Shown: positions 1-64,000 of the stretch, in pieces | Layout of the letters: each line of letters starts with the position of its first letter | Numbering within the stretch: position 1 is the stretch's first letter | Assembly (NCBI GenBank): GCA_014238065.1 | Contig: JABABU010000024.1 | Location: 124,001-188,000, forward strand | DNA length: 64,000 nucleotides | Direction of reading: 5' to 3' | DNA from: Actinomycetota bacterium | Lineage (GTDB): Bacteria; Actinomycetota; Acidimicrobiia; Acidimicrobiales; Poriferisodalaceae | Position numbers and translations under genes: made by a program | Notes under the pieces: model-generated | Database searches by the model: none | What the model was told of the DNA's origin: nothing | The model's input: only the letters and a program-made list of their open reading frames with translations

Positions 1-1150
1 GGGGAAAGACGATCTCCGGCCATTCGTCGCACTGGCCGACACCGTGGAACATCACGCAGTAGTGGCGGTACTCATCGGGCGGTGGCATCCACGAATCGAA
101 AGTCAACTCCCGGAAGGTTCTGCCGGGAGTCAGCAGCTCGAGATTCATGTTGATCTGGTGGAAGGCCAGGTCGTAGACACTCTGTTGGGCTGGTGACGGA
201 GCAACGTCGCCGGCAATCCATGAACGGGAGATGTCGCACATCATCCCGTAGGCACCGACCAGATCGGTGTCGTAGGCGACAACGTCGCCGGCCTCGATGA
301 TGCGCGAGCTCGCTTCCTGCATCCACGGATTCGTTCGGGGCCCCGACGCGAAGATCTGCGTCTCGATCCATTCGCCGGCGCGGGCGATGTTGCCTCCGTG
401 CAGCACGGACCACACTTCGCGTTCGGTCATTCCGGGCTTCATCACTGCTCGCATGTCGGCCATGCTCGACTCGCATGCGTTGACTGCGCAGCGCATGGCC
501 GCGATCTCGTCTGGTCCCTTGATCGCTCGGGCTGCCTCCATCACCTCCTGACCGTTGCCAATGCTGATACCGGCAGCTTCGAGGTCCTGGTAGCCGATGT
601 GGTGACATTGATCGATGGCGATCCGTGGCTGGTCACCACAGTGCTCGCGGATGACGTCGAGCATCTCGGCCGCCCACTGGTGGGCCTTCTCCTCGAATCG
701 TGATCCTGCGATGAACACGGTCGACCCGATGGCAGGCCGGATCTCGGTGACCAGTTCGTTGTGCGCTGCGAGGAACTCGGCCTTGAAGAACTCCCAGACG
801 ATGACCGAGCCGTCTGCCCCGATCCACGCGTAGCGGGCCGCGTTGTGCATGACCCACAGCTGCATGTTCGTCGAGTCGGTTGCGTACCGGATGTTCAGCG
901 GATCCATCACGATGATGGCGTCGTATCCGAGCCGATCGAGCTGATCGAGGATTCTCCGGTGACGATATCGGCGCATCTCGTCGAGGTCGGGAAGGCGCAG
1001 TCCTGCCGACATCCACTCGGCTTCCAGGGACGGGCCTGGCCCCATCTCGATGTGATGAAGCTCCGAGCTGGCGGCGAGAACCTCCGGTGTCGAATCGGCC
1101 AGGTAACGCCGCGCCCCGTGGAGCACCGAGTCGTGAAGTCGTCCAACCAT
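1..1150 (-). CDS. dddP: DddP-like DMSP lyase candidate (M24 metallopeptidase fold), 3' end cut by window edge
   Basis: An open frame of 383 codons starts at ATG 1150 and runs off the left edge. An N-terminal creatinase-type domain is followed by the pita-bread M24 domain. Asp294 and Asp296 (YDTDLVGAYG), Asp306 (CDISRSW) and His369 (MFHGVG) match the M24 metal ligands; the two expected Glu ligands would lie beyond the edge. Stretches such as DPLNIRYATDSTNMQLW, RAIKGPDEIAAMRC and GEWIETQIFASGPRTNPW are what I recall from DddP, which cleaves dimethylsulfoniopropionate to DMS and acrylate, rather than from ordinary prolidases. About 60 residues of a DddP-length protein are missing. The fold is certain. 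The DddP call is inferred from remembered sequence, and an uncharacterised M24 hydrolase is the alternative. It is divergent from the gene at 1206. Confidence 0.72.
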   Translation of the reverse strand, partial: MVGRLHDSVLHGARRYLADSTPEVLAASSELHHIEMGPGPSLEAEWMSAGLRLPDLDEMRRYRHRRILDQLDRLGYDAIIVMDPLNIRYATDSTNMQLWVMHNAARYAWIGADGSVIVWEFFKAEFLAAHNELVTEIRPAIGSTVFIAGSRFEEKAHQWAAEMLDVIREHCGDQPRIAIDQCHHIGYQDLEAAGISIGNGQEVMEAARAIKGPDEIAAMRCAVNACESSMADMRAVMKPGMTEREVWSVLHGGNIARAGEWIETQIFASGPRTNPWMQEASSRIIEAGDVVAYDTDLVGAYGMMCDISRSWIAGDVAPSPAQQSVYDLAFHQINMNLELLTPGRTFRELTFDSWMPPPDEYRHYCVMFHGVGQCDEWPEIVFP

Positions 1151-1205
1151 GGCGCGAGTGTCTACCAGCTGCTGGCGGTCGGCGGGCGCAGGATAGGTTT
1201 GAGCT

Positions 1206-2201
1206 GTGTACGAAGATCAAGCAGTCACGTACATGGTGGCTCGGATTGGTGACGGTCCTCTGATCGATGCTTCGACGCACCCTTCGATCGGTGAGAACAT
1301 CCAAGGCCCCAGCCTGGTGAAGATGCCCGACTGGTGTGCCGACCGCCTTGGCACGTATCACCTGTACTTCGCCGATCACAAGGGCAGCTACATCCGGCTG
1401 GCGTTCGCCGATGACATAGCGGGCCCATGGCATGTTCACGAACCTGGAAGTCTCCAGCTGGCCGACTCGCTGTTTCTCACAGAGCCGCCTCCGCTCAGTG
1501 AGGCGAAGCTCGACGAGATCCGTCTCGCCGCGAAGGAGCGAGGCGTGCAGTTGCCTCACGACATCGCCCTCGAGGTCGTGACGCCACACATCGCATCGCC
1601 CGATGTGCATGTCGACGCGGCTAATCGGCGGTTCGTCATGTATTTCCATGGGCTCGAGGGCTTGGGCCGCCAGGTCAGCCGGGTGGCGGTGTCTGACGAT
1701 GGCATCAACTTCAGCGCGCTTCCGGAGACCCTCGAACAGACTTACCTGAGGGTCTTCGCCTACGACGGCATGTTCTACGGCCTGGCGATGCCTGGTCAGC
1801 TGTACCGGTCGGCGAACGGTATCGACCGGTGGGAGGAGGGTCCCCGGCTCTTTGAGCCCGACATGCGGCACTGTGCTGTCAGATTGGTCGGCGAGACACT
1901 CGACGTCTTTTGGTCGAGGGTCGGCGATGCTCCTGAGAGGATCCTGCTGTCGACCGTCTCCCTCAGCGGCGACTGGAGCAACTGGACGTGGACGGGACCG
2001 GTCGATGTGCTTCGTCCTGAGCTTGCATGGGAGGGTGCCGAGGCCCCGAACGAGCCGTCGGTCCGGAGCGTCGCCTATGGCCTCGTGAACCAACTTCGCG
2101 ACCCGGCGATCCACAGTGAAGGCGACAGACTGGTGCTGCTCTATGCCTTTGGCGGCGAGTCGGGAATTGCTGCCGCCGAACTGCACGACATGAGAGGCTG
2201 A
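1206..2201 (+). CDS. Glycosyl hydrolase-like five-bladed beta-propeller protein
   Basis: A 331-residue protein without signal peptide. Repeated blade-like segments are visible: NIQGPSLVKMPDW (about 31-43), YHLYFADHKGSYIRLAFADD (51-70), HIASPDVHVD (128-137) and RRFVMYFHG (141-149). This pattern of acidic turns and aromatic strands is typical of GH43/GH32-like propellers and related uncharacterised proteins. No catalytic triad can be assigned by eye, so the substrate is unknown. The ATG at 1206 is the first start; an ATG nine codons later (1233) is an alternative. The gene diverges from the DddP-like gene across 55 bp and is followed on the same strand by a cupin gene 83 bp downstream, which may share its transcript. 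Confidence 0.6.
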   Translation: MYEDQAVTYMVARIGDGPLIDASTHPSIGENIQGPSLVKMPDWCADRLGTYHLYFADHKGSYIRLAFADDIAGPWHVHEPGSLQLADSLFLTEPPPLSEAKLDEIRLAAKERGVQLPHDIALEVVTPHIASPDVHVDAANRRFVMYFHGLEGLGRQVSRVAVSDDGINFSALPETLEQTYLRVFAYDGMFYGLAMPGQLYRSANGIDRWEEGPRLFEPDMRHCAVRLVGETLDVFWSRVGDAPERILLSTVSLSGDWSNWTWTGPVDVLRPELAWEGAEAPNEPSVRSVAYGLVNQLRDPAIHSEGDRLVLLYAFGGESGIAAAELHDMRG

Positions 2202-2284
2202 CCAAATGACCAGATGTGCCACCCGCCAGATGCGCGGCGCGCCTGTGGTGCGGTGCATGAAGAACGACCGGTGTTCCGGCAACG

Positions 2285-3316
2285 GTGACGGCATCAGTCA
2301 CGACATGGGCTCCGGTTGGAGTCGAAGGCACGCCGCATCTGGTTCATCAACCGATGGTGGCTCACTCGCGGCTGCATCTCGTGACTGACGGCATCGACGT
2401 CACCGATCTCGCGGCCGCGATCGCGGAGCGGGAAGCTATCGGCTATCGACTCGACACGATCATGCCGGCAGACGATCCGGTGCACGCATGGATGTCGGAT
2501 GGCTCAGGAGCGACGATCGAGCTTCACGCGCCTCCCCGAGGACCTCGGGAGGCGTCGAACGACGATTCGCGACTCGTCGTCAGACGAGGTGAAGAAGGGG
2601 GAACGGGTGATGGGCGGGCTGGCATGGCCTATCGCGACCTCGTCCCCGGCCGCTTCGGCGGGAAGGTCATCGCGTCGCACATCAGCATCGAAAGTGGCGG
2701 CCCGACCGCTGACTACCCGCATCATCACGAGATCGATTTCCAGGCCATCGTCTGTGTGGCGGGCTGGGTCGATGTCGTGTACGAGGATCAGGGTCCGCCG
2801 TTCAGGATGGTCCCAGGTGATTGTGTGGTGCAGCCGCCGACCATAGGCCATCGTGTGCTCGCTTCGTCAGCCGGCCTGGCCGTCTTGGAGGTGGCCTCGC
2901 CATCGAGTCACCCGACACATCGCCGGCACGACCTCACGCTTCCAACCGGCAGGGTGATACCCGATCGTGATTTCGTTGGTCAACGGTTCGTCAGGCACAT
3001 CGCCGCCGATTCCGACTGGGTGCCGATGACTGACGCTGGTTGCGAACAACAGTCGACGGGAATCGGCGCTGCAACGGGTGGTGCCGGTGACGTGAACTTC
3101 ATCCGTATCGGACGCGGCTCTGCGGCCCCGCTGGCCATGACCTATCGAGCATCGGCCGGAGTCCTGCTGGTTCAAGCCGGCGAAGTGAGCATCGATGTCG
3201 ACGGTCGAACGGCAACGCTCGAGACTGACGACTCGGTTTCCACATCCGAGCCTGACGCGGCGATCATCACGGGTATCGCCGAATCGAGTGAGGTAGTGCT
3301 GGTGTCGGTCAGGTGA
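2285..3316 (+). CDS. Double cupin-domain protein
   Basis: About 343 residues from a GTG start at 2285; an in-frame stop at 2258-2260 rules out a longer form, and ATG 2354 is an alternative. An N-terminal alpha/beta part of about 80 residues precedes two cupin barrels. The first has the metal motif DYPHHHEIDFQ, then GWVDVVYEDQG and the PGDCVVQPP turn. The second (NFIRIGRGSAAPL onward) has GEVSIDVDG but no clear His-x-His, so it is probably structural. Bicupins of this kind act as sugar isomerases, dioxygenases or small-molecule sensors; nothing here selects one. The end overlaps the convergent monooxygenase gene by 8 bp. Confidence 0.62.
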   Translation: MTASVTTWAPVGVEGTPHLVHQPMVAHSRLHLVTDGIDVTDLAAAIAEREAIGYRLDTIMPADDPVHAWMSDGSGATIELHAPPRGPREASNDDSRLVVRRGEEGGTGDGRAGMAYRDLVPGRFGGKVIASHISIESGGPTADYPHHHEIDFQAIVCVAGWVDVVYEDQGPPFRMVPGDCVVQPPTIGHRVLASSAGLAVLEVASPSSHPTHRRHDLTLPTGRVIPDRDFVGQRFVRHIAADSDWVPMTDAGCEQQSTGIGAATGGAGDVNFIRIGRGSAAPLAMTYRASAGVLLVQAGEVSIDVDGRTATLETDDSVSTSEPDAAIITGIAESSEVVLVSVR

Positions 3317-4910
3317 GCACGAAGCCTTCGTAGCCGTTGGCGACGACCTCGTTGCACTTCTCGACATACGGCGGGTATCCGATGAGCGGCATGAACACGC
3401 GGGTCTTGCCGGGAACGTTTGCACCGAGGTACCACGAGTTGCAGCTTGGGAAGAGGGTGAAGTCGGCGACAGTGTTGACGTGGTCGACCCATTCGTCCTC
3501 GGCTTCGACAGTCGCCTCGATTGTCGTCCTGTTGTTGGATCGGAGGTGATCCATGCAATCGGCGATCCAATCGACGTGCTGCTCGATCGACACGATCATG
3601 TTCGTGAGTACCGACGGGCTGCCTGGGCCCGAGATCGTGAAGAGGTTCGGGAACCCTGGTATCTGCAAGCCCAGGTAGGTCCGCGGCCCTGCACTCCATT
3701 TGTCCTGAATGGTGAGGCCGTCGCGCCCGCGGATGTCGATTCTCAACAGCGTTCCTGTCATCGCATCGAACCCGGTTGCGAGCACGATGCAGTCGACGTC
3801 GACCTCTCGCCCATTCGACGCAACGCCCGATGCCGTCATAGAGACAGGGTGCTCGCTGACATCCACGAGGTCGATGTTCGGGCGGTTGAAGGTCTCGAAA
3901 TAACCGGTGTCGAGACACAGTCGTTTGCAGCCGAGCACCTGCGTCGGTGAGAGCAGCGCCGCGGTGTTCGGGTCGACGACAATCCCGGCGATCTTTCGTC
4001 GCACGAACTCGGCGGCGGTGTCGTTCGACTCTTGGCTCAGCAAGTGATCGGTGTACGCGGAAAGAAACCCGAACCCACCCTCGTCCCATCGCCGCTCGAA
4101 CTCGAGATACCGCTCTTCCTCGTCGGCTTCGAGCGCTGCTATTTCTCCTCGACGGATTCGCGAACCGAAGCCACCGTTCTGAAGGCTGTTGGCGGCCCGG
4201 AACTCGGCATAGTTGGACTTGATCTCGGCCTGTACCTCGGGCTCGAGGGGCTCATTGCGGGCAGGGATCGAATAGTTCGCGGTGCGCTGGAAAATCGTGG
4301 TGTGTTGCGCTTCGTCGGCGATGATGGGAATCGCCTGGATGCCAGATGACCCTGTTCCGATCACTGCCACGCGTTTGCCTGTGAAGTCGACACCTTCGTG
4401 TGGCCATTTGCCTGTGTGATAGATCGGACCTTCGAAGTTGTCCATTCCGGCGAAGCTCGGTGTGTTCTCCGACGAGAGGCACCCTGTGGCCATCACCAGG
4501 AACTGTGCGGTGACGGTTGCTCCTTCGTCGGTGCTGACGGTCCACCGATCGGTCGACTCCTGGTACACCGCGCTCGTCACCGACGTCTCGAACGTGATGT
4601 CGCGACGAAGGTCGAATCGGTCTGCGACGTGACTCGCGTAGCGCAGGATCTCTGGCTGGCCCGAGTATTTCTCGGTCCACTCCCATTCCTGCTGCAGGTC
4701 GCCATCGAACTGATAGCTGTACTCCATGCTCGGAACATCGCATCTCGCTCCCGGATACCGATTCCAGTACCAGGTGCCTCCGACATCGCTCGCCCTTTCG
4801 AAGACATGCGCAGTGAAGCCCATCTGGCGAGATTTGTGCAGCATGTACATGCCGGCGAAGCCGGACCCGACGATGACGACGTCGTAGGTGTTGTTCGTTG
4901 GCTCCGGCAT
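3309..4910 (-). CDS. Baeyer-Villiger flavin monooxygenase
   Basis: 533 residues starting MPEPTNN at ATG 4910; an upstream in-frame ATG at 4991 adds only Arg/Pro-rich low-complexity residues. The FAD Rossmann motif GSGFAG is at 15-20, the complete Baeyer-Villiger fingerprint FEGPIYHTGKWP at 159-170 (FxGxxxHxxxWP) and the NADPH motif GTGSSG at 185-190. These soluble type I enzymes insert one oxygen from O2 next to a ketone to give an ester or lactone, using NADPH. The ring or chain specificity cannot be read from sequence. The gene stands alone on the minus strand, convergent with the cupin gene and divergent from the aminotransferase at 5023 across 112 bp. Confidence 0.9.
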   Translation of the reverse strand: MPEPTNNTYDVVIVGSGFAGMYMLHKSRQMGFTAHVFERASDVGGTWYWNRYPGARCDVPSMEYSYQFDGDLQQEWEWTEKYSGQPEILRYASHVADRFDLRRDITFETSVTSAVYQESTDRWTVSTDEGATVTAQFLVMATGCLSSENTPSFAGMDNFEGPIYHTGKWPHEGVDFTGKRVAVIGTGSSGIQAIPIIADEAQHTTIFQRTANYSIPARNEPLEPEVQAEIKSNYAEFRAANSLQNGGFGSRIRRGEIAALEADEEERYLEFERRWDEGGFGFLSAYTDHLLSQESNDTAAEFVRRKIAGIVVDPNTAALLSPTQVLGCKRLCLDTGYFETFNRPNIDLVDVSEHPVSMTASGVASNGREVDVDCIVLATGFDAMTGTLLRIDIRGRDGLTIQDKWSAGPRTYLGLQIPGFPNLFTISGPGSPSVLTNMIVSIEQHVDWIADCMDHLRSNNRTTIEATVEAEDEWVDHVNTVADFTLFPSCNSWYLGANVPGKTRVFMPLIGYPPYVEKCNEVVANGYEGFVLT

Positions 4911-5022
4911 CGGCGTTCCTATCGCATCCGCGTACGAGTCGAATCTACGACGCCGAGTCGGCGTCGGCGGTAGATCCAACCTCCGCCTCACCGGACCGGC
5001 CGCACAGCGGTAGATTACGTCG

Positions 5023-6207
5023 ATGAGCCTTCAGTACGGGCGACCGATGGTCGCAACCCCTGGACCATCGGTCATTCCTGAGAGCGTGCTCGCGGCAATG
5101 GGCCGCTCGATGCCGAACATCTATGGAGGTGAGTTGCTGGAGGTGTCTGACTCGGTGTTCGCCGACCTCAAGCAACTCGTCGGCACAGAAGGCAACGTCT
5201 ACATCACGATCGACAACGGTCACGGTGCGTGGGGAATGTCGGTGACGAACACGTTGTCGCCTGGCGACAAGGTCTTGGTTCTCGAATCAGGACGTTTCGC
5301 AATCGGCTGGGGAGAGAGCGCTGTCCCGCTCGGGGTGGAGATCGAGGTGCTCATGGCGCCTGAGCGTGGAGCTATCGATCCGGCAGCAGTAGAGCAACGG
5401 CTCCGCGCCGATGTCGATGGTGAGATAAAGGCGATTCTCGCGGTTCAGATCGATACGGCGTCTTCGGTGATGAACGATATTGCCTCGATCAGAGCCGCGA
5501 TCGATGCCGCCGGCCACGATGGACTGTTCATGGTCGACTGCATCGCCTCATTGGCCTGCGTGCCATACGAGATGGACGCATGGGGTGTCGATCTCACCGT
5601 TGGGGCGGCGCAGAAGGGGCTCATGGTGCCGCCCGGCGTTGCGTTCGTGTGGGCTGGACCGAAGGCTCTTGACGCTCACGCAACGGCCGGATTGCGCACG
5701 AGTCATTGGGACTGGAAGAGTCGTCGGCTCGACGAAGCGCACTACGTACGATTTGACGGCACGCCTCCGGTCAGTCACATCTACGCCATGCGTGCAGCGC
5801 TTGACCTGCTGAGCGAGGAAGGGCTGGATCGTGTCTACCACCGACATACGGTGCTTGGTGGTGCCGTCCGCGCCGCGGTCGAAGCGTGGTCGACACCAGG
5901 CGGGCTCGAGCTCAACATCGTCGACCCTGCGGCTCGGTCCAATGCGGTGACAACCATCCTGTCGAACTCGATCGATGCCGATCGTCTGCGCGAGATGTGC
6001 GCAGAGCAGGCCGGTCTGTGGCTAGGCGTCGGCATCGGCGAGTATGCCGACACGTCATTTCGGATCGGTCACATGGGTCACCTCAACCCGCCGATGATTC
6101 TCGGGACGCTCGGAACGGTCGAGGCAGCACTGATCGCGATGGACGCGCCCTTCGGCGAATCGGGCGTTGCTGCCGCTGCAGCACACATCGCTACGGCCTT
6201 GAGCTGA
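5023..6207 (+). CDS. Class V PLP aminotransferase (serine/alanine-glyoxylate aminotransferase family)
   Basis: 394 residues beginning MSLQYGRPMVATPGPS. The family hallmarks are the N-terminal TPGPS motif (12-16), FMVDCIASL (169-177), whose Asp172 should hold the pyridine nitrogen of PLP, and the Schiff-base lysine Lys198 in GAAQKGLMVPPG. The C-terminal GIGEYADTSFRIGHMG is the typical domain-closing segment with the carboxylate-binding Arg. Members move the amino group of serine, alanine or aspartate to glyoxylate and work in photorespiration-like or C1 metabolism. No serine-cycle gene sits nearby, so the true amino donor is open. It is a single gene, convergent with the gene ending at 6223. 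Confidence 0.85.
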   Translation: MSLQYGRPMVATPGPSVIPESVLAAMGRSMPNIYGGELLEVSDSVFADLKQLVGTEGNVYITIDNGHGAWGMSVTNTLSPGDKVLVLESGRFAIGWGESAVPLGVEIEVLMAPERGAIDPAAVEQRLRADVDGEIKAILAVQIDTASSVMNDIASIRAAIDAAGHDGLFMVDCIASLACVPYEMDAWGVDLTVGAAQKGLMVPPGVAFVWAGPKALDAHATAGLRTSHWDWKSRRLDEAHYVRFDGTPPVSHIYAMRAALDLLSEEGLDRVYHRHTVLGGAVRAAVEAWSTPGGLELNIVDPAARSNAVTTILSNSIDADRLREMCAEQAGLWLGVGIGEYADTSFRIGHMGHLNPPMILGTLGTVEAALIAMDAPFGESGVAAAAAHIATALS

Positions 6208-6222
6208 AGCGCGCTCGCGAGC

Positions 6223-7287
6223 TCATACCTCTGGCACGAAGCGGCGCCACGCGTCGGCGTCGAATGCCTGGTCGGTGTACCCGGTGAGGCGATCGGCGGC
6301 CCGGCCCACGATGTCCGAGGCGGTTTCGCCACGAGATCCGAGGTAGGCGGCGAGATCCTCGACTGCGTCGGTGAGTACTCCGTAACCGTTGGTGAAGACC
6401 GCTGAGGTCATCTGCACCGCGGATGCTCCTGCCAGCATCATGCGAGCGACGTCGCTCCCGGTTCGTGCGCCATGGGTCCCGATCAGCGTCTTCTCGGGGC
6501 CCACGAGGTGACGTGTGAGCGCCAACCAACGGCACGTGATGGGGAGTGCCCATCCACCGCCATAGGCGACCACTGTTCCCATCGCAGGTGCCTGCGTGTT
6601 GAGATCGGGAAGCATCGCCATGTGCCTGGTGATGAGGGTCACCGCGTCGGCGCCGGCACCAAATGCCGCAGCCGCCATCTGTGGCACTCCATCGCTCTGA
6701 CCGGTGATCTTCACCCACAACGGAACTTCCAGCACCGATCTGACGTCGGCCACGATCGCCGCTATCCGTTGCTCGTCGCGCTCAAGAGACAATGCCCCGG
6801 CTACAGCTTCTGCGCCGTGTGGGGCTCCGATGTTCAGTTCGAACGCGGTGCAGCGAGTATCGGCCACGACCCGTCGCGCCAGACCTGACAGCAATGCGAG
6901 GTCGCCGGGAATCACGCTCGGAATCACAGGTTGATCGTTCACCGCGACGAGGTCGGCAGTCTGCTCGATCCACTTTTCCAGACCGAGCGGTTGGAGGCCG
7001 GATCGATTGAAGAGGCTGGTGCCTGCAGGTGGGTTCCCGTCCCACGGAACCTGGCGCCATGAAGAGTCGAACATGGCGTAGTCGGTGTGCCCCAGTTGTC
7101 GGGCGGCGGCCGGATTCTCGTTGGCCGACTTCACCACGGCTGCTCCTGCGCCCGCAGCGATGGCCGCGGAAACGCCGGATGCTTCGATCATGTGCTCGCC
7201 CGACCCTGCGATGACCGGATTGGCCATGCAAAGCCCCCCGACGTCGACTGCCAGTCGGTCAGCCAAGGTCGGGCCGACCTGAAGCAC
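6223..7287 (-). CDS. Dihydroorotate dehydrogenase-like FMN oxidoreductase
   Basis: A TIM-barrel flavoprotein of about 354 residues from GTG 7287; TTG 7266 is an equally good start and either one overlaps the upstream hydantoinase gene. Conserved elements are MANPVIAGSG at the N-terminus, AAIAAGAGAAVVKSANENP, FELNIGAPHG, VPLWVKITGQ, TLIGTHGARTG and the phosphate-binding MLAGASAVQMTSAVFTNG. This is the PyrD/PreA family, which oxidises dihydropyrimidines using FMN. A pyrD role is unlikely, because the neighbour is a HyuA-type protein rather than other pyr genes. The overlap suggests translational coupling and joint work on a cyclic amide or dihydropyrimidine-like compound (inference). Confidence 0.72.
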   Translation of the reverse strand: MLQVGPTLADRLAVDVGGLCMANPVIAGSGEHMIEASGVSAAIAAGAGAAVVKSANENPAAARQLGHTDYAMFDSSWRQVPWDGNPPAGTSLFNRSGLQPLGLEKWIEQTADLVAVNDQPVIPSVIPGDLALLSGLARRVVADTRCTAFELNIGAPHGAEAVAGALSLERDEQRIAAIVADVRSVLEVPLWVKITGQSDGVPQMAAAAFGAGADAVTLITRHMAMLPDLNTQAPAMGTVVAYGGGWALPITCRWLALTRHLVGPEKTLIGTHGARTGSDVARMMLAGASAVQMTSAVFTNGYGVLTDAVEDLAAYLGSRGETASDIVGRAADRLTGYTDQAFDADAWRRFVPEV

Positions 7288-9262
7288 CGACCAGACACAC
7301 GCCCTCGACAAACAGCGGCCGGCCATCGACATCGACGGTTGACTCTTCCCACGACTCGGTGACGTCGAAGTTTGATGCTCCTGCATCGGCCATCTCCGAG
7401 CCGACTGTCTCGCGCAGCCATTGACGGGCCCGATCCTTCGCCTCTTCGAGATCGGTGAAGGTCGGCGGTTCCGCGCCCACGTGGACACGGAAGAAGCCGC
7501 GTCGGGGGGCGCTGATGACCGCACGTTTCAGAATCCGAATTCGGCCGACAACAGCACCCACCGCGTTGGCGACCTCGGCGTGCGCTGGAATGATCGATTC
7601 GGTGCCGAGAAGGGCCGCCACAGCCGGATAGTAAGTAGCGGCAGGAGCCCCGAGCCCGATGACCGGCACATCCACGCCGATGTCGATGCGAGTGACCTGA
7701 GCGGATCGGTCGAGTGCGGCCGCAACAAGCGGTGACTGGGTGAGTTCGGGGGCCATCCCGTCTCGGATGAGCGTCGCGGCGATGAGTACCTCAGCAGAGC
7801 GACGGACCAAGCGGGTCACGACCGATTCGCTGATGGACTCAGCGGTCGCTGCAATGGGTTTGCCGTATCGGTCGCGCTGGCGAGCAAACAGTTCGGCTGC
7901 TTTTCGAGCAGCTTCGACGTCGTAGGTCGACTGGATACCGAGCACGTGGCTTGCGTCGGTCGGGGTGAACCCGGAGGCCCGAACCAGTCCTCGCGATACG
8001 AGCCGGTCGAGCGCCCTTCGCCGAACCGAACTGGTGATGAGGGCATCGGCAGGGACAAGGCGGTCGCCGATTGCCGTGATCAGACTTTTCTCGTGATCTG
8101 AGAACTGTGGTGTCCTTCCGTCGAGGGCGACACACGTGACGAGCACCCCGTCGAGATCGGACGGAAGGTCGGCCTCGAGTTGGCGGTCGAGTACCTCGTG
8201 AACGACGTCGTGCGCGTGCGTTGCCAACAAGCTGACGGGCAGCACTCGCCGAGGTCCGATGACCAGCTCAGGGCCAACCGGGCGCGGAGTCATATGCACC
8301 TGACTATCGCCGCCGATGCCGTGCGTGTGCATCGCTACAGCTTCGACCATTGTTCGGTGCCCGCCCACAGTGGCTCCGTCCTGACCGAGTTCTGGTTCGC
8401 CCCCGCGGAGCACGGCGATGTCAGTGGTGGTGCCGCCGATATCGGCGATCACGGCGTCACTCGTTCCGACGAGGTGAGCTGCACCGACAAGACTTGCCGC
8501 AGGACCCGACAGGATCGTTTCGATCGGCCTATCGAGCACGAAGTCGGCCGAGACCAACGAGCCGTCGCCCCGCACGACCATCAAAGGGGCACCGATGGAG
8601 CGATCCTTCAGCGCGTCGATGGTGGTGGTGACCAGATCCCGGATCATGGCGATGAGTCGGGCGTTGAGCAGAGCTGTGACCGCCCGTTTAGGCCCGTTGA
8701 GGTTCGCTGACAGGTAGTGACTGCACGTCACCGGTTTCCCTGTGAGGTCGGTGATGAGATCACGGGCCGCAAGCTCGTGGCTCGGATTGCGGACAGAGAA
8801 CTGGGCGGTGATCGCGAACGCGTCCACGTGTGGTGCCACCTGCGAGACCTTCGTCGCGAGTGCTTCGAGGTCGAGCATGGCGACCTCTGCGCCGTGAGAG
8901 GTGTGACCGCCTTCGACCAGGATCACCTCGTCGGTTCCGAGCGCTTCACGTAGGCCGGCTCTGTCGAGAGATTCGGGTTCGAACCCGATTGTGACAAGGC
9001 ACGCGGCCCTTCCCGTGTTCTCGACGAGCGCGTTCGTGGCCAGGGTCGTCGACATCGACACCAGAGCGATCTCGGCCGGCGAGACCGCGGCGGCATCGAT
9101 GGCGTCGGCGATCGCCTTGTCGATTCCGACGGCGAGGTCGTCGTGCGTTGTTTCTGCCTTCGCCGACCCGAGAACACTCTGGGTCATCTCGTCGTAGATG
9201 ACGGCGTCGGTATAGGTCCCTCCGGTGTCGACACCGAGCAGCGGCGTCCGGGTTCCGGTCAT
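7259..9262 (-). CDS. hyuA: Hydantoinase/oxoprolinase subunit A family protein
   Basis: 667 residues with the actin-like ATPase fold of the HyuA/5-oxoprolinase family. The phosphate-1 loop GVDTGGTYTDAV is near 10-21, the STTLATNALVE segment at about 70-80 and the second phosphate motif IADIGGTTTDIAVLRGG near 270. These ATP-dependent enzymes open hydantoin-like or oxoproline-like rings, and normally pair with a HyuB subunit. No HyuB is present here; the gene instead overlaps an FMN dihydroorotate-dehydrogenase-like gene downstream. The length is normal for HyuA alone. The substrate is unknown, and acetone or acetophenone carboxylase subunits belong to the same superfamily. Confidence 0.85.
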   Translation of the reverse strand: MTGTRTPLLGVDTGGTYTDAVIYDEMTQSVLGSAKAETTHDDLAVGIDKAIADAIDAAAVSPAEIALVSMSTTLATNALVENTGRAACLVTIGFEPESLDRAGLREALGTDEVILVEGGHTSHGAEVAMLDLEALATKVSQVAPHVDAFAITAQFSVRNPSHELAARDLITDLTGKPVTCSHYLSANLNGPKRAVTALLNARLIAMIRDLVTTTIDALKDRSIGAPLMVVRGDGSLVSADFVLDRPIETILSGPAASLVGAAHLVGTSDAVIADIGGTTTDIAVLRGGEPELGQDGATVGGHRTMVEAVAMHTHGIGGDSQVHMTPRPVGPELVIGPRRVLPVSLLATHAHDVVHEVLDRQLEADLPSDLDGVLVTCVALDGRTPQFSDHEKSLITAIGDRLVPADALITSSVRRRALDRLVSRGLVRASGFTPTDASHVLGIQSTYDVEAARKAAELFARQRDRYGKPIAATAESISESVVTRLVRRSAEVLIAATLIRDGMAPELTQSPLVAAALDRSAQVTRIDIGVDVPVIGLGAPAATYYPAVAALLGTESIIPAHAEVANAVGAVVGRIRILKRAVISAPRRGFFRVHVGAEPPTFTDLEEAKDRARQWLRETVGSEMADAGASNFDVTESWEESTVDVDGRPLFVEGVCLVGASGRPDLG

Positions 9263-9283
9263 GAGCGGAACGACCGGGGCTCG

Positions 9284-9649
9284 CTAGGCCTTGGCTTCGC
9301 GAGCGGCCTTCGACCGAGCCATCAGTTCAGCGAGCTTGTCGTTGCCAGATACGGCAGGTGCAGCCGCTTTCGGCTCCGGCTTCGGCGCCGTCGCAGCGGC
9401 CTCTGCTGCGGCGGCAGCTTCATCGGCGAGCCTGGCCCTGTTCTTCTTGAAGTCGGCCCAGTCGTGCTCGGGGACGAGTTTCTCGTGGCCGACTGAACCG
9501 ACGTCGGCGCCATTGTCGAACGACACCCGGTAGCGAAGCCAAGTGAGGCCAACCGCGATTCGGACGTTCCCAGGGGTTCCTTCAGGCACACCGCGCATCC
9601 CGGTGGTTGCCACCACTCGGGTGCCCTTCTTGAACTTGGTTGTGACCAT
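9284..9649 (-). CDS. Small SH3-like protein with Ala/Pro linker and basic tail
   Basis: 121 residues from ATG 9649; a longer open frame upstream is antisense to the nitroreductase gene and is not credible. The first about 60 residues look like a small beta barrel (KKGTRVVATTGMRGVPEGT, then GLTWLRYRVSFDNG). A run of Ala/Pro/Glu/Lys follows, then a short helix NDKLAELMARSKAAREAKA. I do not recognise a named family. The design, with a KOW/SH3-like domain plus a charged flexible tail, suggests a nucleic-acid or ribosome contact, but that is inference. The stop lies 21 bp from the hyuA start on the same strand. Confidence 0.65.
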   Translation of the reverse strand: MVTTKFKKGTRVVATTGMRGVPEGTPGNVRIAVGLTWLRYRVSFDNGADVGSVGHEKLVPEHDWADFKKNRARLADEAAAAAEAAATAPKPEPKAAAPAVSGNDKLAELMARSKAAREAKA

Positions 9650-9696
9650 CCTGCGATGGTAGCGGGGCGGGTAGAGCGCACCGACACGTCCGGCGT

Positions 9697-10374
9697 TCAG
9701 ATCGTGAATTTGTCCCCATCGAAAGTTCCGATGGTTGCGATCTTTTCGACCGGTGTCCGGTTGAGTTTCGTGAGTTGTTTCACTGGATGACCGAGCGGAA
9801 CGAGCGCGGCGACAGCGTGGTGATCCGGGATGTTCAACAGACGCTGGACCTCGGACTCTTTGTCGGCGGCGTAGGTGGTCAGCACACCTCCCAGACCTTC
9901 GTTGCGTGCGGCGAGAAGAATTCCCCACACGAAGGGGTAGATCGAAGCGCCACTGATGACGCCGACCCGATCGAGATCCTTGTCGAATGAGGCCGTGCGA
10001 CCCAGATCGAGCGTGATGACGAGAAGCACTGGCGACGTCACGAGGGTGGTGCTGGCTCGCATCGCATCTTCGGCCGGGTTCGCTCTGACTGCACCTTCGT
10101 CGATGGAAGTTGGTTTCACACTCTGCCATGGTGACTCGCCGGCCATGGTTTGCTCGACGTAGATCGCCGAAGCCTCTCGCACCATTGGCACCAACTGTCG
10201 TCGCACCTCTTTGTCGCGCAGAACAATGACCCGGTTGCCCTGACGGTTCCCGCCGGACGGAGCGAACCGGGCTGTGTCGAGTATGCGGTGGATTGTGGCG
10301 TCGTTTACCGGATCTTCGGTGAACTCTCGGCACGCGAACGTCGTGCGCATGATGTCGTCAAAGTCGGCCATCAT
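9697..10374 (-). CDS. Nitroreductase-family FMN oxidoreductase
   Basis: 225 residues from tandem ATG codons (10374 and 10371). The FMN-binding arginine cluster TTFACREFTEDPV near the N-terminus, RFAPSGGNRQGNRVIVL (about 36-52) and the C-terminal ALVPLGHPVKQLTKLNRTPVE are standard for the family. It is a cytoplasmic homodimeric flavoenzyme that uses NAD(P)H to reduce nitro, quinone or enone groups. The physiological substrate cannot be assigned. The gene is tandem with the small basic protein downstream (47 bp gap), while the upstream minus-strand gene ends 252 bp away at 10627. Confidence 0.82.
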   Translation of the reverse strand: MMADFDDIMRTTFACREFTEDPVNDATIHRILDTARFAPSGGNRQGNRVIVLRDKEVRRQLVPMVREASAIYVEQTMAGESPWQSVKPTSIDEGAVRANPAEDAMRASTTLVTSPVLLVITLDLGRTASFDKDLDRVGVISGASIYPFVWGILLAARNEGLGGVLTTYAADKESEVQRLLNIPDHHAVAALVPLGHPVKQLTKLNRTPVEKIATIGTFDGDKFTI

Positions 10375-10626
10375 CGTTCCCGCCGGGTTGCGTCGAGAGA
10401 GAACTCCCCTTCGACCAACGAGCTGGGCACCAGCCCGTGAGGGTTTTTCGGGACTCCGGGGCCGGGCATTCGACGAGGTGATGCAACTGGCATCTCTCGA
10501 ACCTACTTCCACGCTCCGAAGGCGCTCCCGCTTTCTTGGGTCCATTGAAGCGCCAAGGATGCGGGACTCTCTCTTCGAGGCAGCTGTTCTTCGGTACTGC
10601 CGAGCCGATCTCAGGCCCTCTACCTG

Positions 10627-12354
10627 CTATTCCCCGAGGATGGTGACGGTGCCGGCAGTGCCGTCGACCTCGACCAGGGAGCCGGTCGCGATGCGGTCGG
10701 TGGCGCCATCGACGGCGACGACACAAGGGATTGCGAGCTCGCGGCTCACGATCACAGCATGCGACATCAGCGCGCCGACGTTCACGACGACCGCCGCGGC
10801 GGGAAGGAACAACGGCGTCCACGCAGGGTCGGTGATGGGCGCCACCAACACTTCGCCGGGTTGGAGATCCATGCCGTCGGCTGGATCGAGAATGACACGC
10901 GCCCTGCCGCGAGCAACTCCGCTGCAGCCAGAGGCCCCGATGAGCACATCGCCAGGATCCGAGTGAGCTGCTGCCGGCTCGTAGGCGGCTTCGGATTGCT
11001 CGATGGTCGGTACATCGTCCATCGAACTGATGAAGAACGGCGGTTCGATGGCGGCAAAGCGGTCACGCAGCGCTGAACGTTGGGCGATGAGATCGAGCTT
11101 CGAAGATGGATCGGCGATGTACGCGCCGAGTTCGGTTCCGGGGGACAACAACGCAACCTTGACAGGATCGGGGTCGCCGCCACGTTCTGCTGCACGTCGG
11201 ACGAGTTCTCGGTAGACCTGCTTGGCCGGCAACGCACAGCGAACGGCTCTGTCTCGAGTTGCCTCGCGAGCCCGAGCCCAGAACGGTGCTGCTTCGAGGG
11301 CCTTGTCGAAGTTCCACTTGTCCATGGTCTTCAGGTGTGGTCGCACTTTCTCAACGGCAGCAGCCCGTTTCGAGGCGTCGTCTCCCAATCGACTCGCCGG
11401 CGACAGGTCGTGGGTCGCCACACGCATGCGGTCGAGGGCCACGAGTGCAAGATCGGGGGTGTTGTCCCATGTGCGCGACGACAGTTCCCAGTCGTTCGGG
11501 CCGCGGTGTCCGTGCTCGTCGATGAATGCATCGAAGGCTTCGAGGAAATCACCCGCACCATCGACTCCCCTGAGCCGATCGAGCACCCCGTCGACACTGG
11601 CCGCGAAGGCGGCGCTGACGACCTGTGATTCGCGAGCGAGCGTGGCGACCTCGCTGAGGTGGTTCGAATACTCGGCCGATTTCACGTTGCCGGCTGCTCC
11701 GACGAGGTGGGTCACTAGGCCAGGCTCACCGGCAGCTGCAGCCGCGTCCGCGAGGACTCCTGCCACGATGGCTGCGATGGCTGTGGTCTCCATATGGAAC
11801 CCGAACGCCGGGCCGAACGCCTCCGGGAATTCGAGCAGGTACGCGAGCAGCACGTTGTCGGGTGCGTCGAGGTCTGGACGTTTCGCCTCCCACTCGGCGA
11901 CGTGCTCGAAGGCCTGCCCCACAACGGGTGGCTGTTCCTTCGTGCCGAGGGCTTTCAGGACGGTTCGCAGAATACGAAAGGTCGAGCCGAGGCTCTTGTC
12001 GCCTTTGCGAGGTTCATATGCGGGAGGTCGGCCCTCGCCGAAGAACGAGACGTCGATGGCCTCGGCTGATGAGCCAGGAGCCCGCACGCCCATCATGCGC
12101 AGATACGACAGGTTCAGGTATGCGTAGCCGCCGTAGAGGCCGATGATGACAGGATCGTCGGTGGTGAAATCTCCCCGGGCTGCAATGCCGAGTCGGGCGT
12201 AGGTTCCGCGCCACGCCGCCTCGGCAGGAATCACGCCGAGTTCGTATCCGAGTGCCGTCAAGACCTCGGGGAAGACTTCGCCGACGTTGCCGCGCGTGTT
12301 GATCGGCCATCGCTCGTCGATGTGGCCTTCGATGATCCATCGTGTATCTGTCAT
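10627..12354 (-). CDS. PEP-utilising-enzyme-like protein with phosphohistidine domain, no ATP-grasp domain
   Basis: 575 residues from ATG 12354. A large, mostly helical N-terminal part of about 450 residues (with AFGFHMETTAIAAIVAGV and MDKWNFDKALEAAPFWARAR) resembles the substrate domain of rifampicin phosphotransferase-like proteins. The last about 90 residues are a swivelling phosphohistidine domain ending GALMSHAVIVSRELAIPCVV, with His532 as the likely phosphorylated residue. The ATP-binding PPDK_N domain and the PEP/pyruvate barrel of PEP synthase are both absent, so the protein must receive phosphate from a partner or do something else. Divergent from the LLM gene, sharing a 72 bp promoter region. 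Confidence 0.75.
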   Translation of the reverse strand: MTDTRWIIEGHIDERWPINTRGNVGEVFPEVLTALGYELGVIPAEAAWRGTYARLGIAARGDFTTDDPVIIGLYGGYAYLNLSYLRMMGVRAPGSSAEAIDVSFFGEGRPPAYEPRKGDKSLGSTFRILRTVLKALGTKEQPPVVGQAFEHVAEWEAKRPDLDAPDNVLLAYLLEFPEAFGPAFGFHMETTAIAAIVAGVLADAAAAAGEPGLVTHLVGAAGNVKSAEYSNHLSEVATLARESQVVSAAFAASVDGVLDRLRGVDGAGDFLEAFDAFIDEHGHRGPNDWELSSRTWDNTPDLALVALDRMRVATHDLSPASRLGDDASKRAAAVEKVRPHLKTMDKWNFDKALEAAPFWARAREATRDRAVRCALPAKQVYRELVRRAAERGGDPDPVKVALLSPGTELGAYIADPSSKLDLIAQRSALRDRFAAIEPPFFISSMDDVPTIEQSEAAYEPAAAHSDPGDVLIGASGCSGVARGRARVILDPADGMDLQPGEVLVAPITDPAWTPLFLPAAAVVVNVGALMSHAVIVSRELAIPCVVAVDGATDRIATGSLVEVDGTAGTVTILGE

Positions 12355-12426
12355 CTCATCCCTCTGTCGCCACGAGCGACGGCCAGAAGCTAGTTGGTCT
12401 GGGCTCACCTGGGCTATGAATCATGA

Positions 12427-13254
12427 ATGCGCATCGGATTCTTCGGATACAACACAGGGCCGCTCGCCACACCCGACACCGCGACGGAGGTCGCCCAGGC
12501 CGCAGAACAGCTCGGCTTCGAGTCGTTGTGGGTGGCAGAGCACATGGTCGTTCCTTCGCCGCAGGCTCCACCTTCTCCGATGGGACCCGAGGTCCACATC
12601 CTCGACCCGATGTTGGCGCTCACGTGGGCGGCAGCACACACAAGCACCATTCGTCTCGGCACAGGCATTCTGCTTCTGCCGCAGCGAAATCCGTTACAGC
12701 TGGCCAAGGAGGTCGCAACGCTCGATGTGCTCAGTCGAGGTCGGCTCGAGATCGGTGTCGGCGTCGGCTACCTCCATCAAGAGTTCGCAGCCGTGGGTGT
12801 TCCGATGGAACGAAGAGGCCAGCGCACCGACGAATATCTGGGGGCGATGCGCTCGCTCTGGGAATCTGACGCGCCGACCTTCGAAGGAGAGTTCGTCGAT
12901 TTCGCCGGAGTCGACACGCAGCCGAGACCAGTGCAACAGCCGCTGCCGATCGTGATGGGTGGTCACAGTCGGCCTGCGTATCGAAGAACGGCAAAGTACT
13001 CCCAGGCCTGGTACGGGTTCAGGCGCTCGCCGGAGCAGGCTGCCGATGACATCGCCGGTATTGCGGCGGCGTGCGAAACCGTCGGGCGCGACATAGACGA
13101 AATCGACATGAGCATCACGCCGGACCGGCGTGTCGACGCCGAGGTCGTCGAGGCCTATGCGGCCGCCGGAGTCCATCGACTGATCCCAGCCGTTGCCGGA
13201 GACCGCGATCGAGTTTTGGCAACGCTCGAAGGAATCTCCGGGCTTATTTCCTGA
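12427..13254 (+). CDS. LLM-class (luciferase-like) F420-dependent oxidoreductase
   Basis: 275 residues with the bacterial-luciferase TIM-barrel fold. The N-terminal strand MRIGFFGYNTGPLATP, ESLWVAEHMVVP, TIRLGTGILLLPQRNPLQLAKEVATLD and GRLEIGVGVGYLHQEFAAVG are classic family signatures. In actinobacteria such proteins usually bind coenzyme F420, although FMN members exist; the shape of the cofactor pocket cannot be judged by eye. It probably catalyses a hydride transfer or monooxygenation on a small organic compound. The next gene starts 67 bp downstream on the same strand but is functionally unrelated. Confidence 0.85.
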   Translation: MRIGFFGYNTGPLATPDTATEVAQAAEQLGFESLWVAEHMVVPSPQAPPSPMGPEVHILDPMLALTWAAAHTSTIRLGTGILLLPQRNPLQLAKEVATLDVLSRGRLEIGVGVGYLHQEFAAVGVPMERRGQRTDEYLGAMRSLWESDAPTFEGEFVDFAGVDTQPRPVQQPLPIVMGGHSRPAYRRTAKYSQAWYGFRRSPEQAADDIAGIAAACETVGRDIDEIDMSITPDRRVDAEVVEAYAAAGVHRLIPAVAGDRDRVLATLEGISGLIS

Positions 13255-13321
13255 GAAAGTTCGCCAGAGTTCCTCGAGATCTCACAGAGATTCCTCAAAG
13301 TGCGGTCCCACAGTCGAGGAT

Positions 13322-14560
13322 GTGAACGAACGAACGCAACTCGGATGGCTCGCTCGTCGCCTTGGCTTCGGACTCGTCCCCGGCCAGCTCGACGAGTGGG
13401 AACAACTTGGAATCGATGCTGTCATCGACCAACTCGTCGACGGTGACTCCAATGGTGTCCCTCCGTCCCCTGACCCGTTCGAGGGTCTCGACCGTCGACC
13501 GGAGAACCCGGGTCGCGGCGTAGGGGAAGCTTCAGCCGCATGGCTGAGGCACGCCGTGTCGACGCCCCGACCATTCGAAGCCTGGGTGACGTTCTTCTGG
13601 CACGACTATTTCGCAGTGTCGGCTCGGGTCGTTCGAGCCGCCGGCTTCGTCCACGACCACTTCCGGCTCATGGCGAGCCAGGGCCTCGGCAACTTCGGCG
13701 ACTATCTGGCCGCGATGACCACTGACGCAGCGATGCTGGTGTTTCTCGACGGCAACCAGAGCAGCGGGGAGAGCCCCAACGAGAACTACGGCAGGGAGTT
13801 GCTTGAACTCTATTCGCTCGGTGTGGGCAACTACACCGAAGACGACGTTCGAGCTGCTTCCATCGCGCTGACGGGGTGGACGGCCCGCTTCAGGACCGAT
13901 GAGGTTCGATTCATTCCACGACGCCACGACGACACGCCGCAGACTTTGCTTGGCGTCTCGGGAGTCCACGACGTGGCCACCGTGATCGATGCAGTGGTCA
14001 GTCACCCGGCTTGCGCAGCCCGCGTCGCGCAGAAGGTGGCCCACGCGGTGCTGGGCGAAGGAGCAGATACTGCGGTCATCGCCCGGCACGCGGGGACCTT
14101 TGCGGCCGATCTCGAGTTGCGACCGCTCTTCAGAAGCCTCATCGAGGACGCACTCGACGGGGCTGCGTCGGAGGTGATCATCGAACCCGTCCCATGGTTC
14201 GTGTCCTGCCTTAAGGCGACCGGCGCAGCGTTGAGACGACGCGACATCGGTCGCTCTTTCGAAGCTACGGGGCAAGTGCCGCTCGCGCCGCCCAACGTCG
14301 GCGGCTTCCCCGGTCAGCTCAGCTACCTGTCGACGGCGGCGACGATCAGCCGGTTCAACATTGCTTCGACGCTTGCCGCCACGACACCTCAATCATCGCC
14401 ACTGTTCGACGCGGCCAGAACGAAACAACTCGATGTGCTTGCCGATGCGTTCGGCATCGATCACTTCTCGTCAGCAACCAATGCTGCGCTGAACGATCTC
14501 GATGGTGGGGTTGACGTCCTCGCTGCAGCACTGGCCTCACCCGACTTGATCGTCGCCTAG
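13322..14560 (+). CDS. DUF1800 family protein
   Basis: 412 residues from GTG 13322 (VNERTQLGWLARRLGFG); an earlier in-frame start would overlap the LLM gene and add Ser/Arg-rich residues. Family features are the N-terminal LARRLGFG helix, WVTFFWHDYFAVS, NENYGRELLELYSLGVGNYTEDDV (in pieces), ALTGWTARF and the C-terminal APPNVGGFPG. DUF1800 proteins have no settled function but occur almost always next to a DUF1501 gene, as here (15 bp gap), which suggests a two-part cell-envelope or secreted system. No signal peptide is seen in this protein. Confidence 0.88.
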   Translation: MNERTQLGWLARRLGFGLVPGQLDEWEQLGIDAVIDQLVDGDSNGVPPSPDPFEGLDRRPENPGRGVGEASAAWLRHAVSTPRPFEAWVTFFWHDYFAVSARVVRAAGFVHDHFRLMASQGLGNFGDYLAAMTTDAAMLVFLDGNQSSGESPNENYGRELLELYSLGVGNYTEDDVRAASIALTGWTARFRTDEVRFIPRRHDDTPQTLLGVSGVHDVATVIDAVVSHPACAARVAQKVAHAVLGEGADTAVIARHAGTFAADLELRPLFRSLIEDALDGAASEVIIEPVPWFVSCLKATGAALRRRDIGRSFEATGQVPLAPPNVGGFPGQLSYLSTAATISRFNIASTLAATTPQSSPLFDAARTKQLDVLADAFGIDHFSSATNAALNDLDGGVDVLAAALASPDLIVA

Positions 14561-14575
14561 AAGGAGATCGACAGG

Positions 14576-15919
14576 ATGAATTTGAACCGGAGAAGGTTCC
14601 TCGGTTTCACCGGAAGCGCCGTCGGCAGTGTCGCGACTGGAGGCCTCCTGTGGAAGATCGGGACGAGCCAGGATGTCTCGGCTATCGGATCGTCGACCAG
14701 CGCATCATCTTCACCCACGGTCGCGCCGACGACCACTGGGCCGTCGACCACGGTGCCGGCCACCGTTGGGTCGCCTGCGAAGGCGTCTCCCACCACGACG
14801 ACGCCCACCACCGTTGCCCCCACGTCAGAGAAGCGTGTCGTGGTACTGGTACAGATGGCAGGCGGCAATGACGTTTTGAACACCCTTGTCCCGGCGGACG
14901 GCCGCTACCGCGACGCACGGCCGACGCTTGCCATCGACGATGCCGACGTGGTGCCACTCGATGGCATCACCTCGCATGGTTTCCACCCGGCCCTGGCCCC
15001 GCTCGTGGATATGTGGTCCGACGATCAACTCGCTGTGGTGCAGGGCCTGGCATTGCCAGAGCAGTCTCGGTCGCACTTCGTCGCGCTGGACACCTGGTGG
15101 ACGGCAACCCCAGAGCTGGCTTCCTCGGGGGGATGGATTGGCCGGTACCTCGACGCTACGGTGTCTGATGAGGCCATACCGATACGTGCGGTTTCACTTG
15201 GCGGTGGCGCGCCCGCGCTGACTGGCATCGCCACCCGGCCCGTCATCGTGCAGCGCCTCGACGGTTTCGTACTTCGTGCCCCGCGACGCTCGAGCGGCGT
15301 TTCAGATGCCTTCTCCGCAATGGCTGCCGGACCGTCGGCCGACGGACTTCTGGGCGCGGCTCAGGCCGCAATCCCCACCGCTGTCGACTCGGTCGACACG
15401 CTGCAGACAGTCTTTGATTCGACGCCGCAAGTCGACGTCGCTTACGAGATCGAAGAGTTGTTCCATGCGGCCGCTTCCATCATCGAAGCCGACATCGGTA
15501 CGGAGGTGATCCTCATCAACGCACCTGGCTTCGACACACACAGCGACCAACTGGCGCGACACATCGAACTGCTCGGGGGTATCGCGAACGGTATCGAGGC
15601 GCTCTACAGCCGCCTGTCCAAGTCCGGATACGCCGACCGCACCGTCACGCTGGCCTACAGTGAGTTCGGTCGAAGGGTCGCAGAGAACGGCTCAGGCGGC
15701 ACTGACCACGGACACGGTGGCATCGCGTTTGTCGCTGGGCCAGCGGTGGCTGGACGTCAGCTCGTCGGCGACGCAGACCTCGTCAATCTTGATCATGGTG
15801 ACTTGGTTCCGAACATCGATACCCGGTCGGTGTATGCCGACGTCCTGGACTGGATAGGGGCCCCGTCAGAGCAGATTCTCGGTGGACGGTTCGACACCTA
15901 TTCACTTCTCGCTTCCTGA
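14576..15919 (+). CDS. Tat-exported DUF1501 family protein
   Basis: 447 residues starting MNLNRRRFLGFTGSAVGS, a clear twin-arginine signal (RRRFLGF). A Ser/Thr/Pro-rich linker of about 45 residues follows, then the DUF1501 domain: VVVLVQMAGGNDVLNTLVP, a QSRSHFVALDTWW segment, INAPGFDTHSDQ and YSEFGRRVAENGSGGTDHGHGG. The fold belongs to the alkaline-phosphatase/sulfatase-like group and the clustered Asp/His residues suggest metal binding. It is probably exported folded to the cell surface, with the linker as a spacer. A good ribosome site (AAGGAG) lies just ahead of the ATG. Partner of the preceding DUF1800 gene. Confidence 0.88.
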   Translation: MNLNRRRFLGFTGSAVGSVATGGLLWKIGTSQDVSAIGSSTSASSSPTVAPTTTGPSTTVPATVGSPAKASPTTTTPTTVAPTSEKRVVVLVQMAGGNDVLNTLVPADGRYRDARPTLAIDDADVVPLDGITSHGFHPALAPLVDMWSDDQLAVVQGLALPEQSRSHFVALDTWWTATPELASSGGWIGRYLDATVSDEAIPIRAVSLGGGAPALTGIATRPVIVQRLDGFVLRAPRRSSGVSDAFSAMAAGPSADGLLGAAQAAIPTAVDSVDTLQTVFDSTPQVDVAYEIEELFHAAASIIEADIGTEVILINAPGFDTHSDQLARHIELLGGIANGIEALYSRLSKSGYADRTVTLAYSEFGRRVAENGSGGTDHGHGGIAFVAGPAVAGRQLVGDADLVNLDHGDLVPNIDTRSVYADVLDWIGAPSEQILGGRFDTYSLLAS

Positions 15920-16123
15920 AGCTCCGACTGATCGCCAAGTTGGCTGCTCAGGCGGTGACCCAGCGTCAGTCGATCTGGTGCCTCAGACCCGGGAACAGGT
16001 CGGTACCCACATCGGCTTGGCTCGGTCGAATCCTGGCGGGCTGTTGCTTATCCGGCCGACAAAGGACAAGTTGGTTCGGCGCGACTATAGTTTTGTGGTC
16101 GAACCATCACGGAGTGTGAACCA

Positions 16124-17518
16124 TTGGCTGATCTCGATATATGGGATAGGCAGGCGTTTGAGGCCCGTTTGGTCGAGATCGACGACGTTGAGGTATGTGC
16201 CGAGCTGTGCTGTGCGTACTTCGTCGCGCAGGGGTACCAGCGCGTGAGCGTCTATCTCCTTCGCTCTGGCCTGCTGCGAAGGGTCGCGTCAGTCGGATAC
16301 TGGCAGGTCTTCGACGGCTTCCCTTTAGTCGAAGATACCTTGGATTTAACGCGCTCTGAGGCTCGTAGAGATGCGTCTGAATGGTGGCAGGGCCGAGAAA
16401 CTTCCTCCCCGATTTTCGCTGATGGAGAGTTTATCGGCGCCTTGGACGTCGAAGCCGAGGGGTCAATCGATGCGGCGTTGCGCAACGAGATGTCAGAAGT
16501 CGGGAAACTGCTCGGACTGAGGGTTACCGAACTCGGTGGACTCAAAGACCCGTCCGGGTGGAAGTTGCTGGCAGACAATGCACCCATCTTCGCCAACACC
16601 GTCAACGAACCTCGAGCCATACGCAACGCGCTTGAGGTGGCAACAGCTCTGACCGGTCTCGACTCTGCCATGTTCGTCGCCGACCTGCCCGGCGGTGCGT
16701 TCACTCCAGCAGATTCCATGGGACCTACTTCGAACCTGCTCACCGCGCTGCCGATGGAAACACTCGCCGTGCTCAGCTCATGGGTTCAAGGACCGAGGTC
16801 GTGCTACACAGTGGGCGATCCCACGGCGATCGGTAGCGAAGGATACGAAGTGCTCGCTGACGCCGGTCTGTCGTCGCTCGCTGTCAGCGCGGTCGATGCC
16901 GCAGACTCTCGGCTCGGATTCCTTCTCGTCGGCAGTACGACGGCTGAACTAAACGACCATCACCAGGTCGAGCAGCTTGAGGTTCTCGCCGCGCTGCTCG
17001 GCAGTGCGATCCGCAATTCCAGACACCTGGGCGAGCTCCTGAGCCAGACACGTCGAGATCCCCTGACCGGACTCGGCCACTCGCAAGCATTCGACGAAAA
17101 ACTGAGCAGCATCCGACATAACCAAGAGACCCTGAACGCTGTGTTCATGATCGATATCGACCACTTCAAGTTGGTGAACGACACACTGGGCCATGATGAG
17201 GGGGATCGGCAACTGAAGGCTGTTGCCGCCGGACTCAGGTCGGCGCTGCGTGATGACGATTCGGTTTTTCGTATCGGTGGAGACGAGTTCGCGGTGGTGG
17301 TACCTGTCGACGACGAACTTCAGGCCAGAGCGATTGGCGAACGGATCATGCAAGCAGTCACCGAAAGTGGTCAGAAGGTTTCCGTCGGAGGTGCCTTCGC
17401 CTTCAGCGACGACATCGGACACCGTGACGTTTTCGTCCGTGCCGACGAAGCGCTGTATTTGGCGAAACGTCGCGGCCGCAATCAGCTGGTTATGACCGAA
17501 GAAATCGGCATCAACTGA
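16124..17518 (+). CDS. Diguanylate cyclase with GAF-like sensory region
   Basis: 464 residues from a TTG start (MADLDIWDRQAFEARL). The first about 300 residues look like one or two GAF-type domains, for example MFVADLPGGAF and SSLAVSAVDAADSRLGFLLVG. The C-terminal GGDEF domain is complete: DPLTGLGHSQAFDE, MIDIDHFKLVNDTLGHDEGD and the active site RIGGDEF with GGDEF at 385-389. An inhibitory I-site RDDD (376-379) sits exactly five residues upstream. The product should be an active c-di-GMP synthase subject to product feedback. No membrane segment is visible, so sensing is cytoplasmic. The 204 bp ahead of the gene should hold its promoter, but I see no convincing -35/-10 pair. Confidence 0.9.
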   Translation: MADLDIWDRQAFEARLVEIDDVEVCAELCCAYFVAQGYQRVSVYLLRSGLLRRVASVGYWQVFDGFPLVEDTLDLTRSEARRDASEWWQGRETSSPIFADGEFIGALDVEAEGSIDAALRNEMSEVGKLLGLRVTELGGLKDPSGWKLLADNAPIFANTVNEPRAIRNALEVATALTGLDSAMFVADLPGGAFTPADSMGPTSNLLTALPMETLAVLSSWVQGPRSCYTVGDPTAIGSEGYEVLADAGLSSLAVSAVDAADSRLGFLLVGSTTAELNDHHQVEQLEVLAALLGSAIRNSRHLGELLSQTRRDPLTGLGHSQAFDEKLSSIRHNQETLNAVFMIDIDHFKLVNDTLGHDEGDRQLKAVAAGLRSALRDDDSVFRIGGDEFAVVVPVDDELQARAIGERIMQAVTESGQKVSVGGAFAFSDDIGHRDVFVRADEALYLAKRRGRNQLVMTEEIGIN

Positions 17519-20500
17519 CGCCGTAGGCTCGGCGTATGGCCGAACGGATTCGGTTCTCGCTCACCGAAGCGGCCGTGCCGACTGGTTGTGCGAACACGCT
17601 GACCCTGAACTCCTGCAGGCTCCATGCGATGTCTTCGACTTCGGCGATTCTGTCGGATCCGGCGGCGAGTCGGGCGTGGTCTGCTTCCAGCTCTCGACAC
17701 ACCAGCATGTCGCGTTGGTCCCGGGTCACCTGCGTGGGGAGTTTCTCGATTCGATAGACGATTCCTCTGAGGTAACGCTCTATGTCGGGCAACCTCTCGA
17801 TGCCGACAGACGTCAGGAACCGCTCGTATGCGATGCGGTGAACGTGTTCCTCGGCATCGATCAACGACGGCCCCATCATTTCGGCTCGCGGCGTGTCTCT
17901 GGCTGCTGCGATGGCTGCGGTCGTCGACGCGAGGAGGGCAATGAGACGTGAGGTGACGCGAGCCGTTTTGGTGAGGTCATCGGCAAAGTTCGTCCTCGCC
18001 GACTCGAGGAGTCGTTCGAAGCCGACTCGATCCCAACATGGGCCCCCCGCCCGCTCGAGACTGGTGTCGACCGTTGCGTCGATGACGTCGTGATACCAGC
18101 TGGACTTCGACTGAACAGAGTCAGCGGCAAGAGCCAGCTTGGTCGCGTTCGAGAACCGCGTATCAAGCTGCTTCACGGGTGAAGGAAGTTGGAGTCGGAT
18201 TATCCGACGCACGCCTCCCCAGTGAGCGTCGGCTTGGTCCCTGACGCTGCTGAGCAGTTTCAGCGATACGGAGTTGCCCTCGTCCACCAGCGCGGGATGT
18301 GCCCGAACGCGATGACCACCACGTTCGGCGTCCAGAACTCTGTCGATCGTGCCGACCGTCCAATCCGTGAGACTGGTGTGCTCGATGTCGCTCTCGGTCG
18401 AGGCGAGCACGTCGAGCATCGCATCTCGGACCTCGGATCTGATGTGACGGAGATCCTTGCCTTCGGCAATGGTCCCGCCATTGATGTCGACGACGCGCAG
18501 CGTCGGGCGTAGGTGGTCCGGTACGCGGCCGAGGTCCAGTGCATCGACCGGTACGGCCACACCAGACAGGCGGGAGAGCTCGCGGCACAATGCCTCGAGT
18601 ACTCCTCCGTGTGAGGGATCGATGGCCCCCATTATCTGCTCGACGGTGTCCGGAACCGGCACGAAGTGTTTCCTGATGGGTTTGGGAAGGCTCCGGATGA
18701 GAGCGGTTACGAGCTGGGAGCGATGGCCAGGAACGCCCCAGTCGAAGCCGGAAGGGTCGAGCTGATTCACGATCTCGACGGGGATGGTGACGATGACACC
18801 GTCGTTGTCGTCCGCCTGGTCGAACTGGTAGCTGACGTCGAGGTGGACATCGCCGTCCCTCCACGAGATCGGAAAGGCTTCCTCGTCGATCTCCGCGGTG
18901 TCAGGATCGATCAGATCGGTGACGTGCATGTCGAGCAGGCCTGGCTCGGTTCGGCGTTTTGCCTTCCACCAGCGGTTGAAGTGACTTGTGGAGGTCACGT
19001 CGTGGGCCAGTTTGTCGTCGTAGAACCGGTGGATGGCTGCCCGGTCGGTTATCAGGTCGGTTCGCCTCGCCCGAGCTCCGATGGCGTCGACTTCGGCGAT
19101 GACGGCCCTGTTGCGCGAGACGAAAGCATGACGAGAGAACCACTCTGGAGGGGCATCGCCTTCGATGAGTGCATGGTGGATGAACATCTCTCTGGCCAGT
19201 TCCCGGTCGACTCTGCCGAGCTGAACTCGTCTACCCGTGACGATCGGAAGCCCGTACAACGTGACGCGTTCTGTAGTGACTGCCGATCCGCCGTTTGCGT
19301 CCCAACGTGGCTCGGAGTAGCTGCTGGTGGTGAGGTGTGAGCCCAGTCGCTCCGCCCATTCGGGTTCGATCTTGGCCACGCCGCTGGCCCACAGTCGGTT
19401 GGTCTCGACCAACTCAGCGGCCATGACCCAGCTGGGTGAATCCTTCGACAGCACAGAATCTCGAGCAATGGCGAACTTCGCGCCTCTGGCTGCTTGAAAC
19501 TCAGGGATCTCCTTGCGTTGACGGGGGCCACTGCGTCGAGTCGCGCCTGCCTTCGGGAGCAGGTAGCCGATGTGTGACAGCAGGCCGGCGAGCAACGAGA
19601 CGTGCACAGCATCCGCTGACGGCTCGATGGTGTTGATCTCGACCTTCATCTGCTTGAGTTCGCGACGCAGTTGGGCGTAGATGTCCTGCCATTCGCGAAT
19701 GCGAAGATAGTTGAGGAACTCCTTGCGACAGAGCTTGCGAAACTGGTTCGACGACAACTCTGTGCGCTTCATCTCTATGTGTTTCCAGAGTTCGACAAAA
19801 GCAAGGAGGTCGCTGCCCGGCTTCTGAAATCGTCGATGCAACTCGTCGGCGACCGCTCTCTTGTCGTTCGGCCGTTCCCTCGGATCCTGGATCGACAGCG
19901 CGCTCGCGATCACCATCACCTCGTGAACGCAGCCGTTGTCGGATGCTTCCATCACCATGCGCCCTAGGCGGGGATCGATGGGCAAGCGGGCGAGTTGGCG
20001 GCCGAGCGGGGTCAGCCAACGCCTGGTGTTGGCATGTTCTGGGTCGACTGCGTCGATTTCCTCGAGCAGGTTGATGCCGTCGCGGATGTTTCGTAACTCT
20101 GGGGGGTCGACGAAAGGGAACTCGGCTGGGTCGCCGAGCCGAAGCGCGGCCATCTGCAGCAGGACTGAAGCGAGGTTGGTCCTCTGGATCTCCGGCTCGG
20201 TGAATTCGGATCGACTGAGATAGTCGTCTTCGCCGTAGAGCCGAATGCAGATGCCGGGCGCAACTCGGCCGCACCGTCCTGCTCGCTGGTTCGCCGACGC
20301 CTGAGAAATCGCTTCGATGGGCAGCCGCTGTACCTTTGTTCTCTGGCTGTATCGCGAGATTCGGGCGGTGCCAGGATCGACGACGTAACGGATGCCAGGC
20401 ACCGTGAGCGACGTCTCGGCGACGTTGGTTGCGACGACGACACGTCGACCGGAGTGCTGCTCGAAGACTCGGTGTTGTTCGGCCGCCGACAGCCTGGCGA

Positions 20501-21266
20501 ACAGCGGGAACACCTCTGTGGACGGGAGCCGGAGCTCGGAGATGCTCTCGGCCGCGTCACGGATCTCCCGCTCACCGCTGCAGAACACGAGAATGTCGCC
20601 AGGGCCCTCCCTGACGAGCTCTGCTACCGCGTCGGCGATGGCGACCGATTGATCGCGCGGGATGCCGTCGTCTGTGTCATCGAGCGGCCGGTAACGTATC
20701 TCCACCGGAAATCCACGGCCGGAAACCTCGATGATGGCAGCGTCTTGAAAGTGATCGGCGAAGCGCTGGGTGTCGATGGTTGCCGAGGTGATGATGAGCT
20801 TCAGGTCGGGCCGGCGGGGGAGTAGCCGATGTAGGTACCCGAGCAAGAAGTCGATGTTCAGGCCTCGCTCATGCGCCTCGTCGATGATGATGGTGTCGTA
20901 GCGCTTGAGGTTTCTGTCGCGTTGAATCTCGGCCAGCAGCAGACCGTCGGTCATGACCTTGATCTGGGAGTTGGAGCCGACGTGATCGTTGAAGCGCACC
21001 GCGTAGCCGACGCGTTCACCGATCTCGGTACCGAGCTCTTCCGCGATCCGCTCGGCAACCGATCGGGCCGCGATGCGCCTCGGCTGCGTGTGACCGATCC
21101 ACGCATCGACGCCACGGCCGAGCTCGAGGCACATTTTGGGGAGTTGGGTGCTCTTCCCGGAACCGGTTTCACCGGCAAGGACCGTGACCTGGTGTTCCTC
21201 GATGGATGCAAGGATTTCGTGCCTTCGTTCGGAGACAGGAAGATCCGGATAGCCGATGGAAGTCAC
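17511..21266 (-). CDS. hrpA: ATP-dependent RNA helicase HrpA (DEAH box)
   Basis: 1251 residues, close to the usual HrpA length. Motif I GETGSGKST is at 32-40, motif Ia HTQPRRIAARSVA follows, motif II DEAH at 129-132 and motif III SAT at 161-163. Motifs V/VI include VVVATNVAETSLTVPGI and QRAGRCGR. Helicase-associated and OB domains follow, then a long DUF3418-type C-terminal region of about 600 residues characteristic of bacterial HrpA. It is an RNA helicase implicated in mRNA processing and translation rescue. Its stop overlaps the convergent GGDEF gene by 8 bp, and 195 bp of non-coding DNA separates its start from the acuI-like gene behind it. Confidence 0.95.
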   Translation of the reverse strand: MTSIGYPDLPVSERRHEILASIEEHQVTVLAGETGSGKSTQLPKMCLELGRGVDAWIGHTQPRRIAARSVAERIAEELGTEIGERVGYAVRFNDHVGSNSQIKVMTDGLLLAEIQRDRNLKRYDTIIIDEAHERGLNIDFLLGYLHRLLPRRPDLKLIITSATIDTQRFADHFQDAAIIEVSGRGFPVEIRYRPLDDTDDGIPRDQSVAIADAVAELVREGPGDILVFCSGEREIRDAAESISELRLPSTEVFPLFARLSAAEQHRVFEQHSGRRVVVATNVAETSLTVPGIRYVVDPGTARISRYSQRTKVQRLPIEAISQASANQRAGRCGRVAPGICIRLYGEDDYLSRSEFTEPEIQRTNLASVLLQMAALRLGDPAEFPFVDPPELRNIRDGINLLEEIDAVDPEHANTRRWLTPLGRQLARLPIDPRLGRMVMEASDNGCVHEVMVIASALSIQDPRERPNDKRAVADELHRRFQKPGSDLLAFVELWKHIEMKRTELSSNQFRKLCRKEFLNYLRIREWQDIYAQLRRELKQMKVEINTIEPSADAVHVSLLAGLLSHIGYLLPKAGATRRSGPRQRKEIPEFQAARGAKFAIARDSVLSKDSPSWVMAAELVETNRLWASGVAKIEPEWAERLGSHLTTSSYSEPRWDANGGSAVTTERVTLYGLPIVTGRRVQLGRVDRELAREMFIHHALIEGDAPPEWFSRHAFVSRNRAVIAEVDAIGARARRTDLITDRAAIHRFYDDKLAHDVTSTSHFNRWWKAKRRTEPGLLDMHVTDLIDPDTAEIDEEAFPISWRDGDVHLDVSYQFDQADDNDGVIVTIPVEIVNQLDPSGFDWGVPGHRSQLVTALIRSLPKPIRKHFVPVPDTVEQIMGAIDPSHGGVLEALCRELSRLSGVAVPVDALDLGRVPDHLRPTLRVVDINGGTIAEGKDLRHIRSEVRDAMLDVLASTESDIEHTSLTDWTVGTIDRVLDAERGGHRVRAHPALVDEGNSVSLKLLSSVRDQADAHWGGVRRIIRLQLPSPVKQLDTRFSNATKLALAADSVQSKSSWYHDVIDATVDTSLERAGGPCWDRVGFERLLESARTNFADDLTKTARVTSRLIALLASTTAAIAAARDTPRAEMMGPSLIDAEEHVHRIAYERFLTSVGIERLPDIERYLRGIVYRIEKLPTQVTRDQRDMLVCRELEADHARLAAGSDRIAEVEDIAWSLQEFRVSVFAQPVGTAASVSENRIRSAIRRAYGVS

Positions 21267-21461
21267 GACAGGCGGAAGCTGTTCCAGGCACCAGCGACGC
21301 CATTGAGGTCGAACGCATCGAAGGGCATGAACGCGAAGTCGAGGTCAGCCACGTCATCACGCTATCTGCACCTGGCCAGGGTATAGAGCCTGGTGGGGCC
21401 TGAACGGCCACAGAGCGAGGAGATGCCGCGCCAAACGCAGAGAGGGTGCCCCAAGCCGGGG

Positions 21462-22457
21462 TCAGCTGTTGACGTCGACGACGACTCTGCCGCGGACTTG
21501 GCCTCGGAGGATGTCGGCGCAAAGTCCTGGGACGTCGGTCAACGTGGCCGGAACCACCATGGCCTCGAGTTGGTCCATCGGCAGGTCGCTGGCGAGCCGG
21601 GTCCACGCTGCGACGCGGTTCTCGTACGGCTGCATGACGGAGTCGATGCCCAGGAGGTTGATGCCGCGGAGCAAGAACGGGATGACTGACCCCGGGAGAT
21701 GTGCCCCTCCTGCGAGCCCGACTGCAGCCGCCGAAGCGCCGTACTTCAGCTGTCCGAGGACGCGGGCGAGCATGTCGCCGCCGACTGGATCGATGCACCC
21801 CGACCACGTTTCGCCTTCGAGCGGGCGGCGCACGGTTTCGTCGACCTCTTCGCGGGCGACTATCTGTGTAGCTCCCAGCCCGGCGAGGTAGTCGGCCGAC
21901 TCTGGGCGACCTGTGACCGCAGCGACTTCATAGCCGAGTGCAGCGAGCAACGCTACGGCGACGGAACCGACACCGCCGCTGGCTCCTGTGACGAGCACGG
22001 GTCCTGATCCTGGAGTGAGCCCGTGGTTCTCGAGTGCCAGGACGGACAGCATCGAGGTCAGCCCTGCGGTACCGATGGCCATGGCTTCACGGCTGCTGAC
22101 TCCATCGGGCAGCGGCACGAGCCAATCGGCTTTCACGCATGCCTTCTGGGCATAGCCACCCCACCAGGCTTCGCCGACGCGCCAGCCGGTGAGCACCACT
22201 CGATCGCCGGGTGCGTATCGATGGTCCCTCGACGACTCGACGGTGCCGGCGAAATCGATGCCACCAACGTGCGGGTAATTTCGGACCAGTCCGCCGCCGT
22301 TGGCCGAATAGCAGAGCCCGTCCTTGTAGTTCACCGTCGAGTATTCGACCGCAACGACAACATCGCCTTCTGGAAGATCGGCGTCCTCGAGTTGCATGAC
22401 GGCGGCGAAGGGAGCTGACTCTTCGTCGGCCTTGCTCAGGACCAGTGCGTCGAACAT
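21462..22457 (-). CDS. acuI: Acrylyl-CoA reductase (AcuI/YhdH family MDR)
   Basis: 331 residues of the medium-chain reductase family without zinc-binding cysteines. Family hallmarks: VNYKDG (42-47), GIDFAG (66-71), the AcuI/YhdH-type GWRVGEAWWGGYAQ (91-104) and the NADPH Rossmann motif TGASGGVGSVA (157-167). AcuI reduces toxic acryloyl-CoA to propionyl-CoA with NADPH, a step needed after DMSP lyases release acrylate. It lies 6 bp after an SDR gene that is itself coupled to a thiolase, so it sits in a short-chain acyl-CoA operon. A DddP-like gene 20 kb to the left supports the acrylate role, but a general enoyl-CoA or quinone reductase remains possible. Confidence 0.8.
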   Translation of the reverse strand: MFDALVLSKADEESAPFAAVMQLEDADLPEGDVVVAVEYSTVNYKDGLCYSANGGGLVRNYPHVGGIDFAGTVESSRDHRYAPGDRVVLTGWRVGEAWWGGYAQKACVKADWLVPLPDGVSSREAMAIGTAGLTSMLSVLALENHGLTPGSGPVLVTGASGGVGSVAVALLAALGYEVAAVTGRPESADYLAGLGATQIVAREEVDETVRRPLEGETWSGCIDPVGGDMLARVLGQLKYGASAAAVGLAGGAHLPGSVIPFLLRGINLLGIDSVMQPYENRVAAWTRLASDLPMDQLEAMVVPATLTDVPGLCADILRGQVRGRVVVDVNS

Positions 22458-22463
22458 CGGTCT

Positions 22464-23243
22464 CTACTTCGGTGGCATGCGGATGCCGCCATCGAGTCTG
22501 ATGGTTTCTCCGTTCATGTACGGGTTGGTGATGCATTCCATCACGCCGAAGGCCAGTTCTTCGCCGGAGCCGAGGCGCTTGGGAAACAGCACACTTGCAC
22601 CGAGGTGAGCCTTGAACGCATCGCTCTGCTCGCCGGTGCCGTAGATGGGCGTGTCGATGAGGCCTGGCGCGATGGTGTTCACTCTGATGCCGGCTGCGGA
22701 AAGGTCACGGGCGATCGGGAGGGTCATGCCCACCACCCCGCCCTTCGAAGCCGAGTAGGCGCACTGGCCGATCTGACCGTCGAACGCGGCCGCCGAGGCC
22801 ATGTTGACGATGGCGCCACGCGAGCCGTCTTCGTCGACGGGGCCGGTTTTTGCCATCGCGGCTGCAGCCTGGCTCAACATGTTGAACGAGCCAATCAGGT
22901 TCACCTTGATGACGAAGGTGAAGCGCTCGAGGTCCATCGGCACGTTGTTGCGATCGATGGTGCGGGCGGCGTAGCCGAGGCCGGCGGAGTTCACCAGCGA
23001 GCGGAGCGGCCCCATCTCCGAAGCAGCAGCGACGGCTGCCTGCGCGTCGTCGACACTCGACACATCGCACTTGACGAACAGGCCGCCGAGTTCCGACGCG
23101 ACGGTTTGGCCGCCTTCCTCGTTGAGGTCGGCGATGACGACACGTGCGCCGGCAGCTGCGAGTTGACGGGCGCTGGCTTCCCCGATTCCCGAGGCACCTC
23201 CGGTGATGATGGAGGAACTCCCCTCCAGGTTCATGCGTGGCAT
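22464..23243 (-). CDS. Short-chain dehydrogenase (3-hydroxyacyl-CoA dehydrogenase type)
   Basis: 259 residues from ATG 23243, whose ATG overlaps the thiolase stop (TGATG), the hallmark of translational coupling; a second ATG is at 23234. The cofactor motif TGGASGIG is at 14-21, NSAG at 85-88, and the catalytic Ser150, Tyr163 and Lys167 (YSASKGG) are all in place. Asp39 after the second strand (VVIADLN) predicts NAD preference. The sequence resembles type II 3-hydroxyacyl-CoA dehydrogenases (HSD17B10-like), which fits its place between a thiolase and an acyl-CoA reductase. The substrate is probably a short or branched hydroxyacyl-CoA. Confidence 0.85.
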   Translation of the reverse strand: MPRMNLEGSSSIITGGASGIGEASARQLAAAGARVVIADLNEEGGQTVASELGGLFVKCDVSSVDDAQAAVAAASEMGPLRSLVNSAGLGYAARTIDRNNVPMDLERFTFVIKVNLIGSFNMLSQAAAAMAKTGPVDEDGSRGAIVNMASAAAFDGQIGQCAYSASKGGVVGMTLPIARDLSAAGIRVNTIAPGLIDTPIYGTGEQSDAFKAHLGASVLFPKRLGSGEELAFGVMECITNPYMNGETIRLDGGIRMPPK

Positions 23244-24427
23244 CAGTCGCTGATCCTTTCGATGATCGTGGCGTTTGCGAGACCGCCACCTTCGCACATC
23301 GTTTGCATCCCGTAGCGACCACCGGTTCGCTCGAGTTCGTTCAACAGCGTTGCCATGAGTTTGGTGCCCGACGATCCGAGTGGGTGCCCCAGGGCGATAG
23401 CGCCACCGTTCACGTTTGTCTTCGACAGGTCGGTGTTGTGCTCTTTTTGCCAGGCGAGCACGACCGAGGCGAAGGCCTCGTTGACCTCGAACAGGTCGAT
23501 GTCGTCGATCGTGAGGCCGGAACGCTCGAGGATCTTCTCGGTCGCCGGGATCGGACCCTTCAGCATCGTGACGGGATCGGCGCCGACAACGGCGAAGCTG
23601 TGGAACCTGGCTCGTGGCCTGAGGCCGAGTTCGGCGGCCTTCTCTTCGCTCATGACGAGGACCGCTGATGCGCCGTCCGAGATCTGGCTGGAGTTGCCTG
23701 CTGTGACTTTGCCGTCCTCCTTGAACGCCGGCTTGAGGTTGCCGAGTGTGTCCGAGGTGGTGCCGTGGCGAATGCCCTCGTCACGCGTCATCATCTCGAC
23801 CTGTCCGTCGATCGTCACCGGAACGGGGACGATTTCGTTCTCGAACCGACCTTGTTCTGTCGCCACTGCCGCTCGACGCTGGCTTTCAGCTCCATAGGAG
23901 TCGAGGTCTTGCCGAGTGATGCCGTACTCGTCGGCGATCATCTCTGCGCCGATGCCCTGTGGAGGGAGACCGGTGTCTTCGTACCGATCCTGCATCGCAG
24001 CGGGGAAAGGAATGCCCATGCCCTTCACGATCGAGGCACCCATCGGGGTACGGGTCATCACCTCGACACCTGCGGCGATAGCGATGTCGTAGGCGCCGGC
24101 AATGACGCCCTGGGCGGCGAAGTGCAACGCCTGTTGGCTCGATCCGCACTGACGGTCGACGGTGGTGGCCGGAACCGACTCTGGCCAACCGGCAGTGAGC
24201 ACCGCGTTTCGGCCGATGTTGAGAGACTGCTCGCCGACCTGCATGACACAACCCATGATGACGTCGTCGACCATCGAAGGGTCGAGGCCGTTGCGTTCTT
24301 CGAGAGCCTTCAGTACGTGGGCGCCGAGTTCAGCGGGATGCCAGTCTTGAAGCTTGCCGTTCCGTTTGCCGCCAGGCGTGCGGACGGCGTCGACGATGAC
24401 GGCGGTGCGCGGGGTCATGTTGCTCAT
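23243..24427 (-). CDS. Acetyl-CoA C-acyltransferase (thiolase)
   Basis: 394 residues with all thiolase residues: nucleophile Cys94 in DRQCGSSQQA, His348 in GHPLGSSGT and the second Cys378 in TMCEGGG. Starts at 24427 (MSNMTPRT) or 24418. The DRQCGSSQQA version is common in degradative FadA/PcaF-type enzymes rather than biosynthetic PhaA. It is first in a minus-strand operon with the SDR and the AcuI-like reductase, and diverges from an acyl-CoA dehydrogenase gene across 147 bp. The four genes together make a nearly complete beta-oxidation set without an enoyl-CoA hydratase. Confidence 0.9.
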   Translation of the reverse strand: MSNMTPRTAVIVDAVRTPGGKRNGKLQDWHPAELGAHVLKALEERNGLDPSMVDDVIMGCVMQVGEQSLNIGRNAVLTAGWPESVPATTVDRQCGSSQQALHFAAQGVIAGAYDIAIAAGVEVMTRTPMGASIVKGMGIPFPAAMQDRYEDTGLPPQGIGAEMIADEYGITRQDLDSYGAESQRRAAVATEQGRFENEIVPVPVTIDGQVEMMTRDEGIRHGTTSDTLGNLKPAFKEDGKVTAGNSSQISDGASAVLVMSEEKAAELGLRPRARFHSFAVVGADPVTMLKGPIPATEKILERSGLTIDDIDLFEVNEAFASVVLAWQKEHNTDLSKTNVNGGAIALGHPLGSSGTKLMATLLNELERTGGRYGMQTMCEGGGLANATIIERISD

Positions 24428-24574
24428 GTCGTTTCTCTCTTCATCTTGATGCTGGCATCAGCACAAATACGGGCCTGACGAATGGTGGGTCCTCAGCGAG
24501 CAAGATGTGGCGCCGAGGGGGTTTCAGCATAACCTCTGCAACTACCGCGCATTTGATGCCCTCGGAGGAGACCA

Positions 24575-25786
24575 TTGAGCGATACGGCCCCAGACCCACG
24601 AAACCCTTCCGAAGCTGACCTCGAAGCGTTCAGGGCCGAGGTGACGGCGTTCGTGTCGGAGCACGCTGTTCCCAATGCTGACTACGCAGCGTGCAAATCG
24701 TTCCAGGCCAAGCTGGCCGATGCCGGTCTCGGCGGGATCGTATATGACAGGTCCTATGGCGGCGCTGGCCTCAGCAAAGCCCATGATCGCGTGTATCGCG
24801 AGGTGTCGTCGAAGTTCCCGACGATGAGCAACGACTTCATCATCAGCCACGGCATGTGCCTTCCCGTCGTGAACGACTTCGGTACCGAGGAGCAGAAGCG
24901 CACATTTCTCCCCGACAACATCGCAGGGCGGACGCTCTGGTGTCAGATGTTCTCGGAGCCAGGAGCCGGATCTGACGTGGCGAGTCTTCAGACCAAGGCA
25001 GAGCGCGACGGCGACGAGTGGATCATCAACGGCCAGAAGGTGTGGACGACGCTTGCCCACGTATCGGACTATGCGGTGCTCATTGCCCGTACCGACCCGG
25101 AGGCCGTCAAGCACGCAGGTATTTCGATGTTCATCCTCCCGATGGACGCAGAGGGTGTCGAGGTGCGGCCGATCAACCAGATCGATGGTGGTCGCCACTT
25201 CAACGAGGTCTTCTTCACTGATGTCAGGATCCCTGCCGACAATCTGCTCGGCGAACTGAACAACGGTTGGAACCAGGCGACGGCGATGTTGATGTACGAG
25301 CGTGTTGCCATCGGCACTGCAGGAGCCGGTCGGATCAGTACTCCGAACTTCAAGCTCCTGAAGGCTGCAGCCAAGGCCGGCGACATGCTCGAAGACGAGA
25401 ACGTTCGTCAAGACATGATGCGCATCTATTCGATGGAGACGACCAAGTCGCTCCTGGCGCTTCGCACCCGCGCTGAGATGCAGTCGGGTCGAGCGCCTGG
25501 TCCTGGTGGTTCGCTTGGCAAGCTCTTTGGTTCTGTCATCCAATGGCGAATGCGTGAGATCACGATGAACATGGCCGGTCCTGGCTCACAGGCTTGGCCA
25601 GCTGATGATGTCGCCGGTGGTGATCTCGCCAAGCAGACGGTCGGGTCGTTTTCTTCATCGATTGCCGGCGGTACCGACGAGATCCAGCGCAACATCATCG
25701 GTGACCGCGTCCTTGGTCTTCCTCGCGACATCGCGGTCGACAGGGGAGTCGCGTTCCGCGAGCTCCGCGTCGGCACGCAGGTCTAA
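24575..25786 (+). CDS. Acyl-CoA dehydrogenase
   Basis: 403 residues from a TTG start at 24575 (MSDTAPDPRNP). Standard ACAD elements: CQMFSEPGAGSDVASLQTKA (FAD-contact loop), WIINGQKVWTTLAH, GVEVRPINQIDGGRHFNEVFF, VRIPADNLLGELNNGW and the C-terminal AGGTDEIQRNIIGDRVLGLPRD. It is an FAD enzyme making a trans-2-enoyl-CoA. The combination of GWNQATAMLMYERVA and TDEIQRNIIGDRVLG is common in actinobacterial ACADs acting on sterol or branched chains, so straight-chain use should not be assumed. Divergent from the thiolase operon; the shared 147 bp region may hold a common operator. Confidence 0.9.
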   Translation: MSDTAPDPRNPSEADLEAFRAEVTAFVSEHAVPNADYAACKSFQAKLADAGLGGIVYDRSYGGAGLSKAHDRVYREVSSKFPTMSNDFIISHGMCLPVVNDFGTEEQKRTFLPDNIAGRTLWCQMFSEPGAGSDVASLQTKAERDGDEWIINGQKVWTTLAHVSDYAVLIARTDPEAVKHAGISMFILPMDAEGVEVRPINQIDGGRHFNEVFFTDVRIPADNLLGELNNGWNQATAMLMYERVAIGTAGAGRISTPNFKLLKAAAKAGDMLEDENVRQDMMRIYSMETTKSLLALRTRAEMQSGRAPGPGGSLGKLFGSVIQWRMREITMNMAGPGSQAWPADDVAGGDLAKQTVGSFSSSIAGGTDEIQRNIIGDRVLGLPRDIAVDRGVAFRELRVGTQV

Positions 25787-25841
25787 CCCTTCCCGCCATC
25801 TGCAGCGTCGGCTGCATCTGGTGTGGGGTTCTCTTCACGGA

Positions 25842-26297
25842 ATGGGGGAGGTCGGCATGGAAGTGACCTTCGCCATCGAGGATGCAGCGCTCGGGGATGC
25901 GCTGTGGTTTGTCGCGCAGCGTTACGCGGTGCTCACCACTCACCTCATGGATGAAACGGAGACGTTCGCTGAAGACGGGAGTGCATCGATCGCTTGCCTT
26001 GACACGAGCCGGCCTCTCTCCGGATCGGTTGTGCTTCAGCACCAGTTCGGGTGTCGCCAGACCGATCGTCTCAGCCGCGAGGCCCCACCGCACCGCTGGT
26101 TTGAAGAGGCATTCAGACCGAGCTGTAAGAGCTTGACGACGCCAGAATTGGTCGAGCCTCCACAACCTCGGGGCGAATGGCTGCCGGAGTGGCCATGGTC
26201 GACTGATCTGAGGTCGATAAGTTTCATCGCCGCTCATGACCTTCTGTGGCGGCGACATGGCTGCGACGATTCAGTGACTACTTCGCAGGATGGTTGA
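25842..26297 (+). CDS. Hypothetical protein, 151 residues
   Basis: The frame from ATG 25842 (MGEVGMEVTFAIEDAALGD) is the best coding candidate in the stretch between the acyl-CoA dehydrogenase and the ABC operon. Amino acid use is balanced and codon third positions look like neighbouring genes. The sequence begins with a compact alpha/beta segment (WFVAQRYAVLTTHLMDETETF) and ends SISFIAAHDLLWRRHGC. I do not recognise a family, signal peptide or motif. A minus-strand frame over the same bases is Arg/Pro-rich and less protein-like. If this gene is not real, about 600 bp here is empty. Confidence 0.45.
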   Translation: MGEVGMEVTFAIEDAALGDALWFVAQRYAVLTTHLMDETETFAEDGSASIACLDTSRPLSGSVVLQHQFGCRQTDRLSREAPPHRWFEEAFRPSCKSLTTPELVEPPQPRGEWLPEWPWSTDLRSISFIAAHDLLWRRHGCDDSVTTSQDG

Positions 26298-26436
26298 TTC
26301 GGTGCTCGGAATGACCGTAAGGTTCGCGGACCAACTGTGATGACGGCTACGTCACCTACAGTTCTCGGGCGACTCGGTAGTCGTGCGGAGCGTCGAAACG
26401 AGGGGACCGCAAGACTTGTCTGCTGACACATGGGCC

Positions 26437-27546
26437 ATGCCGGATTCGGCGACTGCGCAAGGTCTGCGTAATGAACCGCTCCTCGTTGTCGAAGGGCTGA
26501 AGACCCACTTCAAGCTTCCGCTCGGCATGGTCAAGGCCGTCGACGGCGTCGATCTGACCGTCGACCGCGGACGCACCATCGGCATCGTGGGAGAATCGGG
26601 TTCCGGCAAGACAGTCCTGGCCAGAACCATCATGCGTCTGAACCTGGGCGCCAATGTTTTCACCGAGGGATCGGTCCGCTACGCCGGTGTCGATCTGCTT
26701 GACGTGCCGAACAAGAAGATGCGCGAATACTGGGGCGCAGAGATGTCGATGGTCTTCCAGGACCCGATGACGTCCCTCAACCCCGTTGTGCGGATCGGTC
26801 GTCAGATCACAGAGCATCTTCGCCATCACCTCGGTCTGAGCAAAGAAGAAGCGAAGGAGACTGCGCTCGCTCTGCTCAAGGAAGTTCGCATTCCTGAGGC
26901 CGAAGCCCGCCTCAGCGCATATCCCCACCAACTGTCCGGCGGCATGCGTCAACGAGTGTGCATCGCCATCGCCATCGCTTGCGGTCCTCGACTGCTCTTC
27001 GCCGACGAGCCGACGACTGCGCTCGACGTCACGGTTCAGCATCAGATCATGAACGTTCTTGCCCGTGAGCAGAGGGAACGCGACATGGGCATGGTTCTCG
27101 TGACGCACGATCTCGGAGTGGTCGCAGGCAGGACCGACGACATCGCCGTGATGTACGCGGGAAAGATCGTCGAACGCGCTTCGACGAAGGCGCTCTTCGA
27201 CGACGTGAAGCACCCCTACACCGAGGCCTTGCTGCGTTCGATCCCGCGGACGAGCCACCTGAGTCACACGAGGCTCGCTGCGATCGTGGGTCGCCCTCCC
27301 GACCTCATCAACCCACCAGCCGGATGTTCGTTCTCGCCCCGATGCGCGTATGCGCAGGACATCTGTTTCAGCGAAGAACCCGTGCTGCAGGAAGCAAGCC
27401 CGAACCATGAGTTCTCGTGCCACTTCCCTGTCGGAAGTGAGCCCAACCGCGAAGCGTTCGAGAAGAACGTGGCGAAAGCAATGCCCCAGGCGGTGTCGAT
27501 CCGACGTCACGAAGAGTCACTCGCCCAGCTTGGAGGCGAGATCTGA
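26437..27546 (+). CDS. dppD: ABC transporter ATP-binding protein, DppD/OppD type
   Basis: 369 residues from ATG 26437 (MPDSATAQG); a TTG at 26416 or GTG at 26383 would add up to 18 residues. Walker A GESGSGKT, ABC signature LSGGMRQR, Walker B LLFADEPTTALD and the switch His in LVTHDLGVV are all present. The C-terminal oligopeptide-transporter domain includes the Cys-rich SFSPRCAYAQDIC segment that in this subfamily can hold an Fe-S cluster. It forms a heterodimer with the next gene, whose ATG overlaps its stop (TGATG). It is first in a D-F-A-B-C-C operon for peptide, nickel or similar solute import. Confidence 0.92.
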   Translation: MPDSATAQGLRNEPLLVVEGLKTHFKLPLGMVKAVDGVDLTVDRGRTIGIVGESGSGKTVLARTIMRLNLGANVFTEGSVRYAGVDLLDVPNKKMREYWGAEMSMVFQDPMTSLNPVVRIGRQITEHLRHHLGLSKEEAKETALALLKEVRIPEAEARLSAYPHQLSGGMRQRVCIAIAIACGPRLLFADEPTTALDVTVQHQIMNVLAREQRERDMGMVLVTHDLGVVAGRTDDIAVMYAGKIVERASTKALFDDVKHPYTEALLRSIPRTSHLSHTRLAAIVGRPPDLINPPAGCSFSPRCAYAQDICFSEEPVLQEASPNHEFSCHFPVGSEPNREAFEKNVAKAMPQAVSIRRHEESLAQLGGEI

Positions 27547-28574
27547 TGGCAGGCACGGGAACCGCGCACCTGCGGGACGGCGACGACATTCTGTTGCGAG
27601 TCGAGGGGCTCACGGTCGAGTTTCCAGCTCCTGGTGGTAACAGGGTCAAGGCGGTGTCAGGCATCAGCTTCGACATCAAGAAAGGCGAGACCCTCGGCCT
27701 TGTCGGTGAGTCTGGTTGTGGCAAGTCCACGACGGGTAGGGCAATCATCCAGTTGCCGCCGCCGACTGCAGGCTCGGTCCAGCTCAATGGCGACGAGCTC
27801 ACCGACCTCAAGGGCGACAGTCTTCGGCTCCGCCGCACCGACATACAGATGATCTTCCAGGATCCGATCTCGTCACTGAACCCGCGACGCAAGATCGGCA
27901 AGGTCGTCGCCGAACCGCTTGACGTGTGGGGTCCAGCTTCCAAGGAAGAAAAGCGGGCCATCACCGACAAACTCCTCGAGGCGGTCGGCATCGACCCCGA
28001 TTTGGCCCGCGACAAGAGGCCTCACGAGTTCTCCGGTGGTCAGTGCCAACGAATCTCGATCGCAAGAGCCCTGGTCCTCGACCCATCAATGTTGATCTGT
28101 GACGAGCCGGTGTCGTCGCTCGACGTGTCGGTTCAGGCACAGATCCTCAACCTTCTCGGCGACCTCAAGGTCGACTACGACCTCACGCTCGTGTTCATCG
28201 CGCACGACCTCGCTGTCGTGAAGAACATCAGCGACAGGGTTGCGGTGATGTATCTCGGAAAGATGTGTGAGGTCGCGGAATCGAACGAGATGTACTCGAA
28301 TCCGGCGCACCCTTACACGTCGTTGTTGCTCGGCTCGGTGCCAGAACCCGACCCTGACAACGAGATCGATCTCGAAATCGTGGAGGAGGGAGACCTTCCC
28401 TCGCCCATCAATCCGCCCTCGGGCTGCCGGTTCAGGACACGCTGTCCCCGAGCTGACGAGCAGTGCTCGGCCGAAGAACCGCAGATGGTGCAGATCGCAA
28501 GCGACCACTTCGTCGCTTGCCATCATCCCCTGATCGAACCGCAACCGATGGAGGTCTCGTTGGCAAACGACTAG
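27546..28574 (+). CDS. dppF: ABC transporter ATP-binding protein, DppF/OppF type
   Basis: 342 residues, translationally coupled to dppD by a 1 bp overlap. Walker A GESGCGKST, Walker B MLICDEPVSSLD, VFIAHDLAVV switch and the C-terminal CRFRTRCPRADEQC motif identify the OppF branch. The signature reads FSGGQCQRISIARAL; a Cys where most relatives have Arg (SGGQRQR) is a small oddity that still leaves the SGGQ core intact. It supplies ATP hydrolysis together with DppD for the permeases encoded 2 kb downstream. Confidence 0.92.
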   Translation: MAGTGTAHLRDGDDILLRVEGLTVEFPAPGGNRVKAVSGISFDIKKGETLGLVGESGCGKSTTGRAIIQLPPPTAGSVQLNGDELTDLKGDSLRLRRTDIQMIFQDPISSLNPRRKIGKVVAEPLDVWGPASKEEKRAITDKLLEAVGIDPDLARDKRPHEFSGGQCQRISIARALVLDPSMLICDEPVSSLDVSVQAQILNLLGDLKVDYDLTLVFIAHDLAVVKNISDRVAVMYLGKMCEVAESNEMYSNPAHPYTSLLLGSVPEPDPDNEIDLEIVEEGDLPSPINPPSGCRFRTRCPRADEQCSAEEPQMVQIASDHFVACHHPLIEPQPMEVSLAND

Positions 28575-28757
28575 ACCGGAGTTTTAGGAGGGCGCCGGTC
28601 GATCACCGCTGAACCATCTCAACCGCGCGTTACGTAGGCGCAGATGAGAGGTGCGGGGATCAAATTCGCCGATCACATTCGGTCCGGCTGGCGCTGGACC
28701 ATTTCATATTCGAGCAATATTCGTTGCCCGTGAGGGCATGAACCCGAAAGGGAAACC

Positions 28758-30557
28758 ATGAGAAGAAAGTGGAGCAAGCTACTTGGGCTCCTGCTGGTCT
28801 TCGGACTCATTGCTGCGGCGTGTGGTGACAGTGGCGGCGACGACGCCACTGCAACCACGGCTGAGCAGGGAGCCGCCGAGACCACAGCTGCGCCAACAAC
28901 GGCCGCTGCTACATCAACCACCATCAGCGACGCCGTGACTTCCACGGAAGCGCCAGTGGCAGGTCCCAGCTACGGTGGCCGGGTCACGGTTGGTCTCGAA
29001 GCTGAGGCACCAGGCCTTCGCCCTTGGGAGGACGCATGTTCCTCTCCATGTCGCAACATGATGGTCAACATCTACGACAAGTTGTTCGAGATCAGCAACA
29101 CCTTCGAGCCGGTTGGCTGGCTTGCCACGGACATCGCACCTAACGCCGACTTCACCGTTTGGGTGATGAACCTGCGTGAGGGCGTGCAGTTCCACAATGG
29201 CAAGGACTTCAACGCTCAGACCGTTGCCGACATGTTCCCGATTCAGCAGACAGGAGCCATCTCCGGTGGCATCTTGGCGGCAGCGGGCGTCGTCGATATT
29301 CAGGCCACGGGTGACTTCGAAGTCACCTACACCCTGGGTGCAGGCAACTCGGCGTTCCCGGCCCACCTCACTGGTCGTGGCCTCGGAACCGTCTTCGATC
29401 CAGAACTCGCTTTGTCGGACCCAGATGGCTACGCCCAGAACCCAGTGGGAACTGGTCCATTCATCATGGCCAACCGCGATATCGACAACGAAACGCTGTT
29501 GGTGCGCAACGACAACTACTGGATGACTGACGAGCAGGGCAACAGCCTGCCGTACCTCGACGAGATCGCCTTCAGGCCGATCCCCGACGAGGGCACCCGG
29601 TTGTCTTCGTTGATCTCCGGCACCGTGAACGCCATGCAGACGCTGCGTCAAGGCACGATCCGTGACGCACGCGAAGCCGATGGCCTCACGTTGTTCGAGT
29701 TCCAGGGCAACAACGTCGGTGGTGGCCAATTCAACACCCTCGTTCCGCCGTACGACGACAAGCGTGTCCGTAAGGGCCTGACCCACCTGAACAACCAGGA
29801 CGCAGTGATCGATGCCCTCGGTGGCACCGGCATTTCGCTCCCTGGTTCGCAGTGGTTCAGCCCGGACAGCCCGTGGTACAGCGAGGCCGTCGCCGCGGCA
29901 TGGCCGCAGTTCGACATCCCGGCAGGCACCGCCCTGATTCAGGAGTATGTCGACGACCCGGCCCGTTCGGACGGCAAGGCTGTTGGCGAGTCCATCGACG
30001 TCGAGCTGTCGTGCCCGCCAGACCCCACGCTCATTGCAGCGATGCAGGTCATCGAAGCCGTGTGGACATCCACCGGCCTCGTGAACGTCGAGCTCACGCA
30101 GTTCGACCAGGCGACGCACATCAACATGAGCCTCGGTGTTGATACCGGCTTCGTCGGAACTCATGGCGCCCATTGCTGGCGCTGGTCATCGGACGACGAT
30201 CCATCGACGTTCCTGAACACCGCTTTCGCAGCCCCGACCCCGGCCATTGCCGAGGAGTTCGGTGTTCCGTTCAGCGCTGTGAATTTCCCGAATTACTGGG
30301 ATCCGGAGATGTTCGGTTGGCTCGTCGAGGCAGTCAAGACTGACGACTTCGCGGAGCGCTATGCGCTCTATGAGATGGTCATGATGCGCTTCGCTGACGA
30401 GGTTCCGGTCTGGTACTCCGGCCACACGGCTACGGCCATCGGTGTGACTGAAGGCATCATCGGCGTATCCGGTTGGGTTACCCCCGACGGCGTTCTCGGA
30501 GCCGGTACCCCCGGCGCCGAAGGCCGCTGGCACTTCGTCCAGATCACCGACGGTTGA
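28758..30557 (+). CDS. dppA: ABC transporter substrate-binding lipoprotein (family 5)
   Basis: 599 residues. A basic start (MRRKWSK), hydrophobic core and lipobox LIAAAC give lipidation at Cys22; a Thr/Ala-rich linker of about 50 residues follows, then the SBP_bac_5 fold. Typical elements are MNLREGVQFHNGKDF, NPVGTGPFIM, YLDEIAFRPIPDEGTRLSSLISG and KRVRKGLTHLNNQDAVIDAL. The ligand may be a peptide or another small solute; the pocket is not diagnosable. AAAGGGA precedes the ATG. A 183 bp gap follows dppF and a strong hairpin follows this gene, so it probably has an expression level different from the permeases. Confidence 0.92.
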   Translation: MRRKWSKLLGLLLVFGLIAAACGDSGGDDATATTAEQGAAETTAAPTTAAATSTTISDAVTSTEAPVAGPSYGGRVTVGLEAEAPGLRPWEDACSSPCRNMMVNIYDKLFEISNTFEPVGWLATDIAPNADFTVWVMNLREGVQFHNGKDFNAQTVADMFPIQQTGAISGGILAAAGVVDIQATGDFEVTYTLGAGNSAFPAHLTGRGLGTVFDPELALSDPDGYAQNPVGTGPFIMANRDIDNETLLVRNDNYWMTDEQGNSLPYLDEIAFRPIPDEGTRLSSLISGTVNAMQTLRQGTIRDAREADGLTLFEFQGNNVGGGQFNTLVPPYDDKRVRKGLTHLNNQDAVIDALGGTGISLPGSQWFSPDSPWYSEAVAAAWPQFDIPAGTALIQEYVDDPARSDGKAVGESIDVELSCPPDPTLIAAMQVIEAVWTSTGLVNVELTQFDQATHINMSLGVDTGFVGTHGAHCWRWSSDDDPSTFLNTAFAAPTPAIAEEFGVPFSAVNFPNYWDPEMFGWLVEAVKTDDFAERYALYEMVMMRFADEVPVWYSGHTATAIGVTEGIIGVSGWVTPDGVLGAGTPGAEGRWHFVQITDG

Positions 30558-30576
30558 TCTGACGTAACTGAGTCAT

Positions 30577-30606
30577 CGGTGGGCGGGCCCCATGGCCCGC
30601 CCACCG
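30577..30606 (+). terminator. Hairpin between dppA and dppB (terminator or mRNA stabiliser)
   Basis: A perfect 13 bp inverted repeat, arms CGGTGGGCGGGCC (30577-30589) and GGCCCGCCCACCG (30594-30606), with a 4-nt loop CCAT. It is followed by TTGATTTGTTCTT. The stem is very GC-rich and the T-run is interrupted, so partial termination is more likely than complete. In this place it would raise binding-protein mRNA over permease mRNA, a common arrangement in binding-protein-dependent importers. Confidence 0.8.
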
Positions 30607-30655
30607 TTGATTTGTTCTTCCGTTCCTATCCCCTCGCAAAACCGCACGGAGCACA

Positions 30656-31612
30656 ATGCAGAAGCTGATCGCCGCCCGACTTCTGAGAGCTGTTGCGACT
30701 CTTTTCGCGGTGTCCGTGCTCACGTTCTTCATGGTCGATCTTCTTCCAGGCGACCTGGGCGACATCCTCATTCCCGCGGAACAACAGAACGATCGAGCGA
30801 TCGTGGAGCAACTCCGTGAAGAGCTGGGGCTGAACGACCCGGCGTTCGTCCGATACGGCAACTGGCTCAAGGACGCCGTCACCGGTGACCTCGGCGAGTC
30901 GGCCATCACTCGTCAGCCCGTCAGTACGCTGCTGTCGCAGCGGCTACCGATCACATTGCAGCTCACGCTGTTCGCCATCGGCTTTGCGCTGATCTTCGCT
31001 GTGCCTCTCGGCATCATCAGCGCATACCGGCAAGGACGATTTTCCGATCGCGCCATCTCCGGCGGGCTACAGCTCGGCCTGTCGATCCCGAATTTCGTGG
31101 TCGGGGTGTTCCTCATCTGGTTCTTCGCCGAACGCCTCGGTTGGCTACCAGCGACGGGCTGGACACGCCTGACCGAGAGCGTCTCCGGCAACGTCAAAGG
31201 CGTCATCCTCCCTGCGGTATCGCTAGCGCTTGTCGACATGGCCGTTTTCTCTCGCCTCATCCGGGCTGACATGATCTCGACGTTGCAGGAGAACTACGTG
31301 TTGTCGGCCAAGGCCAAGGGCATGAGCGACAGGTTCATCCTCGCGAGACACGCGTTGAGACCGTCATCGCTCAGCCTCATCACGGTTGTCGGCCTGAACA
31401 TCGGCTCGCTCCTCGGCGGAACTGTGGTCATCGAGCAACTGTTCGCGATGGGAGGTATCGGTCGAGCGTTGATCGATGCGATCACCAAACGTGACTATGT
31501 GGTGATCCAGGGTCTGACGGTCTTCATCGCGACGGTTTATGTGTTCATCAACATGACCGTCGACTTCATCTACATCGCCGTCGATCCCCGTATTCGTAGC
31601 GGGAGGACCTGA
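30656..31612 (+). CDS. dppB: ABC transporter permease, DppB type
   Basis: 318 residues with six predicted membrane helices: MQKLIAARLLRAVATLFAVS at the start, LTLFAIGFALIFAVPLGIIS, GLQLGLSIPNFVVGVFLIWF and others. The EAA-type cytoplasmic loop reads NYVLSAKAKGMSDRFILARH and the family ending VYVFINMTVDFIYIAVDPRIR is intact. It begins 49 bp after the hairpin behind dppA and is followed by dppC after 1 bp. It pairs with one of the two downstream DppC-type permeases. Confidence 0.92.
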   Translation: MQKLIAARLLRAVATLFAVSVLTFFMVDLLPGDLGDILIPAEQQNDRAIVEQLREELGLNDPAFVRYGNWLKDAVTGDLGESAITRQPVSTLLSQRLPITLQLTLFAIGFALIFAVPLGIISAYRQGRFSDRAISGGLQLGLSIPNFVVGVFLIWFFAERLGWLPATGWTRLTESVSGNVKGVILPAVSLALVDMAVFSRLIRADMISTLQENYVLSAKAKGMSDRFILARHALRPSSLSLITVVGLNIGSLLGGTVVIEQLFAMGGIGRALIDAITKRDYVVIQGLTVFIATVYVFINMTVDFIYIAVDPRIRSGRT

Positions 31613-31613
31613 C

Positions 31614-32540
31614 GTGTCCGACATCGCCCCTGAAGACATCGACGTCACCGCATTGGCCACGGGAATGCTCGAGGACGTCGACGACAGCCGCGATGAAGGC
31701 GGCTGGTTCGCGACGATGCCTTGGTCGGCGAGGATTGCCGGCGGTTGGCTGTCGCTCATCATCTTCCTCGCGGTGTTCGCGGACTTCCTGCCATTCATCA
31801 AGGATCCGAACTTCCTGTTCGGCGTTTTCGAAGGTGATGACAACAATGCAGGACCCTCGAGCAAATTCATCCTCGGCACCGACAACTTGGCACGTGACAT
31901 TTTCGCGCGGCTCGTCTACGGCGCGAGGGTGTCGCTCATTGTTGCCGCAACCGCTGTCGGATGCGGTCTGATCGTCGGAGGGTTTCTCGGCTCGCTCGTG
32001 GGCTTCGTCCGAGGCAGGACAGAGTCGGCGGTCATGGCCATGGTCGACGTCGTCCTGGCGTTCCCTGGCCTCGTGTTGCTGCTGGTGATGGTGTCCATCA
32101 CCGAGAAGCGCAGTCTCTTCGTGATCAGTCTGGTCGTCGGACTGCTGTCGATCCCTCCGTACACCAGGGTCTCGAGAGCAAACGCGTTGTCGATCGCCAA
32201 TCGCGAGTTCGTCGAAGCGGCGCGCGCGATCGGGACGAAACCGTTCCGTATCCTCATACGCGAGGTCATTCCCAACGTCCTGCCGAGCCTCATGGCGTAC
32301 GCCATGGTCGCGGCCGCCTTCATCATGGTGCTCGAGGGAAGTCTGGCATTCCTCGGCCTGAGCGTTCAGCCACCAACGCCGACTTGGGGGCAGATGATCT
32401 TCCAGGCCCGGGCTGATATGCGTCAGGCGGTGTGGCCAGTGGTGTACCCGTCGATGGCACTGGTGTTCACTGTGCTGTCGTTGAACATCATGGGCGACTG
32501 GCTCCGTAAGCGCAACGCGTCACGCGCTTCGGCGCTCTGA
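31614..32540 (+). CDS. dppC: ABC transporter permease, DppC type (first copy)
   Basis: 308 residues from a GTG start. A hydrophilic N-terminus of about 35 residues precedes six membrane helices; the EAA loop is NREFVEAARAIGTKPFRILI and the end MGDWLRKRN is typical. A second gene directly downstream is a close relative: about 30 differences in the final 190 residues by my reading. Unlike ordinary DppC, both carry an insertion-like FEGDDNNAGPSSKF just before the LGTDNLARD family motif. Cytoplasmic-membrane channel subunit partnering DppB. Confidence 0.92.
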   Translation: MSDIAPEDIDVTALATGMLEDVDDSRDEGGWFATMPWSARIAGGWLSLIIFLAVFADFLPFIKDPNFLFGVFEGDDNNAGPSSKFILGTDNLARDIFARLVYGARVSLIVAATAVGCGLIVGGFLGSLVGFVRGRTESAVMAMVDVVLAFPGLVLLLVMVSITEKRSLFVISLVVGLLSIPPYTRVSRANALSIANREFVEAARAIGTKPFRILIREVIPNVLPSLMAYAMVAAAFIMVLEGSLAFLGLSVQPPTPTWGQMIFQARADMRQAVWPVVYPSMALVFTVLSLNIMGDWLRKRNASRASAL

Positions 32541-32568
32541 CCAGACTCCGCCGACCATCGGGCGAGAT

Positions 32569-33471
32569 ATGAGCGAGGCGGCGATCATCGAACGTGTCCT
32601 CGAATCGGGCTCTGCCGACCGCGACGAGGAGTTGCTGTTCGCTTCTATGTCCTGGGGTGTGCGGCTCGCGGTGGGGTGGATGTTCATCGTCATTTTCCTC
32701 GCTACTTTCGCGGCGTGGATCCCGTTCGTCCGCGATCCGAACTATTTGTTCGGGTTGTTCGAGGGTTACGACAACAATGCAGGCCCATCGAGGAAGTTCT
32801 GGCTCGGAACCGACTCGATTGCCAGGGACAACTTTGCTCGCCTCGTTTACGGAGCGAGAGTGTCGCTGACGGTGGGAAGCGTCGCAGTGGCTTGTGGCCT
32901 CGTCGTCGGCGGGTTTCTCGGGTCGCTCGTGGGCTTCTATCGGGGCAAGGCTGAAGCGATCACCATGGCTCTCGTCGACGTCGTGCTTGCCTTCCCAGGG
33001 CTCGTGTTGTTGCTGGTCATGGTGTCGATCACGCAGAAGCGCAGTCTCTTCGTGATCAGTCTGGTCGTCGGGCTGTTGTCGATTCCCCCCTACACCAGGG
33101 TTGCGAGAGCAAACGCTCTCTCGGTGACCAATCGCGAGTATGTCGAGGCGGCTCGGGCTATCGGCACGAGACCCATGCGGATACTGGTGCGCGAAGTGAT
33201 CCCGAACGTGATTCCGAGCCTCATCGCGTACGCGTTGATCGCGGCTGCCTTCATCATGGTGCTCGAGGGAAGCCTGGCGTTCCTCGGTCTCAGCGTGCAA
33301 CCACCGACTGCTACCTGGGGGCAGATGATCTTTCAGGCACGGTCCGACATGAGACTTTCGGTGTGGCCGGTCGTGTATCCATCGGCGGCACTGGTGTTCA
33401 CTGTGCTGTCGTTGAACATCATCGGCGATTGGCTACGGCAGCGAAACGCCACCCGTTCAGCCGCCATCTGA
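32569..33471 (+). CDS. ABC transporter permease, DppC type (tandem second copy)
   Basis: 300 residues, a paralogue of the preceding gene and 28 bp behind it. Shared landmarks are FEGYDNNAGPSRKF, LGTDSIARDNFARLVYGARV, LLSIPPYTRVARANALS and FLGLSVQPPTATWGQMIFQA. The changes are mainly conservative (I/V, M/L, K/R), and reading frame, helices and EAA loop (NREYVEAARAIGTRPMRILV) are all intact, so it is a functional gene rather than a decayed copy. It could form an alternative DppB-C' channel or a C-C' pair. It ends 3 bp before the convergent HDOD gene. Confidence 0.9.
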   Translation: MSEAAIIERVLESGSADRDEELLFASMSWGVRLAVGWMFIVIFLATFAAWIPFVRDPNYLFGLFEGYDNNAGPSRKFWLGTDSIARDNFARLVYGARVSLTVGSVAVACGLVVGGFLGSLVGFYRGKAEAITMALVDVVLAFPGLVLLLVMVSITQKRSLFVISLVVGLLSIPPYTRVARANALSVTNREYVEAARAIGTRPMRILVREVIPNVIPSLIAYALIAAAFIMVLEGSLAFLGLSVQPPTATWGQMIFQARSDMRLSVWPVVYPSAALVFTVLSLNIIGDWLRQRNATRSAAI

Positions 33472-33474
33472 GCG

Positions 33475-34365
33475 TTACCGGGTTTCGGTTCGCTCGGCAA
33501 TGCGACGGTTCGTGTCGTCGATCAGAATTGCCATCTCCGCTCGAGAAAATCCGAGTTCCCCGAGGCAACGACCAACGAGTAGAAAATCGTTGGCCACACT
33601 GTGTTTGGGTGTCTCGGTGCAGGTCGCAACCTGGTCGGCGAGGCTCACACCGTACGCGAGTGGGTTGTCGAGGATCCAAGGGGAATGATGGTGTTGCACC
33701 CCTTGGATGATTGCTTGAGGCAGTCGCCACTGACGACACATGAGCGCGCTGACCTCGCAATGATCGAGATCGAGTTCGCTGCGCTCCGCTTCCGCTTCGC
33801 CCAGATGACTCTGTCGGATCTCCTGCAGTGATGGCCCTTCGGTCTCGTCGAGGTGGTGGCTGAGGATGATTTCGCCTACGTCATGGAGTAGCGCGGTCGC
33901 GGCGAACGAGTGAGGCAACCTCACACGCGAGGCTGCCTTGATCGTCTCGGCCGCAATCGCAGTGCGGTAGCAGTGCCTGATCGTGGTCAACGCCCCTTCG
34001 CCGTATTCCCTGAGATCGCAGAACAATCGCTCGAGACCAACATGGATCGCGACAGACATGATTTGTGATGCCCCGACTCTCCCAACTACGTCGCGGCTCG
34101 TCTTCACCCTTGACGAGGTACTGAGTGCACCGTTGTTCGCCTCCCTCAGGAGAGTGTCAAGGAGAAGGGGATCAGCGTCGATGACCGCGCACGCGTCCTC
34201 GATTCGCCAGTTCTCGTTGACACAGATACTCGTGAGTTCCGTGATGCTTGCTGAGAGTGCTGGTAGCTGCGCCGTCCTCGAGAGGAGCGTTGTTTGCAGC
34301 ATGAACCCCCGCTGACGGGTCTGTACCTGCACGGAGTTCTTCCTCTCCAAGGGTGTTTTGAGCAT
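33475..34365 (-). CDS. HDOD-domain signalling protein
   Basis: 296 residues from ATG 34365, or 275 from ATG 34302; the later start fits the domain boundary better (MLQTTLLSR). The HDOD domain spans most of the protein: LPALSASITELTSI, DPLLLDTLLREANN, ATALLHDVGEIILSHH and QGVQHHHSPWILDNPLAYG. HDOD proteins resemble HD phosphohydrolases but usually lack the full metal site and act as regulatory modules in c-di-GMP, motility or competence control. Here an HD-like pair LLHDVGE is present but the other ligands are not obvious. Divergent from tpa across about 170 bp. Confidence 0.85.
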   Translation of the reverse strand: MLKTPLERKNSVQVQTRQRGFMLQTTLLSRTAQLPALSASITELTSICVNENWRIEDACAVIDADPLLLDTLLREANNGALSTSSRVKTSRDVVGRVGASQIMSVAIHVGLERLFCDLREYGEGALTTIRHCYRTAIAAETIKAASRVRLPHSFAATALLHDVGEIILSHHLDETEGPSLQEIRQSHLGEAEAERSELDLDHCEVSALMCRQWRLPQAIIQGVQHHHSPWILDNPLAYGVSLADQVATCTETPKHSVANDFLLVGRCLGELGFSRAEMAILIDDTNRRIAERTETR

Positions 34366-34482
34366 TCTCGGCAGCGTGGGGCTTCTAGTTGAGCTGAATT
34401 CTTCGGAGCGCACCAACCGGACCTGACGTCGGCAAGTTAGGTACGATTCCACCGTTGCTAGACGCCCTAACACGGCACTGGT

Positions 34483-34492
34483 AGTTTGGCGT
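34483..34492 (+). promoter_or_regulatory. Candidate TetR half-site upstream of tpa
   Basis: The 10-mer AGTTTGGCGT lies 40 bp before the tpa ATG and is preceded by CACTGGT. The same 10-mer forms the right half of a perfect palindrome ahead of the tetR gene at 39955-39967, also preceded by CACTG. This suggests a shared operator for the taurine cluster regulator. It is only a half-site with a 2-nt shift, so support is modest. Confidence 0.35.
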
Positions 34493-34532
34493 CGGGTTGC
34501 GGCGTATCCGCGCCGTCGCCGGGGAGGAAATC

Positions 34533-35888
34533 ATGTCGCGCGCCGATCATTTGTTGCCGCACTTCACCAAAGGCGCAGCCTGGAACACCGACGACGTCGT
34601 CGTCATGGAACGTGGCGAGGGTTGCTATATCTGGGACACGGAAGGCAACCAATACCTCGACGGACTCGCAGGTCTGTTCTGCACGAATATCGGCCACGGG
34701 CGAAGCGATCTGTCGGCAGCCGCTGCCAAGCAGATGGATCAGCTCGGCTTCTACCCGACGTGGGGCACCGCACATCCGCCAGGCCTTGAGGCGTCGCGGA
34801 TGATCGCGGAGCGCGCTCCGGGTGATCTCAGTGAGGTCTTCTTCGTCAGCAGTGGCTCAGAGGCCGTCGAGAGCGCAGTGAAGTTCGCACGTAACTACCA
34901 CGTGAGTACGGGCGATACCGATCGGTACAAGGTGATCGCTCGCGACTGGGCCTATCACGGCACCACGCTTGGCGCCCTAGCTGTGACCGGCATTCCAAAG
35001 TTCAAGACGACGTTTGCGCCGATGCTCTGGGACGGAACGCGCCACGTGACCAACACATGGGGTTGTTCGGTGAGCGACGGAACGCCGGCGAGCGAGCTCG
35101 AGTGTGTGAAAGCAGTCGAGGAGATGATTCTCGCTGAAGGCCCGGAGACGGTGTCGATGGTCATCGCAGAACCGGTCCAGAACGGCGGCGGCGCCCTCGT
35201 TCCGCCTGAAGGTTATTGGCAAGAGTTGCGAAGGATCTGCGATAAGTACGGCGTGCTCCTCGTCGCCGACGAGGTGATCAATGCATTCGGCCGGCTCGGT
35301 CATTGGTTCGGCTGCGAGCGTTACGGTGTGGTGCCCGACATGATCACCTTCGCAAAGGGAGTCACCTCCGCATACATGCCCCTCGGCGGCATGATCGTGC
35401 GTCGACCACTTGTCGAGGAGATCTGGGCTTCCGACATGGGGATGTACAATCACGGCTCAACATTCGGTGGCCACCCGGTGGCGACTGCGGTTGCCGTCGC
35501 CAACATGCGGGCCATGACCGATGAGGACATTCCTGCCAATGTGCTCGCTCACGAGGACGAGTTCCGTGCTGGGCTCGACGCCCTCATGGCTCGGCACAAC
35601 ATCGTGAAAGAGATGCGCGGCGTGGGTTACTTCTACGCCGTCGACCTCATGGAAGATCGCGCCGAGGGTCGAGAGTTGTCCGAGGACAACATGATCGGTC
35701 TCCGTAGCGGAGTGCTCAACGATTTCATCCAGGAGACACGACTTCTCGTGCGCCCGGACGATCGCGGCTACACCGGGATCACCATCTCGCCACCGCTGAT
35801 CGCCGACAGCGCCGTGATCGCCGACCTGCTTCAACGAGTCGATCAGATTCTCGAGCGCACTGCGGGGTGGCTCCGCGGCGATGGTTAG
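34533..35888 (+). CDS. tpa: Taurine:pyruvate aminotransferase
   Basis: 451 residues from ATG 34533, fixed by the strong ribosome site GGGGAGGA at 34521-34528. It is a class III PLP aminotransferase: SSGSEAVESAVKFAR (107-120), YHGTTLGALA (141-150), Asp246 in ADEVINAFGR and the Schiff-base lysine Lys275 in TFAKGVTSAYMPLGG. The family includes taurine, beta-alanine, GABA and diamine aminotransferases, which sequence alone separates poorly. Immediate linkage to tauABC, pta and xsc supports taurine + pyruvate -> sulfoacetaldehyde + L-alanine. No alanine dehydrogenase to regenerate pyruvate is in the window. Cytoplasmic. Confidence 0.82.
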   Translation: MSRADHLLPHFTKGAAWNTDDVVVMERGEGCYIWDTEGNQYLDGLAGLFCTNIGHGRSDLSAAAAKQMDQLGFYPTWGTAHPPGLEASRMIAERAPGDLSEVFFVSSGSEAVESAVKFARNYHVSTGDTDRYKVIARDWAYHGTTLGALAVTGIPKFKTTFAPMLWDGTRHVTNTWGCSVSDGTPASELECVKAVEEMILAEGPETVSMVIAEPVQNGGGALVPPEGYWQELRRICDKYGVLLVADEVINAFGRLGHWFGCERYGVVPDMITFAKGVTSAYMPLGGMIVRRPLVEEIWASDMGMYNHGSTFGGHPVATAVAVANMRAMTDEDIPANVLAHEDEFRAGLDALMARHNIVKEMRGVGYFYAVDLMEDRAEGRELSEDNMIGLRSGVLNDFIQETRLLVRPDDRGYTGITISPPLIADSAVIADLLQRVDQILERTAGWLRGDG

Positions 35889-35980
35889 CCGTACCCGAAA
35901 TGCATCTGGCCTGCCTGTCTAATTTCAGCCAGTGGATGCCTAGCTATATTTCCGAATAGAACTGATTTAGAGAGGCAACA

Positions 35981-36997
35981 ATGCCAACGAAAATACTCGG
36001 AGCTTTAGCGCTGCTCGGCCTGCTCGCCTCGGCGTGTGGAGACTCAGAAGGTGGGTCGACTTCCGATCTCGCCGAGTTGAACGTCGCGTACTTCGCCGAA
36101 TGGCCAACGCCGAACCAATACGGCCAGAACGACGGCACATTCGCCGACGCCGTTGGCGTGCCGATCAACTGGTTGCCATTCAGCAGCGGTGGCGAAATGT
36201 CAGAGGCCATGATTGCCGGTGACGTCGATATCGCCTACTCGCAGGGTCTCACGCCCTTCGCAGGTGCCATCAACGGTGGCGCTGACCTGAAGCTCGTCGG
36301 TATCGCCGTCTCGTACGCCGAGGCCGACAACTGCATTGCCCAGGGCTCGCTCGGCGTGACCCGCGACAACGCTGCTGAGGTGCTGGCCGGGGCGACCGTC
36401 ATGACACCGTTTGGGAACGTGACGCACTACAAGATGCTGTCGATGATGGACTTCCTCGGCGTCGACATCGGCAATCTGAACATCGTCCAGGCTGAGGGTG
36501 GCGCGACCACTGCCGCAGCCTTCGAAGCTGGTGACATCGACGTCGGCTGCGCCTTCGGCGGTTCTGTTGTCAACATGATTGGTTCGGGCGGCAACGTGAT
36601 CATGTCGGGTGCCGAGCACGAAAGTGATGTCGGCATCTTCACTTACGACATCGTGTCGATTCCGACATCCTTCGGCGATCAGCACGGTGACGTGGTCAGC
36701 GCATTCCTGAAGGCCACGGATGACTTCAACGCCTCTTGGGCGGCGAACATGGAGATGCAGAACCCTGTCATCGCCTCAGCCGCCGGTATGGAAGATGTGG
36801 GCAACTTCCTCGGTGGCGACCTGTGGTTCGTCTTCCCGACCATCGACGAGCAGCTTGGTTCCGACTGGCTCGGCGGCAATGTCGCTGATGCCATGGAGGG
36901 CCAGGTCGAGACGCTCAACCGTCTCGGCGGAGGCGATCCGGCAACCGGCGACTTTGCTGGAGCGGTCGACACCAGCTACCTCGAGAACGCCAAGTAG
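35981..36997 (+). CDS. tauA: Taurine-type ABC transporter substrate-binding lipoprotein
   Basis: 338 residues. Signal sequence MPTKILGALALLGLLASAC puts the lipidated Cys at 19. The mature part follows the TauA/SsuA/NMT1 fold: LNVAYFAEWPTPNQYGQ, GDVDIAYSQGLTPFAGAING, ATVMTPFGNVTHYKMLSMMD and AAAFEAGDIDVGCAFGGS. It should capture taurine or a similar sulfonate outside the membrane. It lies 92 bp after tpa, with an AGAGAGG ribosome site, and 121 bp before tauB; that gap holds a hairpin. Other ligands of this family (nitrate, pyrimidine precursors) are made unlikely by the neighbours. Confidence 0.85.
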   Translation: MPTKILGALALLGLLASACGDSEGGSTSDLAELNVAYFAEWPTPNQYGQNDGTFADAVGVPINWLPFSSGGEMSEAMIAGDVDIAYSQGLTPFAGAINGGADLKLVGIAVSYAEADNCIAQGSLGVTRDNAAEVLAGATVMTPFGNVTHYKMLSMMDFLGVDIGNLNIVQAEGGATTAAAFEAGDIDVGCAFGGSVVNMIGSGGNVIMSGAEHESDVGIFTYDIVSIPTSFGDQHGDVVSAFLKATDDFNASWAANMEMQNPVIASAAGMEDVGNFLGGDLWFVFPTIDEQLGSDWLGGNVADAMEGQVETLNRLGGGDPATGDFAGAVDTSYLENAK

Positions 36998-37051
36998 CTC
37001 CCACTCGATTTCAGCGACTTCAGTGCTGCCGGGCTGAAATGCAGTTGTCGG

Positions 37052-37071
37052 CGCCGGGCTTTGTCCCGGCG
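37052..37071 (+). terminator. Hairpin between tauA and tauB
   Basis: Arms CGCCGGG (37052-37058) and CCCGGCG (37065-37071) enclose the loop CTTTGT. No T-run follows, so an mRNA-stabilising or weakly attenuating stem is more likely than a true terminator. The placement behind the binding-protein gene mirrors the dppA/dppB hairpin. Confidence 0.5.
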
Positions 37072-37118
37072 TCGGCGACGTTTCGGTGATTGACTGTTTT
37101 CGGACTCTTGGGGGTCGC

Positions 37119-37922
37119 GTGAAGGATCTATCGGTCAAGAACGTCGAGATGGTGTATCAGGTGCCAAAGGGCGAGCCGGTTCACGCCCTTCACGACGTGT
37201 CGTTCGACCTGACTGCCGGGCGTCTGTTGACGCTGCTTGGACCATCGGGATGTGGCAAAACGACGCTGCTCAACATTCTTGCCGGGTTCCTTGCCCCGAC
37301 CGCCGGCGAAGTGACGCTCGGCGGCGACATCATCACAGGACCAGGCCAAGAACGCGGCATGGTGTTCCAGCAGGGTGCGCTCTTCGAGTGGCTGAGTGTC
37401 GAGAAGAACATTGCGTTCGGTCCGAAGATGAATCGGCACAGCAAGACAGAGACAAAGGACAAGGTCGAGGAGCTGCTCGACGTCGTTGGTCTCGCCGGTT
37501 TCGGGGACAGACAGGTCTACGAACTGTCGGGGGGCATGCAGCAACGTGTCGCTCTCGCGCGCTGCCTGGCCAACGATCCTGATGTGATCCTCATGGACGA
37601 GCCCCTCGGGGCGCTCGACGCGCTCACCCGGGAAAAGATGCAGGGGCTGATCCTGAAGCTCTGGAAGGAGACCGGGAAATCCATCATCCTGGTGACACAC
37701 AGCGTGGAAGAAGCCCTATACCTGGGCGATCGGCTCTTCGTGATGGCGCCTCGGCCGGGGCGCATCGAGTGCGACTACGAGCTTCCGTTCGCGGAAAATG
37801 GGCTCGAAGTCGAGCCACGTGAACTGAAGGCAGCTCCCGAGTTCGGGGAGAAGCGCGAGGAGATCCTGTCGATCATCTGGGAGATGGAAGAGGAGATCAT
37901 GGGCCGGGGGGAGGCAATCTGA
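37119..37922 (+). CDS. tauB: Taurine-type ABC transporter ATP-binding protein
   Basis: 267 residues from GTG 37119; GTG 37086 is in frame but adds 11 unlikely residues. Walker A GPSGCGKTT, Q-loop VFQQGALFEWLSVEKN, signature LSGGMQQRVALARCL, Walker B VILMDEPLGALD and switch LVTHSVEEALYL are all intact. The GALDALTREKMQ stretch is typical of the nitrate/sulfonate/taurine import ATPases. The C-terminus is extended by about 30 acidic residues (KREEILSIIWEMEEEIMG). Its stop overlaps the tauC start by 1 bp. Confidence 0.9.
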   Translation: MKDLSVKNVEMVYQVPKGEPVHALHDVSFDLTAGRLLTLLGPSGCGKTTLLNILAGFLAPTAGEVTLGGDIITGPGQERGMVFQQGALFEWLSVEKNIAFGPKMNRHSKTETKDKVEELLDVVGLAGFGDRQVYELSGGMQQRVALARCLANDPDVILMDEPLGALDALTREKMQGLILKLWKETGKSIILVTHSVEEALYLGDRLFVMAPRPGRIECDYELPFAENGLEVEPRELKAAPEFGEKREEILSIIWEMEEEIMGRGEAI

Positions 37923-38923
37923 TGAACGCGGACATGGGCCTTGGAGTTCGCGACGGCGACACCTCGAAGATGACCGACAAGAGCGGACCATTCGCGTCAT
38001 GGGGAATGTTCAGCCGCGGTCAGGACACGCGGTTGACCGTTGCCTTCGGTGACTCGAGTGCGGTGCGAAGCCTGCCTGTCTACAGTCTCATCTCGCTGGT
38101 GGCGATGATCGTGTTCTGGTTCGTCGCAACCTATACATGGGGATTCCCGGATCAGTTCAAGGAGCCAGGTCTCAGCGACAAACTCCGCATCGCGGCTTGC
38201 AACTCGAACGATGTCTGCAAAGGGTCGTTCTCGCAGCTCCTCGGCCCCTTGACGTTCCCGTCCATCCGTGACACATGGAACACGTTCTTCCTGCTCATCG
38301 ATGAAGGTTTCCAGGACATCACCCTGTGGGCCCACACCAAAGCCAGTCTGTGGCGAGTCATTCGAGGCATGTTCTTCGGGACGTTGTTCGGCGTGCCGAT
38401 CGGCTTTGCCATGGGCTTGTCGAGCAAGGCCCGTGGATTCTTCGACACCATCGTTGAATCGTTCCGCCCCGTTCCGCCCCTTGCCCTTCTGCCGCTGTTC
38501 ATCCTCATCTTTGGTATCGGCGACACGACGGCTGTTCGACTGCTGATCTTCGCCAGCATCTGGATCATGATCATCGCCTCGCGGTCCGGAGTCCAGGAGG
38601 CGAATTTGTCGAAAGTCAGAGCTGCTTACTCGCTGGGTGCTTCAAAGCCACAGGTGCTGTTCAGGGTTCTGCTCCCCAACGCCTTGCCTCAGCTCTTCAC
38701 CGGCTTCAGGCTCGCGCTCGGCGTCTCCTGGGGAACGCTGGTCGCGGCTGAGCTGGTTGGTACCCGGGACGGCCTCGGCTCGATGATCTTCGCTGCAAGG
38801 CCGTTTTTCAGGCTCGACGTTGTCGTGGTCGGCATCATCGTCATCGCCTTGCTCGGCGTCATGATGGACATCATTTTACGATTCCTCGAGTCGAAGCTCA
38901 TCCCGTGGCGCGGCAAGGGCTGA
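37922..38923 (+). CDS. tauC: Taurine-type ABC transporter permease
   Basis: 333 residues, longer than the usual about 275. A hydrophilic N-terminus of about 45 residues and a periplasmic segment of about 70 residues with two cysteines (RIAACNSNDVCKGSF) separate the first helix (YSLISLVAMIVFWFVATYTW) from the remaining ones. The core is standard: LFGVPIGFAMGLSS, PPLALLPLFILIFGIGDT, EAA loop KVRAAYSLGASKPQVLFRVL, and GVSWGTLVAAELVG. The Cys pair could form an external disulfide; this extra loop is unusual for TauC/SsuC. Coupled to tauB and 22 bp ahead of pta. Confidence 0.88.
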   Translation: MNADMGLGVRDGDTSKMTDKSGPFASWGMFSRGQDTRLTVAFGDSSAVRSLPVYSLISLVAMIVFWFVATYTWGFPDQFKEPGLSDKLRIAACNSNDVCKGSFSQLLGPLTFPSIRDTWNTFFLLIDEGFQDITLWAHTKASLWRVIRGMFFGTLFGVPIGFAMGLSSKARGFFDTIVESFRPVPPLALLPLFILIFGIGDTTAVRLLIFASIWIMIIASRSGVQEANLSKVRAAYSLGASKPQVLFRVLLPNALPQLFTGFRLALGVSWGTLVAAELVGTRDGLGSMIFAARPFFRLDVVVVGIIVIALLGVMMDIILRFLESKLIPWRGKG

Positions 38924-38945
38924 TGCAGTCCGACATGCTGGTTCT

Positions 38946-39827
38946 GTGAGCGACATTCTCGAAGGCTGGTATCAGCGCGCCGCGGCAAACCTCAAGAGGG
39001 TGGTGCTTGCCGATGTTGGTGATGCCAGGGTGTCCGAGGCGGCGCGGGTTCTGTCAGATCGTGCTCTCGTTTTCCCGTTGCTGCTCGACGGTGTCGGTCC
39101 TTCCGATGCCGTGGTCGATTTTGCTTCCGGGCGGGAAAAGATCGATCTCGCTGACCCGTTCCACGTCGGCGCGGCGATGGTCGCGGTCGGTGAGGCCGAC
39201 GCGTGTATTGCTGGGGCGAGCCGACCGACGTCGGAGGTCATCAGAGCTGCGATTCGCTGCCTGGGAGTGGCTGAGGGCGTGTCGACGATCAGTTCCAGTT
39301 TCTTGTTCATCTTGCCTGACGGCACCAGCCTGGCCTACGGCGATTGCGGCGTGATCCCGGACCCCGATGTCAACCAGATGGCGTCAATTGCCGTATCGAC
39401 CGCTGCCACATACCGTGCCTTGACCGGTGAGGAGCCGCGCGTTGCGATGCTGTCTTTCTCGACGAAGGGAAGCGCAGAGCATCCCCGCGTCGACAAGGTT
39501 CGGGCGGCAACAGCCCAGGTCAGGGGTATTGCACCTGGCCTCGCTGTTGACGGCGAACTCCAGTTCGACGCCGCTTTTGTGCCTGCCGTCGGCGCGAGCA
39601 AGGCGCAAGGATCAGCGGTGGCGGGATCAGCGAACGTGTTCGTCTTCCCTGATCTCGACAGTGCCAACATCGCTTACAAGATCACTGAGCGGCTCGGCGG
39701 TGCGAAGGCCTTCGGCCCTCTGCTCCAGGGTGTCGGAGCGGTGATGCACGACCTCTCGCGCGGTTGCTCTTCCGACGACATCGTCAACGTCGCTGTCATC
39801 GCCGCCCTTCAAGCCCAGACCCAGTAA
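38946..39827 (+). CDS. pta: Phosphotransacetylase (phosphate acetyl/butyryltransferase family)
   Basis: 293 residues, somewhat shorter than the 320-330 of single-domain Pta. Conserved parts are ADACIAGASRPTSEVIRAAI, VSTISSSFLFILPDG, EPRVAMLSFSTKGSAEHP, VDGELQFDAAFVP and NVFVFPDLDSANIAYKITER. The enzyme converts acetyl phosphate and CoA to acetyl-CoA. Linkage to xsc, whose product is acetyl phosphate, gives a clear role: it funnels taurine carbon into central metabolism. The GTG start at 38946 follows tauC closely. A small hairpin (CGGTGG/CCACCG, 39838-39853) follows the stop. Confidence 0.9.
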   Translation: MSDILEGWYQRAAANLKRVVLADVGDARVSEAARVLSDRALVFPLLLDGVGPSDAVVDFASGREKIDLADPFHVGAAMVAVGEADACIAGASRPTSEVIRAAIRCLGVAEGVSTISSSFLFILPDGTSLAYGDCGVIPDPDVNQMASIAVSTAATYRALTGEEPRVAMLSFSTKGSAEHPRVDKVRAATAQVRGIAPGLAVDGELQFDAAFVPAVGASKAQGSAVAGSANVFVFPDLDSANIAYKITERLGGAKAFGPLLQGVGAVMHDLSRGCSSDDIVNVAVIAALQAQTQ

Positions 39828-39954
39828 CCCCCCTTTTCGGTGGTCTCCCACCGGACTTGACAGCGCGTGGAGGCGCGGCCGTTCCGTCGCGAACCTGAGC
39901 AATCGCACCGTCCAGGCGTCTGACTGGGGAAGTCACATCCGGCGTGCGTTCACT

Positions 39955-39967
39955 GCCAAAGTTTGGC
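39955..39967 (+). promoter_or_regulatory. Perfect palindrome upstream of tetR, likely operator
   Basis: GCCAAAGTTTGGC is a perfect 6-1-6 inverted repeat ending 31 bp before the tetR ATG at 39999, flanked by CACT and GTGG. A dyad of this size in front of a TetR gene is the usual position for an autoregulatory operator. Its right half extended by GT recurs ahead of tpa at 34483-34492. Confidence 0.55.
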
Positions 39968-39998
39968 GTGGGTGCGTCCCTGCGGTACGAATAGAGTG

Positions 39999-40583
39999 AT
40001 GGGGAGGACGCCTCTTAACGGTCCGCAGGTGATTGAGGCTGCAGCGGAGCTTGCCGACGCTGAGGGTCTTGACGCGGTGACGCTCACGCGGGTCGCGGAG
40101 ATTCTGGGTGTGCGCCAACCGGCGCTGTATCGCCACGTCAGGCATTTTGACGACCTCATCCGCAGTCTCGGTCTTCGGGGCCGAGAACTGCTCGCGGACC
40201 GTCTCCGCCAGTCCGCTGTTGGCGTCTCCGGTGACGAGGCGGTCTTCGCGGTCGCGAGAGCGTGGCGGGTGCTCCAGAAGGAGCATCCTGGGCTCTACGC
40301 AGCTACCGACAGGTACCCGTGTGCTGGTGACGATGAACTCGAGGCAGCGGTCGAGAACATCGTGACGATCATTGCCCAAGCGCTCGGCTCGTACGATCTC
40401 ACAGAGGTCGACAAGATGCATGCAGCCCGATCGCTGCGGAGCGCATTTCACGGATTCGCGCACCTCGAATCCGGCGACGGGCACCCGCACCCGCACGATC
40501 CTGACGACACGTTCGACCATCTCGTCGAGTTGTTGATCGCCGGCATCAAGTCGATGCAGACCGTTCCGGTCGTCGCCCGGTAG
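39999..40583 (+). CDS. TetR-family transcriptional regulator of the taurine cluster
   Basis: 194 residues from ATG 39999; an upstream TTG would run through the putative operator. The N-terminal helix-turn-helix reads LTRVAEILGVRQPALYRHVR (about 36-55). The C-terminal half is a TetR ligand domain of the WHG type (AARSLRSAFHGFAHLESG) ending with a His-rich stretch DGHPHPHDPDDTFDHL that might bind metal. It lies between pta and xsc on the same strand. Taurine or a pathway intermediate such as sulfoacetaldehyde is a plausible inducer (inference). Most known taurine clusters use GntR/MocR-type TauR instead, so a TetR here is noteworthy. Confidence 0.85.
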   Translation: MGRTPLNGPQVIEAAAELADAEGLDAVTLTRVAEILGVRQPALYRHVRHFDDLIRSLGLRGRELLADRLRQSAVGVSGDEAVFAVARAWRVLQKEHPGLYAATDRYPCAGDDELEAAVENIVTIIAQALGSYDLTEVDKMHAARSLRSAFHGFAHLESGDGHPHPHDPDDTFDHLVELLIAGIKSMQTVPVVAR

Positions 40584-40685
40584 ACACTCTTCCAATACAG
40601 TTATAACGTCTCGCGACACCCGGCGTTGCGCGCCAGCGAAGATCTAGGAAGCCCCGGGCAGGTCGCAAAGATCAAGGAGATTCAG

Positions 40686-42452
40686 ATGACGAGAATGACC
40701 CCGAGTGAGGCGTTCGTCGAGACTATGGTCGCCAACAAGGTGACCACGGCGTTCGGCATCATGGGCAGCGCCTTCATGGACGCGATGGACATCTTCTCGC
40801 CGGCCGGGATTCGCCTCGTTCCTGTGGTGCACGAGCAGGGTGCTGCCCATATGGCCGACGGTTACGCGAGGGTCAGTGGACGGCACGGGGTCGTCATCGG
40901 TCAGAACGGTCCTGGGATATCGAACTGTGTCACGGCCATCGCTGCTGCTTTCTGGGCCCACAGCCCCGTCGTCATCGTCACCCCGGAGACGGGCACGATG
41001 GGCATCGGCCTCGGCGGTTTCCAAGAAGCCAACCAACTGCCGATGTTCCAAGAATTCGTCAAGTACCAGGGTCACATCAACAACGAGAACCGGATGGCGG
41101 AGATCACCGCCCGGTGCTTCGATCGAGCTGTCCTCGAGATGGGCCCCACGCAACTCAACATCCCTCGTGACCGGTTTTATGGCGACATTGACGTCGAGAT
41201 CGCAGAGCCGATGGTGCCCGACCGCGGCCCGGGCGGCGAGCAGAGCTTGAACGAAGCGAGCGAACTGCTGGCAAACGCGGAGTTCCCAGTGATGGTGTCC
41301 GGTGGTGGCGTGGTCATGGGCGACTCGGTTGCTCAGGCCGTCGAGCTTGCCGAGCGTCTCGGTTGCCCGGTCGTCAACAGTTATCTCCACAACGACTCGT
41401 TTCCGGCCAGCCACCCCCAGTGGTGCGGCCCGCTCGGTTACCAGGGGTCCAAGGCTGCGATGAAACTCATCGCCCAAGCTGATGTCGTGCTAGCGCTTGG
41501 AACTCGCCTCGGTCCGTTCGGCACGCTGCCCCAGCACAACATGGACTATTGGCCGAAGGACGCAAAGATCATCCAGGTCGATGCCGATGCGAAGATGCTC
41601 GGCCTCGTCAAGAAGGTCCAGATCGGCATCTGTGGGGATGCGGGAGCCGCGGCGACAGCGCTGACCGAGCGCCTCGCAGGCCGTGACCTCGCGTGCGATG
41701 CCAACCGGGATGCCCGAGCGGCAACAACGGCCGAGGAGAAGGCAGCTTGGGAGACTGAGCTCGACGAGTGGATCCACGAGAAGGATGACTTCAGTCTCGA
41801 GATGATTGCAGAAGCCGCCGGCGAGGATGGCAGCTGGCTGCATCCACGCCAGGTGCTTCGAGAGCTCGAGAAGGCGATGCCGGCCAGGGCAATGGTGTCC
41901 ACCGACATCGGCAACATCAATTCCGTCGCCAACAGCTATCTCCGTTTCGAGGAACCACGTAGTTTCTTCGCCCCCATGAGCTGGGGCAACTGCGGCTACG
42001 CGCTGCCGACGATCATCGGAGCAAAGGCTGCGGCGATGGATCGCCCAGCCATCTCTTATGCCGGCGACGGCGCGTGGGCGATGTCGATGTCCGAACTCAT
42101 GACGGCGGTCCGTCACAATATTCCTGTCACGTCGATCGTGTTCCACAACCGCCAGTGGGGTGCCGAGAAGAAGAACCAGGTCGACTTCTACGGCCGCCGA
42201 TTCGTGGCGGGCGAGCTCGAGGGCGGAGAGGACTACAGCCAGATCGCACGGGCGATGGGTGCCCAGGGGGTCAGGGTCGACAGGCTCGAGGACGTTGGCC
42301 CTGCGTTGACCGCCGCGGTCGAAGCGCAGATGAACGACGGCGTGACCACGGTGGTCGAGATCATGTGCACCAAGGAGCTCGGCGACCCGTTCCGCAAGGA
42401 TGCCTTGTCGACCCCGGTCCGGCATCTGCCGCAGTACAGGGACTTCGTCTGA
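40686..42452 (+). CDS. xsc: Sulfoacetaldehyde acetyltransferase
   Basis: 588 residues from ATG 40686, set by the ribosome site AAGGAG at 40674-40679. It is a thiamine-diphosphate enzyme of the acetolactate-synthase fold. Features pointing specifically to Xsc are [15 protein letters not shown] (23-37), cofactor-activating Glu50 in [50 protein letters not shown] and, in the ThDP/Mg motif starting at 460, [12 protein letters not shown] with [13 protein letters not shown]. It converts sulfoacetaldehyde and phosphate to acetyl phosphate and sulfite, the C-S bond-breaking step. The sulfite product needs oxidation or export, but no such gene is visible here. cobS begins 11 bp later. Confidence 0.92.
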
Positions 42453-42463
42453 CCGGTAGCCAG

Positions 42464-43447
42464 ATGACTCCAACAGTCACGGTCGACATAGCTTCGACCT
42501 TCGGGTTCGAGAGCAACCAACAGGTGCTCGGCTTCGAAGCGTCGTCGCTTGGCGATCTTGGCGAGCATGTGCCGGTCATCGACGATGCGTATCGATTCGA
42601 TCCGGAGACGACGTTGGCGATCCTCAGTGGGTTTGATCGCAACCGTCGGGTCCTGATCCAGGGGCGGCATGGCACCGGTAAGTCGACGCACATCGAGCAA
42701 GTGGCGGCGAGATTGAACTGGCCGTGCGTCAGGGTGAACCTCGATGGCCACATCACCCGTCTGGATCTGGTCGGGCGCGACGTCATCACCTTGCGCGAGG
42801 GCCTACAGGTCACCGAGTTCGCCGAAGGCATGTTGCCGTGGTCGTTGCAGCGTCCTGTGGCATTGGTGTTCGACGAGTTCGATGCAGGACGACCAGATGT
42901 GATGTTCGTCATCCAGCGGATTCTCGAAACCGATGGTCGCTTCACGTTGGTCGACCAGAACCGCGTCATCACCCCGCACCCCGCTTTTCGGTTGTTCGCC
43001 ACGGCCAACACGGTCGGCCTCGGCAACCTCAACGGCATGTATCACGGTGCCCAGCAGCTGAACCACTCGCAGCTCGACAGGTGGAACGTCACCGCCACTC
43101 TGAACTACTTGCCGTCTGAGGAAGAGCGCGACATCGTCGCAGCGAGGGTTCCTGACCTGGTCGGCCGAGCCAACGGTTCGGAGACGATTGCGGCCATGGT
43201 CGCGGTGGCTGGCCTGACACGAGATGGCTTTACCGCGGGCGACATCTCGACGGTGATGTCGCCGAGGACGGTCATCAGCTGGGCCGAGAACATGGAGATC
43301 TTCGGAGACGTCGGCCGCGCGTTCTCGCTCGCCTTCCTCAATCGTTGTGACGAGGCAGAGCAGAGCATCGTCGCTGAGTACTACCAGCGGGTGTTCAACG
43401 ACGAGTTGGACAGCTCGATTGCCGTTGCCCCGTCCCAGCAACGCTGA
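42464..43447 (+). CDS. cobS: CobS-like AAA+ ATPase
   Basis: 327 residues from ATG 42464; a longer upstream frame overlaps xsc and is spurious. Walker [10 protein letters not shown] is at 67-75, Walker B with DEFD at 137-140, and [14 protein letters not shown] carries sensor 1. [13 protein letters not shown] and [19 protein letters not shown] are hallmarks of CobS, the AAA+ subunit of aerobic cobaltochelatase (MoxR clade). Canonical CobS and CobT form a ring that drives cobalt insertion by CobN. No cobN or other cobalamin gene is in the window, so a metal-chaperone role for another client is also possible. Probably cotranscribed with xsc and cobT. Confidence 0.85.
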
Positions 43448-43451
43448 AACA

Positions 43452-45188
43452 GTGACCATCGACGAGGCGACACGTCGACGTCTCGAGCGTCACGGTGCGG
43501 CAGCGCTGCGTGCGGTCTCCGGGCGGCCGACGGCTGAGTTACGCGGCAGCCGACTCGAGGTCGATGCGCGGCCCGTCGCCATGGCTTCGCCGTACATGTC
43601 CCCGGTCGAGACCATGACGCTGCCACGCTCGCGAGGTATAGCCGACGCACTCGGCGCGCTTCTTCGGTACAGCGATCTCGATCTCCATCGCACCTCGAGC
43701 CCGTCCGAGCCGCTTGCAAGGGTGGTGTTCGACGTCCTTGAACAGCTTCGATGTGAAGCGCTCCTCGATCCTGTGCTTGCGGGTTCGGCTCGGAACCTCG
43801 ACGCAGCGTTCGATGGCTGGTGCATGGATGCCAGGAATCAGCAGGTCGGCGAAAGCGCTGTTGGTCTGCTGGTGTACACCGTGACGCACATCGCAAGGGC
43901 GAGGTTGGTCCGTATCACGATGGACGAGGAAGTCGATGCCCTGACCGAAACCACTCGCGGGAACATCGGCGCCATCATCGGAGGGCCTCTGCGGGAACTC
44001 AGGGGCACCGTGACGTCGCAAGCCGAGTTTGCTGTGCACGCCGTGGACATCGCAGAACGTATCGCAGCGTTCGCAGGCCCGGTCGCAGCCAGTGAAGCAG
44101 TTCACGATGAACTCTCTGTTTTTTATCGAATGCATCTGCCTCAGGATTGGGGTGCTGACGAGTCGCACGAGGCGGAAGTGTCGGCCGGGAGTTCTGCCGG
44201 CCTCGCCTTGGTCGACCTCCAGCGGATCGGTGGGTACGAGATCTACTCGCGAGCTCACGATCGCCAACTCGATGCCGGCTTGCTCTACCCGACCCCCATT
44301 CTCGACGAGTGTCGGCGGCGTCTCGACAGCCTCATCTCGGCTCAGGCGGTGAGCGTGCACAGGTTGGCCAGACGGATGCGGGCTTTGTTCGCTGTGGATG
44401 CTGCTGAGGGATGGGTGTTCGGGGTCGATGAGGGCGTGGTCGATGGTCGGCGCCTCGGTCAGTTGGTTGCCAGGACGACGAGTACCGACATCTTCAAGCG
44501 CGACCGCATCGTCGCAGCCACCGATGCCGTGGTGACGTTTCTCATTGACAACTCAGGGTCGATGAAGCTTCAACGCCATGAGAGCGTGGCCGTTCTGGTC
44601 GACACCCTGGTCAGAGCACTCGATCTGGCCGGTGTGAAGAGCGAGGTTCTCGGCTTTACGACAGGTGCGTGGAGTGGCGGTGTGCTTGCCGGCGAATGGC
44701 GTGCCGCCGGATCCCCCGAGCATCCAGGGCGTCTGAACCAGACCGATCACATCATCTACAAGGATGCCGACACGTCGTGGCGTCGCTCACGCCGGTCAGT
44801 GTCCGCGCTGATGCGAACGCACCACTTCAGGGAAGGCGTCGACGGCGAGGCCGTCATCTGGGCTCACGATCGTTTGCGCCTGCGTCGTGAGCGTCAGAAG
44901 GTTCTCGTGGTCATCTCCGATGGCGCTCCGATGGACACAGCCACTGAGCATGCAAACGGCAGGGGCTTCCTGACATCGCACCTGACGGCAGTGAACGACG
45001 TCATCGAGCGGCGCAGCGAGGTTCGCCTGGGGGCACTCGGACTCGATCTCGATGTGAGCCCGTACTACCGCAACACCGCCGAGGTCGACCTCTCCGGAAC
45101 GCTCAGCATCGATGAGTACCGCTCGCTTGAGTTCCTGCTCTCCGGAGCGGTAGCTCCACGGGTGCTCTCGGCGGCTCAGTCGTACTAG
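43452..45188 (+). CDS. cobT: CobT-like VWA-domain protein
   Basis: 578 residues from GTG 43452, 4 bp after cobS. The C-terminal von Willebrand A domain holds the MIDAS motif DNSGSM at 366-371, then VKSEVLGFTTGAW, HPGRLNQTDHIIYKDAD and VVISDGAPMD, all very close to cobaltochelatase CobT. The middle has the CobT-type YEIYSRAHDRQLDA region. The long acidic linker of proteobacterial CobT is short or missing. It pairs with CobS as a AAA+/VWA machine that loads metal into a client protein or porphyrinoid. The physical link to xsc rather than cob genes is unusual. Confidence 0.85.
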   Translation: MTIDEATRRRLERHGAAALRAVSGRPTAELRGSRLEVDARPVAMASPYMSPVETMTLPRSRGIADALGALLRYSDLDLHRTSSPSEPLARVVFDVLEQLRCEALLDPVLAGSARNLDAAFDGWCMDARNQQVGESAVGLLVYTVTHIARARLVRITMDEEVDALTETTRGNIGAIIGGPLRELRGTVTSQAEFAVHAVDIAERIAAFAGPVAASEAVHDELSVFYRMHLPQDWGADESHEAEVSAGSSAGLALVDLQRIGGYEIYSRAHDRQLDAGLLYPTPILDECRRRLDSLISAQAVSVHRLARRMRALFAVDAAEGWVFGVDEGVVDGRRLGQLVARTTSTDIFKRDRIVAATDAVVTFLIDNSGSMKLQRHESVAVLVDTLVRALDLAGVKSEVLGFTTGAWSGGVLAGEWRAAGSPEHPGRLNQTDHIIYKDADTSWRRSRRSVSALMRTHHFREGVDGEAVIWAHDRLRLRRERQKVLVVISDGAPMDTATEHANGRGFLTSHLTAVNDVIERRSEVRLGALGLDLDVSPYYRNTAEVDLSGTLSIDEYRSLEFLLSGAVAPRVLSAAQSY

Positions 45189-45279
45189 TTTCAGGTCTCG
45201 GTGATGACCGGGCGAACACACGTCGAGTTCGCGCCGGGGAAGGCCCGACGGGAACTGATCGAATGAACGAGATGGCGTG

Positions 45280-47517
45280 ATGGTGGATCACATGATGTTC
45301 ATCGAGCGATTTCTGCGACGGTTCACGAGTCTCGGAGTCCGAAACTCGAAACATTTCCTGGTCGGTTTCGTTGCTCTGTCGCTCGTCGCCCTCACCGGGT
45401 TCGCCAGGGCGAGTGCCGACACCGACCCGACTTCACTGCTGACCCTCGACAGATCAGGCGAACTCAACGACGGCTTCGCAACGCTGGACGGCGCGATCAC
45501 CGTCACCATCGTCGGTCAGCGCACGCTTCTGTCCGGGCCGGTCGTCGACGCCATTGCTGGGTTGCACTCTGACATTGCCGGCATCGATGGAGTCACAGGC
45601 GATCAGGTTGTCAGCATCAACTCGCTCGCCACCGGAGCAGATCTTGGAACACGCCAGGGCGTGAACGATCTTGCGGGAGCCATCGCGGCCGACAGTGTCC
45701 TGGCCGGCGTGGCCCTCAGCGCCGATCGCACGACTGCAACCATCATCGTTCCGCTGGCGGCTGATGCAAGCGCTACTTCCGTCAGCGAAGCGATCGCGGC
45801 CGCAATCGGGACCACTGTTGGGCTCGACGATGTCGAAACCCACGTCACGAGCTTCGCCATTGCAGAGGAGCGTGTTGCCGATCACCTGTTCGGGCAAGTG
45901 TTGGTCAGGATCTTCGTCGGCTGGTTGCTCGGATTCGGCGTGCTGTTGGCAGTGTTCCGCCAGCCGGCACTGTCGTCGATCGGTTCGATGCTTGCGGTGG
46001 CGTCCGTCGTGTGGACGATGGCACTCACTTCACTGTTCGGAGCCGAGGTCTCGGCCGTCGGGGCTTTGGCACCTGCAGCCGCTCTCGTCGCCGCCGTCGT
46101 GCACATCGTTCGACCGATGACTGCCTACTACGGGCATGCCAACCGCATGAAAGCTCCATCCGATGCCATTGAGTCGGTCGTTGTCGAATCGGCCACGGCG
46201 GCCGTTGTCGCCGACGTTGCCATCGTTTCGGCCTTCATAGCACTGGCATTTGCCGAGCCGCAGTTTCGGGCATACAGCCTTTCGATTGCCGTGGCATTCG
46301 TGGTGTCGTGGCTGATCTTGGTTGCGGTGCTTCCCGCAGCGCTCGGATCGCTCGATCCGAAGGTTTTGGTCGCGCCAGCTGGGCGTGATCTGGACGCGGG
46401 TGCAATCGCAACCGTCTCCAGATGGCTTCCTACCGCTGGCGTACGAGGACGCGGTCCGCTGCTGTCCGTGGTCGGTGTCGTGCTCGGCCTCGGGGTGATC
46501 GGGGTGTTGTACGGCGCGTTGGATGACAATCCGCTGCGCTGGCTTCGTGGCTCGACTCCGGAAGCGAGGGCGATCGAGGCGGCAGAGGTGTCAGGTATCG
46601 GTGCCACGTCTGCGTTGTTGACCCTCGATGCCGAGTTGACCTACCAACTGACAGCTCTCGGCACACTCGAGGCAATCAGCGCGCTCCAGACGGTGTGGTC
46701 GGCCGACGACGCCATCGGGCCCTCGATGTCCCACGCAACTCTGGTTGGTGCCGGCGATGCAGCGTCGCGGCGAAGCGCGTTCGAGGGCCTCGTCACCAGC
46801 CACCCTCACGGTGCGTTGGTCGCGGGGGCTGAAGGACGTTCAGCGGCAATTCGTGTCTGGTTGCGTGACGGCGACGCCGAAGCAACCCGTCATCTTGTCG
46901 AAGTGACCGAAGTTCAGTTGGCGACGACTCCGCTGAACCTCGGAATCGACATCGAGTGGTCGGGCGAAGCGATCGACAACATTACGTGGCAGAACGACGT
47001 CGTAAGAGAGCCGGCCAGGAAGACGGCGATCGCCGCGATCGTCGGGCTGCTTGTGGTGCTCGTGATGCTCGGTTCTGTGAAGTGGACAGCGGTCGCTCTT
47101 GCACCGGCGACGGTGATATTCGTCGCCGTGTTCGGCCTGATCGGGTGGCGCGAAGAGGTCCACGGACTGCCATCGGCCGTCGGAGGACTGTTGCTGGTGG
47201 CGTTCGCTGCTGAGGCTGGCGTCATCGCGGTCGTGCACTTCCGTCGCTTCGATGCAAGAACGTGGTCGCCGACCCTTGCGGCGGCGCAGTTGGGTTCTGG
47301 CCCTGCCAGGGGGATGGTGGTTGCCGGTGCTGTCGCCTGTGTTTCCATGATTCCTCTGGCGAGGGCCGATCTGCTCCCGAACGGTCGCGGCGGCGTGTTC
47401 GTGCTCATCGGGGCAGGCCTCGGGGCGTTGCTGGCGCTGGCATTGGTGCCGGCGTCGGCGGCGGGGCCACCGAAGAACACCGCGCCACTCGAGGTCCGGG
47501 GAGCATCCCCGGCCTGA
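45280..47517 (+). CDS. MMPL/RND-superfamily membrane protein
   Basis: About 745 residues; GTG 45277, ATG 45280 and further ATGs at 45292 and 45295 are all possible starts. An N-terminal helix (FLVGFVALSLVALTGFA) is followed by an external domain, a block of helices (LVRIFVGWLLGFGVLLAVF and several more), a second external domain and a second block (AIAAIVGLLVVLVMLGS onward), the duplicated RND layout. The conserved DxD-type proton relay of strong transporters is not obvious. MMPL-like proteins export lipids or act in envelope assembly. It lies between cobT (91 bp) and a DtxR gene (29 bp), so a metal-related role is conceivable but unproven. Confidence 0.8.
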   Translation: MVDHMMFIERFLRRFTSLGVRNSKHFLVGFVALSLVALTGFARASADTDPTSLLTLDRSGELNDGFATLDGAITVTIVGQRTLLSGPVVDAIAGLHSDIAGIDGVTGDQVVSINSLATGADLGTRQGVNDLAGAIAADSVLAGVALSADRTTATIIVPLAADASATSVSEAIAAAIGTTVGLDDVETHVTSFAIAEERVADHLFGQVLVRIFVGWLLGFGVLLAVFRQPALSSIGSMLAVASVVWTMALTSLFGAEVSAVGALAPAAALVAAVVHIVRPMTAYYGHANRMKAPSDAIESVVVESATAAVVADVAIVSAFIALAFAEPQFRAYSLSIAVAFVVSWLILVAVLPAALGSLDPKVLVAPAGRDLDAGAIATVSRWLPTAGVRGRGPLLSVVGVVLGLGVIGVLYGALDDNPLRWLRGSTPEARAIEAAEVSGIGATSALLTLDAELTYQLTALGTLEAISALQTVWSADDAIGPSMSHATLVGAGDAASRRSAFEGLVTSHPHGALVAGAEGRSAAIRVWLRDGDAEATRHLVEVTEVQLATTPLNLGIDIEWSGEAIDNITWQNDVVREPARKTAIAAIVGLLVVLVMLGSVKWTAVALAPATVIFVAVFGLIGWREEVHGLPSAVGGLLLVAFAAEAGVIAVVHFRRFDARTWSPTLAAAQLGSGPARGMVVAGAVACVSMIPLARADLLPNGRGGVFVLIGAGLGALLALALVPASAAGPPKNTAPLEVRGASPA

Positions 47518-47546
47518 CAGAGGACGTCGGCAGTAGTGTTGTTGTT

Positions 47547-48224
47547 GTGGCGTACGAGACCCCCGAGTACCACCCGGCGTTCGAGGAATACTGCGAGACC
47601 ATCTTCGAACTCGAAGAAGACGATGTCGCCGTCATCCAGGCGCGCATCGCGGAGCGCCTCGATGTCTCACGCCCAGCGGTCTCTGAGATGATCCACAAGC
47701 TGGACAAGCAGCGCTTGGTCGAGCTTGCTGACGACGGTTCGATAGCGCTCACCGAAGAGGGAAGCACGCTGGCAACGCAGGTGGTGCGGCGTCACCGGCT
47801 GGCTGAACGGTTTCTCACCGACATCCTCGGTCTCTCGTGGAGTGTCTCCCATCACGAGGCCGGTAAGTGGGAGCACGTCATCTCGCCTCCTGTGGAGGCG
47901 GCTTTGGTCCGTGTTCTGGACGACCCCACGACGTGTCCGCACGGCAATCCAATCCCCGGTTCGGCCTATATCGCTCCGTTGCGTGCAGCACTGTTGTGCG
48001 ATCTCGAGGCCGGGCAGCGTTTCACGGTTGAGCGGATTCCCGAAGAACTCGAATTCAGGAAGGGCCTGCTCGAGTACCTCGAGAAGGCGTCGATCCGTCC
48101 CGGCATCGCGGGTGAAGTCACCGCCATTGCTCCTGACGGCACGACCACGATCGAGATCGATGGAGCGCGCGTCGGCGTCGGGACGTTTGCCAGCGCACGC
48201 ATTCTGGTGTCTGCTGAGCCATGA
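47547..48224 (+). CDS. DtxR/MntR-family metal-dependent regulator
   Basis: 225 residues from GTG 47547. The winged helix spans about residues 1-65: EYCETIFELEEDDVAVIQAR, RLDVSRPAVSEMIHKLDKQR and a wing. The dimerisation/metal domain follows (RRHRLAERFLTDILGLSW, HHEAGKWEHVISPPVEAAL, CPHGNPIPGS), with Cys and His at typical iron- or manganese-sensing positions. A C-terminal SH3/FeoA-like domain completes the full-length DtxR/IdeR architecture. It may control the MMPL and cobST genes upstream. The ATG of the next gene overlaps its stop (ATGA). Confidence 0.9.
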   Translation: MAYETPEYHPAFEEYCETIFELEEDDVAVIQARIAERLDVSRPAVSEMIHKLDKQRLVELADDGSIALTEEGSTLATQVVRRHRLAERFLTDILGLSWSVSHHEAGKWEHVISPPVEAALVRVLDDPTTCPHGNPIPGSAYIAPLRAALLCDLEAGQRFTVERIPEELEFRKGLLEYLEKASIRPGIAGEVTAIAPDGTTTIEIDGARVGVGTFASARILVSAEP

Positions 48225-49297
48225 CTTCCCTGCATCCAGAACAACTCCACCGCTTTGTGAAGGAGGTCTGCGGAGCACTCGGAAGTTCGGACACCGAGGC
48301 CGCTCTCGTCGCTGACCAACTCGTCGGAGCGAACCTGGCTGGACACGACTCGCACGGTGTTGGAATGTTGCCGACGTATGTTCAGCTCGTCGGAGCCGGG
48401 TTGTTGATCGTCAACGAGCATGCCACGGTCGTGAGGGATGGAGGGTCGGTCACGATCCTCGATGGCAACGCTGGATTCGGGCAGGTGATGGGTAAAGAAG
48501 CCATGGACCTTGCCCTCGAGCGCGCGTCGGAGAACGGGGCCGCAGTGGTGGGCCTACGCAACAGCTCGCACATTGGACGTATCGGTCACTGGGCCGAGCA
48601 GTGCGCTGCCGAAGGGTTTGCTTCGATTCACCTCGTGAACGTCGCGGGGCATGCCCCGTACGTAGCCCCGCACGGTGGTGGCGACGGCCGATTCGCGACG
48701 AACCCCATCTGTATCGCGCTTCCGGGTCGCGGTGGCAAACCGGCGGCGATGGTCGACATGGCCACGAGCCAGATCGCACTCGGCAAGGTGCGGGTCGCAT
48801 ACAACAGTGGTTACGAGGTGCCAGAGGGTACGCTCATCGACGCCGAAGGTCACCCAACCACCGATCCCGCGAAGATGTACACGTCGCCACGCGGAGGATC
48901 TCTGACCACCGCAGGGGGGCACAAGGGTTCCGGCCTCGCCATCATGTGTGAGCTGTTGGGCGCAGCCCTGATCGGTGGTGAGACGGTGCAACCCGGCAAC
49001 AAATGGAACGGCAGGGCGATCAACAACATGCTGTCGATCGTGATCGATGTCGAAGCAGCTCACGATCGCGGTGCCGTGCTGGACGAGGCAGAGGCCTACC
49101 TCAACTTCGTCTCGTCGTCGCCGGTTCGCGAGGGATCCGACGCGGTGCTGATGCCGGGTCAACCTGAACAAATGGCCAGGGCGGCTCGAGCCGGAGGGTT
49201 CGAGGTCGACGATACGACCCATGCCCAGCTGCGCGCCTGCGCGGAGAAGGCAGGCCTCGACGCGGCTGCCATCGACGCAGGTCTCACCCGAGTCTGA
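48221..49297 (+). CDS. Ldh_2-family NAD(P)-dependent 2-hydroxyacid dehydrogenase
   Basis: 358 residues of the malate/L-lactate/ureidoglycolate dehydrogenase family, which is unrelated to classical LDH. The catalytic HDSHGV is at 42-47; NSSHIGRIGHWAEQ, HGGGDGRFATNP, MVDMATSQIALGKV and TTAGGHKGSGLAIM follow in order. Members act on malate, lactate, ureidoglycolate and also sulfolactate (ComC/SlcC type). Being downstream of xsc, a sulfolactate role is tempting, but no sulfopyruvate decarboxylase is seen and the gene is coupled to the DtxR regulator by a 4 bp overlap. Substrate left open. Confidence 0.87.
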   Translation: MTSLHPEQLHRFVKEVCGALGSSDTEAALVADQLVGANLAGHDSHGVGMLPTYVQLVGAGLLIVNEHATVVRDGGSVTILDGNAGFGQVMGKEAMDLALERASENGAAVVGLRNSSHIGRIGHWAEQCAAEGFASIHLVNVAGHAPYVAPHGGGDGRFATNPICIALPGRGGKPAAMVDMATSQIALGKVRVAYNSGYEVPEGTLIDAEGHPTTDPAKMYTSPRGGSLTTAGGHKGSGLAIMCELLGAALIGGETVQPGNKWNGRAINNMLSIVIDVEAAHDRGAVLDEAEAYLNFVSSSPVREGSDAVLMPGQPEQMARAARAGGFEVDDTTHAQLRACAEKAGLDAAAIDAGLTRV

Positions 49298-49362
49298 TCA
49301 AAACGGTCCTACGGTCGGACCGCCGGTCTTACTGGTTCGACCCCGACGATCCGGTCATGCGG

Positions 49363-49394
49363 GTCGGGGCCGGGTCGAGAGACCCGACCCCGAC
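49363..49394. terminator. Bidirectional terminator between convergent genes
   Basis: Arms at 49363-49376 and 49381-49394 form a 14 bp stem with one internal mismatch around a GAGA tetraloop of the stable GNRA class. It lies between the convergent Ldh_2 gene (stop 49297) and the binding-protein gene (stop 49406). No strong T-run is present on either side, so termination may rest on stem strength. Confidence 0.7.
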
Positions 49395-49405
49395 GCTGAG
49401 CATGA

Positions 49406-51775
49406 CTACAGGCCCAGCAGGATGCCCTCGAGGATTTCTGCTGCGATGTCACGTTCCTCGACATTCGGGAAGGTGCCCAGGTTCAGCACGCCGTAGTAAC
49501 CGACGTAGTTGCCAACGACGATCATCACCGTGTCGCTGTTCACCGGGAAGCCGGCCGAATCGCCTCTGCCGAACATCGTCAGCGTCCTCTCGCCGAGCGA
49601 AGGACTGTTGTCGCCTTCTGCCCAGGTGTAATGCAGAGGGTTGCCGTTGACGACCGTGTCGTACTCGGCGCAAGGACCAGCCGCACCGTCGAGGTACGAG
49701 TCGAGGAGTGCGTTGGCCTCGTCCGCGTTCGGGAACTCATAGATCACCATGGACCCTGCCGGGTCGAAGCCCGTTGCCCCGCTAAATGACCGCGCCGTGA
49801 TGCTGATGGGGGACAGACCCTCATGGTTGCTCCAGTCCGGACACTGATCGGCCGGCGGGGTGCCAACTGCTTGGTCGATGAACCCCGGGCTGATCGCCGA
49901 GCCGTCTGGTAGAAGCGCTTCGATGGCTGCGTCCGGCCCAGGGAGCACGACAGCGGGCTCAGTCGTGGTCGTCGTCGCCGGCGTGTCGGGGATCTCGACA
50001 AGATCGAGTGGAATGTCGATCGGCTCTGCGCCCTCGAGCCAGATCTCGTGGAACCAGATCTGGCCTGCGGGTCGCCGGGTTCCAGGAGTACCGTCAGGAT
50101 GGGTGTAGCCCTCGACGTTCTTGACTGTGTCTTTGGAGATTACGACGGTCGCGCCGGTAGCTCCCCACCAGATCGGCATGTCTTCGGCTGTGATCCTGGT
50201 GATCTCGGCTGCCGCTGCATAGCGGGCGTCGAAATCGGTGGTACCGCGAAGAATGTCCAGCTGCTCGTCGATCAGCGGATTGGTGTAGTTCGTCCAATTG
50301 AGGACGTTCTGGGCCACAGCGCCGTAGCGACTGTCAAAGATCGACAGTGGGTCGCCTGCGGTTCCGTCGGCCCAGCAGGTTGCGTTGAAGTCGCCCTTGA
50401 ACGCAGGGTCGTCGGCTGGACTGCCGATCACCTTGGTCACGAAAGTCGACTGCTCGTGGGTGGCGATGTCGACTTCCACGCCGAGGTCGCCCCACTCCTG
50501 TTGGAACAGCTGAGCAAGCAGCAGATTCTGAGGTTCACTGTTGCATTCATAGGTGAACGAGATCGGCTCGCCGACAGCTTTGCCGTCGGATCGGTTCGGA
50601 TCGTTCACGTAGGAGTCGAAGTCGGCTCGAGCCGCCTCTACGTCGTAGAAGGCATAACCGGCGCCGGCTTCTTCGCTGTACCAACTGCTCGATGAGGAGA
50701 AGTAGCCATGGCGAATCTCGTTGACGCCGGAGAGGTTCGACGTGGTGATCGCCGCTGTGCTCTCTGGGTTCCGCGCAGATGACAGGCCCCGGCGAACACG
50801 AACATCGTCTGTTGGGGGCTCGAGGGTGTTGTAGATCATCACGCCGGCGCCGTTGCCGAGAAACTCATAGGCGACGAATCCCTGGTCGATGAGGTCTTGC
50901 TGACCATCCGCGCCACCCTGCGTCGACATGTCGAGGTCACCGGCGGCGACGCTGGCGTTTCGGCTGTCCATGTCTTGGAGTACGCGGAACGTGATGCGGT
51001 CGAGGTACGGCTGGCCTTCCTGCCAGTAGTTCGGGTTCCTGGTGACCACGAGCTCAGAGTCACGACGCCATTCCTGGAAGATGAATGGGCCTGTCCCGAC
51101 CGGCCGATCGGCTGAATCCTCTGGCCCGAACGCGTTTACGGCGGTCGGAGAGAACGCAATTCCCCGGGTGCCGGCGAGCGTGTCACCAAACGCCGGGTCC
51201 GGCTCGAACAACGTGTACGTCACGGTGAGGTCATCGACCTTGATGGTCTGGTCGATGCCCTCACCCGGGGTCGCGAAACGACCGGTGTCCCAGAGGGCAC
51301 TCATCTCGACAAGCGCATCGGCGTCGAGTTGGGTCCCGTCGTGGAACGTAATGCCTGGCCGAAGCGTGACAGTCCACTCTGACGCGTCCGCGTTCGGAAC
51401 CATGGGCTCGGCGGCAAGGTGAGGGAGGATCTCACCGGATCCGGTCCTGAGGAACAGCGTTTCGAAGAACGTGGCGCCGACGACCTGCCCGGCCGAGAAC
51501 GCTGGTTCGGACTCCGGCGGGTACCAACTGTTGGTTTCCGACACCACGCCGACGGTGATTTCCCCGCCTCGCTGGATCTCGCCGGTCTCCGGCTCAGAAG
51601 GACCATCGCCTTGTGCCACGGTGCTCGGTGCTGCGGTCTGGTCGGCGGTCGTCGCAGGAGAATCTCCGCCGTCTCCGCCATCACCCGGGTCGCTCCCGGA
51701 GCACGCTGCTGCCAGCATGGCCAACACCGCGCACGAGGCGAGCACCTTCCATATCCGGTTCGTTCTCGTGGTCAT
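49406..51775 (-). CDS. ABC substrate-binding lipoprotein (family 5) with extra C-terminal domain
   Basis: 789 residues from ATG 51775, preceded by a clear GGAGG ribosome site (51783-51787). Lipobox LAAAC places the lipid Cys at 25, then a Gly/Asp/Thr linker and an SBP_bac_5 domain to about residue 590 (TLRPGITFHDGTQLDADALV, GTGPFIFQEWRRDSELVVTR, YLDRITFRVLQDMDSR). After a TTTTTEP linker come about 178 further residues with two cysteines and a compact alpha/beta pattern (VIYEFPNADEANALLDSYLD, DTVMIVVGNYVGYYGVL). Usual family members lack this part; it loosely recalls the extracellular sensor domain of PknH-type proteins (low confidence). Third gene of a B-C-A operon. Confidence 0.88.
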   Translation of the reverse strand: MTTRTNRIWKVLASCAVLAMLAAACSGSDPGDGGDGGDSPATTADQTAAPSTVAQGDGPSEPETGEIQRGGEITVGVVSETNSWYPPESEPAFSAGQVVGATFFETLFLRTGSGEILPHLAAEPMVPNADASEWTVTLRPGITFHDGTQLDADALVEMSALWDTGRFATPGEGIDQTIKVDDLTVTYTLFEPDPAFGDTLAGTRGIAFSPTAVNAFGPEDSADRPVGTGPFIFQEWRRDSELVVTRNPNYWQEGQPYLDRITFRVLQDMDSRNASVAAGDLDMSTQGGADGQQDLIDQGFVAYEFLGNGAGVMIYNTLEPPTDDVRVRRGLSSARNPESTAAITTSNLSGVNEIRHGYFSSSSSWYSEEAGAGYAFYDVEAARADFDSYVNDPNRSDGKAVGEPISFTYECNSEPQNLLLAQLFQQEWGDLGVEVDIATHEQSTFVTKVIGSPADDPAFKGDFNATCWADGTAGDPLSIFDSRYGAVAQNVLNWTNYTNPLIDEQLDILRGTTDFDARYAAAAEITRITAEDMPIWWGATGATVVISKDTVKNVEGYTHPDGTPGTRRPAGQIWFHEIWLEGAEPIDIPLDLVEIPDTPATTTTTEPAVVLPGPDAAIEALLPDGSAISPGFIDQAVGTPPADQCPDWSNHEGLSPISITARSFSGATGFDPAGSMVIYEFPNADEANALLDSYLDGAAGPCAEYDTVVNGNPLHYTWAEGDNSPSLGERTLTMFGRGDSAGFPVNSDTVMIVVGNYVGYYGVLNLGTFPNVEERDIAAEILEGILLGL

Positions 51776-51809
51776 GAGGTTGCCTCCAGTTGGGAACTTT
51801 GGTCGTGGG

Positions 51810-52715
51810 TCATAGGCGGGCTTCGCGGACGTCGAACATACGTCGAACACGGTCGCCAACCAGGTTGACTGACAGGATCGTGAGAAACATCACTGTTGCG
51901 GGGATGAGCGTGGGTTGCAGCGTCTCGTTGAGATGTGGCTTGCCGTCGGCGATCATTCGCCCCCATGTGGCCTGGGGAACTGGTACCGAGAAGCCGAGAT
52001 AGGCCAAAGTCCCTTCGGCCACTATCACGCCACCGAGAGCTAGAAGACCGAAGGTGACGAGTGTGGCGAGGACGTTCGGCAGCAGGGATCGAAAGATGAT
52101 GCGGCGGTCTCGTGCCCCCAGCATCTTCTCGGCGGCGATGTAGTCGAGTGAGATGAACGCCAACGTAGAACCACGGGAAAAGCGGATGTAGAGCGGGATC
52201 GACAGGACGGTGATGGTCACCGTGAGGCTCTGCAGCGATGCTCCGACCATGGCAACCACGGCGAGCAGCAGGATGAGGCCCGGGAAGGCGAACATCATGT
52301 TGACGAGCGCCATCACGATCTTCTCGAGGCGGCCCCCATAGTAGGCGATCGTGGTGCCGATGATGCCGCCCAGGAGCACGCCAACCGTCACCGATGTGAG
52401 GCTGATGACCACCGAGATCCGAGCGCCGTGTGCCAGTCGCGACAGGTTGTCTCGGCCAAGTGAATCGGTGCCGAGGATGTTGCCGTCGCTGAAGATGCCA
52501 TGAAGACGATTGGCCGGGTTGATGCGGTTCGGATCGTCGAACGGCAGCCACGAGGCGAAGATTGCAAGGAACACGATGAGGCAGAGCCAGGCGATCGCGG
52601 CCCAGAACATGACGCCGAACGGTTGACGGGTAAACGTATCGTCGAGCGTCTCGAGGTTGTCGGTCTCTGTCGAGGATTCGGCTCTCAAGCCTGCGGTCTG
52701 CAGATCGTCAGGCAC
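51810..52715 (-). CDS. ABC transporter permease, DppC type (second system)
   Basis: 301 residues. A cytoplasmic N-terminus of about 35 residues, then six helices: FWAAIAWLCLIVFLAIFASW, GVLLGGIIGTTIAYYGG, AFPGLILLLAVVAMVG and more. The LGTDSLGRDNLSRLAHGARI family motif and the EAA loop LDYIAAEKMLGARDRRIIF are present, and it ends NLVGDRVRRMFDVREARL. It overlaps the upstream dppB-type gene by 8 bp and is followed by the binding protein 34 bp later. No ATPase gene is linked, so the system must borrow one or have it elsewhere. Confidence 0.9.
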   Translation of the reverse strand: MPDDLQTAGLRAESSTETDNLETLDDTFTRQPFGVMFWAAIAWLCLIVFLAIFASWLPFDDPNRINPANRLHGIFSDGNILGTDSLGRDNLSRLAHGARISVVISLTSVTVGVLLGGIIGTTIAYYGGRLEKIVMALVNMMFAFPGLILLLAVVAMVGASLQSLTVTITVLSIPLYIRFSRGSTLAFISLDYIAAEKMLGARDRRIIFRSLLPNVLATLVTFGLLALGGVIVAEGTLAYLGFSVPVPQATWGRMIADGKPHLNETLQPTLIPATVMFLTILSVNLVGDRVRRMFDVREARL

Positions 52716-53658
52716 GACGGATCCTCGGGTCGGCCAGCGAGTAGCTCAGGTCGACGACGAAGTTGATGAGCACATATGCAGCGGCGACGACGAGAACAGT
52801 GCCCTGTACCAGTACGAGATCTCTCGTGAGGATCGCAGTGAACAGCATCGTTCCGACTCCTGGAAGGGCGAAGATCGCTTCGATCACGAGCGCTCCGGTC
52901 ACCGCGCCGGCGAGTTGGAGGCCGACCAGCGTGAGCAGCGAGAGTGAGGCTGACGGCAATGCATGCCGGAGCATGATGCGTCTCGTGGTGAGGCCCTTCG
53001 CCCGTGCTGTTTCGACGTAGTCGCTCTGAAGCACGCCGATGACGTCCGAGCGGATGACTCTGGTGAGGATCGCGATTTCGCCGAGCACCAGCGACAGCAC
53101 AGGAAGCACCATCCTGCGAAGGTTCTCGACGGGGTTTTCGCTGAAGGGTTCGTACCCAGTGGCTGGCAGCCAGTTGAGTTTGACGGCGAAGATGATGATG
53201 AGCCCGATCGCCATCATGAACCCGGGTATCGCCAGCAGTCCGAACGATGCGGTGGTGACGAACTTGTCGAACCTACCGCCCGCTTTCAGTGCCGCGAAGG
53301 AGCCGAGCGGTATCGCGGCGATCACACCGATGAAGATGGTGAGGAGCATCAGTTCGAGGGTGACAGGGAGTCGCTCGCCCAGCGCTTCTGTGACCTCTTG
53401 GTTGCGTTGTGGTGATCGACCGAGGTCTCCTTGAACAGCGTCGCCGAGCCACGCGAGATATCGAAGCGGCAGTGGATCGTTCAGACCGAGTTCTTCGCGC
53501 ACCTGTTCGAGTTGTTCCGGACTCGGGTTTGCCCCTGCGACGATGAGCGTCGGGTCACCAGGAACCAGAGACAGCAACAGGAAGCTGAAGAACGACACCG
53601 CAAGCAGGACACCCACGAGTTCGCCTGATTTGGCAGCCACCAGCCGCGTAACACGCAT
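52708..53658 (-). CDS. ABC transporter permease, DppB type (second system)
   Basis: 316 residues, first gene of the minus-strand operon. Starts MRVTRLVAAKSGELVGVLLA with a first helix, the large external loop LVPGDPTLIVAGANPSPEQL, then helices such as LMLLTIFIGVIAAIPLGSFA and GLLAIPGFMMAIGLIIIF. The EAA loop is DYVETARAKGLTTRRIMLRH and the ending VLINFVVDLSYSLADPRIRR is standard. Sequence is clearly diverged from the first operon's DppB, so this is an independent importer and not a recent copy. Confidence 0.9.
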   Translation of the reverse strand: MRVTRLVAAKSGELVGVLLAVSFFSFLLLSLVPGDPTLIVAGANPSPEQLEQVREELGLNDPLPLRYLAWLGDAVQGDLGRSPQRNQEVTEALGERLPVTLELMLLTIFIGVIAAIPLGSFAALKAGGRFDKFVTTASFGLLAIPGFMMAIGLIIIFAVKLNWLPATGYEPFSENPVENLRRMVLPVLSLVLGEIAILTRVIRSDVIGVLQSDYVETARAKGLTTRRIMLRHALPSASLSLLTLVGLQLAGAVTGALVIEAIFALPGVGTMLFTAILTRDLVLVQGTVLVVAAAYVLINFVVDLSYSLADPRIRRA

Positions 53659-53752
53659 TCGGACTTCCCCCTGAAGTTTGGGAAAGATTACCCGTGAGCA
53701 AGGTCGTGAAGAAAGCTGTCACGGCAAACGCGCATCCTTGGGGGAACTTGTC

Positions 53753-55420
53753 TCAGCTGTCCTTGCGCTTCTGGATGTTCGCCCACTCGTCTCTCAAGCC
53801 GACAGTTCGGTGGAAGAGGCCGGCGGTTTTCGTGTCGTGAGCGAAGTAGCCGAGTCGTTCGAATTGGACGACTTGGCCTCGCTGGGCATCAGCGAGCGTT
53901 GGCTCGAGCATCGCCCCTTCGATGAGTTGGACCGATTTCGGGTGGAGGTCGTCGAGTGGATCGCCTGTTTCTGCACCGGGATGCGCTGCCGCGAAGAGGC
54001 GCTCGTACAGCGCGACTCGCCCCCGGAACGCATGATCAGAGGACACCCAGTGAAGGGTGGCTTTGACCTTTCGGCCGTCTGGCGCTTGACCTCCGCTGGT
54101 CTCGGGGTCGTAGGTGCATCGCAGTTCGACGACGGTGCCCTCGTCGTCGGTGACGACGTCGGTACACGTCACGAAGTACCCGTACCGGAGCCTCACCTCA
54201 CGGCCGGGCGCAAGTCGGAAGAACTTCTTCTCCGGCTCGAGCATGAAATCGTCCTGCTCGATGTACAACTCGCGTGAGAACGGGATCTGCCGGGTGCCGT
54301 CAGCTGGGTTCTCTGGGTTGTTCACCGCCTCGCGGTACTCGACCTCGCCATCGGGATAGTTGTCGATGACGAGTTTCAGCGGTCGAAGCACAGCCATTCT
54401 TCGCTGCGCTGTTGCGTTCAGTTCGGTACGTATGAACGATTCGAGTTGCTCGATCTCGTGCCGGGCGTTGGTCTTCGCAACCCCGATGTAACTGGTGAAG
54501 TCGCGAATGGCCTTCGCCGGGTACCCGCGGCGACGAAGCCCTCGTAGGGTCGGCATACGAGGGTCGTCCCATCCATCGACTGAACCGTCGGCCACGAGTT
54601 GGGCCAGGCGCCGCTTCGACGTGATGGTGTGCGTGAACTCGAGTCGTGCGAATTCGGTTTGCCGAGGCTGGTCTGAGGGGAGCGGCAGGTTGTCGAGAAA
54701 CCAGTCGTAGAGCGGGCGGTGGCCCTCGAACTCGAGTGTGCACAACGAGTGCGTTACCCCCTCGATGGCGTCTGATTGTCCGTGCGCCCAGTCGTAGGTG
54801 GGGTAGATGACCCAGTCGTTGCCGGTGCGATAATGGTGTTCACGGCGGATGCGGTACATGACCGGATCGCGCATCTGCATGTTCTCGTGCTGCATGTCGA
54901 TCTTGGCCCGGAGTACTCGAGAGCCGTCCTCGAACTCGCCGTCCCTCATTCGCGTGAAGAGGTCGCGGTTCTCCTCGGCCGGCCGGTCTCTGAACGGACT
55001 CTCCAATCCTGCCCGACCGAAGCCGCCACGCTGTTCGGAGATCGTCTCTCCGTCCTGGTCATCGACGTACGCCAACCCGTTGTCGATGAGGTGCAGTGCC
55101 CACTGGTGGAGATGCGTGAAGTAATCCGAGGCGTACACAGGTGCGCTCGTCGGCGGATATCCGAGCCAGGTCATGTCCTCGATGATGCCTTCGACGAAGG
55201 TGCTGTCTTCAGTTGTCGGGTTCGTGTCGTCGAATCGGAGTTGGCAGGTGCCATCGAACTCCTCGGCGAGTGTGTACGCGAGCCCGATTGCCTTTGCGTG
55301 ACCGATGTGCAGGTATCCGTTCGGTTCTGGTGGGAATCGCGTTTGCACACGGCCACCGAAGGTTCCTGCCGCGTTGTCAGCGTCGACCTTGTCGCGAATG
55401 AAATCCGAACTGCCTGTCAC
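53753..55420 (-). CDS. glnS: Glutaminyl-tRNA synthetase
   Basis: 555 residues, the normal GlnRS length. Class I signature PPEPNGYLHIGHAKA is at 30-44 (HIGH 38-41) and the KMSKS-equivalent ITSKRRL near 266-272. GVTHSLCTLEFEGHRPLYDW marks GlnRS rather than GluRS. The two C-terminal anticodon-binding barrels are present (LRPLKLVIDNYPDGEVEYRE onward). It charges tRNA-Gln directly. Most actinobacteria lack GlnRS and use GluRS plus GatCAB, so its presence suggests horizontal acquisition in this lineage. Divergent from ung across 230 bp. Confidence 0.95.
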   Translation of the reverse strand: MTGSSDFIRDKVDADNAAGTFGGRVQTRFPPEPNGYLHIGHAKAIGLAYTLAEEFDGTCQLRFDDTNPTTEDSTFVEGIIEDMTWLGYPPTSAPVYASDYFTHLHQWALHLIDNGLAYVDDQDGETISEQRGGFGRAGLESPFRDRPAEENRDLFTRMRDGEFEDGSRVLRAKIDMQHENMQMRDPVMYRIRREHHYRTGNDWVIYPTYDWAHGQSDAIEGVTHSLCTLEFEGHRPLYDWFLDNLPLPSDQPRQTEFARLEFTHTITSKRRLAQLVADGSVDGWDDPRMPTLRGLRRRGYPAKAIRDFTSYIGVAKTNARHEIEQLESFIRTELNATAQRRMAVLRPLKLVIDNYPDGEVEYREAVNNPENPADGTRQIPFSRELYIEQDDFMLEPEKKFFRLAPGREVRLRYGYFVTCTDVVTDDEGTVVELRCTYDPETSGGQAPDGRKVKATLHWVSSDHAFRGRVALYERLFAAAHPGAETGDPLDDLHPKSVQLIEGAMLEPTLADAQRGQVVQFERLGYFAHDTKTAGLFHRTVGLRDEWANIQKRKDS

Positions 55421-55650
55421 CGCCAGAAGGGTAGGGCGTCGCCTGTGGCATCACGCCGGTTTTGGCGACGAACGGCTGCCAGTGCCTCTGCCAGGCCGGA
55501 CGGCCTCCGGGTCGGGTCAGAAGGTGGCGAAGTCGAGTACGTTGCTCGGCAGACGCGACGCCGAAATCTCGATGCTCCCCGAAAAGAGGCGAGCCCCACG
55601 GTGATGATGGAGCTGCATGGCGCTGGGCGCCCCGGCTACCTTCGCGGTTC

Positions 55651-56319
55651 ATGGCCGGTGCAACGGATTGGAACCCAATTCTGCGGGACGAGTTCTCGAA
55701 GCCGTACTGGGACGAGCTCATGCGATTCGTGCACGCAGAGCGCCAGATGCACGAGGTGTATCCGCCCCACGACGAAGTGTTCGCGGCGCTGCACATGACG
55801 TCGTACGAGAACACGAAGGTGCTGGTGGTCGGCCAAGACCCCTATCACGGACCAGGGCAAGCGCACGGGCTGTGCTTCTCGGTGCGCCACGGCGTGCAGG
55901 TGCCCCCTTCGTTGCGGAACATGTATCAAGAACTCGAGAACGACCTCGGTATTGCAGCCGTCGTTCACGGCAACCTCGAGCACTGGGCCCGGCAGGGCGT
56001 CCTGCTGCTGAACACGTCGCTGACGGTCCGGGCGCACCAAGCAGCGAGTCACCAAGGCAAAGGCTGGGAGAGATTCACAGACAGGGTCATCGAGAAGGTC
56101 AACCAGAAGGAGCAGACCGTCGTCTTTGTTCTGTGGGGGGCATCAGCACGGCGCAAGAAGCAGTTACTCGACCTGTCTCGTCACTCGGTCATCGAGTCGG
56201 CCCACCCTTCGCCGCTGTCTGCCCATCGCGGCTTTCTCGGCAGCCGACCGTTCTCGCGTATCAACGAGATCCTGGAAGGAGCCGGCCGAGAACCGATTGA
56301 CTGGCAGCTTCCAGCGTGA
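55651..56319 (+). CDS. ung: Uracil-DNA glycosylase (family 1)
   Basis: 222 residues from ATG 55651; an upstream frame extension is Arg-rich and unlikely. The water-activating motif GQDPYHGPGQAHG is at 61-73 with catalytic Asp63, LLLNTSLTV near 118-126 and the DNA-intercalation loop HPSPLSAHRGF at 185-195 with His185. It removes uracil from DNA as the first step of base-excision repair. All residues are intact. The 230 bp ahead, shared with glnS, contains no other gene that I can support. Confidence 0.96.
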   Translation: MAGATDWNPILRDEFSKPYWDELMRFVHAERQMHEVYPPHDEVFAALHMTSYENTKVLVVGQDPYHGPGQAHGLCFSVRHGVQVPPSLRNMYQELENDLGIAAVVHGNLEHWARQGVLLLNTSLTVRAHQAASHQGKGWERFTDRVIEKVNQKEQTVVFVLWGASARRKKQLLDLSRHSVIESAHPSPLSAHRGFLGSRPFSRINEILEGAGREPIDWQLPA

Positions 56320-56353
56320 GTCGGGGTGCCGTCCTGTTGTAGCTTCGATTGTC

Positions 56354-56947
56354 ATGGATGCTGCGGAGAAGATCAGAACCAGAGAAACCGTCATCGAAGA
56401 CACGATGAACGACGTCAGAGCCATCGAGACCAGGCTCGGAGTCACGCGCGAGGGCGTCGCGGCAATGCGAGATCGCCTCGTCCAAATGGCGTCGCACAAG
56501 GATCTGTTTTCTCTCGACGACTATCCGCCGCCAGCCGACTCGGGTTCGGCGATGTATCGCATCTCTCAAGACGATGACGATCGCTTTGCCTTGTACGTCA
56601 ACAGTTCCGACGGCGATCGGTCGACACCGGCACACAACCACACCACGTGGGCGGTTGTCGTTGGTTTCGAGGGCCAGGAGCTCAACAAGTTCTACGAACG
56701 TCGCGCCGTGGGATCGCCGCCTCAGACACACCAACACATGGTCGAGGCAGGCACCGGTGTTGCGATGTTGCCCGATGACCTGCACTCGATTCATCTCACA
56801 GGGCAGGCCCTGAACTTCCACATGTACGGACTGGCTCTCGAGCGTCTCGACAAGCGCGAGTACTACAGCGAGACCGACGGAACATGGAAGTTCTTCGCTG
56901 GTATCAACGGCATCCTCGAGGGCCGCCCGAACCTGGCCTCCTGCTGA
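56354..56947 (+). CDS. Cysteine dioxygenase-like cupin (thiol dioxygenase)
   Basis: 197 residues from ATG 56354. The thiol dioxygenase iron site is visible as a three-His set: His94 and His96 (TPAHNHTTWAVVVGFEG) and His144 (PDDLHSIHLTG). The N-terminal 60 residues are helical. The family oxidises cysteine to cysteine sulfinate or 3-mercaptopropionate to its sulfinate with O2. The Arg that binds the cysteine carboxylate in CDO cannot be confidently placed, so the substrate is open. It is followed after 16 bp by a four-domain rhodanese gene, pointing to thiol or sulfane-sulfur metabolism. Confidence 0.8.
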   Translation: MDAAEKIRTRETVIEDTMNDVRAIETRLGVTREGVAAMRDRLVQMASHKDLFSLDDYPPPADSGSAMYRISQDDDDRFALYVNSSDGDRSTPAHNHTTWAVVVGFEGQELNKFYERRAVGSPPQTHQHMVEAGTGVAMLPDDLHSIHLTGQALNFHMYGLALERLDKREYYSETDGTWKFFAGINGILEGRPNLASC

Positions 56948-56963
56948 CCTGAGGGAACCCACG

Positions 56964-58562
56964 ATGAACATGATCGATGCCGCGACGCTGCGCGGTTGGC
57001 TCGTCGACGGCGACGAGATCGCCCTGCTCGACGCCAGGGAGGAAGGGGTGTTCTTCGACGATCATCTCTTCCACGCCGCCTGCATCCCGCTCTCGAGAGT
57101 CGAGCTCGACCTGCCGAGGCTGGTTCCCAGACGAGACACGCGCCTCGTGTGGTGCGATGACGGCGATTCAAACCTCGCGAACCGGGCGGCGGATATCGCG
57201 GCAGCGTTGGGGTGGTCAGGTTGTTGCGTGCTGGACGGTGGCGTCAGGGCTTGGCGAGCCGATGGGGGAGAGGTCTATTCCGGTGTGAACGTGCCGTCGA
57301 AGGCCTTCGGCGAATATGTCGAGCATGTATTCGACACACCGAGGATTCCGGCGTCGAGGCTCCAAGAGATGCTCGACGCCGGCGATGACCTTGTCGTGCT
57401 CGATTCACGGCCTGTGAACGAGTACGCCAGGATGACCATTCCGACCAGCATCGATTGCCCCGGAGCCGAACTCGTACATCGGGCCATCGGTATGGCCCCC
57501 GACCCCGAAACCCTCGTCGTGGTGAACTGCGCGGGCCGGACACGTTCGATCATCGGGGCGCAGTCACTGATCAATGCCGGGCTGCCGAACGAAGTCGTCG
57601 CACTCGAGAACGGGACGATGGGCTGGGAGCTCGCCGGGTACCAAGTCGAGAAGGGCCAGACCCGCTACGCCGACGAGCCCTCAGAAGACACGACAGCGTG
57701 GGCACGACAGGCGGCCGACGACGTTGCTGTGCGTTTCGGAGTCGAGGCGATCGACGTCACGACCTTGAACGATTGGCAAGCCGATGTATCTCGCACGACT
57801 TATGTCCTCGATGTGCGAACCCCGGAGGAGTATGAGGCCGGCCACCTTGCTGGTTCGAGGTGGGCGGCCGGTGGGCAACTCGTGCAGGCGACCGACGAGT
57901 ACGTAGCCACCCGAAATGCACGTCTCGTGCTGGTCGACGACAACGGCGTCAGAGCAACAATGACCGCCTCGTGGCTCCGACAACTCGGATGGGATGAGGC
58001 TGTTGTGCTCGACGGTGGCCTGGAGGGTCCGCGGGAAACGGGACCGGAGCCATCATCGGCAATTGTGGCCGACGCCCCTTCGATTTCGGTCGACGAGCTC
58101 GCGGCGGCGCTCGGGAGCTCATCGGTGGTCGTGGTCGATCTGGCGACAAGCCTCGACCACCGCGACAAGGGCCACATCCCCGGATCGTTCTGGGCGGTCA
58201 GAAGCCGCCTCGAAGAAGCAGAGCGCTACATCAACGGCTCCGGCGCTTCACCGAAGACGGTGGTCGTCGCGAGCTTCGATGACGATTTGTCGCGCTGCGC
58301 CCATTCAGAAGCCGAGGCAGCGTGGCCGGACGCGAAGGTCGTTTCGCTGGCGGGAGGAACTCGCGCCTGGGCAGCAGCGGGTCAGCCGATGGAGAAGGGC
58401 AACGACCGGGCCACTACGGCCACCAATGACGTTTGGTACAAGCCATACGACCTCAAGGGCCAGAATCCGCCAGAGGAAGACATGCAGGCATACCTCACCT
58501 GGGAAGTGGCACTGGTCGATCAGGTCGACCGCGACGACACGGTGGTTTTCCCCCACTTCTGA
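56964..58562 (+). CDS. Four-domain rhodanese-like sulfurtransferase
   Basis: 532 residues that divide into four rhodanese modules of about 120 residues. Domain 1 has WCDDGDSN with Cys64, domain 2 VVVNCAGRTRS with Cys189 (a proper six-residue active loop), domain 3 VLVDDNGVRA with Asp in place of Cys, and domain 4 VVASFDDDLSRC with no Cys at the active position. Each has the preceding LDxR/LDGG landmarks (LLDAREEGVF, VLDSRPVNEY, VLDVRTPEEY). Two modules therefore look active and two structural. It probably handles persulfide or sulfite/thiosulfate sulfur downstream of the thiol dioxygenase; the two genes likely form an operon. Confidence 0.88.
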   Translation: MNMIDAATLRGWLVDGDEIALLDAREEGVFFDDHLFHAACIPLSRVELDLPRLVPRRDTRLVWCDDGDSNLANRAADIAAALGWSGCCVLDGGVRAWRADGGEVYSGVNVPSKAFGEYVEHVFDTPRIPASRLQEMLDAGDDLVVLDSRPVNEYARMTIPTSIDCPGAELVHRAIGMAPDPETLVVVNCAGRTRSIIGAQSLINAGLPNEVVALENGTMGWELAGYQVEKGQTRYADEPSEDTTAWARQAADDVAVRFGVEAIDVTTLNDWQADVSRTTYVLDVRTPEEYEAGHLAGSRWAAGGQLVQATDEYVATRNARLVLVDDNGVRATMTASWLRQLGWDEAVVLDGGLEGPRETGPEPSSAIVADAPSISVDELAAALGSSSVVVVDLATSLDHRDKGHIPGSFWAVRSRLEEAERYINGSGASPKTVVVASFDDDLSRCAHSEAEAAWPDAKVVSLAGGTRAWAAAGQPMEKGNDRATTATNDVWYKPYDLKGQNPPEEDMQAYLTWEVALVDQVDRDDTVVFPHF

Positions 58563-58589
58563 GTGGTCTGTATGCGGTAGCAGGGGTCT

Positions 58590-58622
58590 GACCCCATGTC
58601 GCAGGTGTGCTCACATGGGGTC
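58590..58622. terminator. Inverted repeat between convergent genes
   Basis: Perfect 10 bp arms GACCCCATGT (58590-58599) and ACATGGGGTC (58613-58622) with a 13-nt loop. It lies at the junction of the rhodanese gene (stop 58562) and the convergent oxygenase gene (stop at 58611), overlapping the end of the latter. Probably a shared terminator. Confidence 0.6.
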
Positions 58623-59267
58623 GGGAGCGGAGACGAGGGCGGCGACGAGGTGAAGGCGACGCTGTTCTCCGCCGTTCATGGCTGTGTGGTAACCGCGGGT
58701 GTCGGTGAAGTAGACCGATCCGTCTGCCGGAAGGTGAGTGCAGTGATGGTTCACGACGAACAGTGACCCTGGGTTGCTGTAGATCGGGATGTGCAGCCGC
58801 GGCTCAGGGTCGCGGTGCCACGAGTTGCAGTTGTAGGAGTCCTTCATCAACAGACGCATCCTCCCAAGCGTGAACCTCGACGCAAGCTCCGCATGCACCA
58901 CTTCGAAGTAGGTGCCGATGAAGTCGGGATGGACCTCGCTGTACGCGGCCTCATCGACGATGTCTTCCCGGGGCACCTCTTGGTACGAGTCATCTGGGCG
59001 GTACCAGTACCGACCGGACAGGTCGGTCTGGGTCGCGCTGCTGGTACCCGGGCGAATCGTCACCTGCCTCGACGAGAACCCGGAGCCCTGCTCGTGGAAA
59101 GAGCCGATGACCGCATCCACCGCGGCGCGAAGTCGGCGGAGGTCGAACGACAGACCCAGCCGTATGATGTGTTCGCTCGGAGCAAAATCTGTGACTGAAA
59201 CTGTGTCGGGGGCCGACGCCAAATGGTGCTGGATCGTGGCGACATCCGGATCGATTCCTACGCTCAT
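58611..59267 (-). CDS. 2-oxoglutarate/Fe(II) oxygenase-like protein (aspartyl hydroxylase type)
   Basis: 218 residues. The facial triad is suggested by His151 and Asp153 (NSWHRDPEPRLHIPI) and His194 (RGYHTAMNGGEQRRLHLV), with Arg203 or Arg204 ready to bind 2-oxoglutarate. The spacing fits the aspartyl/asparaginyl beta-hydroxylase and related cupin-type oxygenases. The first 140 residues have no recognisable motif. Substrate unknown: peptide side chains or a small molecule are both possible. It faces the rhodanese gene and diverges from the alcohol dehydrogenase gene, with about 100 bp of shared upstream DNA. Confidence 0.72.
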   Translation of the reverse strand: MSVGIDPDVATIQHHLASAPDTVSVTDFAPSEHIIRLGLSFDLRRLRAAVDAVIGSFHEQGSGFSSRQVTIRPGTSSATQTDLSGRYWYRPDDSYQEVPREDIVDEAAYSEVHPDFIGTYFEVVHAELASRFTLGRMRLLMKDSYNCNSWHRDPEPRLHIPIYSNPGSLFVVNHHCTHLPADGSVYFTDTRGYHTAMNGGEQRRLHLVAALVSAPDPM

Positions 59268-59368
59268 TCGCGCACCGTACCGGATTGCGTGCCGGCGCGG
59301 TCGGTGACCCGTGGCGATTGGGTTCGTTCCCGTCAGATCGGAGGTATCTTCTCGGCTCTGCGGATCGG

Positions 59369-60469
59369 ATGGAGCGTGGTTCTGTGGTGAGAGCGGCTGT
59401 GTGTCGGGTGTTCGGTGAACCTCTGTCTATCGAGGAGATCTTTCTGGCCGATCCGGGGCCTCACGATGTTCGAGTCGATCTCGTTGCCTGCGCGATCTGC
59501 CACAGCGACATCCACTACGCCCGCGGAGAGTGGGGTGGTGAATTGCCGGCCATCTACGGGCATGAGGCCTCGGGTATCGTCAGCGTGATCGGCAACGAGG
59601 TGTCTGACTTCTCGGTCGGCGATCGGGTGGTGGTGACACTGATCAGGTCGTGCGGCGAATGTCACTACTGCTCCACTGGCGACCGGGTGAACTGCGAAAC
59701 GCAGTTCGATCTCGACCATTCCGGCCCGGTCACGACCCCAGAAGGCGAATCAGTTCTTGCCGCGATGCGAACCGGAGCGTTCGCCGAAGCGGTGGTGGTC
59801 CACGACAGCCAGATCGCGAGCGTCCCCGACAGCGTGCCGCTGAACGAGGCAGCGTTACTGGCGTGTGGCGTGATCACCGGTCATGGTGCGGTCGTGAATA
59901 CGTCGTCGGCCACCGAAGCGTCGTCGATCGCGGTCATCGGAGTCGGAGGGGTCGGGCTCAATGCAATCCAAGGCGCAGTGTCGCTGGGGGCGCGAGAGGT
60001 GATCGCGGTTGATCTCGCCCCCGACAAGCTCCGGGTCGCCATGGAGTTCGGCGCCACCGCAACGGTGAATCCTGCACGCGAAGACGCGGTTCGATGCATC
60101 CGCGACCTGACCGATGGGCGGGGTGTATCGCACGCCATCGTCACTGTCGGAGATGTCTCTGCCCTCGAGGGCGCACTCGGCTACCTGGCTCCCGGTGGCC
60201 AACTCGTCATCGTCGGCATGCCAGCGGCTGGTGCTTTCGCGTCCATCGACCCGAGCAACGTCGCTGCTCTCGGGCTCAGCATCGTTGGTTCGAAGATGGG
60301 GTCGTCGATCGTCACGCGGGATGTCCCTGCTCTTGCGGATCGCTTTGTCGATGGAGATCTGAAACTCTCAGAGCTCATCACCTCCACCTATCCACTCGAC
60401 GAGATCAACGAGGCCATCGCAGCGGTCGAACGCGGCGAAGCGCTACGGAATCTGATCGTTTTCCACTGA
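59369..60469 (+). CDS. Zinc-dependent alcohol dehydrogenase (MDR family)
   Basis: 366 residues from ATG 59369; GTG 59384 or 59387 are alternatives that match family N-termini (VRAAVCRVFGEPL). Catalytic zinc ligands are in CAICHSDIHYARGEW and GHEASGIV; the structural zinc site is CGECHYCSTGDRVNC with four Cys. The NAD motif is GVGGVGLNAIQGA. The GHEASG-type sequence resembles the class III/aryl-alcohol group that includes formaldehyde dehydrogenase-like enzymes, but the actual alcohol is unclear. The MttB-family gene starts 106 bp downstream on the same strand. Confidence 0.87.
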   Translation: MERGSVVRAAVCRVFGEPLSIEEIFLADPGPHDVRVDLVACAICHSDIHYARGEWGGELPAIYGHEASGIVSVIGNEVSDFSVGDRVVVTLIRSCGECHYCSTGDRVNCETQFDLDHSGPVTTPEGESVLAAMRTGAFAEAVVVHDSQIASVPDSVPLNEAALLACGVITGHGAVVNTSSATEASSIAVIGVGGVGLNAIQGAVSLGAREVIAVDLAPDKLRVAMEFGATATVNPAREDAVRCIRDLTDGRGVSHAIVTVGDVSALEGALGYLAPGGQLVIVGMPAAGAFASIDPSNVAALGLSIVGSKMGSSIVTRDVPALADRFVDGDLKLSELITSTYPLDEINEAIAAVERGEALRNLIVFH

Positions 60470-60575
60470 CGAGCGTTCGCCACCAACTCCCGACAGCGGC
60501 ACCTCCACTCCGCTGCTATCTTTCGCGGCCGCGCCGGTAATGCGGTGTGACCGCGTCACCAAAGAGGCAGGGACC

Positions 60576-62135
60576 ATGTCCGAAAAACCGACAGCTGGCG
60601 ACAGGGGCGATCGCCACCGTCGTCGTGGCTCCAAGCGCGGAAGATCAGCCGAAACCCTGCCCGTTCAGCCGCCATTCGGCCAGCCCCGCCTCATCTATGG
60701 GCCCAGTCAAGCGGTCAGTGAGGATCAACTCGAGGCCATTCACGACGCGTCGCTGGTCGTTCTGTCGGAGATCGGACTCGACTTCCTCCACGACGAAGCG
60801 AGGCAGATGCTGGCGGCCGCCGGCGCATCCGTCGACGGTGAGCGAGTTCGCTTCGAGCCAGAGTTGGTTGAAGATCTGATCTCGACGGCACCTTCGTCGT
60901 TCACGCTGCATGCCAGAAACCCACAGCGGAGTCTCGTGATCGGTGGTGATCACGTTGCGTTCAGCTCGGTGGCGAGCGCCCCGAACGTGGCCGATCTCAC
61001 CGGTGGACGCCGGACAGGCAACATGGCCGACTTCGAGGGACTCACGAAGCTGGGGCAGATGTTGAACGCCGTGCACTTCTGGGGTGGGTATCCGGTCGAA
61101 CCGATCGATGTGCACGCATCTGTGCGTCATCTGCACGCGCTGCACAGCCAGCTCACGATGAGCGACAAGGCCGTTCACGCGTACAGCCTTGGTGCTGTTC
61201 GGAACCTCGATGTCTTGGAGATGGCCCGTATCGCCCGCGGCGTCGACGATGCAACCCTCGACGCTGAACCGTCGGTGCTCAGCGTCATCAATGTGAGCAG
61301 TCCACTTCGTCTGGATGCTCCCATGCTGCAGGGCATCATCGAGTACTCCTCACGTAACCAGTGCATCGTGCTCACGCCGTTTACCCTTTCCGGAGCCATG
61401 GCCCCCGTGACGGTTGCCGGCGCGGTGGTGCAGCAGAACGCAGAAGCCCTGGCCGGAATCGCCTTCACGCAGGCAGTTCGGCCAGGGGCGCCTGTCGTGT
61501 ATGGCGGCTTCACATCGAATGTCGACATGCAGAGTGGGGCTCCTGCCTTCGGCACACCCGAATACATGAAGTCGGCGATGCTCGGCGGACAACTTGCACG
61601 TCGCTATGGGTTGCCGTATCGGTCGTCGAATGTCAGCGCGTCGAACGCTGTCGACACCCAGGCTGGTTACGAGAGTGTGTTCTCGCTGTGGGGCGCCATT
61701 CTCGGCGGGGCAAACATGGTGTTCCACGGTGCAGGCTGGATGGAGGGCGGGCTGCACGCTTCGTACGAGAAGATGCTGATCGACGCCGACCTGCTGCAGA
61801 TGGTTGCCCACTGGCTGACGCCATTGGACGTCGATGCCGATGCGCTCGGCCTCGATGCAATCAGAGAGGTGGGGCCCGGTGGGCACTTTTTCGGAGCTGC
61901 ACACACGCAGAGCCGCTACAAGACGGCGTTCTACAAGCCGATGGTCTCCGACTGGCGCAACTACGAGAGCTGGGAAGAGGCGGGAAGCCCCGATACGGCC
62001 ACGAGGGCGGCCAAGGTCGTCAAGGACCTGATAGCCGCGCACGAAGATCCGCCGATGGACGACGCCATTCGAGCCGAACTCGACGACTTCGTCGCCCGTC
62101 GCGTTGCCGAAGGGGGCGTCGCAACCGACTTCTGA
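60576..62135 (+). CDS. Trimethylamine methyltransferase-family protein (non-pyrrolysine MttB type)
   Basis: 519 residues from ATG 60576. After a basic, disordered N-terminus of about 35 residues comes the MttB TIM barrel: DASLVVLSEIGLDFLHDEAR, QNAEALAGIAFTQAVRPGAP, YGGFTSNVDMQSGAPAFGTP and GGHFFGAAHTQSRYKTAFY. The frame has no internal amber codon, so it lacks the pyrrolysine of archaeal MttB and belongs to the larger group that demethylates quaternary amines such as glycine betaine or proline betaine. These pass the methyl group to a corrinoid protein; none is seen nearby. The demand for cobalamin may connect to cobST (speculative). Confidence 0.85.
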   Translation: MSEKPTAGDRGDRHRRRGSKRGRSAETLPVQPPFGQPRLIYGPSQAVSEDQLEAIHDASLVVLSEIGLDFLHDEARQMLAAAGASVDGERVRFEPELVEDLISTAPSSFTLHARNPQRSLVIGGDHVAFSSVASAPNVADLTGGRRTGNMADFEGLTKLGQMLNAVHFWGGYPVEPIDVHASVRHLHALHSQLTMSDKAVHAYSLGAVRNLDVLEMARIARGVDDATLDAEPSVLSVINVSSPLRLDAPMLQGIIEYSSRNQCIVLTPFTLSGAMAPVTVAGAVVQQNAEALAGIAFTQAVRPGAPVVYGGFTSNVDMQSGAPAFGTPEYMKSAMLGGQLARRYGLPYRSSNVSASNAVDTQAGYESVFSLWGAILGGANMVFHGAGWMEGGLHASYEKMLIDADLLQMVAHWLTPLDVDADALGLDAIREVGPGGHFFGAAHTQSRYKTAFYKPMVSDWRNYESWEEAGSPDTATRAAKVVKDLIAAHEDPPMDDAIRAELDDFVARRVAEGGVATDF

Positions 62136-62307
62136 TCGAGGTCCTGTGGCGGAGTTGCCCGAGTTCAGCGGCGGGTCGAAGCCGGGACGTCCGACAAGAG
62201 GCGCTCGGGTTTCGTGACGGTCTCAACGTAACTGCAGTCGGGTCAGACACCGTGGCTGTGGTGGCAGAGAGTGGGAGTCGCCCCGAGATATGGGTCAGTA
62301 TGGGGTG

Positions 62308-63429
62308 ATGATGAATCGTGTGTGCGAAATGCTCGACGTCGAGTTCCCGATCCTGGCCTTCAGTCACTGCCGCGACGTTGTCGCTGCCGTGAGCAAGGCC
62401 GGTGGGTTCGGGGTCCTCGGTGCTACGGCGCACAGTCCGGACCGCCTGGATCAGGACCTGACGTGGATAGAGGACGAAACAGGCGGGAAGCCCTACGGCG
62501 TCGATCTTCTCCTCCCGGCTAAATACATCGGGTCCGATGATGCCCACGTCGACAAGGCGGCAGTCACGGCCTTGCTCCCGCCAGAGCATCGTCAATTCAT
62601 CGACGACATCATGGCTCGCTACGACGTTCCTTCCATGCCAGAGGGCGAATCCGCCGGCCAGGGGCTCACGGTCGCCCCGAACCAGACCGACCCGCTGCTG
62701 GATGTGTCCTTCGCGCACCCCATCACCCTCATCGCGTCGGCCCTCGGTCCTCCACCGCCTTATCTCATCGAGCGCGCGAAGGAGGAGAATGTCGCCGTTG
62801 CCGCCCTCGGAGGTTCACCGGTGCACGCCGAGCGGCATGCGTCGGCCGGGGCCGATCTGATCGTCGCTCAAGGAGGCGAGGCCGGTGGCCACACGGGCGA
62901 GATCGGCACGATGGTGCTCATCCCGGAGGTGGTCGACCGTGTGGCGCCGATCCCGGTGGTCGCCGCCGGCGGTATCGGCGGAGGAAGGCAGATGGCAGCG
63001 GCGATGGCTCTCGGAGCCGAGGGCGTGTGGACCGGATCCGTCTGGCTCACGACGCAGGAGGCCGAAACCGACCCTGTGGTGAAAGAGAAGTTCCTTGCTG
63101 CGAACTGCTGGGACACGCTTCGGTCCCGTTCACTCACCGGGAAACCGGCGCGGATGCTTCGCACGGCGTGGACCGACGAGTGGGAACGCGACGACAGTCC
63201 TGCCCCGCTCGGCATGCCCCTTCAAAGCGCACTCGTCGCCGAGGCCCAGGCCAGGATCCATCGCACCGCACACAGGACCGGCTCTGGCTCCGAGGAACTC
63301 GACACCTACTTCGTCGGGCAGATCGTCGGTTCGATGAATCAGGTGAAGTCGGCGACCCAGGTCGTTCTCGACATGGTCGACGAGTACATCGACGCGTGCG
63401 AACGAATGCGGCACCTCATCGGGGAGTGA
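62308..63429 (+). CDS. Nitronate monooxygenase-like FMN protein
   Basis: 373 residues from tandem ATG codons at 62308 and 62311. The 2-nitropropane dioxygenase fold is shown by FPILAFSHCRDVVAAVSKAG, GGFGVLGATAHSP, AGADLIVAQGGEAGGHTGE and VVAAGGIGGGRQMAAAMALG, which together hold FMN. The HTGE segment follows the family's His-containing GGHxG. The usual substrates are alkyl nitronates such as propionate 3-nitronate, but many members reduce quinones or enones. An extra about 60-residue segment around 75-130 (MPEGESAGQGLTVAP) is longer than in small NMOs. The 172 bp upstream holds no other gene. Confidence 0.85.
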   Translation: MMNRVCEMLDVEFPILAFSHCRDVVAAVSKAGGFGVLGATAHSPDRLDQDLTWIEDETGGKPYGVDLLLPAKYIGSDDAHVDKAAVTALLPPEHRQFIDDIMARYDVPSMPEGESAGQGLTVAPNQTDPLLDVSFAHPITLIASALGPPPPYLIERAKEENVAVAALGGSPVHAERHASAGADLIVAQGGEAGGHTGEIGTMVLIPEVVDRVAPIPVVAAGGIGGGRQMAAAMALGAEGVWTGSVWLTTQEAETDPVVKEKFLAANCWDTLRSRSLTGKPARMLRTAWTDEWERDDSPAPLGMPLQSALVAEAQARIHRTAHRTGSGSEELDTYFVGQIVGSMNQVKSATQVVLDMVDEYIDACERMRHLIGE

Positions 63430-63438
63430 TCTTCGTGG

Positions 63439-64000
63439 CTAGATCAGAAGGCCGAGCTTCACGGTGTCACCCAGGGTGTAACGACCGACGGTGGGGTAGT
63501 GCGCTGTTCTGGCCTGAAGGTGCTGACTGATCACGATCATGTCTTGGTAGCGCCGGTGAAACTCGCTGCCGGTATGAATCTCGCTGGTCCCTGCCATCTC
63601 CCAGCAGAGATCAGCGACTCTGCGCGCCTCGCGGAGTGCATGGGTGCCGCACAGCCGGAGCCGAACTCGGTGCTCCATGGTCGGCGCACGGCCCGGAAGA
63701 AGGTCGGCCCAGACGTCGTCGACTTCGCCGTGCAGGTAATGACGAGCCGCGCTCCAGACGGCTCTGGTCATACCGACTTGTTCGTGCATGTGGGGGTCGA
63801 CAGCCAGTGTGTGCCTCATATGGTCTGCGGTCTTGGACTTCGCGAGACTCAGAAGATGGTCGAACATCATGAGCGAGGTGCCGAGTGCCACCGCCGCAAA
63901 CGACACCGCGAACATCGAGACCACTGGCAGGTGATACAGCGGGCTGTCGTGATGTGCTTCGGCCTCTGCCGACATCGTGTGCGCCAGGGGAACGAACAGG
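63439..64000 (-). CDS. Acyl-CoA dehydrogenase-fold monooxygenase (DszC-like), N-terminal part off the edge
   Basis: The minus-strand frame is open through the right edge; an ATG at 63975 is internal, because codons upstream (LFVPLAHT) continue the family sequence. What is visible is the C-terminal four-helix domain of the acyl-CoA dehydrogenase superfamily: VWSAARHYLHGEVDDVW, RLRLCGTHALREARRVADLC and EMAGTSEIHTGSEFHRRYQD. The HxGSxFHRRYQD ending is typical of two-component flavin monooxygenases such as DszC and HsaA-like hydroxylases rather than true acyl-CoA dehydrogenases. It would use reduced flavin from a separate reductase. The substrate (aromatic, organosulfur or sterol) cannot be known from this part. 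Confidence 0.72.
   Translation of the reverse strand, partial: LFVPLAHTMSAEAEAHHDSPLYHLPVVSMFAVSFAAVALGTSLMMFDHLLSLAKSKTADHMRHTLAVDPHMHEQVGMTRAVWSAARHYLHGEVDDVWADLLPGRAPTMEHRVRLRLCGTHALREARRVADLCWEMAGTSEIHTGSEFHRRYQDMIVISQHLQARTAHYPTVGRYTLGDTVKLGLLI

Follow-up and report, generated by a model that had tools for sequence, protein, structure and literature searches.

A DddP-like M24 protein from Acidimicrobiia is placed in a clade sister to the known DddPs

The DMSP lyase DddP makes dimethyl sulfide (DMS), a climate gas. Among the bacterial DMSP lyase genes of seawater, dddP is usually reported to be the most abundant. The Km of DddP for DMSP is 14–17 mM (PMC5395565) and would allow for a different original substrate, although millimolar Km values also occur in other DMSP lyases. 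The mechanism proposed for DddP combines an iron-rich binuclear centre with Tyr and Trp that bind the sulfur and with Asp377 as the probable base of a beta-elimination that yields DMS and acrylate (PMC4108388, PMC5395565). As of 2018, no functional ddd gene was known from sequenced Actinobacteria (PMC6309047). The sequence-only reading of the present locus had proposed an actinobacterial DddP as a novelty, a claim that is weakened: two reports, from 2020 (PMC7494906) and 2026 (PMC13280387), already list dddP by sequence similarity in Acidimicrobiia MAGs, while neither an enzyme assay of an Acidimicrobiia DddP-like protein nor an assayed ddd gene for this large actinobacterial lineage was found in the portions of the literature available. 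What is new here is that the query protein and its relatives form a sister clade of the known DddPs, with betaine-type gene neighbours and scores below the curated cut-off.

The gene lies at the left edge of the window, i.e., the whole stretch of 64,000 nucleotides that was analysed (positions 124001–188000 of contig C31 in genome G000):

Window 1..1150, minus strand: M24/DddP-like gene, 5' part (383 codons); a further 57 codons and the stop codon follow immediately beyond the left edge.

The open frame (window 2–1150, minus strand) begins with an ATG at 1150 and runs past the left edge, with its stop 173 bases beyond it (stop included), down to position 123828 of the contig. The truncation arises because the window boundary cuts an intact gene; on the contig, the gene is whole (L009:15828–17150, minus strand), encoding 440 amino acids without an internal stop. 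The host is an actinobacterium: the named close relatives, which share up to 68% identity, are MAGs of Acidimicrobiales, one of them from Ilumatobacter. Judged from its sequence, the query is a real, intact and DddP-like protein, not a demonstrated DddP.

In phmmer searches against solved structures, the query matched RlDddP (4rzy) with E = 1.1e-114 over residues 31–437 and RdDddP (4b28) with E = 8e-110, whereas prolidases trailed at 3e-15. The local identities to RlDddP and RdDddP were 45.9 and 42.9%, respectively. Length and the two-domain M24B homology are shared with DddP (4rzy, 4s00, 4s01 and 4b28), and superfamily membership is indicated by the M24 model PF00557 (101.9 bits, cut-off 23). 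Resemblance by chance is excluded at this level of similarity, and the two solved homologues already fix the predicted fold. The first description of the gene as DddP-like rather than prolidase-like was thus borne out. An ordinary Xaa-Pro dipeptidase (prolidase) or aminopeptidase would have the M24 fold and the metal ligands in common with the query, and outgroup relatives are indeed annotated as 'Xaa-Pro peptidase family protein'. However, the prolidase matches were approximately 100 orders of magnitude weaker, the curated prolidase and aminopeptidase models gave 45–47 bits (cut-offs 393–630) compared with 469 bits for the DddP model, and RlDddP is inactive on Val-Pro (PMC5395565). A prolidase identity was rejected on these scores and is very improbable. 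More generally, M24B prolidases, creatinase and the ectoine hydrolase DoeA share the pita-bread fold with the query, and the prolidases also the metal-site positions, but their similarity is very weak (E of 3e-15 or worse; 31.6 bits to the curated DoeA model, cut-off 575) and their chemistry is hydrolytic.

Phylogenetic trees were built from 124 rows, including long-branched outgroups, and rebuilt from 65 rows without those outgroups; the two agreed. The DddPs among the rows were bacterial, so that the fungal ones (Aspergillus and Fusarium) are not represented, and the assayed proteins of O. doudoroffii were represented by Oceanimonas sp. CHS3-5. In the 65-row tree, the DddP clade (19 rows, support 100/99), whose members include the RlDddP, RdDddP, Oceanimonas, Paracoccus and Loktanella proteins, excluded the query, which was placed in clade C (28 rows, 99/98), within a 15-row group (100/99) of Acidimicrobiia and relatives. 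Forcing it into the DddP clade cost 177 log-likelihood units and was rejected (AU p = 2.2e-5). We infer that the query belongs to a sister clade of the known DddPs, made up mainly of Acidimicrobiia proteins, and is not nested within the DddP clade. The curated NCBI equivalog model for DddP (NF043017) agreed, with 468.9 bits for the query and a cut-off of 600, so that the membership in the ratified DddP clade suggested by the sequence-only reading was contradicted on both counts. The cut-off follows the tree: it was passed by the Oceanimonas protein (629.5) and by those of loci L103 (616.6) and L139 (601.7), with L136 narrowly short (574), and all tested proteins of clades B and C fell below it (475–516 in clade B and 448–459 for the others of clade C). 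None of the 396 sampled Actinomycetota genomes attained the 600 bits. A second DddP-like protein is encoded in the same genome (L017, C31:63276–64511); it belongs to clade C, is 46% identical to the query and scores 388 bits with the DddP model.

Query residues W99, Y364 and D375 align with W95, Y366 and D377 of DddP, W95 presumably being the sulfur-binding Trp. In DddP, Y366 and D377 are proposed to be catalytic (PMC4108388), and the Trp binds sulfur together with the Tyr (PMC5395565). The Asp-x-Asp, Asp and His spacing of the M24 metal site that had been noticed in the partial protein is real (D294, D296, D306 and H369), and extension along the contig recovered both C-terminal Glu ligands (E404 and E419), the only two of these residues encoded outside the window. 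The six ligands correspond to D295, D297, D307, H371, E406 and E421 of RdDddP (PMC4108388). The active site is thus complete, with none of the nine residues missing; the sequence shows the fold family of DddP, all six residues that bind its two metals and its catalytic Trp/Tyr/Asp set. Across the DddP clade, clade B and clade C, the nine residues were invariant in 57 of 57 proteins, and the Trp, the Tyr and D377 varied only in more distant paralogues. They cannot certify a DMSP lyase, because they are equally invariant in sister clades sitting in betaine loci, and their use as proof of that activity was rejected. Four substitutions near the catalytic residues distinguish the DddP clade from the 15-row group of the query, in which they are uniform or nearly so: R266 to Q265, C305 to M304, L375 to Q373 and C404 to T402. 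These changes hint at a different pocket. As side observations, D377, Y366 or W95 is missing from some outgroup members; further M24 paralogues from Acidimicrobiia, belonging to none of the DddP, B and C clades, occur at loci L161–L167 and others (35–41% identity); and the query genome encodes 14 M24 proteins.

Gene neighbourhoods were surveyed in 60 loci with flanks of up to 10 kb, and clusters were counted only if confirmed by Pfam or by the ProV/ProX models. Cluster 1, consisting of ORFs antisense to the M24 gene, and similar clusters were set aside as shadow ORFs. Two kinds of gene lie close to the M24 gene, often within 50 bp and on the same strand: one for a methyltransferase of the MttB family (PF06253), the other for a fusion protein of dimethylglycine/sarcosine dehydrogenase type (DAO+FAO_M+GCV_T). 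The fusion was present in 8/12 clade B, 8/12 C2, 8/19 C and 4/17 DddP-clade loci, and MttB in 8, 8, 6 and 2 of them, respectively. A Rieske demethylase, a mandelate-racemase-type enolase, ProV and ProX also recurred. Of 19 Acidimicrobiia genomes, 14 had MttB within 10 kb of the best M24 hit, where gene density predicts 0.76, although these 14 genomes are related and hence do not represent 14 independent events. The same MttB/M24 arrangement occurs in clade B (Mesorhizobium, Roseibium and Kiloniella). In L175, one of the closest relatives, the gene immediately upstream of the M24 gene is TauD/GBBH-like (gamma-butyrobetaine hydroxylase-like), and plasmid-borne outgroup relatives adjoin Rieske, MttB, betaine-homocysteine methyltransferase and BCCT genes. 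The context does not cleanly separate the two activities, because a few DddP-clade loci have betaine neighbours as well.

The neighbours of the query gene itself are as follows:

L009:14040–15614, plus strand: sarcosine-oxidase-like FAD enzyme (DAO), left of the M24 gene, outside the window.
L009:12666–13889, minus strand: ProV, left of the M24 gene, outside the window.
L009:11235–12536, minus strand: ProX (255 bits, cut-off 215), left of the window.
Window 1206–2201, plus strand: 331-aa frame, divergent from the M24 gene.
Window 3309..4991, minus strand: flavin-containing (Baeyer-Villiger/FMO-type) monooxygenase, right of the M24 gene.

Among solved structures, the sole match of the ProX protein was the E. 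coli glycine betaine-binding protein, and no solved DMSP-binding DmpX gave a score. The M24 proteins of clades B and C (Mesorhizobium, Roseibium, Kiloniella and Acidimicrobiia) belong to the same (C) or the neighbouring (B) branch as the query, carry the same residues and span 448–516 bits in the DddP model, but theirs are accompanied by the MttB/DMGDH pair, whereas the query locus has ProV/ProX and a DAO gene. Neither MttB nor a DMGDH-GcvT fusion was found within 10 kb of the query gene, the nearest MttB being approximately 27 kb to the left, and four other Acidimicrobiia genomes have no MttB nearby; both observations count against a betaine substrate, and gene context does not single out one substrate. 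Homologues of the FMO (38–40% identity) directly follow the M24 gene in the close relatives G271 and G205, so that the FMO is possibly, though not provenly, a functional partner of the M24 enzyme. No Pfam or NCBIfam model matched the 331-aa frame, and the DAO, cupin and 331-aa neighbours had no homologues in the compared loci. A class V aminotransferase (window 5023–6207, plus strand) is nearest to the aspartate-glyoxylate aminotransferase BhcA (284 bits, cut-off 650), and a homologue (35%) occurs near the M24 gene of L103.

We tentatively favour, at a little short of an even chance, the reading that the query is an M24B metalloenzyme of the DddP superfamily, in a sister clade, whose natural substrate is an N-methylated betaine, with DMSP cleavage perhaps a side activity. 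By analogy with DddP, a small zwitterionic 'onium' acid would enter the pocket and bind the metals through its carboxylate, W99 and Y364 would hold the methylated cation, and D375 would take the alpha proton, whereupon the bond to the onium atom would break by beta-elimination. Gene context suggests that the natural leaving group would be a methylated amine rather than dimethyl sulfide, and that the substrate would be an N-methylated betaine imported by the ProVX-type system and otherwise processed by MttB, Rieske or FAD/folate demethylases. We know of no direct precedent for C-N elimination by the M24 fold, and nothing useful on M24 enzymes in betaine catabolism emerged from a literature search. 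A broader proposal, which we consider possible but not likely, is that the DddP superfamily consists mainly of lyases (or hydrolases) of quaternary-ammonium betaines and that cleavage of DMSP arose later, or as a side activity, in one branch.

The same surroundings could also accommodate a creatinase- or DoeA-like M24 hydrolase of an N-methylated amide or ring compound, in which water opens a C-N bond and sarcosine- or dimethylglycine-like products are passed to the neighbouring FAD demethylases. Hydrolysis of C-N bonds is the usual chemistry of M24 enzymes, and the coupling of clade B/C M24 genes to the dimethylglycine/sarcosine dehydrogenase-type fusion is what a creatinase-like step would lead one to expect. 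Nevertheless, the score to DoeA is 32 bits, and the DddP-type Trp, Tyr and Asp, which are proposed for elimination chemistry, are invariant; we regard hydrolysis as unlikely.

Two further genes of the genome bear on the rival reading of a bona fide DMSP lyase, which would physiologically convert DMSP to DMS and acrylate, the acrylate then being handled by an AcuI-type reductase:

Window 21465..22457, minus strand: AcuI/YhdH-type acrylyl-CoA reductase homologue (TIGR02823, 422 bits, cut-off 297).
Contig C30, L181:598–1701, plus strand: DmdA-like protein (DMSP demethylase model, 364 bits, cut-off 410).

The AcuI-type reductase, which would be needed downstream if the M24 enzyme formed acrylate, scored 405 bits with the AcuI equivalog (cut-off 440); it lies 20 kb from the M24 gene, beside an SDR (22464–23297) and a thiolase (23243–24427). 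The best solved relative of the DmdA-like protein is the GcvT-like 3tfh (267 bits), which we take to be P. ubique DmdA, followed by GcvT (143 bits). Contact of the host with DMSP is plausible given these AcuI-like and DmdA-like genes, which keeps the DMSP lyase reading alive, and DMSP is among the substrates that importers of the ProVX type can transport in other bacteria. The 43–46% identity to solved DddPs and the full set of nine residues also speak for it, as does the Fusarium DddP, which is just 32% identical to RdDddP and still confers DMS production (PMC4108388), so that DMSP activity may extend beyond the tested bacterial clade. Against this stand the position outside the DddP clade, the sub-threshold model score, the non-diagnostic nature of the active-site residues, the distance of the AcuI gene, and neighbours that point to N-betaines, including a binding protein that matches ProX. 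On balance, a physiological DMSP lyase is a somewhat unlikely identity. Calling the enzyme a sulfur-gas producer is premature, because it belongs to a sister branch in which the genes nearby deal mostly with betaines, which are nitrogen-based osmolytes.

The distinction matters for metagenomic surveys. Thresholds used for counting dddP include an E-value of 1e-30 (PMC8520302) and 40% similarity with E of 1e-30 (PMC13280387). The query (43–46% identity, E of 1e-114) would clear such thresholds, yet it sits outside the known DddP clade. If the DddP superfamily does act mainly on betaines, the Acidimicrobiia enzyme would release a methylated amine instead of DMS, and these thresholds would take in many non-DMSP enzymes. 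Some dddP counts, especially Acidimicrobiia assignments, would be overestimates if the sister clades make no DMS; if they do make it, DMSP cleavage would reach a large actinobacterial lineage.

The right part of the window also carries an MttB-family (non-pyrrolysine) methyltransferase gene (60540–62135, plus strand), beside a zinc alcohol dehydrogenase and a nitronate-monooxygenase-like gene. The query genome has nine MttB genes, a family detected in just 1 of 14 control genomes.
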